Assembly (NCBI GenBank): GCA_001312405.1
Contig: BBDR01000002.1
Span: 186,001 to 250,000 of the forward strand
DNA from: Clostridium sp. NkU-1
GTDB taxonomy: Bacteria > Bacillota_A > Clostridia > Lachnospirales > Lachnospiraceae
Reading direction: 5' to 3'
DNA length: 64,000 nucleotides
Shown: positions 1 through 64,000 of the stretch, one piece after another
How the letters are laid out: the number at the start of each line of letters is the position of its first letter
Position numbering within the stretch: position 1 is the first letter of the stretch
Notes under the pieces: generated by a model
What the model saw: only the letters and a program-made list of their open reading frames with translations
The model's database searches: none
What the model was told of the DNA's origin: nothing
Translations under genes and position numbers: made by a program

Positions 1-80
1 AAATGATGAAGGACGGAACAACTTCTAAAATCATCACCAAATGGATGTATTCTGATATGACCGGACTGATTCGTGAATAG
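1..80 (+). CDS. C-terminal end of an ABC transporter solute-binding protein (partial)
   Basis: The frame entering the window is open to a TAG at 78-80 and encodes a tail containing MKDGTTSKIITKWMY. An ending of the form DGT..kI..KW is typical of family 3 extracellular amino-acid-binding proteins. The next gene, 22 bases on, is a polar-amino-acid-type ABC ATPase, which fits an amino-acid importer operon. Only about 25 residues are visible, so the identification rests mainly on context. Confidence 0.45.
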   Translation, partial: MMKDGTTSKIITKWMYSDMTGLIRE

Positions 81-102
81 ACGGCCGGGTGAGGTGCTTT
101 AA

Positions 103-846
103 GTGATTGAAATACGACATTTATCAAAATCCTTTGATGGGCAGACCGCCATTTTAAAAGACATTAATCTAAATGTGAAAAAAAGGCGAGGTAGTTGCAA
201 TTCTGGGTCCTTCCGGAACCGGGAAATCCACTCTGCTTCGATGTATGAATTATTTGACAAAGCCTACGGAAGGGATTATAAGAATCGGTTCCGCAGAAAT
301 CGATGCCCAAAAGCACACAAAAAAAGGATATATTGGAGCTGCGGAAGCACTCCTCCATGGTTTTCCAGAGCTATAATCTTTTTAAAAATAAAACAGCAAA
401 ACAGAATGTTATGGAAGCCCTGCTTACCGTATCAAAAAAAGGATAAGGAGGAGGCCCGGATAATAGCCCTCTCCTTACTGGAAAAGGTGGGCATGATGGA
501 CCGGCAGGATTTTTTTCCGTCCAAGCTTTCCGGCGGACAGCAGCAGCGCGTGGGTATTGCCCGGGCACTGGCGGTCAATCCGGATGTTCTTTTATTTGAC
601 GAGCCCACCTCCGCTCTGGATCCGGAGCTGGTGGGAGAGGTTTTAAATACCATTCAGACAGTTGCACAGGAAGGGACGACAATGCTTCTTGTCACCCATG
701 AAATTCAGTTTGCGCGCCAGGTTGCCACCCGTATTCTGTTTATGAACGATGGTACAATTGCTGCGGACGGAACCCCGGAGGAGATACTGGATTCCCCAAA
801 GGATGAGAGAGTCCGGCGGTTTTTAAGTTATAAAAAGCAGTTTTAA
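103..846 (+). CDS. Amino-acid ABC transporter ATP-binding protein (GlnQ type), with three hidden frameshifts
   Basis: Energises import of a polar amino acid on the cytoplasmic face of the membrane, with the binding protein ending just upstream. The GTG start at 103 follows GGTGAGGTG. The C-terminal half is clean: signature [15 protein letters not shown], Walker [13 protein letters not shown], switch histidine in LLVTHE. Residues about 27-113 are nonsense in the continuous frame, yet the Walker [10 protein letters not shown] and Q-loop MVFQSYN appear in the other frames. Removing one A from each of three A7 runs (178-184, 319-325, 434-440) restores an uninterrupted protein of about 246 residues. 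Because the shifts sum to three bases the frame looks open throughout, which is misleading. Sequence error is more likely than a dead gene. Confidence 0.88.
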
Positions 847-946
847 GAAAAGGGTTATCCGCGGGTGGGAGAAGTTTTTCTGTTTGCGGATGGAAGAAGC
901 TTTACTGGGAGAGGAAATGTATTGGTGTATAGAAGGGAGATAAACA

Positions 947-2104
947 ATGATTGAGATGAAAACAGAATTACCCCAGGTATTTGACAGCTTTGCAGAAGCA
1001 AGAAAAAACGGATTCCTTGCCATCAAAAAGATCAAGGATTCGGGGAAAGGAGTGGTAGGCCAGTTCTGCACTTATACTCCGCTTGAAATTTTTATGGCAG
1101 CAGGCCTGGTAAGCGTAAGCCTGTGCTCAACCAGTGATGAGACAATTCCTGATGCGGAAAAGGTATTGCCCAGTAATTTATGTCCTCTTATAAAATCCAG
1201 CTATGGGTTTGCGATTACGGACAAATGTCCATATATGTATTTTGCCGATCTGGTGGTGGGGGAAACAACCTGTGACGGTAAGATAAAAATGTATGAATTG
1301 CTTGCTCAGAAGAAAAACGTCCATGTTCTGGAGCTACCCCACCGGCAGGATACGCCTGAGGCCAAGGCCCTGTGGCGGGCGGAGCTGGTGAGGTTAAAGT
1401 TCCGTGTGGAAAAGGATTTCGGTGTTACCATTACCGATGATATGCTCAGGGAAGCCATACATAAACGTAATATTGAACGCAGGCTTTTAAAAGAACTGTA
1501 CGAGCTCAGCACATTATGCCCTCCGCCTATGAGCGGTTTGCGGCAGCTTCAGATTCTCTTTGGCGCACAGTATAAATTTGACTGGCAGGAGAAAGTGGAT
1601 GAAATCCAAAATGCAATTGACGGCATAAAAGAAGCCTACTATGCCGGAGAGCATCTCATATCAGAGGAGGCCCCGCGCATTCTGATTACCGGATGCCCCA
1701 TGGGGGGAGTGACAGAAAAGGTTGTAAAGGCAATTGAGGACGCCGGAGCCGTTGTGGTTGCTTTTGAAAACTGCACAGGTGCAAAGCAGATGGACCGTCA
1801 GTGTAAGGAAGAGGGGGATCCCATTACAAATATTGCAGACCACTATTTGCAGATCGGATGCTCGGTTATGACCCCAAATCCCAACCGATTTGAACTTTTA
1901 GACCGGTTATGCAAGCAGTTTAAAGTAGACGGAGTAGTGGAAATGACCTTGCAGGCCTGCCATACCTATGCGGTAGAGGCATATACGGTAAAGACATTCC
2001 TGAAAGAGAGAAATATTCCTTACCTTCAGCTGGAAACTGATTACGGCACCGCTGATATCGGACAGCTTTCCACCCGGGCAGGTGCTTTTGTGGAGATGTT
2101 ATAG
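947..2104 (+). CDS. 2-hydroxyacyl-CoA dehydratase / double-cubane-cluster family protein (YjiM-like)
   Basis: A 385-residue member of the HgdB/FldC-type dehydratase D-subunit superfamily. It is single-subunit and paired with its own ATPase, the arrangement of E. coli YjiM-YjiL and of the characterised double-cubane cluster protein, which performs ATP-dependent low-potential reductions. Cysteines likely to bind iron-sulfur lie in GQFCTYTPLE, in the SLCSTSDE and SNLCPL segments, in GETTCDGK and in LQACHTY. The C-terminal Rossmann-like half contains RILITGCPMGG and YLQLETDYG. The gene is intact, starts after GAAGGGAG, and ends four bases before the activator gene. The substrate cannot be read from sequence; a classical dehydratase would have a second, similar subunit gene, which is absent here. 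Confidence 0.8.
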   Translation: MIEMKTELPQVFDSFAEARKNGFLAIKKIKDSGKGVVGQFCTYTPLEIFMAAGLVSVSLCSTSDETIPDAEKVLPSNLCPLIKSSYGFAITDKCPYMYFADLVVGETTCDGKIKMYELLAQKKNVHVLELPHRQDTPEAKALWRAELVRLKFRVEKDFGVTITDDMLREAIHKRNIERRLLKELYELSTLCPPPMSGLRQLQILFGAQYKFDWQEKVDEIQNAIDGIKEAYYAGEHLISEEAPRILITGCPMGGVTEKVVKAIEDAGAVVVAFENCTGAKQMDRQCKEEGDPITNIADHYLQIGCSVMTPNPNRFELLDRLCKQFKVDGVVEMTLQACHTYAVEAYTVKTFLKERNIPYLQLETDYGTADIGQLSTRAGAFVEML

Positions 2105-2107
2105 GAA

Positions 2108-2863
2108 ATGGATAAGATAGCAGTAGGAATTGACTGCGGCTCAGCCGCCTGTAAGGGAGTTCTTCTCCGGAATCAATCCGTTGCGGCCATGTGTGTAAGG
2201 CCCACAGGCTGGAGTCCCAAAGAAACTGCCCGGGAGGTTCTTGAGGATTTGTTAAAGCAGACGGGTGCTGCCCGGGAGGAAGTCTCTGTTGTGGCCACAG
2301 GATATGGCAGAGTTGGAATTGATTTTGCCGATAAGGCGGTAACTGAAATCACCTGCCATGGGTTAGGTGCGGAATATCTTTACCATGGCGTGCACACGGT
2401 TATTGATATTGGGGGACAGGACTCAAAGGTAATGTCAGTAGAAAACGGTAAAGTGGTGTCCTTTCAAATGAATGACAAGTGCGCCGCAGGCACAGGAAGA
2501 TTTTTAGAAATGTCTGCCCACAGGCTGGGAATTGATTTATCGGATTTTCCCAGCCTGCTGAAACCAGGCAAGTGCTGTTCCCTCAGCAGCATGTGCGCCG
2601 TGTTTGCCGATTCTGAAATCGTATCCCTGCTGGCAGCCGGAAAAAGCCGTGAAGAAATTGCCGGCGGAATCGTCCAATCCATGGTGGCCAGAGTGATGGC
2701 ATTGGCTGCACGCATAGAGATTGAGCCGCCTGTGTTTTTAACCGGAGGGCTGGCTGACTTGGACGGGTTAAAGAGCGCCCTTGAACAGCAGATAAAGCAT
2801 CCGGTGGAAGCCTCGCCTTTATCCCGCTTTGCCGGTGCAATCGGCGCCGCCTTAAAGGGCTGA
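2108..2863 (+). CDS. BadF/HgdC-type ATPase activator (YjiL-like)
   Basis: An iron-sulfur ATPase of the ASKHA fold that injects electrons into the neighbouring cluster protein. The phosphate-binding motifs are clear: IDCGSAACKGVLL at the N terminus and VIDIGGQDSKV in the middle. The two cysteines expected to bind the dimer-bridging [4Fe-4S] cluster are in NDKCAAGTGRF and SSMCAVFADSE. The C-terminal motif is FLTGGLAD. At 251 residues it has normal length. It starts three bases after the partner's stop, so the pair is translationally coupled, and a terminator follows at 2938. Confidence 0.88.
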   Translation: MDKIAVGIDCGSAACKGVLLRNQSVAAMCVRPTGWSPKETAREVLEDLLKQTGAAREEVSVVATGYGRVGIDFADKAVTEITCHGLGAEYLYHGVHTVIDIGGQDSKVMSVENGKVVSFQMNDKCAAGTGRFLEMSAHRLGIDLSDFPSLLKPGKCCSLSSMCAVFADSEIVSLLAAGKSREEIAGGIVQSMVARVMALAARIEIEPPVFLTGGLADLDGLKSALEQQIKHPVEASPLSRFAGAIGAALKG

Positions 2864-2937
2864 GGAGGCCCGGTATATACTTAGAAAGATTATGGGAATT
2901 GATTTTCCGATTACCCTCAGTAAAAATATCTTTTTTT

Positions 2938-2979
2938 GAAATAGCATCTGCTTTGGACGGTGGGATGCTATTTCTTTTT
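2938..2979 (+). terminator. Rho-independent terminator after the YjiM/YjiL pair
   Basis: An 11-bp perfect stem, GAAATAGCATC with GATGCTATTTC, is followed by TTTTTG. It lies 75 bases after the activator gene and before the AT-rich island. Confidence 0.8.
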
Positions 2980-3159
2980 GTTGTTATGATTGTCTATGTA
3001 AGGCAGAGCCGCAAAAACCACGAGTAATAAGGTTAAAACTTCATCTGTACTCATAAGGGCGTTACCCTCTCTTTCGTAATACTAGAACCTGGAAAACATA
3101 TGCTGTCTAGCAGCCATTGTTTTTCAGTGGAAAGTCCAATCGTGTAAGGCTCAGCGCCA

Positions 3160-3520
3160 ATGGTAACAGATGTAGCTGCATTCAAACGTTTTTCCCTGTT
3201 CAATTCCGCTAAAAGTGCGGAAATAACGTTATTTTTTTCATCTGCGATGTCAGGGGCGGCCAATACTTATGGACCGGATCAGGTACTCGGCCAGAATGAG
3301 CAGACAGCATGGATCCCGGAATACGTATTCACCGAATTACTATGATCCTTCTTATACAGGATACTTAGATATGATTGTATTTGACCATCCAGTTATGACA
3401 TCTTCCATTAAAATCACAATACAGGATGGATATGAATCATCAGATTACAGAGGCCTTTCTATTGGAAAGGTTTCAAAGAAATGTGAGGATACATGTTTGT
3501 CAGGGGTATTCCCATTCTAG
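3160..3520 (+). pseudogene. Remnant of a secreted protein with a C-terminal NADase-type glycan-binding / discoidin-like domain
   Basis: Two adjoining frames encode pieces resembling the C-terminal carbohydrate-binding domain found in many clostridial membrane proteins: NTYGPDQVLGQNEQTAWIPE in one frame, then PVMTSSIKITIQDGYE and CEDTCLSGVFPF ending at TAG 3518-3520. Family members typically read YGPeNVLDGn.nTAWvEG and end kY.DTCISEi.f. The frame change lies near 3330, and upstream there is no start with a ribosome-binding site. Position 2980-3159 holds nothing else I can identify. Confidence 0.45.
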
Positions 3521-3792
3521 GGATAAATTAAAGTGGCTTTTGGAGAGATGCCCGATTCTTAGTTTCATAGATTTTATACATCACAGATCAAATTTCAGAT
3601 TATCAATTTCATCAATGTACTCTTTTATATTTATATTATTCAGTTCAATAAATAAATTTAATAATTCCTGTGGTAATTTTTTTATATTGTTCTGTATGCC
3701 TATATCTATATCCTAAAACAAGTGTTAAATATAAGTATTTAGCAGTCGTTAAATGCTGTTGCGAAATGTTGTGCATGACAAAATATGTCCAA

Positions 3793-4740
3793 TCAGGTAG
3801 ATGTTGTGCATCTTTTTTTGGACAAAACAATGGCTTTAATGGCGGCATCTCTAACATCAGAAGATAGTGGAAAGACTTCTTCGATATTTGGAAGCTCAAT
3901 AATCTGTTTAACATAATTGTAATAATCATTGCAATGTTCTTTTTTTACAGTAAACGTATACATTGGCTGATATTTCATTAATCTTCCTAAATTATCATAT
4001 GTAAGGAACTGTAACAGAAAAAGTAATTGCCAAAAATTTTTATCAAGTTTTCCCAACATGTAAATATTATTTCTTAAAAATAGTAATAAACCGTTTGAAG
4101 CATCATCAAAATAATTGTACATGTTCGAATCATTATTTTTCCATTCATCGCAAATAGAAATATAATCAATGATCTTATCAGGAGATTCCCAGGGGAATGG
4201 TTCCCAGAAATCATTATAGTATTCTGAATAGTCATTATAATGTGGCTCCCATTCATCAATATCAGTAGGATAGATATATTCGCTTATTAATGTATTAGTT
4301 CGAAGAAGAGGTCTAATACTTTCTATGTCTTCAAGAGATTTTTCTGTAAGTATACGTGTTCCGACTTCAAGTTCATAAGGTTTAAGATGTTTATTTTCGA
4401 GTTTAGAAATTGCTAAACAAAAAGTAAGATATGAATTTACTTTACAATATTCACGAAAAGATAAACTATTACGTTGAATTCTTGCATCTGTGGAATAATA
4501 GTTCCCCACATTATCTTGCAATACTTCGCCATTTAAAATCAAGTCAATAAGTGCTTCTATAAAAAGGACAGTTGGGTTACGCTTTGAATTTAACATTTTA
4601 TCAAAATTAGGGCGTATATCCTGTTCGTCAGTACTCTCATTTATGTAATATATTCTACAATATGTCTCAAAGAGTTCAGTTTTGCTAATGTTAAATGCAT
4701 TCATTAGTTTTAAGGCATCACTGCTGGTAAAAAAATCCAT
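3793..4740 (-). CDS. Uncharacterised protein, 315 residues
   Basis: I do not recognise this protein. It is acidic and rich in Tyr, Asn and Ile, probably soluble and alpha-helical, with an aromatic DEWEPHYNDYSEYYNDF patch around residue 165. No signal peptide, membrane segment or enzyme motif is visible. It is uninterrupted, clearly more AT-rich than the flanking operons, and alone on the minus strand in an island of gene remnants, which suggests horizontal acquisition. It could be the cargo of a decayed mobile element. A 17-bp inverted repeat lies about 145 bases upstream of its start, at 4882-4930. Confidence 0.6.
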   Translation of the reverse strand: MDFFTSSDALKLMNAFNISKTELFETYCRIYYINESTDEQDIRPNFDKMLNSKRNPTVLFIEALIDLILNGEVLQDNVGNYYSTDARIQRNSLSFREYCKVNSYLTFCLAISKLENKHLKPYELEVGTRILTEKSLEDIESIRPLLRTNTLISEYIYPTDIDEWEPHYNDYSEYYNDFWEPFPWESPDKIIDYISICDEWKNNDSNMYNYFDDASNGLLLFLRNNIYMLGKLDKNFWQLLFLLQFLTYDNLGRLMKYQPMYTFTVKKEHCNDYYNYVKQIIELPNIEEVFPLSSDVRDAAIKAIVLSKKRCTTST

Positions 4741-4881
4741 TATTTCTTTTGTTTTCTCGCTTTGCTAATAAAGCTTTTTCCAGATAAACATACTTATTCA
4801 AAGAATCAGTTATGGGCGATTTGGGAAGTAATAATTTTAATATTCCCTTTTTTCATCAAACAACGCATATCTCCTTTTTGT

Positions 4882-4930
4882 CAAAGGTCATATATTTTAC
4901 TCATTTTTTACGGAAAATATATGACCTTTG
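4882..4930. repeat. Perfect 17-bp inverted repeat
   Basis: CAAAGGTCATATATTTT at 4882-4898 is repeated inverted at 4914-4930, with a 15-base loop. There is no following T tract, so it is not an obvious terminator. It sits in an intergenic stretch between the minus-strand unknown gene and rightward remnants and could be an operator, a cruciform or a mobile-element end. Nothing else convincing is seen between 4741 and 5018. Confidence 0.6.
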
Positions 4931-5018
4931 AGAAATTTCTAATTAGGGCATATCATGTAATTGAGCTCAGACAAAATAGTGTTTATAAACATAATAACAG
5001 AAAAAGGAGAAAAAGAAA

Positions 5019-5133
5019 ATGGAATTAATATTTGCAGAAAAAGAACTCTTGCAGAAAGTATTTATCGAACGGTTTCTGCGCAATTGGGTATTTTGAGGCA
5101 GATGTTCTGGAACATCAGAATATAATATGCTAA
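5019..5133 (+). pseudogene. Degenerate small gene, unknown
   Basis: An ATG at 5019 after AAAAAGGAGAAAA begins MELIFAEKEL and stops after 25 residues. Changing frame continues with coding-like segments AESIYRTVSAQLG and then YFEADVLEHQNIIC to TAA 5131-5133. A good ribosome-binding site with a scrambled body points to a decayed or mis-sequenced gene. I cannot assign a family. Confidence 0.3.
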
Positions 5134-5275
5134 CCAACAAATGGTTAGCTTTAAGGCATATGGCTAGTAAGTTAAGTATTGAATTCCCTGTTTATATTGC
5201 AGTACGATTTTAAGAAACTATAAATACTTTGTTGCAGAGTAATACTACACTCACAATACCATGGAGGTAAATTAT

Positions 5276-5616
5276 ATGAAAATTACAAATATTACTTTAA
5301 CAACCAAACAGGTTTGCGATGCAGGGGAAGGAACAGCGCTTGCCGTTGGAGTAGCTTCCGGCTATGAACAAGCAGATGGAAAGAGAATAAATAACCTTAC
5401 GCATATAAAGGTCGAAACTATCATGAATAAGAATCATTATGAAAAAGTAACTATAAAGGTTGTTGAAGCTAAAAATGCATTAGCTAAGGAGCAGATTGCA
5501 CAGCAGGAAAGTTTAATAAAGATAGAGTTTAAAACATTACTGGTAAACTTTATCGTACCAATAGCGGTGAGTATGCTCAGACATGCGGTGTTGATGGTAT
5601 GGCGGTAATTGCATGA
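5276..5616 (+). CDS. Small mobile-element-type protein of unknown function (frameshifted)
   Basis: The start at 5276 is set by CATGGAGGTAAATT. It begins MKITNITLTTKQV, then a mixed alpha/beta body with VKVVEAKNALAKEQIAQQ. The continuous frame degrades after IKIEFK; adding one A to the run near 5531 continues with NITGKLYRTNSGEYAQTCGV and ends at TGA 5614-5616, giving 113 residues. Its look and its overlap with a further tiny reading frame (5613-5672) are reminiscent of small accessory proteins of conjugative elements or plasmids, but I cannot name a family. Confidence 0.5.
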
Positions 5617-5956
5617 TGTGGGGTATTGAATGGTTACTTTCTATCTTAACTTATCCTGTGAATTGGTTCTGATTGGTGGTTCTTTCATATGGATTATGGC
5701 CTGGTTATTTACATAACATATCAATATTGCAGTTTTTGCAGGATTAATTATGTGGCTCTATTTCTATATTAAGTTGGAAGTGGACAAGAAGGCAGTATTA
5801 GAGAGTATGAAAGGATACTGCAGACTGCTATTTCCAAAAAAATACAAGCAGGAGAATTTCCAATTTTAGGTACAGAGCGCTTTTTTTGATGCTTATGGTA
5901 ATATGTATGATGCTGTATCTATTGACATTATCGAGGATATAGATATTATCATCTAA
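5617..5956 (+). other. Remnant region with one degenerate small reading frame
   Basis: About 340 bases without an intact gene. A 19-residue frame (5613-5672, starting MMWGIEWLLS) overlaps the previous stop. From about 5790 to TAA 5954-5956 a coding-like segment reads REYERILQTAISKKIQ ... FPILGTERFFDAYGNMYD ... SIDIIEDID if the T7 run at 5881-5887 is read as T6. No family is recognised. It is probably part of the same decayed or mis-sequenced element as its neighbours. Confidence 0.3.
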
Positions 5957-6119
5957 CCTGTTATCTATTCTGGGATAGGTATTAATAAAATGCGGCAGTT
6001 ATCAGACAATGAGGATTATAAGTTTGTAATTGGGATCGTAAGTAAAAGGTCAATTAAAAAAGATTATATGATGATATATCGAAAACCAATATTCTATATA
6101 AAGTTTAGTTGGAAACATA

Positions 6120-6166
6120 AGCCTGGATATGATAAAATATTTATTATATCCAGGGCCCTTTTTATA
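6120..6166 (+). terminator. Terminator-like hairpin
   Basis: CCTGGATAT at 6122-6130 pairs with ATATCCAGG at 6146-6154, followed by GCCCTTTTTA. It would end any transcript of the remnants upstream. Confidence 0.5.
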
Positions 6167-6184
6167 ATTAATTAGATAAACTAA

Positions 6185-6325
6185 TGTAGTATTATCCATT
6201 TAAATGTAAGAATCACACTGGCAGCTGATGATTTTAATTACAGAGCACTGGCAGCCGCATGGGGAGGTGCAGCTACTGGCAATTCTCTGAGGTTTCGTGC
6301 TAACATGATTGAACATCAACGATGA
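6185..6325 (+). pseudogene. Coding-like fragment, unknown
   Basis: An open frame without a plausible start encodes ITLAADDFNYRALAAAWGGA and then NSLRFRANMIEHQR to TGA 6323-6325. The alanine-rich, protein-like composition differs from the AT-rich surroundings, suggesting the 3' end of a lost gene. I do not recognise the family. Confidence 0.25.
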
Positions 6326-6356
6326 AGTTTTAGATTAAGGAAGGAAAAATCTATCT

Positions 6357-6567
6357 ATGGACAATCAGGAAATCATTGATAAATTAACGAAGGTATGTAT
6401 CTGTAAAGGCGTTTCCAGACAAACAATAAAAAAGGCAATTTCAGAAGGTGCAGACACCGTTGAGAAAGTATGGAGTATGACGAATACTGGCAATGGCAGC
6501 TGTAAAGGAAAACGGTGCGGAGAAAAAAATTCAGCAGATTCTGGATAATTGGAAAGAAGAGAAATAG
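6357..6567 (+). CDS. BFD-like [2Fe-2S]-binding protein (frameshifted near its end)
   Basis: A 69-residue protein of the bacterioferritin-associated-ferredoxin-like family. Cysteine ligands are CIC at residues 13-15 and CKGKRC near residue 50, with GVSRQTIKKAI between them. The continuous frame ends early; reading the A7 run at 6523-6529 as A6 gives KIQQILDNWKEEK and a stop at 6565-6567, the normal end for the family. The ATG follows AAGGAAGG. Such small proteins carry electrons or sense iron. The second pair is spaced C-x4-C rather than the C-x2-C of classic BFD. It stands alone among remnants. Confidence 0.7.
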
Positions 6568-6966
6568 CAGAAATAACAAAAATAATAGAAATAGCAGAAA
6601 TAATAGATGGTAAGGGGAGTTTCATATCAGTCTATTAGCCGGTTAATAAGGAAGAGGAAAATATAAAATTATAGGGTAAGAATAAATTACCGAGATTATT
6701 TACCGCATTTACTCTATACCCTCTTCCAAGTGCCTCCATCTTATCAACTAATTGGACGATGGACGATTATGTGGAACATTACTTTAATAATTTGTTTAAA
6801 AGGCTGTTGCAAAGCTGATCTGCAACGGCCTTTTTCTAAAAGTAAAGGAAAGCAGAAAAGAAAGGTTATACAATATACAAGCAGACTTTAAGAAATCGTC
6901 AAAAGAAATCATACCAGCCCGGCAGTAAATATGATCCAAGCTCCATAGATAAAAATATTAGCTCTT
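6568..6966. other. Intergenic region with a low-complexity repeat and a terminator
   Basis: Positions 6568-6610 carry an imperfect repeat of AGCAGAAATAA-type units. A hairpin at 6799-6836 is listed separately. Otherwise I see no gene: the reading frames are short and interrupted, and the stretch just before 6967 looks like the decayed 5' end of the rhodanese gene. Confidence 0.4.
6799..6836 (+). terminator. Rho-independent terminator
   Basis: AGGCTGTTGCA pairs with TGCAACGGCCT (one mismatch) and is followed by TTTTTCT. Confidence 0.65.
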
Positions 6967-7461
6967 ATGATGTACTTACAATATGCATATACAGAAGGAC
7001 ATATTAGGGGGGCTTATCATATGAATACGGATTATATAGAATCAGAAGAATACTGGAACATCCGCACACCGGAGGAAATAGAAAAGCTGATGGCTGATTA
7101 CGGTATTACAAAGGATACCACTGTAATCTGCTATGGAGCGGACGGAGTAAATTCTGCGGACGACAGAGTCGCATTTATTCTGCTCTGGGCAGGGGGAGAA
7201 AATGTAAAATACTTAGATGGCGGATTTGAAGCCTGGGCAAAGGCCGGATACGGCACGGAAAAAGGCAGCAATAAGCCGGAAGCAGCAGAAAAGGGATTTG
7301 GAACAACAGTTCCAGCTCATCTGGAATATATTATTTCCATTGATGATGTGAAAGAAAAGCTTGAAAATGACAGCAGCTTTAAATTAGTGAGCATCAAAAG
7401 CCAAGCGTAGTTTACGGGTGAGACCAGCGGTTACGGATATATCAATAAGGCAGGGGAATGA
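6967..7461 (+). pseudogene. Broken tandem-rhodanese sulfurtransferase
   Basis: The frame encodes most of a rhodanese domain: EGHIRGAYHMNTDYIES, the active-site loop VICYGADGVNSADD and YLDGGFEAWAKAGY. A second domain then begins with VPAHLEYIISIDDVKEKL. An in-frame TAG at 7408-7410 interrupts it, after which the same frame continues FTGETSGYGYINKAGE, exactly as such proteins do, before a second stop at 7459. The N-terminal part of domain 1 and nearly all of domain 2 are missing, so this is a real truncation rather than one sequencing error. Confidence 0.7.
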
Positions 7462-7607
7462 TTCCATCATTGCTTTTCCCGTTCTCTATTGCAGTTGATA
7501 TCCATGCCATGATGATAAGAGGAGATTTGCAAAAACGGGGGTTCTTTTGACTATCTTCTTTATGCATAAAACTCCCATATAAATAAAGATATTTTTACTA
7601 AAACATA

Positions 7608-7637
7608 TTGACAAAAAAAGAAAACACAGTATATAAT
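7608..7637 (+). promoter_or_regulatory. Sigma-A promoter of the alpha-glucan operon
   Basis: TTGACA at 7608-7613 and TATAAT at 7632-7637 have an 18-base spacer. The first gene starts about 60 bases downstream of the expected transcription start. Confidence 0.75.
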
Positions 7638-7670
7638 TACTATACAATATCAATAGTTTTGTACTGACTA

Positions 7671-7684
7671 CTTAAACGTTTCAG
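7671..7684. promoter_or_regulatory. Probable LacI-family operator
   Basis: CTTAAACGTTTCAG contains the palindrome AAACGTTT with the central CG typical of LacI/GalR operators. It lies about 30-45 bases downstream of the -10 box, where binding would block elongation. The LacI-type gene inside the operon (11689) is the obvious candidate to bind it. Confidence 0.5.
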
Positions 7685-7706
7685 TGAAAATCGGGGAGGT
7701 GTTTTT

Positions 7707-9523
7707 ATGCAAGATTGCTATATGCCCACGGGGAATGAATTTGTCAGCCTGCCGACATTGGACCAGACCACAGCGTCCATAGAAAGTTTTACGGTGCTGC
7801 ATATGGGCTACAAAGGGATGCTGGCTTTTTGGGGTGGTGAAAGCGAACCTCTCATACGGCCCTTTGTGCGGGCGGAGGAAGGGGATCTGCTCTGTGATTT
7901 AAAATGGAAGCGGGAATGTGACTGGATTCCCAGATTTGAATCTGAAAAGGACGGCGTTTGCACAGAGGGCATTTTCCTGGCTCCCATAGGTCAGAAGGCC
8001 TTTGCCATACGGTTGACCGTCGCGAATCATTCCGGCAAAGATAGGGAGATTTCCTGCGGTCTCAGCGGGGCCTGGGGAAAAGTGACTCACAGCGTCAACG
8101 AGGATAAGACGGTTACGGGACAGAGAAAAGTATATCACTCCGGCTGGAATGAAGGCCCGGTCTTTGATTTGTCCATTGGAATGCCGGTTATGGCATTTGC
8201 GCCCATGGCGGCTTTGCCTGTTAAATGGGAATTTGAACAGGGAGAGGAAATACGCTATAAGGGAACCCATGATTGCCGGTTAAAATCCGGAGAATCAGTG
8301 GTGTTTGACATTTTCTGGGGCATTGGCTTTGAAGAGGTGTCCGCGGCCACGGCGGCAAAAGAACTTTTGCGGCAGAACTTTGATGCGGTTTACGAGGAAA
8401 CTCTGTGCTGGCTGCGGGAGCGTCAGAAAACCGTGGGCATACCGGATGTGGATTCCCTGTTAAACAGGAACTTGTTTTTCAACTTCTTTTATGCCACGGG
8501 CATGACCATGGATACGGAGGAAGTGGTCATGGTCACCTCCAGAAGCCCCAGGTATTACGTCAGCGCAGCCTATTGGGACAGGGACAGCCTGCTGTGGAGT
8601 TTTCCTTCTATTCTTAAGGCGGACCCCCAGTATGCAAAGGAACTTCTGGATTACGTATTTACCCGTCAGATCAAACAAATCGGCATTCACAGCCGCTACA
8701 TAGACGGGACAGTGTTGGAACCGGGCTTTGAACTGGATGAGTTGTGCGCTCCCTTAATGGCCCTTAGCCGTTACGTAAATGCTACGGGAGAGGTTTCCAT
8801 TTTGAAAGAAAGCCATATTGAGAGAGGAGTAAAGAAAATCCTTTCGATTTTAAAGACCAAGCGAAGCGAGGCCCTTCATCTGTATGAAACCTTTTTACAG
8901 CCAACGGACGACATGCGGTTTATCCCTATGGCACATATGACAATGTTCTGACCTGGCGGTGCCTGCGGGATCTGGAGAAACTGTACCGGAATTTGTGGCC
9001 TACTGAAACGCTTAAGTGGCTGGAAGAAGAAGCTTCAACCTTGTTTCGCGCCATTTGCACCCATTGTATTAAGGAGTATCAGGGGAAAAAGATTTTTGTC
9101 TGGTCCGTAGACGAGGAAGGGAACTGGGATGTGTACGACGAACCGCCGGGAAGTCTGGAGCTTTTGCCCTTTTTAGGCTTTTGTACCAGAGAGGATTCCA
9201 TTTGGCAAAACACAGTTGAGATCCTGCGGAGTCCAGATTATGCATACTCTTTTGCAGGAAAGCCTTTTTCCGATATTGGCTGTCCCCATGCGCCCCACCC
9301 CTGGATACTGAGCGTTGCCAACGGGCTGATCAGCGGCAGGAAGGAAGCGTCTTTAGACTTTCTGCGCAGGGCTTCCATGGACAATGGAATTGCCTGTGAA
9401 AGTGTGGATGAAATGACCGGCGAATGTACCACGGGAGCAGCATTTGCGACCTGTGCCGGATTTTTGGCTTATTGCTTAATGGAAGGGTTGAATGAGGGAG
9501 GTGTGGAAAATGATTCAATATGA
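7707..9523 (+). CDS. Six-hairpin ((alpha/alpha)6-barrel) glycosidase, GH125/GH15-like
   Basis: A cytoplasmic glycosidase of about 605 residues without signal peptide. An N-terminal beta-sandwich-like part (residues about 1-220) precedes an alpha-helical barrel with YWDRDSLLWSFPSIL, GFELDELCAPLMALSRY, WSVDEEGNWD, FSDIGCPHAPHPWILSVANG and ESVDEMTGECTTGAAF. The paired acidic residues and the GCPH/SVANG pattern recall GH125 and related glucoamylase-type families. The frame breaks near 8925: one missing base in RFIP-YGTYDNVLTW, after which 8993-9523 completes it. As first gene behind the promoter and next to a GH65 phosphorylase, it probably trims imported alpha-glucooligosaccharides. Exact family and linkage are uncertain. 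Confidence 0.65.
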
Positions 9524-11669
9524 GCCATGGAAGATACGCTGTGAGGGCAGAGAGGACCCAAAGTTTTTGGAAAGCATATTCAGCCAGGCAAACGGCTATC
9601 TGGGGTCCCGCTGTGCATTTTACATGGACGGGGCAAAGGCCCACGAGCGCTGTAACTATCTGGCAGGCGGCTTTGAGTATATCGGTCCCGGTGTTACGGA
9701 CATGGTGAACTTGCCGGATCTGTTTCACTTTCAGCTTTCCCTGGGGACAGGAGATTACCTATCCTTTTCCCAATCCCTGGATATGGGTAACGGCCTTTTT
9801 GAGAGGAAGTCGGTGTGGAAAGATAAGGAAGGAAGAGAAACGCAAATTGACATTTCCCGCTTTATCAGCATGGATAACAAACACTTATCGGCCCTTTCTC
9901 TGGAACTTACGGCCTTAAACTACAGCGGAAATGCAGCAGTTTTCATGGGGATAGACGGGAAAACCGTGAACCTGCCTGTGGATGACGACCAGACAAAGGA
10001 AAACTTGGATACCGTGTCTTTGCTCTCTGTTTCAGAGACGGAAACAGGAGAGGACTATTGTTTTTTAAAGGCTGACAGCAAAGCTTCCGGCCGTCTGCAT
10101 GTAGCCATGACTGCCCGCATTTTTCAAAGCAAGGGCACGGCAAAGGACGCTTCGGTGACCGACTGCCCGGCGAAAGAACTGAACATTCCGCTGGTAAAAG
10201 GGGAAATGGTGAGAATCGAAAAGATTCTATATACGGAAGCAGTTTTTAAGGATTTAAAAGCAGCTTCCAAAGATTCCCAAACACTCCCTAAGGCTGGGCA
10301 GGACTTACGCCCCCACGTCGTAAACCATTCCTTTGCGGAATTGTTAAAGACAGCGAAGAGGCCTGGAAATCCCGATGGGACCAGGCTGACATACAGATCA
10401 CCCAAAAAGGAACCACAGTTCCATTCAGTCCGCCCTGCGGTACAACTTATTTCAGCTTATTCAGAATTGCCCATACGACAATCCCACGGCCAGCATTGGT
10501 GCAAGAGGCTTGACCCATGGACGGTACAAGGCTGCTGCTTCTGGGACACGGACATTTTTCTGCTGCCGTTTTACCTGTATACGGACCCGCAGGCAGCAAG
10601 AGATTTGATCCTGTTTCGCTTAAACACCCTGCCGGACGCAAAGAAGAACGCAGAGGCGCTGAATCTGCCGGGAGCCAGGTATCCGTGGATGTGCTCCATA
10701 GGAGCGTAGAACAATGCCAAAGCTGGGACATCGGGCGCTGTGAGATTCACATTACCGCAGATGTGGCCTATGCCGTCCACAACTACTTAAAGGTTTCAGG
10801 AGATGAAACCCTGGGGCACCAGTCGGCGCAGCTGTATGTGGAAACTGCCAGGTATTGGGCCGGAAGATTTTCCTATGACCCAAGAAAGGACGTTTATAAC
10901 CTGCTCTTTGTTAAGGGACCCGATGAATACTGCGGCGTCTCGGGAAACAACGCCTATACGGTACTTCTGGCCCGCCATAATCTCTGGCTGGCATTGGAGG
11001 CGGTCCGGAGAAAGGAAGCGGAAGCCAGTGCTCCGGAAATGAAAAAATGGCGGGATATCATAGAAAAAAAGCCAGGTTGAATACGATTCTGACAGGGATT
11101 TATACATTCAGGACGACAATTTCCTCCGGCTGGAGGCATTTCCAGGGAGAAAGGCCGGGGACGGAAGCGCAGCATACCACCAGTACGATTTCGACTGGCT
11201 CCAAAGGTATCAGGTGATAAAGCAGGCGGATTTGATACTGCTCATGGTCTTAAAGCCGGAATTGTTTACGAAACGGCAGCAAAAAGCTATATGGGACTTT
11301 TATGAACCGCTGACGCTTCATGATTCCAGCTTAAGCTTTGGGATTCACGCCTGGGCGGCGGCATATTTAGGCCTGGAGCAGAAGGCTTGTGAATATTTTG
11401 ATAAAAGCCTGTTTCTGGATCTGGAAGACCGGATGAAGAATACGGGACGGGAAGGCATTCATTTGGCAGCAGTAGGCGCTACCTGGCAGGCAGTGGTTTT
11501 TGGTTTCGCAGGTCTGTCACTGGGAAAGGGCGGCAGGCCGGAGCTGGCTCCAAGGCTTCCAAAGGACTGGGAACGTTTATCTTTTCACTTTTATATAAAA
11601 GGAAAGCGGTACTTAGCAGTAATTGATGAAAAAGGCGGAAGGATAGAAGCAGAAGATAATAAAAAATAA
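9510..11669 (+). CDS. GH65 disaccharide phosphorylase
   Basis: An inverting alpha-glucoside phosphorylase giving beta-glucose 1-phosphate, about 720 residues, cytoplasmic. The ATG at 9510 follows GAGGGAGGTG and overlaps the preceding stop. Order: N-terminal beta-sandwich (FSQANGYLGSRCAF), linker, catalytic barrel (CCFWDTDIFLLPF, CQSWDIGRCEIHITADVAYA), catalytic Glu in GPDEYCG, then FGIHAWAAAYLG and the C-terminal beta-sheet. Frame breaks: missing A near 10344 and 10400, missing G near 10523 and 10703, and an extra A at 11064-11070. All major motifs survive once these are corrected. Maltose, kojibiose, trehalose and nigerose phosphorylases share this fold. Context (see GH31 genes, pgmB) favours an alpha-1,3- or alpha-1,6-linked glucobiose. 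Confidence 0.85.
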
Positions 11670-11688
11670 TAAGAAAGAAGGTGATTTT

Positions 11689-12694
11689 ATGAAGCGGCCC
11701 GGTTTAAAGGATGTGGCCGAAATGGCGGGGGTTTCCATTGCTACGGTGTCTTATGTCATTAATAATACGCCCTCCCAAAGCTTAAGCACTGAAACGATTA
11801 AGCGGGTGAATGACGCCATAAAGGAACTGGGATACATTCCCAATCTGGCGGCCCGCACCCTGGTAAACAACAAAAGTAACTTATTAGGAGTGCTGATTCC
11901 CCAGACGGAATCAGGAAAAGAATTAATGTTTTCCAATCCCTTTTACGGTGATTTCATGTCGGCGGCGGAGTATACGGCCCGCAAAAGCGGTTATCACATT
12001 ATGATTTCCGGAGCTGATTCCGGCCAGACTTACGCGGAAGTAGCCAGGACCCGGGGACTGGACGGCGTGATCGTGGTGGGAATGAATGATGACGAGGAAT
12101 GCCGTCAGTTAAAAAAACTTAAACATCCCTGTGGTACTGGTAGACAGTTACTGCGAAGCTTCCGGCTTTCACAGGGTCAGCGTGGACGATATGCAGGGCG
12201 GGTACATGGCTACCAAGTATCTGCTTGAAAAAGGGCTTAGAAGAATTGCCCACGTGACCGGGCATGTCAAAGACAGGGGCGTGAATTTCCTGCGTTATAA
12301 AGGATATGAAAAGGCCCTGGGAGAGTACGGATTGAGTACAGAGGAATCCCTGCTATTGTCGGGAGAGGTGTCCTTTGAATACGGCTGTAAAATGGGGGAA
12401 TATCTGGCGGGGCTGGCTGAGCGGCCTGACGGAGTGTTTGTTTGTGCAGACATTCTGGCGGTGGGCTTATGTATGGGACTGCGCGGGAGGGGCGTAAGGA
12501 TTCCAAAGGATATTTCCGTCATAGGTTTTGACGATTCACTGCTTTCCAGAACCTGTGATCCGTCTCTTACCACCATACATCAGGATGTGGCGGCAAAGGG
12601 GATGGAAGCGGTGAAACTCCTGATAAATGAGAACCACACACTACAAAACAAGGTATTTCCATTAACTTTGGTAGAAAGGGGATCAGTGCGCTGA
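11689..12694 (+). CDS. LacI-family transcriptional regulator
   Basis: Likely sugar-responsive repressor of this operon; 334 residues. N-terminal helix-turn-helix LKDVAEMAGVSIATVSYVIN and hinge IPNLAARTL are followed by a periplasmic-binding-type sensor domain (SNLLGVLIPQ, VFVCADILAVGLC, SVIGFDDSLLSR, SLTTIHQD). One extra A near 12122 breaks the frame; correction joins LKKLNIP to VVLVDSYCEAS. It starts after AAGAAGGTG, 19 bases from the GH65 gene, so it is co-transcribed. The operator at 7671 is a plausible target. Confidence 0.9.
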
Positions 12695-12749
12695 TCCTTT
12701 TACGAAAACAAAGCAACATCCATTCTTTCTATTAAGGAGACAGTTTATT

Positions 12750-14021
12750 ATGATGAAGTTAGCAAAAAGATATAAATGGGCCGTAAGTGCAATGGCATGT
12801 GCAGCAGTTTTACTCTCCGGATGCAGTTCCAAAACTGCAGAAAAACCCGCAGCCGGAGAAGAAGTTACAATCCGGCTGGATCAGTTTTCCGGCAGTGGCG
12901 CGTCTGAGGAAGCACTGAAAAAGATGATTGCGAAATTCAACGAGCAGTATCCGGACATCAAGGTGGAACTGCAAAGCTTTGGCTATGACGACTATTTCAC
13001 TCAGCTGCAGTCCAAAATCGTCGGCGGCAGTGCGGCGGATGTATTTGAACTGAATTTTGAGAATTTCGTGGCCTATGCGTCGGAAGATGTACTTCTGGAT
13101 GTGGGTGGTTTAATGGGGGAGGCTTCAGGCTTTAATCAGACGGCTTTGAAAGCCTTCCAGTACGAGGGAAAACAATTTGGAATTCCGAATTCCTTCTCCA
13201 ATGTGGTGCTTATATACAACAAGGATTTATTTGACAAGGCAGGAGCAGAATATCCTACCGACGACTGGACCTGGACGGAAATGTTAGAGGCTGCAAAGAA
13301 AATCCGCGCCCTTTCCCAGGACACCTATGGTTTGTACCGTCCCGTAAGCTTCCATGAATTTTACAAAGGGGTGAAGCAGAACGGCGGAAGCTTATTAAGC
13401 GAGGATGGAAAGAAATTTACGGTCAATTTACCGCAGAATGTGGAAACGCTGGAAATCATGTCCGGTTGGGTGAAGGACAGCAATGTTATGCCCTCAGACG
13501 CACAAATGGGCGGCATGGGCGATTGGGATTTGTTTAAGACCGGACGTCTTGGCATGATTGTAACCGGAATCTGGGCCTTCAGTGACTTTACAGATAACTG
13601 CAATTTTGCCTGGGACGTAGCGCTTGAGCCGGGTAATACCACAAAAGCCACTCACTTTTTCTCAAATGCTTACGTGGTAAACAAAGAAACCGCCAATCCT
13701 GAAGCCGCTGCCGCTTTGGCCGCTTTCCTGGCAGGAAGCAAGGAAGCCGCACAAATCCGCGTGGATGCAAGCTGGGAGCTTCCGCCTGTTACCTATTCGG
13801 ACGTACTGGATTCCTATTTAGAGGTCACTCCGCCGGAGAACCGGGAAGCTGTGTTTAAATCCCTGGATTATCTGGTAACACCGCCGGTGGTAAAACAGCA
13901 GTCTGAAATGCAGGAAATCATCACAAAGCACTTAAACAACTCCATTTCCGGGAACGTTACCGCTAAAGACGCACTGGATGAGTGTCAGGCGGAACTGGAA
14001 CAGAAGATCAAATTAGACTGA
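12750..14021 (+). CDS. Sugar ABC transporter solute-binding lipoprotein (family 1)
   Basis: A 423-residue lipoprotein that captures oligosaccharide outside the membrane. The signal peptide ends in the lipobox LLSGC (Cys about residue 25). The mature part has family 1 features: ITIRLDQFSG-like start, KFNEQYPDIKVELQSFGY, FGIPNSFSNVVLIYNKDLFD, DDWTWTEMLEAAKKI and WELPPV. It is intact. The start follows AAGGAGACAG, 55 bases after the LacI gene, and two permease genes follow. No ATPase gene is present, so the importer probably uses a shared MsmX-type ATPase. Confidence 0.92.
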   Translation: MMKLAKRYKWAVSAMACAAVLLSGCSSKTAEKPAAGEEVTIRLDQFSGSGASEEALKKMIAKFNEQYPDIKVELQSFGYDDYFTQLQSKIVGGSAADVFELNFENFVAYASEDVLLDVGGLMGEASGFNQTALKAFQYEGKQFGIPNSFSNVVLIYNKDLFDKAGAEYPTDDWTWTEMLEAAKKIRALSQDTYGLYRPVSFHEFYKGVKQNGGSLLSEDGKKFTVNLPQNVETLEIMSGWVKDSNVMPSDAQMGGMGDWDLFKTGRLGMIVTGIWAFSDFTDNCNFAWDVALEPGNTTKATHFFSNAYVVNKETANPEAAAALAAFLAGSKEAAQIRVDASWELPPVTYSDVLDSYLEVTPPENREAVFKSLDYLVTPPVVKQQSEMQEIITKHLNNSISGNVTAKDALDECQAELEQKIKLD

Positions 14022-14052
14022 CGTTTATCGTGCCTGACAGGAGGGAACTGCT

Positions 14053-14968
14053 ATGTATAAAAAACAGGGGGTAAAGGCCTTTTTCTTTCTTTTGCCAAGT
14101 ATGGCCGGACTTGTGCTGTTTAATCTGATTCCGATTTTTGCCTCGTTGCTGCTTAGTCTCACCGATTGGTCGGGGATGAGCAGGGTAAGGCTGTTCCACG
14201 GTTTTTTCCAATTTGTCGGCGACAAGTTCGTGGGGTTTTCCAATTACTCCCAGCTTGTCAAAGACTCTGAATTCTGGGCGGTTTTGGGGCATAACGCCTA
14301 TTTCATTCTGCTGTACCTTCCGCTGGTCCTGCTGTTTTCCTTAATGGTTGCCCTGATCATTCAGCGAAAGAGCCGCATGGCCCCCGTTTACCGGATGCTT
14401 TACTACATACCGGTTCTGACCAGCTGGGTGGCGGGAGCCTGATCTGGAAATGGATGTTAAGTCCGGAGTACGGGCCGATCAACAATGCTTGGCAGGCCTG
14501 GGGATTAAGGGGCCATTATGGCTCCAAAGCGAGGTATGGGCAATGCCTTCCATCGTCCTGGCCAGCGTGTGGAAGGACATGGGATTTTACGGAATGATAC
14601 TCCTTAGCGGCCTTTTGGCCATAAATCCCGAGTACTACGAGGCCGCTGACATTGACGGGGCGGGATATTTTCAGAAGTTTAAAAGTATTACCCTGCCCCT
14701 GCTGTCACCGATTTTGTTCTACGTCATCATGCTGTCCCTGATCAATGCCTTTCAGCTTTTCCCGCAGATCATGGTCATGACCAAGAACGGCGACGCAGGA
14801 CCTAACGGGGCCACCATGGTTATGGTGGAGCGGATTTACAAATACGCCTTTAAGTTTGGCCGTATGGGTTATGCAGCGGCATGGTCATGGGTGTTGTTTG
14901 TCATTATTTTTGCCTTTACCGCACTGCAGAACGTGCTGCAAAGAAAGTGGGTGTATTATGAGTCGTAA
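14053..14968 (+). CDS. Sugar ABC transporter permease 1 (MalF/UgpA type, frameshifted)
   Basis: Inner-membrane permease of about 305 residues. It opens KAFFFLLPSMAGLVLFNLIP, followed by YFILLYLPLVLLFSLMVALI, and carries the EAA loop EYYEAADIDGAG that docks the ATPase. Two missing bases break the frame: a C near 14440 (VAGA-LIWKWMLSPEYG) and a T near 14491 (INNALAGLGIKGP). Correction gives a normal-length permease. Its last 11 bases overlap the next gene. Confidence 0.88.
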
Positions 14969-15781
14969 AGCGGTATCTGGAGTTTTATACCATTTGACGG
15001 CTGTCCTGCTATCGGTGGTGACCTTGCTTCCGTTTTTCTGGATGCTGTCTACTTCTTTTAAGGACTACGGCGCAATCATGGCCCTGCCCATACAGTGGAT
15101 ACCAAAAAATCCAACCTTTAAGAATTTCTCGGATTTATTCAGCAAAGAGGGAATGACCGTTTCCATGTTTAATTCCCTTGTGGTTTCCACTAGCTCTGTA
15201 GTCGTGACGATTATCAGTTCTTCTATGGCTGCCTTTGCCTTTGCAAAACTGGATTTTAAGGGGAAAAATGTCGTTTTTCTGGTTTACCTGGCAACCATGA
15301 TGATTCCTTCCCAGGTACTGTTCATCCCTCTTTACTTACTGATGGGAGAACTGAAGCTGGTGGATAGCCTGGGGGCTTTGGTACTGCCAAGCGTGTTCAA
15401 GGTGTTTGCGGTGTTTATGCTGCGCCAGCGCATGATGACGATTCCTAATGTCTATATAGAAGCGCCAGCCATTGACGGCGCGGGAATTTTTACTGTCTTT
15501 GTACGGATCATATGCCCATGTGCAAGTCCAGCCTGGCGACTTTGGCGATTATCTGCTTTATGGATGCATGGAATGACTATCTATTGCCGCTGGTCATGCT
15601 GACCACAAAGACAAAGTTTACCCTGCCAATTATTTTAAGCTCCTTAAACGGGCAGTACAAAAGCGAATACAACTTACTCATGGCGGGGGCCCTGGTTTCC
15701 ATGCTTCCGATTCTGGTGGTTTATGCTTTGGCACAGAAGTATTTTGCAGCAGGATTACAGGTAGGAGGTGTGAAAGGATGA
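14958..15781 (+). CDS. Sugar ABC transporter permease 2 (MalG/UgpE type, frameshifted)
   Basis: Second permease, about 274 residues. Typical N terminus LLSVVTLLPFFWMLSTSFK, then AFAFAKLDFKGKN, TMMIPSQVLFIPLYLL and the docking loop with IDGAG (EAPAIDGAG). One base is missing near 15513, where VRII should continue LPMCKSSLATLAIICFMDAWND. The start overlaps permease 1 and the stop overlaps the ATG of the GH31 gene (ATGA), so the genes are translationally coupled. Confidence 0.88.
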
Positions 15782-17388
15782 AATGTTTGCTTGCTGGTCA
15801 GGCCGTTTACGGATTTGGAGAACGGTTTGACGCATTGAATCAGGAGGGCCTTGCCCGGGAAAACCACGTATATGAAACCTTTACCAATCAGGGGGCTTCC
15901 ACCTATCTGCCCATTCCCTTTGCCTTGACGGACGGGGGCGGAGGGCTTTATGTGGATACACTGGAAAAGTTTACAGTTTTTACGGAAAAAAACCGATGAA
16001 GGAATCGTCTTTACCCTTCCGGACCAATACGATGTGCGGACATTTACTGGGAAGCCCTTAGAGGTTCTTAAAGAGTTTACTGCACTTACGGGGCGGCCCA
16101 GGCTGCCGCCGGACTGGGCCTTTGGCCTTTGGATGTCCGCTAACCGCTGGGATAGTCAGGCGGTGGTGGAAGAAGTGGTGGAAGAGGCTGTCAGGCAGGG
16201 GATGAAGCCCTCTGTGGTGGTAATTGAAGCCTGGAGTGATGAAGCCACCTTTTACCGCTTTGACAAAGAGCGTTTTCCTGATCCGGAAAAGATGATCCGG
16301 GACCTTCACGAAAAAGGAATCCGCCTGATTCTCTGGCAGGTTCCGGTTTTAAAAAAACTGGAGCCAGGGCGCACTTGTCCGGAGCACGAGGCAGACTGCG
16401 CTGAAGCGGTCCAAAAGGGCTTTGCTGTCACCAATGCCGACGGCTCTCCCTATCTGATTCCAGAAGGTCGCTGGTTCGGCGGTTCCATGATACCGGATTT
16501 TACCAATCCGGCGGCCTGTGACTGGTGGTTTGGAAAGCGGCAATACCTGCTTGACATGGGAGTGGACGGTTTTAAGACCGACGGCGGAGAGTTTGTATAT
16601 GACGATGGCGCCCGCTTCTTTGACGGGCGGACAGGAAGCCAGATGAAAAATGGTTATGCAATGGTTTACACCAGAGCCTATACAGACTTTATAGGAGATG
16701 AGAGGATGCTCTTTTCCAGGGCCGGATACACGGGCGCCCAGACAACGCCCATGCACTGGGCCGGGGACCAGCAGTCCACCTGGGAAGAACTGCGCCATGT
16801 GGTGACAGCGGCTTAAACGCCGGATTGTCGGGTCTGCCCTTCTGGGGCTTTGACCTTGCGGGCTTTGCAGGAAAGTTGCCTTCCGCCGAATTGTATCTGC
16901 GATCCTTCTGCCTGGCCTGCTTTGCTCCGGTCATGCAGTGGCACTCAGAACCGGCTTCCGGCCAGTTTTCCGAGCTTCTGGCGGCTTCGGAAGAAGAGAT
17001 CAATGACAGAAGCCCATGGAACATGGCAAAGGTAACAGGGAGGACAGAGGTCCTTGATATTTGCCAAAAATTTACAAAAGAAAGGGAGAGGCTGCTGCCT
17101 TATATTCTTAAGGAAGCAATGGTAAGTGCAAATACGGGCCGTCCCCTTATGGCCGCACTGGTGATTGACTGGCCGGAGGATAAAGAGGCCTGCGCGGTGG
17201 ATGACGAGTATATGTTTGGCTCCCGGCTTTTAGTGGCACCGGTTTTAGAGGAAGGAGTGACAGGAAGGCAGGTGTATCTGCCAAAAGGAAATTGGAACGA
17301 TTATTGGACAGGAGAACAAACGGTGGGTCCATGCCGTTTGTACAAAGAATGCCGGGCAGGAGAACTATTGGTCTGGCGTTTGAACTAG
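15778..17388 (+). CDS. Intracellular GH31 alpha-glucosidase lacking the usual N-terminal domain (frameshifted)
   Basis: Cytoplasmic GH31 retaining glucosidase, about 536 residues, no signal peptide. It begins directly with the core motif VYGFGERFDALNQ; GH31 enzymes normally have 100-200 residues of beta-sandwich before this point, and none can fit because the ATG overlaps the permease stop. Catalytic barrel motifs: WAFGLWMSANRWD, WSDEATFYRF, nucleophile Asp in FKTDGGEF and acid/base Asp in HWAGDQQSTW. The frame breaks at 15986-15992 (A7, reads correctly as A6) and near 16806 (missing base before GLNAGLSGLPFWGFD). It likely hydrolyses imported oligosaccharides. Confidence 0.85.
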
Positions 17389-17449
17389 TTTAACTGAAAG
17401 AGAAACCATTTCACAAGGAAATAACACTTATGATAAATGGAGGGGAAAT

Positions 17450-20400
17450 ATGAGAAAGAAGCTTATGGCCATTTTACTGAGCATATGCTGTATTTTGCTT
17501 AATGTATCACCAGCCTTTGCGCTGGAAGGAACGTGGCACGATCCTTATGGATTAAATGATATTTATGAAATAGAACCTACTGAGCGTTCGCCAAGAACCC
17601 CAGTCGCAGGCCAGTCTGTGCGGATACACAGCACCACCTGGCCTGTGGAATCCGGACAAAAGGTTTGGATTTCCTACACTGTAAATGGCGTAAAAAAGAC
17701 GGACATAGGCGCAGGCTGGTCCTATAACAGCGGGAATAATTCCTACTGGGAGGCGGATTTAGGCTCCTTTGCAAAAGGGGACGTTGTGGAGTATACGGTC
17801 CATGGGGACGCAAACGGCACAAACGCCAAAACCATCGGTCCCTTTACCTTTCACGTGACTGACTGGGAAAAAGTCAAATCCGTGTCTTTGAATTCCTATA
17901 ATAACGGAACTGTGGTTTTTGATGTGACGGCTGATACGGGAAATTTCTCCCCTAAGCTGGCTCTTAGCTTTACGGACGAGGAAACGGTGCGTTTCCAGCT
18001 TTCACCAAAGGGAGACGGGAAATTTGCTTCCGGTATATCCGGTTACACTGTAACGGAAAATGCCGAAAAAGTGGAAATAAAAACCGGCAAGCTGCGGCTC
18101 ACCGTCACAAAGAACCCATACGCCTTAGAGGTGTACAGCTGCGAACACAACAGGGTTTTGACTTCAAACGGCGGAATGGGTAAGGAGATGTCCTGGCTGA
18201 CCGACGGAAAAGACGTGATCGGGCAGTTCCGGGATGGGTATCTCTCTCCTTCCGACGAGCATTTCTACGGTTTCGGGGAGCATTATAACGGTGCGGAGAA
18301 ACGGGGAGAGGTGGTTGAAACCTATATTTACAACCAGTATCAGAACCAGGGAAGTAAGACCTATTTATCGGTTCCCTTTTTCGTTACCAGCAAAGGTTAC
18401 GGAATTTACTTAAATACCACCTGTTATTCCAGGTTCGATATGGCAGCTGCCAATGGGGACCGGTATGTGTTTGAAGCGGACACGGAACATGTGGATTCTC
18501 CCCTTTTGGATTACTACCTGATCAGCGCAAGTACGCCTGCGAAAGTGGTGGGGAAATACAACACAATTTCCGGTATGCCCCAGGAGCTTCCCAAATGGGC
18601 CTTCGGACTTTGGATGTCCGCCAATGAATGGGATACCCAGTCAGAAGCGCTGGAAGCCATGAACCAGTCTAAAAACAACGACATTCCTGCTACGGTTTTA
18701 GTGCTGGAACAGTGGAGCGACGAAAACACCTTTTATATCTGGAATGAAGCTGCCTATACGCCTGTTTCAGGCTCGGCTGCTTTAAGCAGCTCGGATTTCA
18801 CCTATGGATCCAAATGGCCCAATCCAAAGGCCATGACAGACACCCTTCATGAAAATGGCTTAAAACTTGTGCTGTGGCAGATCCCAGTTTTAAAATACAC
18901 GCCTTACTCCTATGGGCAGAAAGACAATGACGAGGCTTATATGCTCCAGAAGGGATATGCAGTTTCCGACGGTCATAACGGGGCCTACCGCATACCCGAA
19001 TCAGGGTGGTTCGGAAACAGTCTGCTGCTGGATTTCACCAATCCCGAAGCTGTAGAATGGTGGATGAACAAGCGGGCTTACCTTTTTGACGACATTAAGA
19101 TAGACGGCGTAAAAACAGACGGCGGGGAAATGGTTTGGCGTAAGGACACCTCTTTCCATAACGGAGGTACTGACCTTTCCATGCGAAACGCATACCCTAA
19201 CGCCTACATAAAGGGCTATAACGACTTTGTGAAGAAAAAAAACAGGGGAAGGAATCACCTTCAGCCGGTCAGGGACCGCAGGCGTTCAGACCTCCGGAGC
19301 CTTTTGGGCAGGAGATCAGACCTCCAGCTTTTCCGCTTTCCGGGACGCTCTCAGTGCCGGTTTAAGTGCCGGTATTTCAGGGGTACCGTTCTGGAGCTGG
19401 GATCTGGCCGGGTTTACAGGGAATTTCCCCTCTGCCGAGCTCTATAAGCGCAGTACCCAAATGGCTGCTTTTGCCCCGATTATGCAGTTCCACTCAGAGA
19501 AGTCCAATCCTTCTCCCAGTGAGGAACGCTCTCCCTGGAACGTTCAGAGCCGCACCGGTGACAACAGTATTGTTCCAATGTTCCGCAAATACATCAACAC
19601 CCGCATGAACTTACTGCCCTATATTTTCAGTGAGGCGCAAAACAGTGCCTATGTTGGAACGCCTATGATGAGGGCCATGTTCTTAGATAATCCTGAGGAT
19701 TCCAATACCTATGATTTAGAAGAACAGTATATGTTCGGCCGCAGCCTTTTGGTGGCTCCTGTTGTTCAGGAGGGACAGACCGTAAAAAGCGTATACTTAC
19801 CGGAAGGGGAATGGATTGATTTCTGGCACAATGCCCTGACCCCGGGCGGCATAACGAAAGACTATTATGTGGATGTGAACTCTATCCCTGTTTACGTTAA
19901 GTCCGGCAGTATCCTGCCCCTTAACTTAAACAAAAACTATGAGATCGGCGGTTCCATAGGCAATGATGTGGAAAATTACGAGAACCTTACCTTCCGTATC
20001 TACCTGAAGGAGAAAGCACCTATACCTTGTCCCACAGTGACCGGAGTACCATGACCGTCCGGGCAGCCGAGAATTTTGCGGCAGGTACTGTGACCGTTGA
20101 TCTGCCGGCCAGCCAGATTCCCATTACCACCCAGGTTTTTGGAACCAGACCCGGCGGAGTAAATGTAAACGGTCAGGCATTACAGGAAGTGAATACTCTG
20201 GACGGCTTTATAAAGGCGCAGAGCGGATACTACTATAACCAAAATGAAAAGCTTACCTATATCAAAACGACCTCCGGTTCTGTTAAAAAAATCGAATTAA
20301 AGGGCGTAAACAAAGCCCCTTATGAAGCGGAACACGCCTCCCTCAACCATGTATCAACCAACACGGATAAAAGCGGTTATTACGGGGAAGGCTTTGTGGA

Positions 20401-20689
20401 CCAGTTTGCGGACAATGGCGACTGGGTGGAATTTGAGGTGTATTCAAAAGAAAAACGCACTGCTTCCCTGTCAGTCCGTTACTCTGCCGGAGTGACCGCC
20501 GGACAGCGTACCGTAAAGGTCAACGGGATAAACACCGGCACTTTGGCCCTGCCTGCTACTTCCGGCTGGAACGCCTGGAATACTGCAGACATTCCCATAA
20601 ACCTAAACAGCGGCAGAAACACCGTCCGGATCTCCTATGAAAACGGGGATTTTGCCGGTATTAATCTGGACTGTATTATGGTTAAATAA
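17450..20689 (+). CDS. Large secreted GH31 enzyme with C-terminal CBM35-like module (possible 3-alpha-isomaltosyltransferase type)
   Basis: A secreted protein of about 1079 residues: signal peptide ending SPAFA, N-terminal Ig/CBM-like domain (VRIHSTTWPVESGQKVWISY), beta-sandwich, GH31 barrel (WAFGLWMSANEWD, nucleophile Asp in VKTDGGEM, acid/base Asp in FWAGDQTSSF), then a C-terminal CBM35-like module (YEAEHASLN ... YGEGFVDQFADNGDWVEF). Frame breaks are an extra A in the run 19235-19242 and a missing G near 20008. Size, module order and the even larger GH31 gene next door match the two-enzyme cycloalternan-forming system (isomaltosyltransferase CtsY and 6-glucosyltransferase CtsZ). A plain alpha-glucosidase or a cycloalternan-degrading enzyme remains possible. 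Confidence 0.78.
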
Positions 20690-20700
20690 GGGGGAGCAGC

Positions 20701-23700
20701 ATGAAACAGAAAAAACGTTTTCTATCATTAAGTTTAGTATTTGCCTTATTATTTACGCTCTGTGGCCGGCCTCCCAGCCGGTCACGGCCAGGGCGGCTGT
20801 ATCTGCTTTAGGTGACGTAACTGGCACACAGGTCAGCGGAACCACTCTGGTCCTTACTGTGGACAGCGGTTCCTCTCCTTCGGATAAGTTGACGCTGGAG
20901 GTTTGTGACGAAGACATTCTGCGGGTAAACTACCAGCCTGACGGAGTTTCTTCCAGTGAGCAGACACCCATGATCGATCCTGATCTTAAATGGGACGCAA
21001 GTGCTGCCGTCATTAATACGGCTTCCGATCCCATAACCATAAAGACGGACGAAATGCAGGTTGAAATCAACAAAAAGCCCTGCCGGATGACGGTTAAAAA
21101 AAGCCGACGGCACGACCCTGTTTTGGGAACCTCAAAGCGGAGGCGTTTTCCACGATGGCGTCCGTTTTGTCCGTCAGGATTCCTCCAACCTATACGGAAT
21201 CCACAGCTTTGACTGTTTTGACGACAATGGCAATCTGCTGCGCAATGACAACACACAGGCGGCCAGGGCTGGCCAGCAGGGCAATTCAGGCGGTCCCTTC
21301 CTCTGGTCCACAGCAGGCTATGGTCTATTGGTAGATTCGGACGGCGGCTACCCCTATACCAATTCCAGGGATAAAAAGATGGAATTTTACTATGGGGGAA
21401 CTCCGGTGGAAGGCCGCAGGTATGAAAAAAATAATGTGGAATATTACATTTTGCTGGGAGAGCCAAAAGAGATTATGAAAGGCTATTCCAGGATTACCGG
21501 AACCTCTCCCATGCTTCCCAAATGGGCACAGGGCTTTTCCAATTTTGAGTGGGGGATCAATGAACAGGAAATGATGGAAATGATTGATACCTACCGTGCA
21601 AAAAACATTCCCCTGGACAGCTATGCTTTTGACTATGACTGGAAGCTTTACGGACAGGATAATTATGGTGAATTTAAGTGGAATACAGGGAATTTTCCCT
21701 CTGCCGGAAGCGGTGCCTTAAAAAAACATCATGGACGCAAAGGGAGTGAAAATGATCGGCATTACCAAGCCCCGGATTGTAACAAAGATTTCCGGCGGTA
21801 CAACAACCGCCCAGGGGCAGGACGCGGCCAATAACGGGTATTTCTATCCGGGACACAACGAATACGTGGATTATTTCTATCCTGTTACCGTGCGCAGTAT
21901 TGACCCTTACAAATCCGGTGAGCGGGCCTGGTGGTGGAACAACTCCATTGATGCATTTAACAAGGGGATCGTTGGCTGGTGGAACGATGAAACAGATAAG
22001 GTTTCCTCCAATGGAGCTGAGTACTGGTTCGGAAACTATAATACCCTGCATCTTGCCCAGTCTATTTACGAGGGACAGCGGGAGTATGCCAAGGATAATG
22101 TCCGCGTGTGGCAGACGGGCAGAAACTACTATCCGGGTACACAGCGCTATGCCACCAGCATATGGTCGGGAGACGTTGCCACCCAGTTTTACAAGGGGGA
22201 GCGGGTTTCCTGGGCCGCCGGCTTAAACGAACAGAAGGCAGCCCTGCTTTCTACCATAAACAACGGACAGCCGAAATGGGGTTCAGACGGCGGTGGCTTT
22301 AATCAGAATTCCGGAAACATCGAAAACCCCAGTCCAGAGCTTTACACCCGCTGGCTCCAGTTTGAATCCGTTGTGCCTGTTTTCCGGGTGCACGGCAACT
22401 TAAACCAGCAGCGCCAGCCCTGGTATTACGGCTATACAGCAGAGGAAAATGTAAAATCAGCCATTCATTTACGCTACTCCCTGCTTCCTTATTTCTATTC
22501 CTATGAAAGAGAGGCTTATGAAAGCGGTCTGGGCCTGGTGCGCCCGCTGCTGTTTGACTATCCGCAGGATGATAAGGTAAAGGATTATTCTGACGCATGG
22601 ATGCTGGGTGACTGGCTCCTTACGGCTCCGGTTACCGAGCGGGGACAGTCCTGCAAGTGGATTTACCTCCCGGAGGAAAATGGATCGACTACAACAGGGG
22701 AACTGCATATAAGGGCGGACAATATATTCCCTACAGCCTGGATACTCAGTCCTGGTCTGACCTTCCCCTTTTTGTGAAGGAAGGAGCCATTATCCCTTCA
22801 CAGGATGTTGAGGACTATGTGGGACAGAAGAAAACGGAACGGGTTTTTGTAGACATATTCCCTTCAGCCCAGAAGACGGAGTTCCGGTATTATGACGACG
22901 ATGGCCTTACCTATGGCTACGAAAATGGGAAGTATTTCTCTCAGACCATATCCGGCCAGGAAAATTCCGGCCAGATTCAGATCGGAATATCAGCCAAATC
23001 AGGAAGCTATACAAACGGTGTGGATTACTACTATCTGGCTGTTCATGCAACGCCGCCGGACAGGTGGCGAAAAATGCCTCCCAGTTACAGGAATACGCTG
23101 ACTTAAATGCTTATTGCCGCAAACGGCGGAGGATTTGCAAAATCTAAGGACATTTACGGGGAAGTTACTTATATAAAAACCCAGGCGGGCATGTCAAATG
23201 CGGACACACTGGTTTTATCCGGCAACACGTCAGTCACACTGTCCGATCAGAAATACGAGGCGGAATATGCTTCCCTTTCCGGTAAAACAGTGGCTGACCA
23301 GCCGAAGGTGGGCAAGGATCATACAGGATTTTCCGGTACTGGTTTTGTAAACGGTATGGAAAGGTCCCAGGCAGCAGTGACCTTTTATGCAAAAGCCGCA
23401 AATCCGGGGGATTATGAGGTGACCCTGCGCTGTTCCAACGGCGCAAAGACCGCAAAAACCTTATCCGCATACGTCAACGGCACATACTGCGGCCAGGCGG
23501 ACATCGATTCCACCGGAAGCTGGGATTCCTGGGGAGATGTGAAAATACTCCTGCCCCTCACCGCGGGCAGCAACAGCATTACCTTCAAATACGATCCTGA
23601 CTCAGGGGATACAGGCTTTGTAAATATCGACTATCTGGCGGTTCCCTTTGAGCCGGAACGAATGGTAATAGAAGCGGAGAATTCCCCTCTTTACGGGACT

Positions 23701-24528
23701 GCAAAGACAAACCAGGATCATTGGTTCTACAGCGGCAGCGGTTTTGTGGATTCCATGGTTTCCCAGAATGCGGAAGTGGCCTTTGAGGTCGATTTGGAGC
23801 AAGGCGGAACCTATAAGGCAGATTTCCGTTACAGCAACGGGAACCAAAGCACGAAGGATTTAAACTTATATGTAAATGGAAACCCAGCGGGCAACCTGCA
23901 ATTTGCCGGTGCAGACGGAAACTGGAACAACTGGCAGACCGTAAGCACAAACCTGGAGCTTTCACAGGGAAGAAACCGAATTTCTCTTCGTTATGACGCA
24001 GGCAATTCCGGCAACATCAACCTTGACAAATTGACACTGGCCGCCGCCGCTTCCGGTGCTTATCCGGAAAATCTTTTGGACAATGGCGGTTTCGAGCGGC
24101 CCACTTCCTTTACTTCCAACTGGACGGAGTGGCATCCCAGCGGCCAGGCCCTGGCTTATGGCATTGATTCCGGATCCGGCACGAATCCGCCGGAATCTCC
24201 GGTGGAAGGCGAAAAACGGGCGTATTTTTACAATGCATCCGCTTATGAGCAAAGCATTCATCAGGGGCTTAAGGTGGAAAACGGAAGCTATCGGGTGGAA
24301 GCCTTTGTAAAGGTGGTAAATACCTCTCCGGGCGTGGGACGCATGGAGATCACAAACTACGGGGGCAATGAGGTTTACGTGGATATGCCAAAGTCTGGAA
24401 GCGGGTGGCACAAAATAGAGGCCAGCAATGTTCAGGTTACAAACGGTACCATTGACATTGGATTTTATTGTTCTTCCAGCGGCGGAACCACGGTACACAT
24501 TGACGATGTGAGATTGTATAAAAATTAA
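20701..24528 (+). CDS. Very large secreted GH31 enzyme with three C-terminal carbohydrate-binding modules (possible 6-alpha-glucosyltransferase type)
   Basis: About 1275 residues: signal peptide (cleavage near VTARA), beta-sandwich, GH31 barrel (LPKWAQGFSNFEWG, YAFDYDWKLYG, nucleophile Asp in GWWNDETDK, acid/base Asp in IWSGDVATQF, FRVHGNLNQQ), then two CBM35-like modules (YEAEYASLSG and IEAENSPLYG starts, each ending in N-I/V-D-x-L) and a C-terminal CBM4/9/61-like module from about GGFERPTSF. Breaks: missing C near 20768, extra A at 21096-21102 and 21720-21726, missing G near 22675, and a compensating pair near 23066 and 23105. It starts 11 bases after the previous stop behind GGGGGAGC. Cell exterior; probably a transglucosylase on starch or maltodextrin, with alpha-glucan hydrolase as the alternative. 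Confidence 0.78.
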
Positions 24529-24538
24529 CAATTATCAG

Positions 24539-24596
24539 CAGCGGCACATGAGGAAGGTCTTGTGAAAAGACTTCCGATGTGCCGCTGGCATTTTGA
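24539..24596 (+). terminator. Long hairpin after the secreted GH31 genes
   Basis: CAGCGGCACAT pairs with ATGTGCCGCTG (24577-24587) and the inner GGAAGGTCTT with AAGACTTCC; a short ATTTT follows. It probably attenuates rather than fully blocks transcription into the next gene. Confidence 0.6.
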
Positions 24597-24631
24597 CCAT
24601 GAGTGGATGAAAGAACATTTTGGAGGGTGAA

Positions 24632-25280
24632 ATGGAGAATTTGAATTTGATAAAAGCTGTTATCTTTGATCTGGACGGCGTAATTGTTTCCACGGATGAA
24701 TACCACTACCTTGCCTGGAAACGTTTGGCTGACGAAACAGGGCTGTATTTTGACAGAAATATAAATTCCGCCCTGCGGGGGGTCAGCCGCTTGGAAAGCT
24801 TAAACATTATATTATCCCGCCAGGCCGCCATGTGCCCGAAATGGATAAATTACAGCTGACGGATAAGAAAAACGGCTACTATAAAGAGTATCTGGAAAAT
24901 TTAAGTCCCGATTCCATCACAGAGGACACGGTAAATGCCCTGTCTTGTCTCCGTAAGCAGGGATTATTGTTAGCCATTGGTTCTTCCAGTAAAAATGCAC
25001 GTTTTATTCTGAACCGGATCGGCTACGGTGCCTTTTTTGATACGATTGTGGATGGCAATGATATCAAACGCTCCAAGCCGGACCCGGAAGTGTTTGAATT
25101 GGCGGCAAAGCGTCTGGGAGTCCTGCCGGAGAACTGTATCGTGGTGGAAGATTCGAAGGCGGAATTGAAGCGGCTCTCGCCTGCGGCATGAAGACGGCGG
25201 CCGTGGGATATGCGGCGGAGACAGGGTGCGGGGATTGGAATTTTAGCAAGCTGTCAGAACTTGCGTTGAAAGTGGTGTAA
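24632..25280 (+). CDS. pgmB: Beta-phosphoglucomutase (HAD superfamily, frameshifted)
   Basis: Converts beta-glucose 1-phosphate to glucose 6-phosphate in the cytoplasm, the step needed after an inverting GH65 phosphorylase. HAD motifs: AVIFDLDGVIVSTDEYHYLAW (nucleophile Asp in DLDGV), LRGVSRLESL typical of the cap, IGSSSKN, and KPDPEVFELAAKRLG then VVEDS. Missing bases near 24828 (C) and 25152 (G) split it; corrected length is 216 residues. The start at 24632 follows TGGAGGGTGA. Gene content ties it to the glucan operon though a hairpin intervenes. Confidence 0.9.
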
Positions 25281-25305
25281 ATGAAGGAAAGGCAATACCA
25301 GTGAA

Positions 25306-25338
25306 AGAGATCTGAAAAATGTCAGGTCTCTTTTTTTT
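25306..25338 (+). terminator. Rho-independent terminator after pgmB
   Basis: AGAGATCTGA pairs with TCAGGTCTCT (one mismatch), followed by eight T. It closes the alpha-glucan locus. Confidence 0.75.
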
Positions 25339-25573
25339 AGACCACAATTTTGCCACATTATTTTGTTTTGGTATGCTTTTGACTCTAGCCGCCTTTCCAT
25401 TGGGCACTATACAGATTGAAATTATAGGTTATCCAAATTTTACCATAAAGCACAAAAATAAGGTTGAATTTTGTATACAGTTACTGAAATTTAAAAAAAT
25501 AGTATAATAAAACCTATTTTATTACCAACTTTGACCGATATATGTCATGAATAACAAAGGGAAAGGTAGGAGT

Positions 25574-26420
25574 ATGAAGCGATCAAGATTAGTAAAGATA
25601 GTAATTGGAATTTTAGCAGTTTTGATTATTGTTTTTTTGGCCGGGTATTTTTTTACTCTCCAGCGCATTAAAGGGTGAAAAGATCCAGGTGATGGATTTT
25701 GACCAGGAGCTGAATTTAAGAAAACCGGCACAGGTAAAAACTGACCCGGCCATTCTGTTTCTGGGAAACAGCATGACCTATTTTAATGATCTTCCAACGG
25801 TATTTTTGAATTTAAGCCAGAGCGGAGGGTTCGAACCGGAGGTATACGAATTGACGGAAGGTTCATACCGTCTTGAATATTTTGCGGATGAAACGGATGA
25901 AGTTGGGGCACAGGCGTGTGATGCACTGAAGAATTATGATTGGGATTACGTAATTTTGCAGGAACAAAGCGGTGTTTCCACAATACAGGCAGAAGAGAAC
26001 ATGTATCCTGCCGCAAGAACGCTTGACAGTATGATCCGGGAAGCAAAGGGAGAATCTGTGTTTCTTATGACATGGGCTTATAAAGAAGGTTTTTCTTTTG
26101 ATTTATTAGGGTTGGAATTGAAAAATACAAGAGAAGAAATGCAGACTCAAATGGCTCAGAATTACATGAACATTGCAAATGAGCTGGATGCGCTGCTGGC
26201 ACCGGCCGGTATCGCATTTATGCGCTGTGCGTCCCATTATCCGGAAATTGAACTCTGGGATGAAGACGGGAACCATCCTTCGCCGGCAGGAACTTATCTG
26301 GCGGCATGCGTTTTGTATCAGGTGTTATACGATCAGTCTCCCAGTGAACTTGATTACACCGCCGATCTGGATGGGCAGACAGCTTCAAAGCTTCAGCTGG
26401 TTGCGGCCGGCATCCGGTAA
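25574..26420 (+). CDS. Membrane-anchored SGNH/GDSL-type hydrolase (frameshifted)
   Basis: A predicted esterase/acyl hydrolase facing outward: one N-terminal membrane anchor (residues about 7-27, VIGILAVLIIVFLAGYFF), then an SGNH fold with the nucleophile block ILFLGNSMTYFNDLP, the VILQEQSG block and the catalytic DGNHPSPAGTYLAA. An extra G near 25675 separates the anchor from the catalytic domain; corrected length is 281 residues. The 5' start at 25574 follows GGTAGG. The substrate is unknown. Confidence 0.72.
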
Positions 26421-26476
26421 TGGGATCCAGGGATCTGGTCTAAAAAAATATTAAATAGATTTTGGAGGTCATAGAT

Positions 26477-26960
26477 ATGAAAAACAAATGGAATGTAATG
26501 ATTGAGGGCAAAGAGCATGAGATTATGTTTAAATCCGGTGCCTTTCGCGGAAAAAAAGATCGTGGATGGTGTTTCTGCGCCTGTAAAAAGTAAAAGCATA
26601 TTTATCAGGGTATTTGATGAGCCGATCGAGCTGGAGGGAAAAACACTTCATCTTACATCAATCGGTTCCAAAGTGGATCTGGCTGTGGATGATGTATACT
26701 TAAATTCAAAGAAGCCATACGTCCCCCTTAATGAAATACCCCGCTGGGCTTATATATTCACAGCTGCTATTATCATAATCGGCTGGATCCTAAGCGGTTT
26801 GTTTGGAATCTTAGTTGGTACCTTGGGAGGCGCGTTTGTTATTAAAAGATCGATTTCCCCGAAACCTGGAAACCCATTGCCGTCCTGCCTGGGCGTATCA
26901 GTTCTGTGCGTAGTGATACAGGCTGTATTTCTGTTCATGAGACTTGCGGCAGCTTTATAG
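26477..26960 (+). CDS. Small membrane protein of unknown function (frameshifted)
   Basis: About 160 residues. The N-terminal 85 residues are predicted beta-rich and soluble (WNVMIEGKEHEIMFKSGAF ... VDGVSAPVKSKSIFIRVFDE). Two membrane segments follow: YIFTAAIIIIGWILSGLFG and VSVLCVVIQAVFLFMRL, separated by a basic loop. The A7 run at 26551-26557 must be read as A6 to join the halves. ATG at 26477 follows TTGGAGGTC. I do not recognise a characterised family. Confidence 0.6.
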
Positions 26961-26988
26961 GAATTTATAAAAACAGGGAATCATTTTC

Positions 26989-27040
26989 AAAGGCCGCTGC
27001 AAGACCAGGTAAGCCATTACCAGGGAGCAGCGGCCTTGTG
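26989..27040 (+). terminator. Hairpin after the small membrane protein
   Basis: AAGGCCGCTGC pairs perfectly with GCAGCGGCCTT across a 26-base loop. The T tract is weak. Confidence 0.5.
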
Positions 27041-27120
27041 TTAAAAGTACCTTTGATAGGGTCTGCCCCATTGGTCATTACAAATATCCGTTTGATTTTC
27101 CTGTTGCAGCAGACCGAAAA

Positions 27121-27149
27121 TTGACAGCGCCAAAATGCTGTGCTATAAT
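27121..27149 (+). promoter_or_regulatory. Consensus sigma-A promoter of the ABC-F gene
   Basis: Perfect TTGACA at 27121-27126 and perfect TATAAT at 27144-27149 with a 17-base spacer. A strong promoter fits a gene kept silent by attenuation in the leader that follows. Confidence 0.85.
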
Positions 27150-27178
27150 GATTGCGTTTCAGTAAAGGAGAAAATACT

Positions 27179-27268
27179 ATGAACTTCTATTTGACCAATC
27201 AACTTGTTAAGAAACTCAACTCTGTACAATTCATGCCGATGAAACATTGTACAGAGTATAGCGTATAG
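27179..27268 (+). CDS. Leader peptide of the ABC-F attenuator (29 residues)
   Basis: An ATG preceded by AAAGGAG opens a 29-codon frame starting MNFYLTNQLVKKL and ending at TAG 27266-27268. Its last third overlaps the first hairpin (27219-27257), so the position of a translating or stalled ribosome would decide which downstream hairpin forms. Such short frames are standard in ribosome-mediated attenuators of antibiotic-resistance ABC-F genes. Confidence 0.65.
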   Translation: MNFYLTNQLVKKLNSVQFMPMKHCTEYSV

Positions 27269-27485
27269 ATGACGCATTAAGATTTCATCGGAAAGCAGGG
27301 CAATATTCATACTGATACTGTTGGTATGCTATTGCTTCTTTCCGTGTGTAAATTTAGCGTATAAAAAGGCTATGGACAATGTTTTGTCCGTAGCCTTTTG
27401 CTTTTAAAATATCAGTTTTTATAGAACTGAAAGGCAGAAGGCAAATACACTTGTGTGTATTGTCTTCTGCCTTTTTGCGTTTTTA
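27219..27485 (+). promoter_or_regulatory. Transcription attenuator ahead of the ABC-F gene
   Basis: Four hairpins lie in series. 27219-27257: ACTCTGTACAAT with ATTGTACAGAGT, inside the leader peptide frame. 27290-27342: GGAAAG ... GCAATA ... with TATTGC ... TTTCC. 27363-27405: AAAAGGCTA-GGACA with TGTCC-TAGCCTTTT, a terminator with trailing TTTT. 27429-27485: AAAGGCAGAAG-CAAATACAC with GTGTGTATTGTCTTCTGCCTTT, a second terminator with TTGCGTTTTT. CCGATGAAA (about 27236-27244) can also pair with TTTCATCGG (27283-27291), an alternative structure that would disrupt the first two. Confidence 0.7.
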
Positions 27486-27532
27486 CACATGGCTGCTTAT
27501 TTAACAACATAAAAGAAAGGATTTTGATTAAC

Positions 27533-29068
27533 ATGAGCTTACTGGAAATTAACGGATTATCCCATTCTTTTGGAGATAATCTGCTTTACAAAAATGGGGA
27601 ATTGACCCTTAACAAAGGCGAACATATTGGTATCGTTGGACAGAACGGAACTGGAAAAAGCACCTTGATTAAAATTTGCACCGAACAGGTGATGCCGGAT
27701 GCTGGACGAATTATCTGGCAGTCCAATATTTCTGTTGGTTATCTGGATCAGTATGCAGAAATAGACCATGGCTTAACTATGAAAGAATTTTTGAAGACAG
27801 CCTTTTCAAGACTATATGAGATTGAAAATGAAATGGGCGCATTCTATGAGATGGCCGCAAAGGGGGATATGAAATACCTGGAACGGGCAGCTAAACTTCA
27901 GGAAGAACTTGAAAGACATGATTTTTATTCCATTGATACACATATCGAACAGGTGGCAAACGGATTAGGATTGCTTGCTATCGGTCTTGACCGCCTGATT
28001 GAGCAAATGAGCGGCGGCCAGCGTGCAAAGGTAATTTTGGCAAAATTACTTCTGGAAAAACCAGATGTTCTTTTGCTTGATGAACCAACAAACTTTTTGG
28101 ATAAAGAACACGTTTCATGGCTTGCCGATTATTTATCCAGATTGGAAAATGCTTTTATGATCGTGTCACATGATTTTGCCTTTTTAGATAAAATCACAAA
28201 TCGTATTTGTGATATAGAGAATGATACCATTACAAAATATTATGGCTCCTATTCGGAATTTTTGAAAAAGAAAACTCTGTTGCGGGAAGATTATATCAGG
28301 CAATATTCATCACAGCAAAAGGAAATCAAAAAGACAGAGGAGTTTATAAGAAAAAAATATTGCCGGGCGAAAGTCAAAAATGGCAAGAGGCCGCCAGAAG
28401 CAGCTCGACCGCATGGAAAAAAATAGAAGCCTTAGAGCAGAAGGAAATAAAGCCATATTTTCATTTTCCAGAATTACCGTTGACCAATACAGAGCATTTA
28501 GCAGTTAAGCACTTAGCAGTTGGCTACCATTACCCTGTGCTGTCTGATATTGATTTTAGTATAAAAGGCGGACAAAAGGCAGTGATTACCGGGTTTAACG
28601 GAATTGGAAAGTCAACGCTGCTAAAAACTCTGGTCGGGCAGATTCCGTCCATGAAAGGTTTATATAAATATTCTGAGCAAGTAACTCTTGGATATTTTGA
28701 ACAGGATTTGTCATGGCCTGATGAAACAAGAACACCCATTCAGATTGTTTCAGATGCCTATCCCCATCTGGCAGTAAAAGACGTTAGAAAAAAATTTAGC
28801 CAGATGCGGTATTTCAAGCAAGCACGCCATGCAATCAATCGGGACATTAAGCGGCGGAGAACAGGCAAAGGTGAAAATGTGTCTATTGACATTAATGCCA
28901 TGCAATTTTCTGATTATGGATGAGCCGACAAATCACTTAGACGTTCAGGCAAAAGACTCCTTAAAAACAGCCTTGTCGGAATTTCCGGGGACTGTTCTGC
29001 TGGTTTCACATGAAGAAGCATTTTATCAGGACTGGGCACAAAGGGTCATTGACATAGAGAAACGGTAA
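27533..29068 (+). CDS. ABC-F ribosome-protection protein, antibiotic-resistance type (frameshifted)
   Basis: A soluble twin-ATPase that displaces ribosome-bound antibiotics; 510 residues when corrected, a normal length. Domain 1: GIVGQNGTGKSTLIK, signature QMSGGQRAKVILAK, DVLLLDEPTNFLD. The inter-domain linker (residues about 225-300) contains EEFIRKNIAGRKSKMARGR. Domain 2: VITGFNGIGKSTLLK, TLSGGEQAKVKM, LIMDEPTNHLD. Three A7 runs (28351-28357, 28417-28423, 28788-28794) each need one A removed. The start MSLLEING at 27533 follows AAAGAAAGG. The leader architecture supports an inducible resistance role; clostridial CplR-like proteins (pleuromutilin, lincosamide, streptogramin A) are my best guess for the nearest group. 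Confidence 0.85.
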
Positions 29069-29088
29069 AAATATTCTGAATAATTTCA

Positions 29089-29128
29089 TCTGCCCTGCGG
29101 CAATAAAAAAACGCTGCAGGGCAGAAAA
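29089..29128. terminator. Bidirectional terminator between convergent genes
   Basis: CTGCCCTGC pairs with GCAGGGCAG around an A-rich loop, with AT-rich flanks on both sides. It separates the ABC-F gene from the minus-strand LOG gene. Confidence 0.65.
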
Positions 29129-29171
29129 TAATTAGGTTTTGAAGTTAATAACATTTGATATAAAAAAGTTA

Positions 29172-29760
29172 TTAAATATTCATTTTTAACTGACGCCATT
29201 TTGTATCCAGAACAGGAGGAACATAATTTTTCATCATATTCACAAGTTCTTTTGGATCAGCAGATACCAGGAGAAGTTTCAGATTAGACTGGTTCATAAA
29301 GCCTTCCTGTACAGTGTTTTGCAGTAAGGACAGGGCAGGCTCAAAAAAACCAGCCGCATTCAGAACACCGATAGGCTTTTGATGGATGCCAAGCTGTGCC
29401 CAGCTGAGCGCTTCAAAAAGTTCTTCAAATGTACCAATTCCGCCCGGCAGAGCGATAAAACCGTCGGACAGATCTGCCATTGTTTTTTTCCGTTCATGCA
29501 TATCCTGCACTTCAATCAACCTGCTGAGCCGGTTATGAACAATTTCTTCCGGGAAGAGGCCTTTGGGCATTACACCAGTTACTTTTGCCCCATTTTCTAA
29601 CATTTGGTTTGCAATTTCACCCATTAGCCCAACCTTGGAGCCGCCATACACAAGCTCAAAGTCATTTTTTTATAAAGACATCACTAAGCTGAATAGCAGC
29701 TTCTCTGTATTCCGGCCTGTTTCCTACATTTGAACCGGAGTATACACATATTCTTTTCAT
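29172..29760 (-). CDS. LOG-family nucleoside-monophosphate phosphoribohydrolase (frameshifted)
   Basis: Cleaves a nucleoside 5'-monophosphate to base and ribose 5-phosphate; 195 residues. Starts MKRICVYSGSNVGNRPEY at 29760 behind GGAGATC. Motifs: YGGSKVGLMG, the diagnostic LPGGIGTFEELFE, and KPIGVLN. The T7 run at 29665-29671 (A7 on the coding strand) must be read as six to join FIKNDFELV to YGGSKVG. Often annotated 'TIGR00730 / lysine decarboxylase-like'. Confidence 0.88.
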
Positions 29761-29784
29761 AGCAAAGATCTCCTTAAATATAAG

Positions 29785-30000
29785 TTAAAATTTCTCAATG
29801 ATATAAACACCTGAAACCAGTAAAACAACGCTGAACATATTTGCAAACACGATTGCCAAACTTAACATGCCAACGGCGAAGCTGATCAGGGAGGAAAGTA
29901 TGGGGCTTCCTACTTTTTCCCGGAGTTGTCCATTAATACCGGCCTGTAAGGTCAACGCAATTCCCGACAGGAATGATAGCAGATAATACAGTAATGACAT
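29785..30000 (-). pseudogene. YdcZ/DUF606-type (DMT) transporter with internal deletion
   Basis: The start at 30000 sits behind GAGGAGGTG. The first half (LLSFLSGIALTLQAGINGQL and LSSLISFAVGMLSLAIVF) matches the N-terminal half of the DUF606 small transporter family, and the end NMFSVVLLVSGVYIIEKF resembles its last membrane segment. Total length is only 71 residues against about 140-150 in the family, and the junction is in frame, so roughly the middle half seems deleted. It lies divergent from a LysR gene, a classic regulator-target arrangement. Confidence 0.55.
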
Positions 30001-30111
30001 ATTCTTCACCTCCTCATAAAACCATTGACCATTTACTGTGAAATCATTATAATTGGGAAAATGGTATAAGTAAAATAATAATTTTTGGCAGGAGGTATAC
30101 TAAAATTTTAT

Positions 30112-31028
30112 ATGAATATTAATTTAGAGCTTTATCGGATATTTTACATTACTGCAAAATCAGGGAGTTTCTCAAAGACTGCGGCTGAGCTGTTCACATC
30201 ACAGCCGGCAATCAGCCAGTCCATAAAACAGCTGGAGGAAAAGCTGGGTGGACAGTTGTTTTACAGGAATGCACGAGGGGTTACCCTAACCGCTGAGGGT
30301 GAAGTCCTATTCCGGTATATTGAACAGGGATATGGCTGATGCTGACTGCTGAACGCAAATTTTACGAATTAAAGCAAATGAATGCAGGGCATTTGCGGAT
30401 TTCAGTTTGCAGTGCTGTATGCAAATACGAATTATTGGGAGCAATCAGTGAATATCATCAAAGGTATCCTAATATCAAAATAGATATAAAGGATGAATCC
30501 AGTAAAGAAATAGCAAGATTATTGGACATGGGGGAAATTGATATAGGCATTCTGAATCATCACAATTTGGACGAAAATAATATGGATGTCATAAAAGACA
30601 TTCAGGTGCAGGACTGCTTTGTTGCCGGTAAAGCTTATGAAAGTCTCTGCCAAAAGCCCATAGGCATACGGAAGCTTGCTAAGGAATATTCCCTTATCAT
30701 GCTGCAAAAAGGCGGCAGTACGAGAAAATACATTGAGGAATATTTCCATTCGAAAGGAGCCGAGCTGGTTCCGGGAATTGAATTAAGTAATTTAGACTTA
30801 ATGGTGGAATTTGCCGTAAATGGATTGGGAATTGCCTGTGTGGCAAAAGATTATGTGCAAAAGAAATTGCAGAGTAAACAGCTTTTTGAACTTCCTTTAA
30901 TAGAAAAGATTCCTCCAAGACACTTAGTGGCAGCAACAAAAAGGGGAATGCCCATATCCACAGCAGCACAAACATTTATAGAAATCTTCTGCAGCATGGA
31001 GTCAACATCTGATAAGACAGCATTATAG
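30112..31028 (+). CDS. LysR-family transcriptional regulator (frameshifted)
   Basis: 305 residues when corrected. The N-terminal winged helix-turn-helix shows AKSGSFSKTAAELFTSQPAISQSIKQLEEKLG-type spacing (SQPAISQSIKQLE is clear). The effector domain runs from LRISVCSAVCKYELL to LVAATKRGMPISTAAQ. One base is missing near 30337 (QGYG-LMLTAERKF). ATG at 30112 is chosen because MNINLELYRIFYITAKSGSF is the usual start. It is divergent from the truncated transporter gene and probably regulated it. Confidence 0.88.
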
Positions 31029-31101
31029 GGATATATGGAATAAGAGAAAGCAGCAGGGATTATACCTTATGATGCAGCTTCCATAAAATGAGTAAATAAG
31101 T

Positions 31102-31296
31102 GAAGTATTCTCACAGTATTTTAATGGCGCAGAGCAGATTAAGAAGATTGCAGAAGCATATAGAAAACCAATGAATGAGGTTGGTTTTAACTGGTTGAGG
31201 CAGGAGATGGAGGTTACTTTTATTATTGGGGGAGTTTCTACTGCAGAGCAGCTGGAACAGAATATTCAATGTACAACCTGGGAGGTTTTATTCTGA
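31102..31296 (+). pseudogene. C-terminal fragment of an aldo/keto reductase
   Basis: A start-less frame encodes FNGAEQIKKIAEAYRKP, VGFNWLRQEMEVTFIIGGVS and TAEQLEQNI to TGA 31294-31296. This is the C-terminal helix and cofactor loop of the aldo/keto reductase barrel (usual: aLnWll....vtsiIpGaS...Q.eeN). Nothing upstream supplies the rest of the enzyme. Confidence 0.6.
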
Positions 31297-31754
31297 CATT
31301 ATGCAAAACTATGGCATAGAAGCCGGAATGGTGTACTTAGACAAGTATTATTATGGGAGTGTGTATGGTTTAATGTAATACTTGATGATTGTTTTGTTAT
31401 ATAATTAAAATTATATATAACTAATTTGTAATGTTAAGGTGGAAGAATTCAAAAATATACGATATTCTTTAAGAGGATGATTTTGTCTTTGATGATTCTA
31501 CCTTGGCATTTAATAAGAAAGAAGGAATTTCTTTTAACTGGTTATTCACACAGCGGGATCATTAATATGGTAGAATATTCAAAACAAATATATATTTGCG
31601 GTGGAGTTACAGGTTTGTCAGGTGTTTTCATATCCTTGTCATTACGTATCACTGCAAGAGAAAACTACAAAGATCAAATAGGTTGATGTTAAAATTAAGT
31701 GAGGGATTAAGTATTGATTTGTAATTATCTATGGTTGAGCAGGGAGGAGAAGGC
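31297..31754. other. Gene-poor stretch with unassignable open frames
   Basis: Short AT-rich frames only. 31477-31686 encodes 69 residues (includes GYSHSGIINMVEYSKQIYIC), without a good ribosome-binding site and in no family I know. It is best treated as remnant sequence. Confidence 0.35.
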
Positions 31755-32223
31755 GTGAATCGAATCGAAAAAAATTCGTGAATATGTTGATAATGTACTT
31801 TTAACTATGACTGATACCACGGAAAGAAGATGTGGCTATCTGCACCTGTATGGAGTTTCACAGGCTTGCGTACTTATAGCATTAAAAAGAAATGAAAATA
31901 CGGAACTGGCAGCAATCGCTGGTATGCTGCATGATATTTATTCCTATGGAGCTATGGATACAAAAGAACATTCACATAAAGGCTCGGTTATGGCGAGAGA
32001 AATTCCGACTGATTTAGAGGTTTTTACTGAGAATGAAGTTGATATTATTTGCAGTGCCATATATAACCACAGCAGCAAGGGAATAACACAATCACCCTTT
32101 GATGAAGTATTAAAAGATGCTGATGTTTTACAGCATTGCTTATATAATCCTCTTTTTGATGTTAAGGAACATGAGAAAGCAAGGTATGAAAAATTAAAAT
32201 CAGAATTCGGGATTGGCCATTAG
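31755..32223 (+). CDS. HD-domain phosphohydrolase (frameshifted near start)
   Basis: 155 residues when corrected. The metal-binding motif set is visible: RCGYLHLYGVSQA (first His), AGMLHDIYSY (HD pair), NHSSKG and DADVLQH. Probably a small nucleotide or signalling-nucleotide hydrolase. The start is GTG at 31755 behind GGGAGGAGAAGGC; the A7 run at 31768-31774 must be read as A6 for NRIEKIREYVDNVLLTM to join the body. A TetR gene follows after its own promoter. Confidence 0.75.
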
Positions 32224-32257
32224 AAAACATTTTGCAGGAGCCTTTAAAAATCATATC

Positions 32258-32302
32258 TTGACACTTCATAAAAAAATAAAATATAATGAGTGCATGCTCA
32301 TT
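32258..32302 (+). promoter_or_regulatory. Promoter with overlapping palindrome, probable TetR autoregulatory site
   Basis: TTGACA at 32258-32263 and TATAAT at 32282-32287 with an 18-base spacer. The imperfect palindrome AATGAG-N6-CTCATT (32285-32302) overlaps the -10 box and the start point, directly upstream of the TetR gene. Confidence 0.65.
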
Positions 32303-32319
32303 GAGTTGGAGGTCATTAT

Positions 32320-32890
32320 TTGAAATCAAAAAGGCAGCTGCAAAAAGAAAATACGCGAAAAAAAGATACTTGAAACAGCATATCAGATTTATTCCGAACA
32401 AGGTTTTTCGGCTACAACGGCTGTTATTGCAAAGGAAGCGGGCGTATCTCACGGCACAATATTCGTCCATTTCTCATCACTGGATGAACTGCTTTGCTGT
32501 CTGATACAGGATTTCGGTGATGCTTTGGGATCGGAGATACACCGTCTGGCGGAAACAAAAGATAATATTGAGGAGCTGTTGAAGGCACATTTGGATATTT
32601 TAGCCTGCCATGAGAAATTTTATATCCGGCTGATCGCTGAAAGAAGTTTATTGCCGGAGGATGCAAGATTAACATATTCAAATATTCAATCCATTGTTGC
32701 CTACCACTTTAACAAGGTATTTGAACGCGAAAACAACACAATAAAGAACCTTCCGGTTCACCTGTTGTTTAATACATGGATGGGATTGATCCATTATTAT
32801 CTGTTAAACAAAGATTTGTTTTCACCGGATACGCCGGTTTTAGAGCGGTATGGTTCAGAACTTACGGAAACTTTTTTTAGAATTGATTAA
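32320..32890 (+). CDS. TetR-family transcriptional regulator (frameshifted)
   Basis: 189 residues when corrected. The N-terminal helix-turn-helix is clear: TAYQIYSEQGFSATTAVIAK, EAGVSHGTIFVHF. The C-terminal ligand domain is alpha-helical and ends ELTETFFRID. The start is TTG at 32320 eight bases after TTGGAGG. The A7 run at 32358-32364 must be read as A6 (NTRKKILETAYQIY). The zinc-ribbon gene follows 23 bases downstream and is likely co-transcribed. Confidence 0.85.
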
Positions 32891-32913
32891 AAAAAATAAA
32901 AGGAGGATACAAC

Positions 32914-33162
32914 ATGAAAGTTTGTATTGCTTGCGGTATGCCGATGGCAGAGCCTTCTGAATTTGCCTGCGGTGACACAACAAAAGACTATTGTGTACAC
33001 TGCGCCCGCCCTGACGGCTCCATGCAGTCGTTTGAAGAAAAAAAGGCAGGTATGATAAACTTTATCATCAAGACACAGGGATTTGATCAAAAGGCTGCGG
33101 CCCAAATGGCCGAAAGCAGCATGAAAAAGCTTCCTGCATGGAAGGAATATTTCAGTAATTAA
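32914..33162 (+). CDS. Small zinc-ribbon protein
   Basis: 82 residues. The N-terminal zinc ribbon has ligands in CIACGMPM, FACGD and YCVHCARPDGSM. The helical C-terminal half (MINFIIKTQGFDQKAAAQMA, ending LPAWKEYF) matches a widespread clostridial 'putative zinc ribbon' family. RBS AAAGGAGGAT. The function is unknown; co-transcription with TetR suggests a stress or efflux-related role. Confidence 0.75.
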   Translation: MKVCIACGMPMAEPSEFACGDTTKDYCVHCARPDGSMQSFEEKKAGMINFIIKTQGFDQKAAAQMAESSMKKLPAWKEYFSN

Positions 33163-33180
33163 TTAGGGGGAGGTAATTGA

Positions 33181-33388
33181 ATGCAGGTTAGTTCATCGTT
33201 TCAAGCCTTTGCAAAGGAAATACCGCGGGCCGAAACCGCCTTTCAACTGGCCGCACCTCTATCAATTTAATGTATGTGCGCTGGACTGTCTGTTGGACCT
33301 GCCAGGCAAATCCAGAAAGCGGGATGTATTGGCTGCTATGCAGGGGCATATTTTGCAGGAGGGCTGTTTAGTGGGAAGATTTCGGTAA
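33181..33388 (+). pseudogene. Degenerate gene, possibly carboxymuconolactone-decarboxylase-like at its start
   Basis: ATG at 33181 behind GGGGGAGG opens MQVSSSFQAFAKEIPRAETA, which resembles the start of AhpD/CMD-family proteins, but stops at 33268. Another frame carries NWPHLYQFNVCALDCLLDLP and KSRKRDVLAAMQGHIL to TAA 33386. The pieces do not form one recognisable protein. Confidence 0.3.
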
Positions 33389-33466
33389 AACTGCAATAAT
33401 ATTGCAGGTCCTATAATTTTACAGATAACGTTTTGTCAGGTCTATTTAAACTTTAGAATCATTATC

Positions 33467-33495
33467 TTGACAATATGACGGAAAAATGCTATATT
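33467..33495 (+). promoter_or_regulatory. Promoter of the beta-glucoside PTS operon
   Basis: TTGACA at 33467-33472 and TATATT at 33490-33495, spacer 17. The antiterminator target lies immediately downstream. Confidence 0.7.
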
Positions 33496-33510
33496 GAAGA
33501 CAAGTTAATA

Positions 33511-33593
33511 GTGAGTGTTACTGACTCGATCAGGCATCATCAAATACAAATGTCCGCATAATAGGGGATATCAGTATTTGGTGATTTTTTTTA
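33511..33593 (+). promoter_or_regulatory. RAT antiterminator site overlapping a terminator (BglG/LicT control)
   Basis: GAGTGTTACTGACTCGATCA with following GGCATCAT (33513-33540) has the conserved GTTACT...AGGCA layout of ribonucleic antiterminators. Its 3' end overlaps a terminator in which ATCATCAAATAC (33536-33547) pairs with GTATTTGGTGAT (33574-33585), followed by eight T. Binding of the LicT-like protein would prevent the terminator and allow the operon to be read. Confidence 0.8.
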
Positions 33594-33662
33594 CCCTTTT
33601 TTAATGATTGCTGCCTGAAACTAATTTAATAGAATAATTTTTAGCGAGAAAGGAGGTGTTTT

Positions 33663-34505
33663 ATGTTCGAGTTTGTTAAATCACTGAATAACAACATTGC
33701 TCTTGCCTACGACGAGAATCATAACGAAGTCGTGCTGTTTGGAAACGGGATCGGTTTCAACCGGAAGAAGGGAGATATGGTTTCAGAATCTTCTGTCAGC
33801 AAGCTTTTCATCAATGACAGCAATAAACGTCTGGCTCCCATGGTTCAGAACCTGTCGGAAGACATTGTTTCCGCCACGGAAGAAATCATTCAATATGGCT
33901 CCAGGATATTGGAAAAGCAGCTTCATGCCTCTATCCTGATCATACTTGCCGATCATCTGTATTTTGCTATTGAGCGGGCGAAGAAAAGCCAGAATGTAAA
34001 TAATCCGCTGCAATGGGAAGTCCCTCACTTATATCCAAGGGAATATGAAATCGGAGTAAAGGGGGTGAACTTAATTGAGGAACGTCTTCAGGTAAAACTG
34101 CCGCCACAAGAGGCATCCTTTATTGCCCTTCATTTTGTAAATGCACAATTTGAAAGTCAGGATATGAGTGATACCTTAAAGATTACAGAGATCATAAGCC
34201 GGATCCTGGATATTGTCAGCTACCATTTTCAATTGATATTGGATGAAGATTCATTATACTACTCCAGGTTTATTGTCCATCTGCGGTATTTTATTATACG
34301 TCAGAAAACTCATATGAAGGATACGATTGGATTAAACGACGAAGATTTACTGGAAACGGTAAAAATCCGTTATAAAAAAAGCTACCAATGTGCCGTAAAG
34401 ATTGCAAAATATCTGTTTGACGCCTATTCCTGGGAGGTTTCCAAGGATGAAATCATTTATTTACTGCTTCATATCGAAAGAATAACAAATGTCACAAACA
34501 AGTGA
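33663..34505 (+). CDS. BglG/LicT-family transcription antiterminator
   Basis: 280 residues, intact. The N-terminal RNA-binding CAT domain (residues 1-55) shows NNNIALAYDENHNEVVLFGN and GIGFNRKKGD. PRD1 (about 65-170) has ILADHLYFAIERAKK and YEIGVKGVNLIEERL; PRD2 (about 175-280) has VHLRYFIIRQK and YLLLHIERI. Phosphorylation of PRD histidines by the PTS couples activity to substrate. It starts behind AAAGGAGGTG and precedes the PTS and GH1 genes it controls. Confidence 0.95.
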   Translation: MFEFVKSLNNNIALAYDENHNEVVLFGNGIGFNRKKGDMVSESSVSKLFINDSNKRLAPMVQNLSEDIVSATEEIIQYGSRILEKQLHASILIILADHLYFAIERAKKSQNVNNPLQWEVPHLYPREYEIGVKGVNLIEERLQVKLPPQEASFIALHFVNAQFESQDMSDTLKITEIISRILDIVSYHFQLILDEDSLYYSRFIVHLRYFIIRQKTHMKDTIGLNDEDLLETVKIRYKKSYQCAVKIAKYLFDAYSWEVSKDEIIYLLLHIERITNVTNK

Positions 34506-34511
34506 TTAAAA

Positions 34512-34545
34512 CAAGAGTGTTACTATTCAATTAGGCATTGTCTGC
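34512..34545 (+). promoter_or_regulatory. Second RAT-like element before the PTS gene
   Basis: GAGTGTTACTATTCAATTAG followed by GCATTG closely repeats the first element. The region 34546-34620 holds a weaker hairpin (CGGAT with ATCCG). A second control point between antiterminator and PTS gene is common in bgl operons. Confidence 0.55.
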
Positions 34546-34638
34546 GAACCAGGGTTTATTTTGACCGAATCAAGTAGAGTCACGGATTGTGAATATCCGC
34601 TTGACCACTAAAAATTAAATGAATAGGAGACTTTGTGT

Positions 34639-38047
<3,409 letters not shown>

Positions 38048-38145
38048 GATAAAGGAAATGTATCAGCCTATGCTTAAGATATTAAAAGTGGCTTATTCAG
38101 GACTTTTGAAAAGAAGGTCTTAAAAGACAGGATAGAATAAATGAT

Positions 38146-38190
38146 AGAAAGAATGGCGCAGCTGGGAGGCTGCGCCATTCTTTCTGTATT
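38146..38190. terminator. Bidirectional terminator, 16-bp perfect stem
   Basis: AGAAAGAATGGCGCAG pairs with CTGCGCCATTCTTTCT around an eight-base loop. It separates the GH1 gene from the convergent minus-strand gene. Confidence 0.85.
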
Positions 38191-38201
38191 TATGTTCCTT
38201 A

Positions 38202-38624
38202 TCAGTCAGCTAAATTGTATGTTTCTATGTTCTCGAAATCTAAGGTGACAATGGCTGATTCAAAGGAAATTTCATAGAGAACCAGGTAATCTCCAGCTTG
38301 TTCTATCATATCTTTGTAGCCAGGAATTTTTTTAATGAATTGATCCGCTGCTTCAAATACAGTGCTGCTGCTTTTTTTAACCGTGCCTTTGGCCTTGATA
38401 TGCTCATTGCCTGCGTGGGGAATGGTTGTAAATGCTACTTTATTATTGTGTTCCAATTCCTTTACTTTCTCATTATCCCCAAACGTGGTAAAGAGCATTA
38501 CTTTGGCGGCTTCGTCAAAGCAGAAATTTACAATCCTCACATTGGGCTGGCCGTCAGTACAAGTAGCCAGAGCAATTTCAGTTTGTGTGTTGATCAATCG
38601 GGTGAATTCTTGTTTTGTATTCAT
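38202..38624 (-). CDS. Pyridoxamine-5'-phosphate-oxidase-like flavoprotein
   Basis: 140 residues. Split-barrel FMN-binding family: INTQTEIALATCTDGQPNVR, FTTFGDNEKVKELEHNNKVA and AGDYLVLYEISFESA. The start at 38624 is chosen for AAAGGAGATT upstream; a longer in-frame start exists but lacks a site. Divergent from a WYL-type regulator, an arrangement commonly seen for this family. The substrate is unknown. Confidence 0.8.
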   Translation of the reverse strand: MNTKQEFTRLINTQTEIALATCTDGQPNVRIVNFCFDEAAKVMLFTTFGDNEKVKELEHNNKVAFTTIPHAGNEHIKAKGTVKKSSSTVFEAADQFIKKIPGYKDMIEQAGDYLVLYEISFESAIVTLDFENIETYNLAD

Positions 38625-38722
38625 GATTAAAATCTCCTTTGCTTTATTTATTACTATGTTTGCAGTATAATGCATAATGGTTTCATATAGTGGAACCATT
38701 TAATCAGAAAGAGGAAAAAACC

Positions 38723-39665
38723 ATGAAAAAATCAGAACGGCTCAATGATATGATGATATATTTAAATGATAAAAAGTTTTTCAGTCTCAAAAGCATAATG
38801 GACAGATATTCTATCTCCAAAAGTACAGCACTTCGGGATATTCAGTCCTTAGAAGAAATCGGCATGCCGATTTACTCCAAGTCCGGACGGAACGGATGCT
38901 ATGGTATACTCCCCAATCGATTATTATCCCCGATTGTCTTTACGATTGACGAGGTTCACGCGTTGTATTTTTCCATGCAAACGCTTAACGCCTATCAATC
39001 CACACCTTTTCATTTGAACGTCCAAAAGCTAAAGCAAAAATTTGAAGGGTGTATATCAGAAGAACGGATAAAAAAGCTGCGGAAAATGGAATTGATTTTT
39101 AGCCTGGGGAGTTACAAAAACAAGAATGAATGTAACTGCCTGCAGGATATTCTGCACATGGCAGTTGATGAAAATGTGTGTGAAGTCCACTATACAAAGG
39201 GAGAACTTAAGAAGCAGTATTATGTTCAGTTCTTTGATATTACCTCTGCCTATGGACAGTGGTATGCAACGGCGTACAATTTCCAGACAAAAAAAGCCCC
39301 AAGTATTCCGCTGTGATAAAATTCATTTTGTACAGTCCTGCGATAAATATATGGCAAAGCCGCTTTCTGAATTTCTTATTTCCCCGAAAGACATGTTTCG
39401 GGAAAATGATTCCATTGACTTTGAGGTGGGTGTTTCTGCTAAAGGCGTGGATGTATTCTATAAAGAGCATTATCCATCAATGGAGCTTTGTCAGGAAAAC
39501 GGGAAATATTATGTAAGAGGTTTTTATAACAAAGGAGAAGAACCGTTTATTGCCAATTATTTCACTATTTACGGTGAAATGATTTTCTCTGTCAGGCCGG
39601 ACAGCTTGAAAAACCTGATTCTTGACCGGTTAGATACAATAAAAAATCATTTCATTTCAATATGA
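38723..39665 (+). CDS. WYL-domain (YafY-type) transcriptional regulator (frameshifted)
   Basis: 313 residues when corrected. The N-terminal DeoR-like helix-turn-helix is KSIMDRYSISKSTALRDIQS, followed by a WYL ligand domain (TKGELKKQYYVQFFDIT, QWYATAYNFQ) and a C-terminal extension ending LDTIKNHFISI. The A7 run at 39289-39295 must be read as A6 (TKKPQVFRCDKIHF). It is divergent from the flavoprotein gene and probably controls it. RBS GAAAGAGGAAA. Confidence 0.85.
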
Positions 39666-39969
39666 CAGTTAAAAACGGTATTGGTCCAGCCGGACGATAC
39701 CTTTTTTAATACTTCTCACACGGTAGTGCACTAAACATTTTATTTTATTTTGCCCTGGAAAGGACGCCTGAATAAGCCCTTTTATTCCCTTAATGAACAA
39801 ATAACTTTAATTAATAATGTAATTAGATTACATTTAGAACTTATTTTTAAAACTTATTGTAAAATGATTACATATATGCTATAATACTAAATATAAGTGC
39901 TTATACTATAAAAAACCATACACATTGCCTATGGAGTGAAAAGCATAAGGCAGGAAAAGGAGGTAAAAC
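39666..39969. other. Intergenic region with promoter of the mannose-family PTS operon
   Basis: AT-rich, no gene. The promoter at 39857-39885 is listed separately. AAAAGGAGG precedes the ATG at 39970. Confidence 0.5.
39857..39885 (+). promoter_or_regulatory. Promoter of the mannose-family PTS / murQ operon
   Basis: TTGTAA at 39857-39862 and TATAAT at 39880-39885, spacer 17. The weak -35 suggests dependence on an activator or modest basal expression. Confidence 0.55.
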
Positions 39970-40758
39970 ATGCAGGGAGTTTCTTTGCTGGTTATTATTG
40001 GATTGATTCTGTATACCGTGATTGCTGTGGTTGATCAGATTTCTATTCAATGCGGATTGTATACCCCGTTGTTCGCAGCTGTGATTACCGGGGCATTATT
40101 GGGGGATTTGCCAACAGGTCTGATCGTTGGTGCAACATTGCAGCTCATGACATTGGGAGTTGCTACTTATGGAGGTGCCACGGTTCCGGACTACTTATCA
40201 GGAGCGATTATGGGTACCGCTTATGCCATTATTTCGGGTCAGGGGGCAGAATACGGAATCGGTCTGGCTATCCCCATCGGATTGCTGCTGACTCAGATGG
40301 ATATTCTGGGAAGGATGACCAACTCATTCTTCCAGCATTACGCAGACCGCTGTGCAGAGAATGGGGATTACAAAGGAGTGGAGCGTGCAAATCTGCTGGG
40401 ACTGCTGCCCTGGGTCCTTTCAAGAGTGATTCCGGTTGCATTGGGACTGTGTTTTGGAGAAGCTGTGGTCAATGGGGTAAATGCTATTATCCCTGCCTGG
40501 TTCATGACAGGTCTTAAAACCGCAGGTGCCATTCTTCCTGCAATGGGTATGGCAATACTGATGCGCTATCTGCCCATTAAAAAATATTATCCATATTTTA
40601 TCATCGGATTTGTACTGATTGCCTTTGGAGGCGCTACTTTTACCGTTATGGCTGCCGCATTGATCGGCTTTGCACTGGCTGCTCTTCATCTTACAAGAGT
40701 AAGGGACCGGGCAGCAGTGGAGACTATGGATGATGAGGAGGTAGAAATCGATGGCTGA
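39970..40758 (+). CDS. Mannose-family PTS component IIC
   Basis: 262 residues, polytopic. Family hallmarks: VDQISIQCGLYTPLFAAVIT, GALLGDLPTGLIVGATLQL, GVATYGGATVPDYLSGAIMG, GLLLTQMDILGRMTNSFFQH. It forms the sugar channel with IID. Intact; it overlaps the next gene by eight bases. The order IIC-IID-IIA-IIB is followed by rpiR, murQ and a hydrolase. Confidence 0.93.
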   Translation: MQGVSLLVIIGLILYTVIAVVDQISIQCGLYTPLFAAVITGALLGDLPTGLIVGATLQLMTLGVATYGGATVPDYLSGAIMGTAYAIISGQGAEYGIGLAIPIGLLLTQMDILGRMTNSFFQHYADRCAENGDYKGVERANLLGLLPWVLSRVIPVALGLCFGEAVVNGVNAIIPAWFMTGLKTAGAILPAMGMAILMRYLPIKKYYPYFIIGFVLIAFGGATFTVMAAALIGFALAALHLTRVRDRAAVETMDDEEVEIDG

Positions 40759-41591
40759 CAAAAACCAGACAGGAATCGGGAAATTAGAAAAAAGCGATAT
40801 CAAAAAAAGTATATCTGCGTAATCTGTTTACTATACAGTTTGGCTGGAATTATGAAAAGATGCAGGGGCTTGGATATGCCTATGTCATCATGCCGGTTTT
40901 GAAGCGGCTGTACTCGGGGGATCCTGAGAAGATGAAACGGGCACTGAAGATGCACCTGGGCTATTTTAACACCACGCCGGCAATGTCTCATCTGATCGTG
41001 GGTGCTGATATGGCTCTGGAGGAAGAACTGGGAATTGAGGCAGAGGAGGCCATTACCGGTTTAAAGACCGGGCTTATGGGACCCTTTGCAGGAGTCGGTG
41101 ATACGTTATTCATCGCCATCTACCGGGCAATCGTGTTCTCCATTGCGTCATATATCGCCATGCAGGGAAATCCTGTTGGGCTTATCATACCCCTCATTGC
41201 CTGTGCCGGGGTATTATGGATCAGGTATAAATTCACCTGTATCGGTTATCAGTCCGGGCGGAAGCTTGCAACCGGGTTTGCAGATAAAATTTCTCCTATT
41301 ACAGAGGCGGCCAGCATCCTGGGACTGACTGTGGTAGGGGCACTGATCCCTTCTGTAATCAAATACAATACGGATCTGCAGTTTACTATGGGAGAAGTGA
41401 CCTTTGCCCTTCAGGATATGCTGGACAAAATCATGCCATCCCTGCTTCCCCTTGCCATCGTAGGGTTTTCCTACTGGCTTCTGGGAAAGAAAAAGGTGGA
41501 TTCTACAAAATTAATTTTTATTCTCATTGGCTTGGGCATGATACTTGGTAACCTGCAGTCCATGCTTACCTTTGTGGTTGGTATATTTTAA
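40751..41591 (+). CDS. Mannose-family PTS component IID (frameshifted near start)
   Basis: 279 residues when corrected. Typical N terminus: LRNLFTIQFGWNYEKMQGLG, then PAMSHLIVGADMALEE, TGLMGPFAGVGDTLF and a C-terminal membrane domain. The A7 run at 40802-40808 must be read as A6 to join MADKNQ...IKK to VYLRNLF. Confidence 0.93.
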
Positions 41592-41626
41592 AAAATGGAA
41601 GTTGAAACAGGAAAGGAAATAGTGGT

Positions 41627-42052
41627 ATGATTGGAATCATAGTAACCGGTCATGGTGAATTTGCCTCCGGTTTGACCAGCGGGTTAAAGCTGCTGGCCGG
41701 AGAGACGGAATGTTATGAAGCTGTTGATTTTAAAGCGGAGGATTCCACGGAACTTCTGACAGAAAATCTGAGGTCAGCGATCCAGAGACTTAAGGACTGC
41801 GAAGCTGTGGCAGTGCTTGCGGATCTGACGGGAGGCTCCCCCTTTAATATGGCTTCCAGACTGAAAATGTCCGGCATCCATGAAAATATGGAGGTGGTCG
41901 GAGGCATCAGCCTTCCGCTGGTCCTTCATGCCTACATGTCCAGAGCGATGTTCTCGGATATCCGGGAGCTTTTGGATGCCTCCCTGGAGATGGGAAAACA
42001 GCATATGATGTATTTTCAAACATCAGATGAAGCATGTGAACTGGAAGAATAG
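41627..42052 (+). CDS. Mannose-family PTS component IIA
   Basis: 141 residues, intact. The phosphorylated histidine is in IVTGHGEFASGL (residue 9), with VLADLTGGSPFNMA and VVGGISLPLVLHAY. RBS AGGAAA. Cytoplasmic phosphotransfer protein. Confidence 0.93.
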   Translation: MIGIIVTGHGEFASGLTSGLKLLAGETECYEAVDFKAEDSTELLTENLRSAIQRLKDCEAVAVLADLTGGSPFNMASRLKMSGIHENMEVVGGISLPLVLHAYMSRAMFSDIRELLDASLEMGKQHMMYFQTSDEACELEE

Positions 42053-42075
42053 GGAGAAGAAAAGGAGGAAGATCC

Positions 42076-42551
42076 ATGGCAATTGTGCATGCAAGAGTAG
42101 ATGAAAGACTGATCCATGGTCAGGTGGCTATGGTTTGGACCAATACCGTAGGAGCGTCCCGCATCATTGTGGCAAACGATGAAGCAGTAAAGGATGAACT
42201 GATCATTGCAGGTCTTAAAATGGCAAAACCGGCAGGCGTAAAGCTTTCCATTCTGTCGATAAAACGGGCTGCTGAAAAATTTGCAGAAAAGGCCTACGAA
42301 GAGGATAAGGTATTTCTCATAACAAAAAAACGTGGCGGATATGGCAGCGCTGATCCGTTCAGAAGTTCCGATCAAGGCTTTTAATGTGGGAAATGTGGCA
42401 AAAAGAGAAGGAAGCAGACCCATTAAAAAAAACAGTGAATCTGACGGAAGATGACGAAAAGGATATTCGGGAAATGATACAGCTTGGAGTAAGTGTAACG
42501 GCTCAGATGCTGCCCAATGAATCGGACCAGTCCATAGTAAATATGCTTTAA
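42076..42551 (+). CDS. Mannose-family PTS component IIB (frameshifted)
   Basis: 157 residues when corrected. VHARVDERLIHGQVAMVW carries the phosphohistidine; IIVANDEAVKDE follows. Extra A in the runs 42324-42330 and 42425-42432 break the frame; correction gives FLITKNVADMAALI, IKAFNVGNVAKREGSRPIKK and a normal end. Confidence 0.9.
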
Positions 42552-42577
42552 AATAAACGGATGCAGGAGGAGGCGGA

Positions 42578-43432
42578 ATGGAATCAGTTTGGTTGAAGAT
42601 AAGAGGACAATACAATGAAATGAGTAAGGCAGAGAAGAAAATTTCAGATTTTGTATTGTCAGATGCCAAAAACTGTCTTGAAATGACGGCAGTGGATATT
42701 GCAGGAAAAAGCGGGGTATCCTCCGCCTCTGTGATCCGTTATGTTCAAAAACTTGGTTTTGATGGGGTGGAAGGTTTTAAGCTGGCACTTGCTGCAGCCG
42801 ATGCCCAAAATGATAAGGAAGATATGGTAGACCCCATTATTTCCAAAGAAGATGATTTAGATACGCTGTGCCGGAAAATGGATGCCCTGGTGGACGCGGC
42901 ATTTCAGGATTTTTTCTATCAGCTGAATAAAGATGCATTAAAGAAAGCAATCAACAAAATAAAGAAAGCCCGGCGCATTTATCTGGTGGGCATTGGAAGT
43001 TCCTCGCTGCCTGCTTATGATCTGTTCCATAAACTGAAGCGGGCCGACTTCAATGCGAATTTTTACCAGGATATCAATATGATGGTGGAATTTTTCAACT
43101 ACATTGATAAACGGGATGTAGTGATCGCATTTTCCTACAGCGGGCAGTCCCAGGAAGTCCTTTATGCCTGCGGGATTGCAGAAAAACAGGAAGCATCCAT
43201 CATTGCGGTCACCCGCAGAAGAGATTCTCCCCTTCAGGATATTGCAGATATATGCCTTCATGTGCCGGACAACGAAAGGGTCATGCGGATCGGTGCGTTT
43301 ACCTCTCTTCATACCTCTATCATGATGGCAGATCTTCTGTATATGGGAGTGATCCAGGAGAACTTAGAGCATTATGAAGTGGAGCTGATCAAAACCAGAA
43401 AAATGGTGGAAGGGCTGAAAATAAAAAAATAG
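42578..43432 (+). CDS. RpiR-family regulator (MurR-like)
   Basis: 284 residues, intact. The N-terminal HTH_6 domain has EMSKAEKKISDFVLS and SGVSSASVIRYVQKLGFDG; the C-terminal SIS sugar-phosphate domain has IYLVGIGSSSLPAYDL and AFSYSGQSQEVL. Immediately upstream of murQ; by analogy with MurR it probably senses N-acetylmuramate 6-phosphate. RBS GGAGGAGGCGG. Confidence 0.9.
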   Translation: MESVWLKIRGQYNEMSKAEKKISDFVLSDAKNCLEMTAVDIAGKSGVSSASVIRYVQKLGFDGVEGFKLALAAADAQNDKEDMVDPIISKEDDLDTLCRKMDALVDAAFQDFFYQLNKDALKKAINKIKKARRIYLVGIGSSSLPAYDLFHKLKRADFNANFYQDINMMVEFFNYIDKRDVVIAFSYSGQSQEVLYACGIAEKQEASIIAVTRRRDSPLQDIADICLHVPDNERVMRIGAFTSLHTSIMMADLLYMGVIQENLEHYEVELIKTRKMVEGLKIKK

Positions 43433-43441
43433 AGGAGTTTT

Positions 43442-44352
43442 ATGTGCAATATAGAAAAGCTTACAACGGAATCAACCAATGAATCCACCCTGAACATTGA
43501 CAGGCTGGAATCACTTGAAATCGTTACGTTAATAAATAATGAAGATAAAAAAAGTGGCGGAAGCATAGAAAAGGTACTTCCCCAGATCGCAGAAGCAGTG
43601 GATGCCATTGTGGAGCGTTTCAAAAAGGGCGGACGGATCATTTACTGCGGTGCAGGATCATCCGGCCGGATGGGTACACTTGATGCGGTGGAACTGACTC
43701 CTACTTACAGCGTATCGCCGTCCCGGGCCTTCGGCCTTCTTGCAGGCGGTGATGAGGCCATGTATACAGCAGTGGAGGGGGCAGAAGATTCGGAAGAACT
43801 GGCAGTTGAGGACTTAAAACGGGTAAAGCTTACGGCCGATGATTGTGTGATCGGTATCGCTGCCAGCGGAAGGACTCCCTATACAAAGGCGGCCCTGGAA
43901 TTCGGAAAACAAACAGGTGCCTTTACCATTTCCGTTACCTGCAATCAGGCCAGCGTTATGGCAAAGATCGCGGATGTATCCATTGCTCCGGTAGTGGGAC
44001 CAGAGGTAATCAACGGCTCCACCAGGATGAAGGCAGGGACCGCTCAGAAAATGGTGGTCAATATGCTTTCCACTGCAGCCATGATAAGGCTTGGAAAGGT
44101 ATATCGGAATTATATGGTTCATGTACAGCCCACCAACGAAAAGCTTATGAAACGGGCTGTTAAGATGATTGTGGATTTGACAGGTGCGAAAGAGGAGCTG
44201 GCTCTTAAGACGCTTTACGAGGCAGATAAGGACGTGGCAGCCGCTATTGTAATGATCGAATGCGGCTGCAGAAAAGATCAGCCAGGGAAGCTCTTTCAGA
44301 GTCCGGCGGTCAGGTGAGGAAAGCCATTGCGGCTGTGAAAAACGGAGTTTAG
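43442..44352 (+). CDS. murQ: N-acetylmuramic acid 6-phosphate etherase
   Basis: Splits MurNAc 6-phosphate into GlcNAc 6-phosphate and lactate. 303 residues. Motifs: LTTESTNESTLNID, IIYCGAGSSGRMGTLDA, AGGDEAMYTAVEGAEDS, GIAASGRTPYT, GPEVINGSTRMKAGTAQKM. One G is missing near 44286; correction ends EALSESGGQVRKAIAAVKNG at TAG 44350. It starts ten bases after the regulator. Confidence 0.95.
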
Positions 44353-44356
44353 GCAT

Positions 44357-45373
44357 ATGAGAAGAGCCTGTAATGATGAAACAGAGATGGTTTTGGCAGA
44401 AATGACAGAACAGCTGATTCGGGATCAGGTGATCTGGGGAGCCAGCCTGGGCTTTGTCAGTGATCAGGGAAGCCGCTTAAAGTACTACGGAAAGCAGGGA
44501 GCAATAGTTCCCTATTGTGACAGGAAGGTGGAAGCGGGTATGTATTATGATCTTGCTTCCATGACCAAGGTAATTGGAACGACCACCCGGATCCTTCAGC
44601 TGGTAGAAAAAGGAGCCATAAGCCTTACAACTCCGGTAAAAGAGATCCTGGGCAGGTTTTCCTATGAGGATGTCACGGTGGAACACCTGCTGCTTCATAC
44701 AAGCGGCCTTCCTGCCGAGATACGGAACAAAGAAAGCTGGAGCAGGGAAAATCTTCTGGAATATCTCTTCACCACACCAAGGGAAAGGGAAACCGGGGAA
44801 GGATTCCTGTATTCGGATGTGGGTTTTATCCTGCTGGGAAAGATCATTGAGAATCTGGACAAAACAACTCTTGAGGAAACATTCCAGGAGAATATTTTCC
44901 GTCCTCTTGGGATGATGGATACCTCCTATTTGATTCATGGCAGCAGGGAGCGCTGCATTCCAACGGAATGTACGGAGCAAAGGGGCTGCATCTGCGGAGA
45001 GGTTCATGACAAAAAGGCATATTTGCTTGGACAGTGCGGCAGTGCCGGTTTGTTTTCCGCATTGGAGGATGTGGCGAAATTTGTTAAGGCTTATCTGGAA
45101 CAATCCCGGCTTTTGTTTCGTGAGGAGACGTTTGAAAAACTTTGCAGCATCATAAGATTTGAACGCACTCTGGGCTGGAGCAAGGAGTATGGAAGGGATA
45201 CGCTTTATCATACCGGATTTACAGGAACCTCTGTTTTGATGGATTTAAAGGGAAGAAAAGGTTTCATTCTGCTGACGAACCGGATCCATCCCAGCCGGAA
45301 TAATCAGGAGTTCCTGAAGATGAGAAAGAAAATGAATGAAGTTTATCTGAATATGGATTTAATGAATTTATAA
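44357..45373 (+). CDS. Class C beta-lactamase-fold serine hydrolase (YbbE/AmpH-like)
   Basis: 338 residues, no clear signal peptide. Active-site motifs: SMTK (S-x-x-K, within YYDLASMTKVIGTT), YSD in place of Y-x-N (GFLYSDVGFI), and HTGFTG in place of K-T-G. HLLLHTSGLPAEI is also typical. Directly after murQ. In Bacillus, murQ operons also carry such a hydrolase gene, consistent with processing of cell-wall sugar compounds. A true beta-lactamase is less likely. Confidence 0.85.
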   Translation: MRRACNDETEMVLAEMTEQLIRDQVIWGASLGFVSDQGSRLKYYGKQGAIVPYCDRKVEAGMYYDLASMTKVIGTTTRILQLVEKGAISLTTPVKEILGRFSYEDVTVEHLLLHTSGLPAEIRNKESWSRENLLEYLFTTPRERETGEGFLYSDVGFILLGKIIENLDKTTLEETFQENIFRPLGMMDTSYLIHGSRERCIPTECTEQRGCICGEVHDKKAYLLGQCGSAGLFSALEDVAKFVKAYLEQSRLLFREETFEKLCSIIRFERTLGWSKEYGRDTLYHTGFTGTSVLMDLKGRKGFILLTNRIHPSRNNQEFLKMRKKMNEVYLNMDLMNL

Positions 45374-45379
45374 AAATGG

Positions 45380-45411
45380 AGGCGGCTCTTTCATAAAGGG
45401 CCGCCCCTTTG
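45380..45411 (+). terminator. Terminator of the PTS/murQ operon
   Basis: GGCGGC-CTTT pairs with AAAG-GCCGCC around a short loop, followed by CCTTTGA. Confidence 0.65.
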
Positions 45412-45553
45412 ACTCCTGCCATACTGATTAGCTTTTTCCCAAGGCTTCCCCCTGCGCTGAATAGCTGTACAAAAAAATCTGCTCCATAAATAATAAATTA
45501 ACATACTTTTTCTGCGTGTTTCTTCTGCATATTTCTTCAAATGACTTCAATAC

Positions 45554-45582
45554 TTGACTTTTTGTGACTTAATAGCTATAAT
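45554..45582 (+). promoter_or_regulatory. Promoter of the MFS exporter gene
   Basis: TTGACT at 45554-45559 and TATAAT at 45577-45582, spacer 17. Transcription would begin about 110 bases before the gene. Confidence 0.75.
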
Positions 45583-45607
45583 CAAACAGTTATATTTTTC
45601 GTACAGA

Positions 45608-45672
45608 GAACACGTATCGTGTTGATATAGAGGCGGAATTATTATTTTAAAATAATAATCCCGCCTCTATTT
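45608..45672 (+). promoter_or_regulatory. Leader hairpins before the MFS exporter, possible attenuator
   Basis: Downstream of the promoter, AACACG-TAT-CGTGTT (45609-45623) forms a small hairpin. A larger one follows: ATAGAGGCGG-ATTATTATT (from 45627) with AATAATAAT-CCGCCTCTAT (to 45670), then TTATATTT and GGAGG. A terminator-like stem between promoter and start codon suggests conditional readthrough. Confidence 0.55.
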
Positions 45673-45696
45673 ATATTTAAGGAGGCAAGTTACAAT

Positions 45697-47058
45697 ATGG
45701 ATAAAAACAAAACTTTTCACTTGTTTGGGGCGATAATCGCCGCAGGTATTTTAGCTTTTTCAGGAGTATTAATTGAAACGGCAATGAATGTAACATTCCC
45801 ATTGCTTATACAGGAGTTTCGTGTGACTACGTCAGGAATTCAATGGGTAACTACCATTTATTTGCTTATGATTTCCGTCATTGTTCCAATTTCCTCTTAT
45901 CTGAACCAGAACTTTTCAGCACGAAATTTATTTATCACAGCAAATCTGTTCTTTTTACTGGGAGTTTTGATAAACTGTTTTTCGGCGACATTTTCCCTGC
46001 TTTTGCTGGGGCGCTTGCTGCAAGGGGTGGGTACAGGCATAGGTCTTCCTCTTATGTTCCACATCATTCTCACAAAAGCTCCGGCTGAAAAGCGAGGAAT
46101 GATGATGGGAATTGGGACTCTGACAACTTCAATCGCTCCCGCCATTGGCCCCACTTACGGTGGACTTATTTCCAACCTGTTGGACTGGAGATATATTTAT
46201 ATTTTTTTGATTCCTCTTATGATTCTTTCCCTTGCTCTTGGTCTGTACTCTATTCCGAATGAGGTTACAAAAGAAAAGCAGCATCTGCATTTTCGCTGTG
46301 TTTTCTTTTTGGCCATTACCTTTACTTCCTTTATAATGGCTCTAAGTGCCGGATCAGGGATTGCTTTTGTGTTGTTTTTAGTAATTGGGTTTGGAAGTGC
46401 ACTTTTGTTTTTGTTGTTTAACCGCAAAACTCCTTTACTGCAAATATCGGTATTAAAAAACAGTAGATTTTCCGCATTTTTATTCAGCCTTCTTATATAT
46501 CAGGCTTTGTTGTTGGGGTTGTCTTTCGTTCTGCCAAATTATCTGCAAATTTCTGCCGGCTTTAGTTCATCTGCCGCAGGGGCCTTCATGTTTCCGGGTG
46601 CTTTGATGGGTGCTTTACTTGCTCCTCTTTCGGGGAGGCTATTAGATAGAATTGGTGCAAGCAAGCCTATTTTGACAGGCCTTTTTACAACCATGGTTGG
46701 GATAGCTATGCTTATTGCTCTGCTGCATACTAATTCGTTGGTGCTCCTCATAGGCGCTCACCTTATTCTAATGACAGGTCTTGGCCTTTCTTATAGCAAT
46801 CTGATGACCTGCAGTTTAAGCGCATTGCCGTCCAGTCAAATTTCAGATGGGAATGCCTTTGTAAATACGTTTCAGCAGTTTATAGGCGCTGTGGCTACAG
46901 CGCTGGTCGCCGCTATCTTTTCTTTTTTTCAAAATAAATATGGTTTTATTTCCGGTACTGCCTCCGGAGCATGGATTGTGCTTCTGATTTTCTCCTTATT
47001 ACTGGTAACAAGCACAATTGTTGCTTTTTCAGCATTGAAAAAGAAGAATTATGTTTAA
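45697..47058 (+). CDS. MFS multidrug exporter, DHA2 family
   Basis: 453 residues, intact, about 14 predicted membrane segments. Family features: N-terminal FSGVLIETAMNVTFPLLIQE, QWVTTIYLLMISVIVPISSY, LGRLLQGVGTGIGLPLMF and motif C TTSIAPAIGPTYGG. Related exporters (LmrB, MdeA types) export lincosamides and other drugs. RBS AAGGAGGCAA. It stands alone behind its own promoter and leader hairpin. Confidence 0.9.
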   Translation: MDKNKTFHLFGAIIAAGILAFSGVLIETAMNVTFPLLIQEFRVTTSGIQWVTTIYLLMISVIVPISSYLNQNFSARNLFITANLFFLLGVLINCFSATFSLLLLGRLLQGVGTGIGLPLMFHIILTKAPAEKRGMMMGIGTLTTSIAPAIGPTYGGLISNLLDWRYIYIFLIPLMILSLALGLYSIPNEVTKEKQHLHFRCVFFLAITFTSFIMALSAGSGIAFVLFLVIGFGSALLFLLFNRKTPLLQISVLKNSRFSAFLFSLLIYQALLLGLSFVLPNYLQISAGFSSSAAGAFMFPGALMGALLAPLSGRLLDRIGASKPILTGLFTTMVGIAMLIALLHTNSLVLLIGAHLILMTGLGLSYSNLMTCSLSALPSSQISDGNAFVNTFQQFIGAVATALVAAIFSFFQNKYGFISGTASGAWIVLLIFSLLLVTSTIVAFSALKKKNYV

Positions 47059-47236
47059 ATTTTTTTGTTTCCTTTTAAGCCTATAAACAGTCCGTTTGAC
47101 GGTCTGTATGTGGAAAGATCCCATCTGCATCTGCCAAAAGTGAGTATGTTGTTTATTTCAGTAAATATTTGAAATAATAGATACTAGCGTAAGCTGGATA
47201 TTAAAGTGATAATCAATAAACAGAAAGGCAGATGTT

Positions 47237-47860
47237 ATGGCAGAGGAAAATAATAATAAGGAAGAACTGTTCCGGCAGATGGATTATCATTTGCTTCATG
47301 ACGAACACCCATCGGAATATTTAGAACAGATCAGCAGGGAACCGTGGTTTTTGGACTACCCGTTTTCCATGCTGGGCAGGATGAAGGAAACCCCGCAGTC
47401 AAAACGATATCATCCGGAAGGAAGCGTATGGAATCATACGATGATGGTAGTAGATCAGGCGGCGGAACAGAAGGAAAAGAGTAAGGATGCCCGCACCTTC
47501 ATGTGGGCGGCTTTGCTTCATGATATCGGCAAACCGGCGGTGACAAAAATCAGAAAAGAGAAAATTACCGCATATAATCATGATGCAGAGGGAGAACATC
47601 TCACAGAGGATTTTTTGTCCTGTTTTTCCGGCGATGCTAAGTGGATCGGGACAGTGGCAAAACTGGTTCGGTATCATATGCACATTCTGTATGTGACAGG
47701 CGGGCTTCCTTTCGGCGATATTGATGGTATGAAGCGGGAGACAGATATCAATGAAGTTGCACTGCTGGGGCTTTGTGACCGGATCGGAAGGGGCGGAAGC
47801 GTTCCGGAAGATGAAACAAAGGCGGTCAGACAATTTCTGAAGAAAATGCGGAATATGTGA
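47237..47860 (+). CDS. HD-domain phosphohydrolase
   Basis: 207 residues, intact. EGSVWNHTMMVVDQA, AALLHDIGKPAVTKI and VRYHMHILYV supply the H...HD...H metal site, as in the HD domain of bacterial CCA-adding enzymes. N-terminal DEHPSEYLEQISREPWF resembles that subfamily. RBS GAAAGGC. Substrate probably a nucleotide or 2',3'-cyclic phosphate; unproven. Confidence 0.8.
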   Translation: MAEENNNKEELFRQMDYHLLHDEHPSEYLEQISREPWFLDYPFSMLGRMKETPQSKRYHPEGSVWNHTMMVVDQAAEQKEKSKDARTFMWAALLHDIGKPAVTKIRKEKITAYNHDAEGEHLTEDFLSCFSGDAKWIGTVAKLVRYHMHILYVTGGLPFGDIDGMKRETDINEVALLGLCDRIGRGGSVPEDETKAVRQFLKKMRNM

Positions 47861-47935
47861 AATTGTGATACCTTCCTTGAGTCTCTTGTGATTAGTTGAA
47901 TCATTAATTTCATTCAGGAGGAAACGAGGCTTATT

Positions 47936-48911
47936 ATGAAAGTAAATTATGGAATTATTTCAACGGCTGCATCGGGAAACGCTTTCTCGGTGCGGTGAGG
48001 GGCAATGGAGGATCGGTGATTGCGGCGGCATCAAGGTCACTGGACAGGGCAAGGGCGTTTTGTCAGGAAAATAATATCGGGAAGGCTTATGGTTCCTATA
48101 AAGAACTTTATCAGGACCGGAAATCACTGCTGTGTATATTGCCACAGTAAACCGGGAGCATTTTTATGAAATGAAGGAGGCTTTAAATTACGGTAAGCAT
48201 GTGCTTTGTGAGAAACCGTTTACACTCTCAAGACAGCAGGCAAAAGAAATCTTTCAGCTGGCAAAGGAAAAGGGACTGTTTGTGATGGAAATGCAAAAGA
48301 GCCTTTTTCTCCCTGTCACTGAACTGATTAAAACGTATATTGATTCAGGAATGTTAGGAAAACTCCATCAAGTGAATATGAGTGCATCCTTTCAAAGCCC
48401 GAAGGCTTCATGGATGCACGAAAAGGATCAGGGGGGAGTTGTTTATGGCAGCGCTTCCTATACCTTTGAATATCTCGATTATCTGCTGGAGCCTGCCGAT
48501 GTAATCGTGCAGGCACTGGGGACCAGGGGGAAAACCGGAGTGCAGGACTCTGTCAGCCTTAATATAAAAATGGATGATGTTTTGATCAGCAGCCGTATTT
48601 CCATGCGTGGTCCAGCGGAAAGTTTTGCAGTTTTTTATTTTGAGAAGGGGTTTATAAAGACCAATGAATACTGGAAAGCGGACCGCTGTGAAATACATAC
48701 CGGCCAGGGCGTTGAGCTGATTGAGAAAACGGTTGATTTTGAAATGAAATATGAGGCAGCACATGGGGAAGCATGCATCAGACAGGGCCTGACGGAGAGC
48801 CCGGTTATGACTGCTGAAAGAACACTTCGCTGCTGTGGGCTTGTGGATCAGGTAGTGGAATCCTTAGACAGACAGCAGGGGAGAGCAGACTCCTATGCAT
48901 GCATTGATTAA
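47936..48911 (+). CDS. Gfo/Idh/MocA-family oxidoreductase (frameshifted)
   Basis: 325 residues when corrected. Rossmann start VNYGIISTAAIGKRFLGAVR, EITAVYIATVNREHFYEMKE and the family motif VLCEKPFTLS; C-terminal substrate domain with GGVVYGSASYTFEYLDYLL. Missing bases near 47972 (A) and 48118 (C). NAD(P)-dependent sugar or polyol dehydrogenase; substrate unknown. RBS AGGAGGAAAC. Confidence 0.88.
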
Positions 48912-48927
48912 TTTTATTATACAAAAA

Positions 48928-48982
48928 TACCCTGATAGTTAAGCACAGCCTATATTTCTGTGTTCAGCTATCAGGGTTTTGT
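48928..48982 (+). terminator. Rho-independent terminator
   Basis: CCCTGATAG pairs with CTATCAGGG, with inner pairing AAGCACAG/CTGTGTT, followed by TTTTG. Confidence 0.75.
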
Positions 48983-49047
48983 TGTGTTTATTTATGATAA
49001 ATGCTATGATAAAAAGAATTAAAATAAACGCATAAAAGGGGACAGTT

Positions 49048-49759
49048 ATGAAGTTAATTCTAATAAGACACGGAGAACCGGACTATTCCATTGACTCTCT
49101 CACAGAAAAAGGCTGGAGAGAGGCTGATTTGCTTTCTCAAAGGGTCAGTAAGCTTTCTGTTTCCGCTTTTTACTGCTCACCTCTTGGAAGAGCAAATGAT
49201 ACTGCAAAAGCAACACTGCAGGCATTCCATGCCGAAGCGGAGATATTGCCATGGCTTAGAGAATTCCATGCGCCGGTTAATAACGGGGCTAGTGAAGCAA
49301 AAACCATACCCTGGGATTTTATGCCAGGATACTGGACAAACCAGAAGGAGCTTTATGACAGAGACTTATGGTTTGAAAATGAGAGAATGAAAACAGGGCC
49401 TGTAAAAGAAGAGTATGAAAAGGTAGCTGCCGGTCTTGATGGAATTTTAAAGAAGCATGGATATCAGAGGGAAGGCGGAATGTACCGGGCTGTACCGGGA
49501 AGTGATGACACCGTCGTCCTGTTCTGTCATTTTGGCGTGATCTGTGTTATGCTGTCTCATCTGCTGGGAATGCCGGCCCCATTGCTGTGGCAGGGCTTTT
49601 TTTCTGCCGCCTTCATCGGTCACTACACTGGAGACGGAGGAGAGAATAGAGGATGAGGCTTATTTCCGGTGCAGGGGAATGGGGGATACGTCTCATTTAT
49701 ATGCGGCAGACGAGCCGGTCTCAAACGCAGGCTTTTTCCCAAGAGAAGCTGGCCGGTAA
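49048..49759 (+). CDS. Histidine phosphatase family protein (frameshifted)
   Basis: 236 residues when corrected. Catalytic RHG in LILIRHGEPDYS, YCSPLGRANDTA and second His in VVLFCHFGVICV. The T7 run at 49597-49603 must be read as T6, giving QGFFLPPSSVTTLETEE and a full C terminus ending at TAA 49757. RBS AAAGGGGAC. Substrate unknown. Confidence 0.85.
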
Positions 49760-49885
49760 CTGTAAATCACATAAGGAGATTTGCAGGATCCCGTGCAAAC
49801 ATCATAATAGCTGAGCCTGGCATGTGGGCAGCCGGACGGCTGGGGTAAGGCATGGCGTTGTCTTTCCGGAAAGAACTTGGAATGA

Positions 49886-50473
49886 ATAACTTATTCCGAG
49901 CAAAATATATCGACAGTATATTCTGTTAACAATGACAATGGGTTTGCATTTTACTATGTCAAAAATAGTCCGGACAGTGCAACTATGGCAGGCGGAACTT
50001 ATTGCTCTGAGAGTGAACTCGATTCTATAAAAGGCTATTATGCAGACATAGCTAATTACGATACACAAAATATCGTGTGCAAATATGCGGTCTACACTGA
50101 TGGTGAGCAATGGTCAGGCAAACGGCACGACTCCCCATACATCAATATCGAAAAAACAGTCACATTAAACTCTGGAACTTTTGAAAGACTACGCTAAATG
50201 TTTGATGATGAACAAGGGCTTGTGCGCGTTGATATTCTTCAAAAGTATGATGAAATTGACGAAGCAGCGGTTGCCGGTACACCCATCTTCGGATATGATG
50301 AACGAGAACTTTATGTTTATAGTAAAGATAAAATGGCGTTCAGGCATATTTATCTTGTTTTAATTGATGGGCAGGTATATGCCGTAGAAGGGTCAGGTTC
50401 TGGTTATATAAATGGCTATCCGTTAACTAACGATATAAATCAATACATAATAGACAATGTTTTTACGTCTTAA
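49886..50473 (+). pseudogene. Unknown protein interrupted by an in-frame TAA, no start
   Basis: A single frame encodes ISTVYSVNNDNGFAFYYVKN, YCSESELDSIKGYYADIANY, then TAA at 50195-50197, then MFDDEQGLVRVDILQKYDEI and YVYSKDKMAFRHIYLVLIDG. Composition is coding-like on both sides of the stop. No upstream start with a ribosome-binding site exists, so the 5' end is lost. The protein family is not recognised; the Tyr/Asp-rich style suggests a secreted protein. Confidence 0.45.
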
Positions 50474-50773
50474 AGATATAATTAAGTGGATACCTCATAT
50501 GGAGTATCTGTTTTGTCGTTATTGGTTCACCGCCTCCGGCATTGATCCCTTTCATCTGGATATTGGTAAATTAGTTCATCATAAGCCTGAAGGGGAACTG
50601 AATAGGGAGGGAAACGGAAGGAGGAGAATATAAAGGAAAGATGAAAGGGACTGTAAGATACGGTTCCTTTTTGGCTTTAAAAGAATATTGTATATGAGAC
50701 AAAAGCGCCTTATATACCGTAAAATAGATGAAGCGTTATAGGGAAAACTAAAACTGCTAAAACGGAATACGTA

Positions 50774-50802
50774 TTGACATGGAATTTTGTTAAACTTATA
50801 AT
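50774..50802 (+). promoter_or_regulatory. Strong sigma-A promoter of the LytTR/GHKL system
   Basis: Perfect TTGACA at 50774-50779 and TATAAT at 50797-50802, spacer 17. It gives a leader of about 270 bases containing the tandem repeats. Confidence 0.8.
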
Positions 50803-50900
50803 GGTATCATTAATTTGGTGCATGGAAATTTATGGAAACAGGCAGTTGTGCCGATAATTAAATTAACAAGAAATGCCGAATTAATTTTAGATAAATGAGT

Positions 50901-50991
50901 GTTGTTCTGGTCCATGATTTGTTCTAATCTATGATTTGTTCTAATCTGTGATTTGTTCTGGTCTATGGTTTGTTTTGGTCTACGATATGTT
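50901..50991. repeat. Tandem 17-bp repeats in the leader of the two-component system
   Basis: About five imperfect units of GATTTGTTCTAATCTAT, beginning at 50916 with a partial unit before it and a decayed unit at the end. Variation is mainly AATCT versus GGTCT. Units abut without unique spacers. Confidence 0.75.
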
Positions 50992-51081
50992 AAGAAATGA
51001 CTGCCATAAAGTTATTTACAGCTTGACGGAAAAAATGTCCTGCAGGCTGGCAGGGCAGGAAAGTTTTATTTACAGGGGAAA

Positions 51082-51803
51082 ATGATTGTGATTGAGATAG
51101 CTATTTGTGATGATGAGCTTTACTTGCTGAGAGAGTTGGAGGAATGCTTACTTGAACTTGGGAAGGATGCCGGAATTCAAGTAGAAGTGGAATGTTATGA
51201 AGATGGAGGTGATTTGGTTAATGCGGTAACCGGAGGAAAGCGGTATGATATAATCTATCTGGATGTGCGGATGAAATATATGGATGGTCTGGAAGCGGCG
51301 TATAAAATACGAGAAATTGACCGTATGGTTCAGATGGTGTATGTAACATCCCATGATGGTTATATGAAAGAAACCTTCCGGGCAGCTCCAATTGGATTTC
51401 TTACAAAGCCTATAAAAAAAGAAAGAATTTGAAGAAACTTTTTATCGTGTTTTAAGAATTGTGCAAGAACAGGATTCGTATTATCGTTTCCGGTATATGA
51501 AGTCGGATTATAAAGTGGCAATACGTGATATTCTGTATTTTGAAAGCAAGCTTCGAGTGGCGGAAATTGTTTTGCAGAATGGCCGCTTAAAAGAATATAA
51601 AGCCTTGAATAAGATAGAAAAAAAGTCTGGATCAAGGCAAGGGGAGATTTTTACGGATACATAAGTCTTATCTGGTAAATTACCAGCATGTTATCCGAAT
51701 GGGGTATGAAGAGGTTGAAATGCCGAATGGAATCATTTTACCGTTAAGCAGGGCGTATAAAAAAACGGTGGATGATAAATTGAGGCAGTTCAAAAAGAGG
51801 TGA
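51082..51803 (+). CDS. LytTR-family response regulator (AgrA-like, frameshifted)
   Basis: 239 residues when corrected. Receiver domain: IAICDDELYLLRELEE, phosphorylated Asp in DIIYLDVRMKYMDGLEAA, YVTSHDGYMKETFRA, conserved Lys in FLTKPIKK. C-terminal LytTR DNA-binding domain: YFESKLRVAEIVLQNG, FLRIHKSYLVNYQHVIRMG, MPNGIILPLSRAYKK. Extra A in the runs 51414-51420 and 51618-51624 break the frame. The sensor kinase gene follows three bases later. Regulators of this type control peptide-quorum and bacteriocin-type loci. Confidence 0.88.
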
Positions 51804-51806
51804 AAA

Positions 51807-53108
51807 ATGAATACAGTTAAAATGATGTTTACAAGTTTAAGCTTGTCGTTGTTTTCTACACTTTTACTGAAAGTGTATCTGGATATTTTTCTTGTAAAGA
51901 AGAGCCGATATGTGCGGCTGGTCGGCTGGTCTCTTTTTTTCCTTTGGCAGTTTGGCATTAATACGAAAGTGGTATTTTTTTCATCCGGTAATAAACCTGA
52001 TGATATCATTAACGACAATTTTGATAGTTGGTATTATTTCTTATGAAGGGATATTGTGGAAGCGGTGTATATTCCCCATTACATTCGTAATGATGTGGAT
52101 GCTTTTGGAGGGAATGGGAGAAGCTGGCTATGTGTTTCTGAATAATGGGCAAAGTCCGCCATTTATCCTTAATTCTATTTTTGCAAAATTTTTACTGTTT
52201 TTAGCAGTAATGGGAATCCGCTGGTTCATGAACCGCCATGGAGGCGGAAGGATGCCCTATAGCGGAGGTGCCTATTTAACCTTATTTCTTCTATCAGGAC
52301 TGGTCCTGTATCCTGTATTTTACATGTTAGTAGAAACATCGGATAGAAAAGGAACGGATGCCTTTGGCTGGCTGCTGATGGCAGGATTGATATTAACAAT
52401 TATGAATCTATCCATCTATCCAATTTATTTAAGATTAGTTGAAACGATTCAGGTGAAGAAAAATGCCCATATGTATGTAAAGCAATTGGAATACTATGGA
52501 AGGCAGCATGATTTGGAGAAAGCAGCATCGGCAGAAATACAGGAAATGAAGCACGATATGAAACAGCGCCTGATCTATTTGCAAGAGCTTGTGAAATCCG
52601 GCCAAAAAGAAAACTATTAACAACTTTAGAAAATTTGATAGGTAAATCAGGGAGCATTGGGCGATTGGAGTCAAAAACCGGAAGTTTGATTATCGATGCT
52701 ATGGTGAACCATGTATGGGAAAAAACCTGTAAAAAGGGGATTCTTTTGCATACAAAGCTTCAAGTGCCTCGGGTTATGAACATAAAAGATGAAGATTTGG
52801 GGGTATTGCTGGGAAATGCTTTCGATAATGCGGTAGAGGCCTCTGAATATGTAGAAAAGGGTAAGGGAGAAATCTGGATAGAGATAACCCATGAAAAAGG
52901 TTATTTGTATATCTTTGTCAGAAACCGCTATCAGGGGAAAATAGAGCATATTAAGGGACACAGACTGGTAAGCCGGAAAGAAGAGGCTTTTCATGGCTGG
53001 GGGATATATTCGATGGAGAAGATCGCAAAAAAATATCATGGGCATATGGAACTGAATTGGGAGGAAGATATATTTTCACTGGAAACCATATTATATGATG
53101 ATATATAG
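51807..53108 (+). CDS. GHKL-type sensor histidine kinase (AgrC-like, frameshifted)
   Basis: About 433 residues. The N-terminal half is polytopic (five to six membrane segments including TILIVGIISYEGILW, FLLFLAVMGIRWFM and LTLFLLSGLVLYPVFYML). It is followed by a coiled-coil dimerisation region with the likely phospho-His in EMKHDMKQRLIYL and a GHKL ATPase with N-box LLGNAFDNAVEAS and WGIYSMEKIAKKYHG. Breaks: T7 at 51975-51981 (should be T6) and a missing T near 52609. This is the architecture of peptide-sensing AgrC-type kinases. Confidence 0.85.
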
Positions 53109-53138
53109 TTAAAATTAATAAAAAAGAAAGATTGTATG

Positions 53139-53190
53139 AAAGATAAGATGACATTGGAGCATAAACCGGATGTCATTTTGTCTTTTTTAT
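53139..53190 (+). terminator. Terminator after the two-component system
   Basis: AGATAAGATGACAT pairs with ATGTCATTTTGTCT (two mismatches), followed by TTTTTT. The next gene therefore has its own promoter. Confidence 0.65.
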
Positions 53191-53251
53191 TGGGTACATG
53201 GGGATGCTGCAAAAGGCTTTTTTTTCATTATTATTTTTTAAATGGCATGTC

Positions 53252-53317
53252 TAATTATTACATATAAACCGTTAATAATTACATAACGAAAAAAAATGGC
53301 GAAAACTGTAGTATATT
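53252..53317 (+). promoter_or_regulatory. Candidate LytTR-controlled promoter region of the autoinducer gene
   Basis: A perfect inverted repeat TAATTATTA / TAATAATTA (53252-53260, 53273-53281) overlaps ACCGTTAAT (53268-53276), which fits the published AgrA/LytTR half-site consensus [TA][AC][CA]GTTN[AG][TG]. A TATATT box lies at 53312-53317 with no recognisable -35, as expected for an activator-dependent promoter. A second half-site at LytTR spacing is poor. Confidence 0.4.
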
Positions 53318-53344
53318 GTAATAAAACAAAGGGGAGGCGATTTT

Positions 53345-53507
53345 TTGGGGGTCATGAAAAAGTTAAAAAAGAGTCATTCGGTGTTTGATTTTTTTGATTT
53401 TGCCGGTAATTCGTTTTAGTGTAAACGGCTGCTGCTGGATATTTCATCAGCTAAAGATGACAATGGATGTTAGAAAGTTTAAGTTTTATCCATACTTAAG
53501 ATTTTAA
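53345..53507 (+). CDS. AgrD-like cyclic-lactone autoinducer precursor (hidden by a T7 run)
   Basis: As written, the frame stops after MKKLKKSHSVFDFFDFAGNSF. Reading the T7 run at 53389-53395 as T6 gives a 53-residue peptide: basic amphipathic N terminus, hydrophobic FLILPVIRFSV, then NGCCWIFHQ and a charged tail MDVRKFKFY, stop at 53505-53507. Basic leader, Cys followed by four to five mostly hydrophobic residues, and a polar tail are the layout of AgrD precursors. The TTG at 53345 lies seven bases after GGAGG (53333-53337) and is the likely start; the ATG at 53354 is the alternative. No agrB protease gene is visible in the window. Confidence 0.55.
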
Positions 53508-53643
53508 GAAAGTGGATAAATAAGAAAGTGATATGAATGTTGTTTAATAAACAGGTTAATGATTTTGACTGCATTACACAGAACAAAATTCTGAGAATAG
53601 AACAAACAAGAAAAGACCATAAAATAAAGGTGTGTAAGAATTT

Positions 53644-55665
53644 ATGAAAAGATTAAAGGCAGTTTCATTTTTATTAAGTTTTCTTGTTTTTATTTCTGCC
53701 TCGTTTTGTGCGTCCGGGGAGGAAATAGCAAGTGGGAAAAACGGTCTGGATGTCATGTTTGTCATGGACTATAGCGGTTCCATGTCTGCCAATGATCCGG
53801 ATCACACTGCCATCGGTATGGTAAAAGCGTTTATTGATACCGTGCACAGTGCTGATATCCGGATCGGTTTTGTGGCATATAATGACCAAATTGTGTCATC
53901 TGCTGCTCCGGTATCTGTGAGGACTCAGGAAGAAAGGGACTCATTAAAAGCCCTGATGGATTCCGCCGGGTATTCGGGCAATACGGACATTGGTTTAGGA
54001 TTAAATTATGCATATGGCCTGACCGGACAGGAAAACGGAAGAAAGTGCATGATTGTTTTAATATCGGATGGAGAAACGGATTTAAAAGGTTCCCAGGCCG
54101 GAAGGACCAGAGAAATCTCTGATCAGGACTTGAGAAATACGGTAGAGGCCAGCCGGTCCCGGAATATACCGCTTTATACGGTGGCTTTCGGCAAATATGA
54201 CGGCAGCAAGGAGATCCTGAAGGAAATTTCCAGCCAGACAGGCGGACAAAATTATACGGTTGAAAAACCGGAGACTTTAATTGATGTGTTGTATGGGATT
54301 TTTCATGACAACATGGCTTACCGCATTCAGGAAATTGCGGGCGGCATTTATGGGGAAGGCAGTCAGAGTCTGCGCATTAAGCTTGATGATTCCCATTTAG
54401 ATGAGATGGATGTCCTGATGATATCGCCTCAGCAAATTGGAGATACTACGGTTGTTTACGGAGAGCAGCAGATAAAACCGGTTAATCTGGTTCACTATTC
54501 TGTGGCAAAGGTATCGGACATAAAAAGAGATATCAGCGAAATGACCATACAGACCAACACAAGAAAGAATCAGGAACTAAAGATTTATTTGATCAGCTAC
54601 AGGGACTTGACTCCTGTTATGGAAATAGAAACAACGGTTGCGAGAAACAATCCATTGTCTTATAAGATTTATTTTAAGGATAAAAGCGGTTCTGTAATTA
54701 AAGACGAAGCCTTTTATTCCAACTTCACTCCAAAGGTGGTGGTTTATCCGGACGGACAGTCGGACAGCAGCAGAAGAGATATTGAAACTGCCGTCAAGGA
54801 AGGGATTCTTGCAGGAGAAATGGTTTTCCCCCAGTCAGGGACTTATTACATAGAAGCCCGTTTGGATGACAGGATGGAGTCCTGCATCTTTAATACAGCA
54901 AGAATTCAGGTGATTAACACGCCTCCTGCAGGAGAGCTTCCAAAGAACGTTCATTATAATCCTTTAACCAGGGAAAAACAGCTGGTACTTAACGATTATT
55001 TTACCGATTCGGATGGAGACAGTATTCTTTACACTTTGGAACAGGAGGCCGGTGATCTGGCAGAGGTCGGTCTTAATAATGGAATCCTTACTATTAAACC
55101 ATTAAAAGCAGGAAGCCGGAATCTGATACTGAAGATATCCGATGGAGAGGCAGCAATATCCTATACCTATTCCTTAGAGATAATCCCATTGTGGAAGGCA
55201 TATTGGTGGGTTATTGTTCTCATTCTGGCAGCCGCAGGTGCTGGCCTTTGGAGACTGTTCCATAAACCAAAGCCTGAACTGGAAGTGATTACGGAAAAGA
55301 AAGCCCAGAACCGATTCCAGGGAAAGATGGATGCCTATTTTATGGAGCAGCCTGAGGGAGAAGCTGAGATCCCGCCCCTTACATTCCCTATGTATAAGAT
55401 CAAGGATAACAGAGTAAGCCTTGGAGACTTAATGAAAGAATATCCGGATGCTTCTGCATCTCTGGGACTGGACCACATATTTCTCATAGCGGATGAGGAC
55501 AGGCGGATGATTTTATATCATTCATCGGAGTCTTCCCTTATGATCGGAAATTCCATTGTGTGCAGAAAGATACAGTATAGCGTAAGCTTTGGTGATATCA
55601 TATCCATTACATCTCCGGATGGAGCTTATGATCTGGAGGTCCACTATATTTCTATGATTCAATAA
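53644..55665 (+). CDS. Membrane-anchored von Willebrand factor A protein
   Basis: 673 residues, intact. Signal peptide (residues 1-25, ending FCASG), extracellular vWA domain (about 34-215) with an intact MIDAS motif VMDYSGSMSAND, GNTDIGLGLNYA and IVLISDGETD, then beta-rich domains (about 220-510, cadherin-like near LNDYFTDSDGDSILYTL), one membrane span (WWVIVLILAAAGAGLW, about 521-537) and a cytoplasmic tail of about 130 residues ending in a beta-rich FHA-like segment. First gene of the contractile-type cluster. It may sense or scaffold at the cell surface. RBS AAAGGTGTG. Confidence 0.85.
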   Translation: MKRLKAVSFLLSFLVFISASFCASGEEIASGKNGLDVMFVMDYSGSMSANDPDHTAIGMVKAFIDTVHSADIRIGFVAYNDQIVSSAAPVSVRTQEERDSLKALMDSAGYSGNTDIGLGLNYAYGLTGQENGRKCMIVLISDGETDLKGSQAGRTREISDQDLRNTVEASRSRNIPLYTVAFGKYDGSKEILKEISSQTGGQNYTVEKPETLIDVLYGIFHDNMAYRIQEIAGGIYGEGSQSLRIKLDDSHLDEMDVLMISPQQIGDTTVVYGEQQIKPVNLVHYSVAKVSDIKRDISEMTIQTNTRKNQELKIYLISYRDLTPVMEIETTVARNNPLSYKIYFKDKSGSVIKDEAFYSNFTPKVVVYPDGQSDSSRRDIETAVKEGILAGEMVFPQSGTYYIEARLDDRMESCIFNTARIQVINTPPAGELPKNVHYNPLTREKQLVLNDYFTDSDGDSILYTLEQEAGDLAEVGLNNGILTIKPLKAGSRNLILKISDGEAAISYTYSLEIIPLWKAYWWVIVLILAAAGAGLWRLFHKPKPELEVITEKKAQNRFQGKMDAYFMEQPEGEAEIPPLTFPMYKIKDNRVSLGDLMKEYPDASASLGLDHIFLIADEDRRMILYHSSESSLMIGNSIVCRKIQYSVSFGDIISITSPDGAYDLEVHYISMIQ

Positions 55666-55771
55666 ATGAGGCTGAGACAGCCTGAAATAAGAACTGTGAT
55701 GTTCACGTTTTCCGTTGGCGGCAGCTGATGGAAACGATTGAATAAAAGTGAGAAAGAGGGAGCAAAAGCGT

Positions 55772-57940
55772 ATGGAAACTATTACACAAACCAACCGGAC
55801 TATTCTGTTTTCCGAAATGAATCCTGAAAAGCTGAATCTTCTGACCCTGATTGGGGATGTAAGAGGGAAGACAAGCCTTGATGATGACAAGATTAAGGAA
55901 ATTAATGAAACGCTTCTGGTAGAAAGTTTTGAGGATTTTTTGGAAAAGTTTGCCCCAGTTGTTTATTCATGGTGCGATGCGAATACCGGCAGTATTCAGT
56001 ACAGTCTGATTAAACCGGAGAATATACCGGATAACTGCATTACAGAAATACCGCTTAATGAAATGAATGATTTACTCAATATGCTCATTACATTGCAGGA
56101 TGCAAGAGGCTCTTTGGGAGTTGCAAATGTAGATTTTAAATTCAGCAATGTTTTAGAGATGATCTCCCCTAAAAAGATTATGGAGGATATCCGTCAGGTG
56201 CGGAGAGAGATCCAGTATACTTATGGGAACTACATGGAGTTAGATGAGGAAGATCCCAAGCGTCTTGATTTGGGGGACAAGCTGAATTACCAGTTCGAAC
56301 AGGCAAGCCACAATTACAATAATGTGCTGGCTATGCTCCCTCTTGCGATTGAAGATATCAAGACCCGCCTGCTTCTTGGAAATGGGGAAACTGCACAAAG
56401 AGGCCAGGAATTTAAGGCTGGGCTTTTAAGCATGGGAGATGACGGAGAACTGAAAATCCTGGAAATGAAGCAGGAGGAAGGAACCCAGCTTGCGATCGTG
56501 GATGACCACATCAATACCAGTTTGATTCAGACATTCCGGGATGATTACGATGCCCTTAATGAGGACAAGTCTGACTATGTCAGAGAGCTGGTGGTCAGGA
56601 CTTTCTGCCCCCTTTCTTCCACCATGGAAAGCTCTGTAGACCGGGAGGTAGAAGTACAAAATTACAATACCTATCTTGAATTTTATAAAAAGAGCAAGGA
56701 TGATTTTATAAAAGCGGTAAAACCATTGATTGAGAAAATCCTGGGTGTAAAGGCGTTCTTTGATCAGTACCAGGTAAAAGAAAAGGGGATGCAGCCAAGG
56801 CTTCTGATCACCAACACTCCTTTGGAAATGATGATAAAATCCAGCAATCTGCCAAGACTTTTAACTTATTTAAATACGACAAATGATAAGAATGAATTTG
56901 AGAATACACTTTGGTTTGGAATTGTTCCGGATGTAGAACTAAATCAGTCAGGAGATGGCAAGCTTCAGAGAATGCGGTTTGCCGGAAACCAGAAGGTAAA
57001 GAAACCGGGAACCAATACCATGGAAAACCTTGCTATTTTGATGAATGCCATTAACCCCTATAAGATTACAACATTTTTCAGCTTCGCTACCGGAGAAGAG
57101 AGTACGTTTAATTATGTAGCCACTGAGGGAATTGGTATTTTTAAGGACAAATGTACTCCTCTCATGAAGAGGGATTACAGTGAATTCGTAGTTCCCTGCA
57201 TCCCCAATGTTACCATCATTCCAAAGGATAAGTCAGGACTTATCCTGGATAAGCGGATGGTCATTGATGACGATGGAAATGTGACTCTTTCCCAGGAAAA
57301 AGAGGACATTATGAAGATGTGGATCGAGGGAGTATATGTGGGAGCTGCATACGGGGCTGCCGGTATTGCTGCAGCATGGCAGTGCCCGGAATACCTAAAG
57401 CAGAGGTTTCCTAATACCACCATGGAATACCCTGGAGTGCGTTATGACATAGAAGCAGGAGACAATGCTCTTTTAGTCACGACCAGCATGACAAAGGAGA
57501 TATCCGGATTTACCAATGCCATTAAAAATTCCATTAACAACACAGGCTTTGGATTTGTTTTCACCTCGGACAATGCTCAGCATAAGGGCAGGGAAATTAA
57601 GAATGTCATGGTCTACAAAGCCAGAAATTTATTAAGCAATGGGACGGAATTTGAACCCATTTATAAAACCCTTCTGGTTACTTATATTGAAAGAATGCTC
57701 AGATTTTACAGCGGAGACTTTAAACAGGATAAGATTTTACAGTTTTTCAGCAATAACCCCAGCAGCCAGAAGAGCAAATGGGATGCAAACCGCCAGTATG
57801 TTAATTCCCTGCTCCAGGATGGAGATGAGCTGGATTTCAGCATCGATGAGAAAAACGGCATCTGCAACATACAGCTGACCTTCAGCAACACAACCAGAAA
57901 TCTTAAGGTAGAACTGACAAGAAAAGGACAGACTGCGTAA
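55772..57940 (+). CDS. Large sheath-like protein of a putative contractile system (TssC-like)
   Basis: 722 residues from ATG 55772 (RBS AGAGGGAG), intact, soluble, acidic. I recognise no exact family. The C-terminal part suggests a contractile sheath protein: LWFGIVPDVEL, ILMNAINPYKITTFFSFATG, FVVPCIPNVTIIPKD, VYVGAAYGAAGIAAAWQCPE and YIERMLRFYSGDF. The N-terminal part (FEDFLEKFAPVV, LNMLITLQDARGSLG) loosely recalls TssB, and total length is near TssB plus TssC. The two tube-like genes downstream support this reading. Alternatives are an unrelated large cytoplasmic scaffold or a filament protein. Confidence 0.5.
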   Translation: METITQTNRTILFSEMNPEKLNLLTLIGDVRGKTSLDDDKIKEINETLLVESFEDFLEKFAPVVYSWCDANTGSIQYSLIKPENIPDNCITEIPLNEMNDLLNMLITLQDARGSLGVANVDFKFSNVLEMISPKKIMEDIRQVRREIQYTYGNYMELDEEDPKRLDLGDKLNYQFEQASHNYNNVLAMLPLAIEDIKTRLLLGNGETAQRGQEFKAGLLSMGDDGELKILEMKQEEGTQLAIVDDHINTSLIQTFRDDYDALNEDKSDYVRELVVRTFCPLSSTMESSVDREVEVQNYNTYLEFYKKSKDDFIKAVKPLIEKILGVKAFFDQYQVKEKGMQPRLLITNTPLEMMIKSSNLPRLLTYLNTTNDKNEFENTLWFGIVPDVELNQSGDGKLQRMRFAGNQKVKKPGTNTMENLAILMNAINPYKITTFFSFATGEESTFNYVATEGIGIFKDKCTPLMKRDYSEFVVPCIPNVTIIPKDKSGLILDKRMVIDDDGNVTLSQEKEDIMKMWIEGVYVGAAYGAAGIAAAWQCPEYLKQRFPNTTMEYPGVRYDIEAGDNALLVTTSMTKEISGFTNAIKNSINNTGFGFVFTSDNAQHKGREIKNVMVYKARNLLSNGTEFEPIYKTLLVTYIERMLRFYSGDFKQDKILQFFSNNPSSQKSKWDANRQYVNSLLQDGDELDFSIDEKNGICNIQLTFSNTTRNLKVELTRKGQTA

Positions 57941-58128
57941 ATAATACCAGGTATTGTCCACACACAATTATATGGAAGGTGGAAACAGCCATGTATGGAA
58001 ACGTCAGCACAATTGTGGCGATTATATTAAAATAAAAGCTTTATTATTAAACACCAGGCATCCGAAGGCCGGTAATAAAACGGCTTTATGGATTATAAAA
58101 ATTATTTAATAAGAATGGAGGACGTAAT
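57941..58128. other. Intergenic spacer between sheath-like and tube-like genes
   Basis: No convincing gene; a 14-codon frame from 57991 (MYGNVSTIVAII) has no good site. No strong terminator. ATGGAGGACG precedes the next start. Confidence 0.4.
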
Positions 58129-58556
58129 ATGGGACTTAGAATGAAAATCACAGGCAGCGAAACCGTAGAGCTGCGTGAGACAAGCATTACCAGTGTAGTA
58201 TTTGGAGCAGACATTCCCCATGATTCCAATGCCAGATCAACCGATCTTGGTTCAACCGTGTTAATTGAGGGGAAGATACTGGCGGCAGTAGGCGGTGAGG
58301 CCGCTGATGATACCAGCAAGCTGGCCAGATGGTCTTTAGTTCCGGCAGAAAATTCAGACTGCTACCGGAATGTTCAGATCGACGTGGTAAGTGCCTCCCA
58401 GGTGGTTCGTCAGATAACGGTACCCAATGCATTTGTGTTGATTACAGAGAAGATTTTACTGATGAAACAGGAACCGGAGTATTCAAGCTTCTCATTAAGC
58501 AGAAGAAGGACAAGATGACTTCCCTTAAATTTGAAGGCGGATTCAGCGGAGAATAA
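58129..58556 (+). CDS. Hcp/tail-tube-like protein 1 (frameshifted)
   Basis: 142 residues when corrected; one G is missing near 58437 (PNAFV-VDYREDF). Compact all-beta protein. It shares with its neighbour DSNARSTDLGSTV, the GKIL..V pattern, WSLVPAE.SDCYR, ASQVVR, PNAFVVDY and IKQKKDKM. The order of strands with a terminal 'NAFV..Y ... e.v/f.l.ik.kkdk' hairpin resembles Hcp and phage tail-tube proteins. Located just after the sheath-like gene, as tube genes are. Function inferred, not proven. Confidence 0.6.
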
Positions 58557-58589
58557 TCAGGAAGAATAAAAGAAAGGAAGGAACAGATT

Positions 58590-59015
58590 ATGGGATTTAC
58601 ATTAAAAGTAGAAGGCCCGTCTACCATTGACTTAGGGACCATCAGTATTACAGGAGTAAAGTTTAAGACAGATATTCCCCTTGATTCCAACGCACGTTCC
58701 ACCGATCTGGGGAGCACTGTGGAAATTTCAGGAAAGATTTTAACTGCAGTAGATGGAGATCCTTTTGATTCTACAAGACAGTTGGGACTCTGGTCCTTAG
58801 TACCCGCAGAAAAGTCTGACTGTTACCGTAAGGTGACCGTTGAGGTGATTGCAGCTTCTCAGGTAGTGAGAAAATATACATATCCCAATGCATTTGTAGT
58901 GGATTATAAAGAAAACTACGGAGATACGGAAGGTGTAGGAACATTCCGGCTCATCATCAAACAGAAAAAGGACAAGATGGCGCAGATCGCTGTGGAAGGC
59001 GGATACAGCGTGTAA
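58590..59015 (+). CDS. Hcp/tail-tube-like protein 2
   Basis: 141 residues, intact, a tandem paralog of the previous gene (roughly half the positions identical by eye): ISITGVKFKTDIPLDSNARS, LGLWSLVPAEKSDCYRKV, YPNAFVVDYKENYGD, FRLIIKQKKDKMAQIAVEGG. RBS AGGAAGGAAC. A strong terminator follows seven bases after its stop, so these two proteins are probably made in excess of the genes downstream, as expected for tube subunits. Confidence 0.65.
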   Translation: MGFTLKVEGPSTIDLGTISITGVKFKTDIPLDSNARSTDLGSTVEISGKILTAVDGDPFDSTRQLGLWSLVPAEKSDCYRKVTVEVIAASQVVRKYTYPNAFVVDYKENYGDTEGVGTFRLIIKQKKDKMAQIAVEGGYSV

Positions 59016-59021
59016 ACATGC

Positions 59022-59050
59022 AGGGGCTGCCGAAATGGCAGCCCCCTTTT
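59022..59050 (+). terminator. Strong intra-cluster terminator after the tube-like genes
   Basis: GGGGCTGCC pairs with GGCAGCCCC around CGAAAT, followed by CCTTTTG. It lies 17 bases before the next start codon with no promoter seen between, so downstream genes depend on readthrough. Confidence 0.75.
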
Positions 59051-59066
59051 GATAAGGAAAGAAAAG

Positions 59067-59549
59067 ATGCTTGATTACTATAAAATCCTTGGGGTCCCTC
59101 CTCAGGCAACAGAAAAAGATATTAAGGCCGCTTATCGAAAGCTGGCTAAGGAATATCATCCGGATGTGGTGCAGGATGACCCGGATGGAAATAAAAAGAT
59201 GTATGAGATCCAGGAAGCCTATGGGGTTCTGGGTGATGCAGAGAAAAGGAAACAATATGATTCTTTCCGAAAAGAGAAAAAGGAAAGAGGAACGGCTAAA
59301 AGGGAAGACTCCCGGGAACAAAGAGAGAAACCGGGAAATGCAGCTCCGGATATGAGCCAGTTTGAACGCTTCTTTGGATTTCAGCCGGGAAAAGGGATGG
59401 AGACATACCGTGGGAACGGGGACGGGGCGAAGAAACATGATGGGCCAGTCAATACCAATGAGCTGTTTTCAGCATTTTTTGGGGTGAAAAAAATGAGGAG
59501 GAAGCCGGTAGATTTAGAACTTGTGAAAAAAATTGTCAGGAGCAGATGA
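59067..59549 (+). CDS. J-domain (DnaJ-like) protein
   Basis: 160 residues. N-terminal J domain (1-65): [20 protein letters not shown] with the HPD motif in [11 protein letters not shown] and [12 protein letters not shown]. The rest is charged and disordered-looking, with [10 protein letters not shown] and [12 protein letters not shown]. The natural end is uncertain: two A7 runs lie in the last 40 bases and reading the first as A6 would end the protein at FFGVKK. No zinc-finger or client domain, so probably a dedicated Hsp70 recruiter for this cluster. Confidence 0.85.
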
Positions 59550-59794
59550 TTCTATCAGAACAACAACCCCGGTTTGATTTAACCGGAAATAGGATGGTGC
59601 TGGAATAGAAATCTTTTATTTTACTGCAATTCATTCCATGCCGGATCAAAATCAGGTAAACTAGATCATTTTATTCTGTTTAGATAATAAAACAGTTATC
59701 TTTGATCTTAATATGAGAGAAGAAAGTTATGCATTTTGGAAAAACAGTATTGCTGCTATGACTGAAACGATACGAAAGGCTGAAGGGGTATTTA
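59550..59794. other. Gap with a possible small reading frame
   Basis: Mostly non-coding. From 59712 an ATG frame of 30 codons (MREESYAFWKNSIAAMTETI) ends at 59804, overlapping the next start, which hints at translational coupling; it may also be the 3' end of a broken gene. Family unknown. Confidence 0.3.
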
Positions 59795-60211
59795 ATGAGA
59801 AATAAGTTAAAAAAAGGCTGTGTCTGGATATTGCTATGGCGACAATTTTTGTATTTGCAACAGTTTTTTTTAAGCTCATGTAAGAATTTGGATAGAGAAA
59901 CCAACCGGAATCAGAACCCGGCAATGCAAGAAGTGCTGGAATCGATTGCCGATGAGAATGGCGGGGGTGAACCGGCAATGAGACATTCGACGGGTGAGGT
60001 ATCATTTGAGATTTACTTGGGCTGGAGTAAAATTGAGGATTCAGAATGCTTTTTAGATAGAGAGAGGACCAAAGTTTATGGCTTGAATGCCAGTTCTCCG
60101 CTTGGTTCTTTTACACCAGAGGAGTGTTTTTCCTTTTTGGTTGAACATTATCAGGATACGGATTCTTTTAAGTTGTTGGATCAAAGCGATTCCCTTACGC
60201 AATGGTATTGA
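59795..60211 (+). CDS. Small lipoprotein-like protein of the cluster
   Basis: About 138 residues as written. The N terminus ends in a lipobox-like LSSC (residue about 29). The hydrophobic stretch is better (DIAMATIFVFATVF) if the A7 run at 59809-59815 is lengthened by one and the T8 run at 59874-59881 shortened by one, a compensating pair. The mature part has EVSFEIYLGWSKIEDSECFL and FTPEECFSFLVEHYQD. After the TGA at 60209-60211 the same frame stays coding-like (FRAMLEIQEIIERTRYEKM) to TAA 60308, overlapping the next gene, so the stop may be an error. Outer face of the membrane; function unknown. Confidence 0.5.
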   Translation: MRNKLKKGCVWILLWRQFLYLQQFFLSSCKNLDRETNRNQNPAMQEVLESIADENGGGEPAMRHSTGEVSFEIYLGWSKIEDSECFLDRERTKVYGLNASSPLGSFTPEECFSFLVEHYQDTDSFKLLDQSDSLTQWY

Positions 60212-60288
60212 TTTCGTGCGATGCTTGAAATACAGGAGATCATTGAGAGAACCAGATATGAGAAAATGAGGAGGAAACCAGGTAAAGC

Positions 60289-60842
60289 ATGGAGAGCAGA
60301 AGAAAGATAAAAATAGGATTGGATATCTCCATCCTGATTTGTGCAATACTTTTAATTTTTGGCCTTTTTTCCAAGGGAAATGACCGGTTATGGATCGGGG
60401 TGCTGGTCTTTGCAGGACTGGCGGCGGCCGCTGACCTGCTGGGCCAGATAAGGGAAAAAGGGGTCAGGCCAAAGGAGAATTCAGTTGGATACTCGGAAGA
60501 GGTCAGGGCTACTCAGCTCATGCTTTTGGACGAGCATGATAAACCCTTAAAATCTTGGGATATAGCAGAAAAAAAACAGCTCTTATTATAGGGAAGAAAA
60601 ACGAAGAGGAGGATGTGGATGTGGATTTGGAGGACTGCGAGTACAGTGCCTTCATTGACAACCAGCATGCAGTACTGAATTACTGCCTGGATTCCTGGTA
60701 TTTGGAAGATTTAGGTTCACAAAACGGTGTAAGAATCAGGAAGGCAGAGGATGGCATCTGTTATCAGGTGACTGGAAGGCCATGCAGAATTTTGGCGGGA
60801 GATGTGATTTATATTGCCAGCACTCGCCTTTTATTGACATAA
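60289..60842 (+). CDS. Membrane-anchored FHA-domain protein (frameshifted)
   Basis: 184 residues when corrected. Two N-terminal membrane segments (LDISILICAILLIFGLF, LWIGVLVFAGLAAAADLL), then a cytoplasmic FHA domain: FIDNQHAVLNY, WYLEDLGSQNGVRI, ILAGDVIYIASTRLLL. The S/N-x-x-H and SQNG motifs are those that bind phosphothreonine. The A8 run at 60569-60576 needs one more A (or two fewer) to join AEKK to TALIIGKKNEEE. RBS GAGGAAACC. Confidence 0.82.
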
Positions 60843-60865
60843 ATACATAGATAGGAGATTGAAAT

Positions 60866-61363
60866 ATGAGCTTAGTAAGATGCCCCAATGGACACGTTTT
60901 TAATGCAAGACGTTATGGAAAGACCTGCCCCTATTGCCAGATGAAGTTAAAAGAAGAGACAGAGGATAAGAAACCTGTGGGATTTGAGCCTTCTATGGAA
61001 GTTTTACAGGAAGAGGTCCGGCCCGTCTGTGGCTGGATCGTGTGTATCTCCGGCGCAAGGGTTGGAATGGATTATAAGATACACAGCGGAAAGAACTTTG
61101 TGGGCCGTGGAGATGATATGGATATACAGATCTTGGGAGATAACGAGATCAACCGGAAAAACCATACCATCATTGTCTATGATGAGAAAAAGAGGAATAC
61201 GGTCATCCTGCCGGGAGATGCAGCAGGGCTTGCTTATTTGAATGATGAAGCTGTTTATGTGCCAACGGAATTAAAGCCTTACGATGTGATTGAGCTGGGG
61301 AAAAGCCGGTTTTTATTTGCCCCATTATGCGGAGAAAATTTTGAATGGAATGATAAAAAATGA
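60866..61363 (+). CDS. FHA-domain protein with N-terminal zinc ribbon
   Basis: 165 residues, intact. Zinc ribbon: CPNGHVFNARRYGKTCPYC (residues 6-24). FHA-like domain: KNFVGRGDDMDIQILGD, EINRKNHTIIVYDEKK, YDVIELGKSRFLFAP. Cytoplasmic. It overlaps the next gene by four bases. RBS TAGGAGATTG. Such proteins read phosphothreonine marks; the phosphatase genes follow directly. Confidence 0.82.
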   Translation: MSLVRCPNGHVFNARRYGKTCPYCQMKLKEETEDKKPVGFEPSMEVLQEEVRPVCGWIVCISGARVGMDYKIHSGKNFVGRGDDMDIQILGDNEINRKNHTIIVYDEKKRNTVILPGDAAGLAYLNDEAVYVPTELKPYDVIELGKSRFLFAPLCGENFEWNDKK

Positions 61364-62226
61364 CTGTGATGATCATGGGAGGTCTAGGGATCATGCTGTC
61401 GGCCTCTGTGTTAGGCCGGCTGGTTCTGGCGGCCTCAGATATAAGGAAAGAAGAAAATAAAAAAAGAGAACCTTCAGATGAAACTGCCGTCAGCCAGACC
61501 ACTGGCGGCAAAGAAATTCAGGCGGATATAGCGGGAATCCAAACAAATAACGCAGGGACCCTGGCAATTTTGTCCGATGGGATTGGAAAAGCGAACACAG
61601 GAAAAGTGTGTGCCCAGATTGCAGTGGATACTTTACTGGATCGATACCAGCCCTGCCATGTGCTGAATAACCCTGAATATTTCTTTAAGACTTCTTTTCG
61701 TGAAGCAAGTCAGAGGATTCAGAGGACCATTGGGGAACGGCGGGGAGGTACATGCCTGGCAGCGGTATTTGTCAATGGAGGGTCTATGCATTACGGTCTG
61801 GCGGGAGATATCCGGATTGCTTTGTTTCGGAATCAGGAATTGATCCCCATCAGCAAAGGCCAGACTCTTAATGTGCTTGCCTTAAACGCTTATCAGGAAG
61901 GAATCTTATCAAAGCCTGAAACCATCTGGACCATGGAAGAAAAACGGGTATGGAACTATCTGGGAATAGACGGTTTTCATGAAATTGAGATTGGAGAAAG
62001 GCCTATCCGGTTAAAACCCGGTGATGTGGTGGTGCTTGCGACAAAGGGAATCTTTGAAACGGTATCCTGGGCGGAGATGGAAGATATCCTGTTAAAGGAC
62101 CTTACTTTGAAGGAGAAAGCAGACGGCATTGTCATGGAGTCGGAAAAGAAAAATGGGATGGAGAAAGAAAACGGGAGCGTTCTGCTTCTGAGAGCGGAGG
62201 TGACTTATGAGAAGAATGAATTCTGA
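61360..62226 (+). CDS. Membrane-anchored PP2C-like protein 1
   Basis: 288 residues, intact. N-terminal membrane anchor (MIMGGLGIMLSASVLGRLVL), then a PP2C fold: LAILSDGIGKANTGKVCAQI (first metal-binding motif, DGIG), GGTCLAAVFVNGGSMHYGLA, GDIRIALFRNQEL and KPGDVVVLATKGIFETV. The usual late GG-x-DN motif is replaced by ENGSVLLL, so activity is uncertain. Overlaps both neighbours, so tightly coupled. Confidence 0.75.
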   Translation: MTVMIMGGLGIMLSASVLGRLVLAASDIRKEENKKREPSDETAVSQTTGGKEIQADIAGIQTNNAGTLAILSDGIGKANTGKVCAQIAVDTLLDRYQPCHVLNNPEYFFKTSFREASQRIQRTIGERRGGTCLAAVFVNGGSMHYGLAGDIRIALFRNQELIPISKGQTLNVLALNAYQEGILSKPETIWTMEEKRVWNYLGIDGFHEIEIGERPIRLKPGDVVVLATKGIFETVSWAEMEDILLKDLTLKEKADGIVMESEKKNGMEKENGSVLLLRAEVTYEKNEF

Positions 62227-64000
62227 TTTTCGGACACAGTATATCTCAGAAGAAGGGCAGAAGCTCACGAACCGGGATTATTTTGGATTTGTAGAAATGG
62301 ATGACTATGCCTGCTATGTGCTGGCGGACAGCCTGGATGGAGAACAGGAGACCAACAGCGCAAAATTTGTGGTGGAAAGCCTGATCCGAAGCTTTGTAGA
62401 AGGACCTTCCATGAATCCAGGGAAACTGAAGCACAGTATGAATCAGGCTCACAGGGAGCTCTTAAAACACAGGGGTGGAATGCACTTAAAGGCCTCTGTC
62501 ACCATGGTGGTCACGGATTATAGAAAGCTTCTCTGCTGCCATGTGGGAAACAGCAGGTTTTATCTGCTCCGGAACGGCAGGATCCTGGCCAGGACAAGGG
62601 ACCAGTCCCTGACTGAGAATCTGCTGAAAGAAGAAAGGATCACCCTGGATCAGGCGGCGGCCCATGAGGAAAGAAATAATCTTTATTCCTTTTTGGGAGA
62701 GCGGGGACAGCCGGAAATCCTTGTATCAAAAAAAGATCGGGCTGGAAGCCGGTGATATCTTCGCCCTTTTTACAAGAGGGGCTTGGGAGAACTTTGGCGA
62801 GGAAGAGTTTCTGGAAGCTGCAAAAGAAGCCAAGGAGCCTAAGGAGATTCTGGATCAGGCCGAGGATGTGATCTTAGGGCAGCAGGAGACCGGGGAGGTA
62901 GACAATTACAGCCTTGCGGTGACCTTTATTGAAAAGGTTTACCAGCCTCCGAAGAAGTTGTCCTTAAAAAAAATCTTAATGGCTGCCATACCCATTGTTT
63001 TGGGGGTGGGCGGGATCAGCCTTGGGCTTTATCTGCATCATAGAAGCATAAAAAAAACAAGGAATACAATTTGGAAAAACACTTAAACAGCGGCCAGGAA
63101 TATTTGAAATATGATAATTACCTGAAAGCTTCCGAGGATTATGGAGAGGCAAAGAAGCTGGCGGCTGGTTTAAAGAAAAAAAGGGAAGGGGAGGAGGCAG
63201 ACCAGTATAAAAAACTGGCGGAACAGATTCTTTTAGCGGATGAGGCAATGATGGGCGGAGAATATCAGAAGGCCCAAAACCTATACTTAAAGGCCAGGGA
63301 ACTGTCCATAAAAGCAGGAAATACGGGAAAAGGATATATTGATGCCGGGTTAAAGCAAACAAGAGATTATATTGATGTATTTGACCTGATTGAAATGGGA
63401 CAGCAAAAAGAGGGATACGGTGACATGGAAGGAGCCGTGAAAGCTTACGGCCAGGCGAGAGATAAGGCGGCAGCCTTTATTTTTCATCTGGAAAAGAGGA
63501 AGCATTGGCAAAGCAGGCGGCGGCCGAGGAAAAAATGGAAAAGGACAGTCAAAAGCAGGAAGCCGCAGAGGCGGCGGCCAAGGAAGAATCCCAGGCGGCT
63601 AAAAAGTCGGAAGAAGAATCGAAGCAGGCAGACGAAGAAAAGACGAAGAAAGAGGAAGAGGAAAAGCGGGAGCTGGAAAACCAGCAGAAGCTGAATGATC
63701 AGAAAAATGCCATTGATCTGGAAAATAAGGGAAATGAACTTCTGGCGGAGGAAAAGTATGAAAGCGCCATTACCTATTATCAGACGGCCAAAACGATCTA
63801 TATCCGTTTGGAGATGTACGAGCTGGCGGATGGGATCAACGATAAGATTGCGGCAGCAAAGGCCGGTATAAAGACAAGGGATCAGAAAACGTCCGAGTCA
63901 GGCAGCGGGACGGGAACCGGGAATGGAGATGCCGGAAAAAAACGGTCCGGGAGTGGGCCGTTAAGCTGCCGGAAACCATTTACGGGAAATACATGACAAA
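62207..64000 (+). CDS. PP2C-like protein 2 with membrane span and coiled-coil/TPR-like region (frameshifted, partial)
   Basis: At least 595 residues, running off the window. N-terminal PP2C fold (1-245): NRDYFGFVEMDDYACYVLAD, SVTMVVTDYRKLLCCHVGNS, FALFTRGAWENF, GEVDNYSLAVTF (late DN motif present, while the early DG motif reads ADSLDG). Membrane span ILMAAIPIVLGVGGISLGLY. Then helical repeats (YLKYDNYLKASEDYGEAKKL, GGEYQKAQNLYLKARELS), a Lys/Glu/Ala coiled coil and another repeat (EEKYESAITYYQTAKTIYI). Breaks: A7 at 62728-62734, A8 near 63050 (A9 expected), missing A near 63496, and the A7 run at 63936-63942. Joins cytoplasmic phosphatase-like sensing to an extracytoplasmic stalk. Confidence 0.72.

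Follow-up and report, generated by a model that had tools for sequence, protein, structure and literature searches.

A gene cluster of Lachnospiraceae and Fusobacteriota that probably encodes a membrane-held contractile injection system

Introduction

Gram-negative bacteria are the described hosts of type VI secretion (PMC5349215). Contractile systems reported in Gram-positive bacteria include those of Streptomyces, and for Gram-positive gut commensals two papers (PMC5349215, PMC8651086) only suspect such a system, from orphan genes coding for PAAR-like and VgrG-like proteins, and predict an 'unknown phage-like translocation system'. The stretch of 64,000 nucleotides from Clostridium sp. NkU-1 analyzed here (the window) ends in a run of genes that a first-pass annotation took for a machine analogous to the type VI secretion system (T6SS) in a monoderm bacterium, and it raises the question of whether these genes specify a contractile machine and, if so, of which kind. 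All of the open reading frames that the annotation named are found where it placed them. The window holds the 5' half of the cluster, and the remaining genes were read in the loci of relatives, beyond the window edge. No description of such a cluster was found in the titles and abstracts searched in the openly licensed PMC literature.

A predicted single-chain sheath and its tube proteins

The 722-residue product of the gene at 55772..57940 (forward strand), previously called sheath-like, is by its structural model a single-chain contractile sheath. When the predicted model was searched against known structures, the first 31 of 50 VIA rows were contractile tails, pyocins, contractile injection systems (CIS) or T6SS; 22 of these, all non-T6SS, align from model residues 1-9, and the nine T6SS rows align only from residues 289-317. 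The sequence itself gives no match in Pfam or NCBIfam, weak unnamed matches only in PHROGs, and nothing meaningful in the PDB by single sequence or by profile. No separate TssB-like gene was seen in the clusters read, and the TssB/TssC-type pair with which the protein had been compared is replaced by one predicted sheath chain. Relatives of this protein carry the database label 'transcriptional regulator', which may explain why the sheath was overlooked. The reading frame opens with ATG at 55772, and an alternative GTG start at 55748 would add eight residues.

The sheath gene is accompanied by two tandem genes, an arrangement seen in 44 of 64 loci, whose products are by sequence profile Hcp-type tube proteins, as the annotation had proposed. 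Pfam TssD matches all 23 aligned members of the Hcp family at E<=10 (best 1.6e-5), with the second window copy (58590..59015, forward strand, 141 aa) at E 0.018, below the cut-off; a profile of this second protein has a sole match in the PDB, Hcp1 6bdc, at E 0.089. The first (58129..58556, forward strand) matches Hcp1 of the related locus L001 at 93% as far as residue 104, the remainder lying in another frame after a break near 58,440; the L001 copy is intact.

This is one of five apparent frame breaks relative to intact relatives, the others being near 60,590 in the gene for FHA protein 1, at a homopolymer, and near 62,725, 63,060 and 63,480 in that for PP2C-like protein b. Together with a split sheath gene in locus L063, they could be taken to indicate a decaying domesticated prophage tail without present function, represented in the window by a cluster of pseudogenes. 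We regard this as highly improbable. Of 64 loci, 62 have a sheath reading frame of at least 690 aa, even where identity has fallen to about 35%, gene order is conserved across the 56 loci compared, and no related sheath was found in the phage, plasmid and viral-contig collections searched at the sensitivities used. Because four of the five break sites sit at runs of 5-8 equal bases, they look more like indels introduced by sequencing or assembly than like signs of decay.

Membrane, signaling and chaperone genes

The other genes that the annotation named, all on the forward strand where a strand is assigned, code largely for the domains that had been proposed. The vWA membrane protein (53644..55665; Pfam VWA 1.5e-17) has an N-terminal signal or transmembrane (TM) segment and another TM segment near residue 530; judged from its L001 homologue, the vWA domain would lie outside and the C-terminal part inside. 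Hydrophobic segments are present in 38 of its 39 relatives, and the gene occurs in 39 of the 56 loci having >2.5 kb of upstream DNA. The J-domain protein (59067..59549; Pfam DnaJ 5.7e-25), found in 41 of 56 loci, contains by eye the HPD motif of J domains. For the product of 59795-60211, annotated as a lipoprotein and compared with TssJ, tblastn at E<=1e-3 gave nothing in the relatives' loci searched; it lies outside the conserved cluster, and we rejected it as a TssJ-like lipoprotein.

Two FHA proteins follow. FHA protein 1 (60289..60842) has N-terminal TM helices, a hydrophobic segment being present in 60 of 60 relatives, and its domain is recognized through the intact L001 relative (FHA E 4.7e-5). 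FHA protein 2 (60866..61363) matches FHA directly at 2.6e-4 and Yop-YscD_cpl at 1.6e-7, slightly below the cut-off, with zinc-ribbon-like cysteines visible by eye at its N-terminus; both genes occur in 56 of 56 loci. The two PP2C-like genes are each present in 55 of 56 loci. Protein a (61360..62226) matches Pfam PP2C_2 at 7.5e-7, and 46 of its 60 relatives show a hydrophobic segment, often N-terminal. Protein b (62207..63996), which reaches the window edge, combines a PP2C domain, one TM segment (all 56 relatives have a hydrophobic segment) and a coiled/TPR C-terminus. The window frame of b scores only 0.032 in Pfam and 1e-17 with NCBIfam Stp1, below that model's cut-off, and its tblastn pieces match an intact 582-aa L001 protein, in which TPR is found.

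Upstream lie a response regulator receiver (51082-51432, forward strand; Pfam Response_reg 3.1e-14) and the C-terminal part of a GHKL histidine kinase (52635-53108, forward strand; HATPase_c_5 3.4e-19), both shorter than their L001 counterparts. LytTR, GHKL kinase or AgrB genes are found upstream in 23 of the 32 loci that contain vWA and extend far enough upstream, and these agr-type two-component regulators (51082..53108, forward strand) probably represent linked regulation outside the machine itself.

Baseplate, spike, effectors and ATPase in related clusters

Baseplate and spike genes had been expected further right, and in relatives they are found there: the clusters run on with a TssF/gp6-like wedge, an Hsp70-like ATPase, VgrG spikes and a DUF4280 PAAR-like tip. 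Phage_GPD and DUF4280 both score over cut-off in genome G004, the former in two proteins, and at E<=0.001 all 22 sheath genomes searched contain DUF4280, 21 of them with a score over cut-off. VgrG-RHS fusions carry variable C-terminal tails. In a comparison of four, similar RHS cores bear different tails, and the region includes deaminase domains and an immunity gene of SUKH type; on these sequence grounds toxin delivery between bacteria is the likely use.

The predicted ATPase is present in relatives too, as an Hsp70-like protein; no AAA+ ATPase and no LysM/gp53-like protein was recognized among the cluster proteins scanned. A kinase gene, also predicted, was found only in the four Fusobacteriota-group clusters tested; an HMM of those four kinases, used to look for one in the Lachnospiraceae clusters, matched L049 alone and none of the 63 other loci. 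Profiles of the proteins p429, p237 and p265 gave nothing useful against the PDB. In Pfam p429 has scattered weak matches (Cag12 in four of 35 members, best 0.0065), and the one DUF4815 match among 13 members of p265, at E 0.032, is too weak for use.

Tests for T6SS components

The TssF-like wedge found in the relatives' clusters, the Hcp/TssD, VgrG, DUF4280 PAAR-like and FHA/PP2C proteins and the kinase genes of the Fusobacteriota group would all suit a divergent true T6SS (TssA-M) whose remaining genes went unrecognized. TssK (PF05936), however, is over cut-off in none of 22 genomes, one of them from the Streptobacillus phylum (best E 0.28), and in one of 14 control genomes, that of E. coli. 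The TssM domain IcmF_C (PF06744) is likewise over cut-off in none of 22 genomes (best E 0.23) and in one of 14 controls. ClpV (TIGR03345) matches, outside the cluster proteins scanned, in 28 of 28 genomes and passes the cut-off in none, the best score being 864.7 against a threshold of 884.95 bits; a single control genome of 14 passes it. These scores, slightly below cut-off in many genomes, could also speak for a true T6SS; the matches are probably ClpB/ClpC-type relatives. One paper mentions clpV in F. nucleatum genomes as a count taken from another study (PMC12940168). TssE/gp25 (PF04965) is over cut-off in one of 10 genomes, on a contig other than that of the sheath. With the single sheath chain in place of TssB plus TssC, a true T6SS appears very unlikely, and because TssK and TssM are not found above cut-off and no TssB was seen, we do not file the cluster as a T6SS.

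Distribution and the minimal gene set

The cluster occurs in many Lachnospiraceae, where it is mainly found, and in Fusobacteria, and the tip, wedge and tube genes co-occur with the sheath in two samples, of 398 and 98 genomes. Fusobacteriota are diderm. In the Streptobacillus phylum the system is present in 34 of the 98 genomes, which rules out a monoderm-only system. The machine proposed in the first-pass annotation is supported by the sheath model, the TssD-type tube and the relatives' baseplate and spike genes. The complete set of ten core families is present in the loci of cultured strains such as [Clostridium] aerotolerans DSM 5434 (L002) and Lacrimispora algidixylanolytica SPL73 (L004). 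Genomes G258 and G390 share the set sheath-Hcp-VgrG-wedge-p237-Hsp70-p265, with no match to FHA, PP2C or vWA at E<=0.01 in the 52 kb and 39 kb read respectively, and this weakens the case for FHA/PP2C as part of the minimal machine.

A core lacking matches to these membrane proteins is also what an extracellular CIS (eCIS) or tailocin, assembled in the cytoplasm and freed by lysis, could display, and such a particle would accord with a single-chain sheath fold resembling those of phages, pyocins and eCIS and with the similarity of the wedge to a Streptomyces CIS baseplate chain. We nonetheless consider it unlikely, given the near-constant FHA protein 1 and PP2C-like protein b with their hydrophobic segments. 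The scan of cluster proteins turned up no evident tail-fiber, tape-measure or lysis gene, the sole lysis-type matches being weak (a holin profile on the TM region of FHA protein 1, E 0.04; an endolysin PHROG on Hcp1, E 0.23). VgrG-RHS effectors and FHA/PP2C control recall the cell-bound T6SS.

Discussion

We conclude that the cluster probably encodes a chromosomal contractile injection system kept by the cell, of a class for which we found no description, that would be held at the membrane, gated by phosphorylation and used to deliver toxins. The sheath would assemble on a baseplate that the TM proteins of the cluster (FHA protein 1, PP2C-like protein b and vWA) anchor to the cytoplasmic membrane, and contraction would push tube, spike and effector into a neighboring cell. 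FHA/PP2C phospho-signaling may gate firing, an agr-type quorum sensor may control expression in many Lachnospiraceae, and the Hsp70-like/J-domain pair could assemble or recycle the sheath. A fuller version, which we offer only tentatively, is a membrane-docked weapon of monoderm gut bacteria shared with the diderm Fusobacteriota, in which a dedicated Hsp70-type ATPase and its J-domain partner replace ClpV in sheath assembly or recycling, the extracellular vWA protein senses the neighbor and an agr-type quorum sensor triggers injection of RHS toxins. As sheath, tube and wedge are now recognized, from genes and a model, in culturable strains, injection fights of Lachnospiraceae and Fusobacteriota become directly testable, and the cluster suggests that the core of such a machine can include an Hsp70-type ATPase.

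The predicted system shares with T6SS i-iii a sheath, Hcp/TssD-type tube, VgrG, PAAR-like tip, TssF-like wedge, RHS effectors and FHA/PP2C, and in Fusobacteriota-group clusters only, a kinase; a DUF4280 PAAR-like tip is also described for Francisella IglG (PMC5014421). It differs from T6SS in its one-chain sheath, in TssK and TssM without a match above cut-off, and in its Hsp70-like ATPase, J-domain protein, vWA protein and tandem Hcp genes. With extracellular and cytoplasmic CIS (PVC, AFP, Streptomyces CIS) it has in common the single-chain sheath fold and gp6-like wedge, whereas the membrane-protein and phospho-control genes in the cluster set it apart from them. Firmicutes DUF4280 PAAR-like genes adjoining Phage_GPD/VgrG genes are shared with the predicted Gram-positive translocation system as outlined in two papers (PMC5349215, PMC8651086); their text, as far as covered here, names no sheath, tube or baseplate for it, and the cluster described here supplies a candidate sheath, tube and wedge.

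Gene organization

The genes at the right of the window all lie on the forward strand and were defined from open reading frames and Pfam. They encode a vWA protein (53644-55665), a 722-residue single-chain contractile sheath protein (55772-57940), two tandem Hcp-like (TssD-type tube) proteins starting at 58129 and 58590, a J-domain protein (59067-59549), two FHA proteins (FHA1 and FHA2, starting at 60289 and 60866), and two PP2C-like proteins, PP2Ca starting at 61360 and PP2Cb running from 62207 to the window edge. Comparison with intact relatives reveals five apparent frame breaks, near 58440, 60590, 62725, 63060 and 63480, four of which fall at homopolymers of 5-8 bases; this sequence context suggests sequencing or assembly indels, and the ORF map of the window thus undercounts intact genes. 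Similar splits occur in the vWA, VgrG and PP2C genes of locus L030, from a genome titled complete. A further ORF (59795-60211), first read as a lipoprotein gene, sits in extra DNA between the J-domain gene and FHA1 and has no tblastn match among the relatives' loci compared, and the TssJ analogy drawn from it is rejected.

Sheath relatives turned up at 64 loci in a single scan of genome contigs. By record title these are mostly from Lachnospiraceae and other Clostridia; Streptobacillus notomytis (L049), Defluviitalea (L059) and Eubacterium plexicaudatum (L063) are also represented. The sheath ORF is at least 690 aa long in 62 of these, the exceptions being L063, where it is split, and L064, at a contig end; two Hcp genes are present in 44 loci, one in 17, and none was found in 3. 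All 23 aligned Hcp-like proteins match Pfam TssD at E<=10, the strongest at 1.6e-5 and the window copy, below cut-off, at 0.018; searched against the PDB up to E 10, the Hcp profile matches Hcp1 alone (E 0.089). At E<=0.001, a protein search with the sheath returned at least 2500 of the 7995 proteins scored; among the 120 matches listed, the top relatives are 91-100% identical to it, those named are mainly from Lacrimispora and Hungatella, and several carry the database name 'transcriptional regulator', probably a misannotation propagated through public protein databases.

Of the sheath loci, 56 extend 9.5 kb or more past the sheath gene, and gene families were counted in these with iterated HMMs. 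Genes for Hcp, FHA1, FHA2 and an 826-aa Hsp70-like ATPase were found in all 56, PP2Ca and PP2Cb in 55 each, the J-domain gene in 41, the TssF/gp6-like wedge p429 in 50, p237 in 47 and p265 in 42; for p429, p237 and p265, part of the shortfall may stem from a locus end or broken frames. By the same HMMs, p429 and p237 were not found within the L049 stretch, and L049 is the one exception to the order sheath-hcp-(dnaJ)-FHA1-FHA2-PP2Ca-PP2Cb (55/56 loci). Two main gene orders occur, with the Hsp70-like gene either before or after p429-p237. The vWA gene is present in 39 of 56 loci having more than 2.5 kb upstream.

Spike, tip and effector genes

The first-pass annotation had predicted spike and baseplate genes further right, which holds in relatives. 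Longer stretches were examined in five genomes (G001, G004, G005, G006 and G009). In the first four, the Hsp70-like gene is followed by p429, p237, p265 and p220. Next come two genes for VgrG-like proteins, of which the first is split in G006, then a pentapeptide protein and p177, and finally a PAAR-like DUF4280 protein and a ~2430-aa RHS giant. The G009 version is shorter and rearranged, carries a single VgrG, and showed no RHS giant in the stretch examined. Pfam Phage_GPD is matched by the two G004 VgrGs (7.4e-10 and 1.5e-9) and, below cut-off, by that of G009 (8.9e-5). Other Pfam matches in the G004 and G009 versions are DUF4280 (4.3e-18 and 4e-21), RHS_repeat (1.6e-77), DUF6531 (8e-15) and DUF2345 (1.4e-10). 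In the G004 RHS giant, the N-terminus matches Phage_GPD at 0.008 only, which makes the assignment of its VgrG part weak.

Among the four RHS giants the N-terminal 450 residues are 43-67% identical and the RHS cores 46-65%, and the tails (166-189 residues) show 18-29% identity over 42-145 aligned columns. Two of three tails scanned are deaminase-like (MafB19, YwqJ), the third matching no toxin family, and one of two downstream genes scanned is SUKH-type, the other matching no family. This is the pattern of polymorphic toxins used between bacteria, and other bacteria would presumably be the target. By eye, a second run resembling p220-VgrG-VgrG-pentapeptide-p177-DUF4280 lies at 40.5-45.9 kb of the joined G006 stretch, apparently another effector island of that genome. 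In G001, a stand-alone DUF4280 gene (L001:2723-3016) lies upstream of the sheath at a distance of ~7 kb.

Control, membrane and ATPase proteins

Hydrophobic segments (Kyte-Doolittle mean of at least 1.8 over 19 residues) are present in FHA1 (60/60 ORFs), PP2Cb (56/56), vWA (38/39) and PP2Ca (46/60), and in 0/61 FHA2, 0/53 Hsp70-like, 0/52 wedge, 1/46 p237 and 1/62 sheath ORFs; the machine is plausibly docked at the membrane. By eye, PP2Ca and PP2Cb lack some of the canonical PP2C metal ligands. Kinase genes were found only in Fusobacteriota-group clusters: all four tested have one (Pkinase, E 3e-39 to 2e-11) beside FHA/PP2C genes (L049:16291-16974, L107:14506-15324, L109:13168-13857 and L106:305-1141), and an HMM of these kinases matched no ORF in the five long stretches or in the other 63 sheath loci. 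Among Lachnospiraceae, 23 of 32 loci with vWA have LytTR/GHKL/AgrB genes upstream, versus 1 of 11 without.

Pfam gave no meaningful match for the 826-aa protein; its profile matches BiP (E 8e-4), and it keeps DFGSSNT and DCGGGTTD, presumably actin/Hsp70 motifs. This Hsp70-like protein might serve the injection machine. A member also occurs in G258, and in G390 two proteins match the HMM and a further two, judged by eye, begin like an actin/Hsp70 protein. The several Hsp70-family-like genes of this divergent cluster (L116, L117; HMM and by eye) lie in the p237-p265 interval, and one of them has a DnaK-like start. ClpV-profile matches occur in 28/28 genomes, 0/28 over cut-off (best 864.7 versus 884.95 bits), and none lies inside the cluster in G001, G004, G005, G006, G009, G258, G390 or G470, where its place was read in one piece.

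Distribution

In the phylum to which G001 belongs, 13 of 398 genomes carry the sheath (11 with strong matches, G258 and G390 with divergent ones); in Fusobacteriota, the phylum of the Streptobacillus genome G007, 34 of 98 do (32 with full-length matches, G457 with a partial one and G483 with fragments). Partial and fragment matches are scored as present in the co-occurrence counts, on which Fisher p values ignore phylogeny. In the phylum of G001, sheath and DUF4280 co-occur in 12 genomes, with sheath alone in 1 (G390, which gave a sub-cut-off DUF4280 match in a separate profile search), DUF4280 alone in 7 and neither in 378; for the wedge these numbers are 12, 1, 1 and 384, the G390 wedge being found within its cluster at E 4e-7 though absent from this count. 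The corresponding numbers in Fusobacteriota are 31, 3, 3 and 61 for DUF4280, 25, 9, 2 and 62 for the wedge, and 34, 0, 3 and 61 for Hcp. Machine genes are scattered in G476 and G487, with sheath and p265 near a DUF4280 gene, Hcp and wedge matches elsewhere, and no Hcp or FHA match in the 34 and 20 kb examined around the sheath. Genes downstream of the divergent G258 cluster (L111, L114, L115; phylum group of G001) resemble outer-membrane biogenesis genes by eye, and this host may therefore be a diderm Firmicute.

Relation to known systems

Sheath, tube, wedge, spike, tip, effectors, synteny and co-occurrence together argue strongly that the cluster encodes a contractile injection system, which plausibly fires into neighbouring cells. 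Lays et al. 2016 (PMC5349215) raised the possibility of a phage-like translocation system in Gram-positives with DUF4280 proteins. A 2021 PAAR survey (PMC8651086) places Phage_GPD genes in Firmicutes mainly beside one DUF4280 subtype, reports no conserved extracellular contractile injection or type VI secretion genes around those pairs, and speculates on an unknown system. No later description of the cluster was found in titles and abstract starts of the openly licensed PMC literature. We do not class the cluster as a type VI secretion system, because TssK and IcmF_C are each over cut-off in 0 of 22 genomes and because its sheath, unlike that of type VI systems, is a single chain; as far as the parts tell, it works like one.
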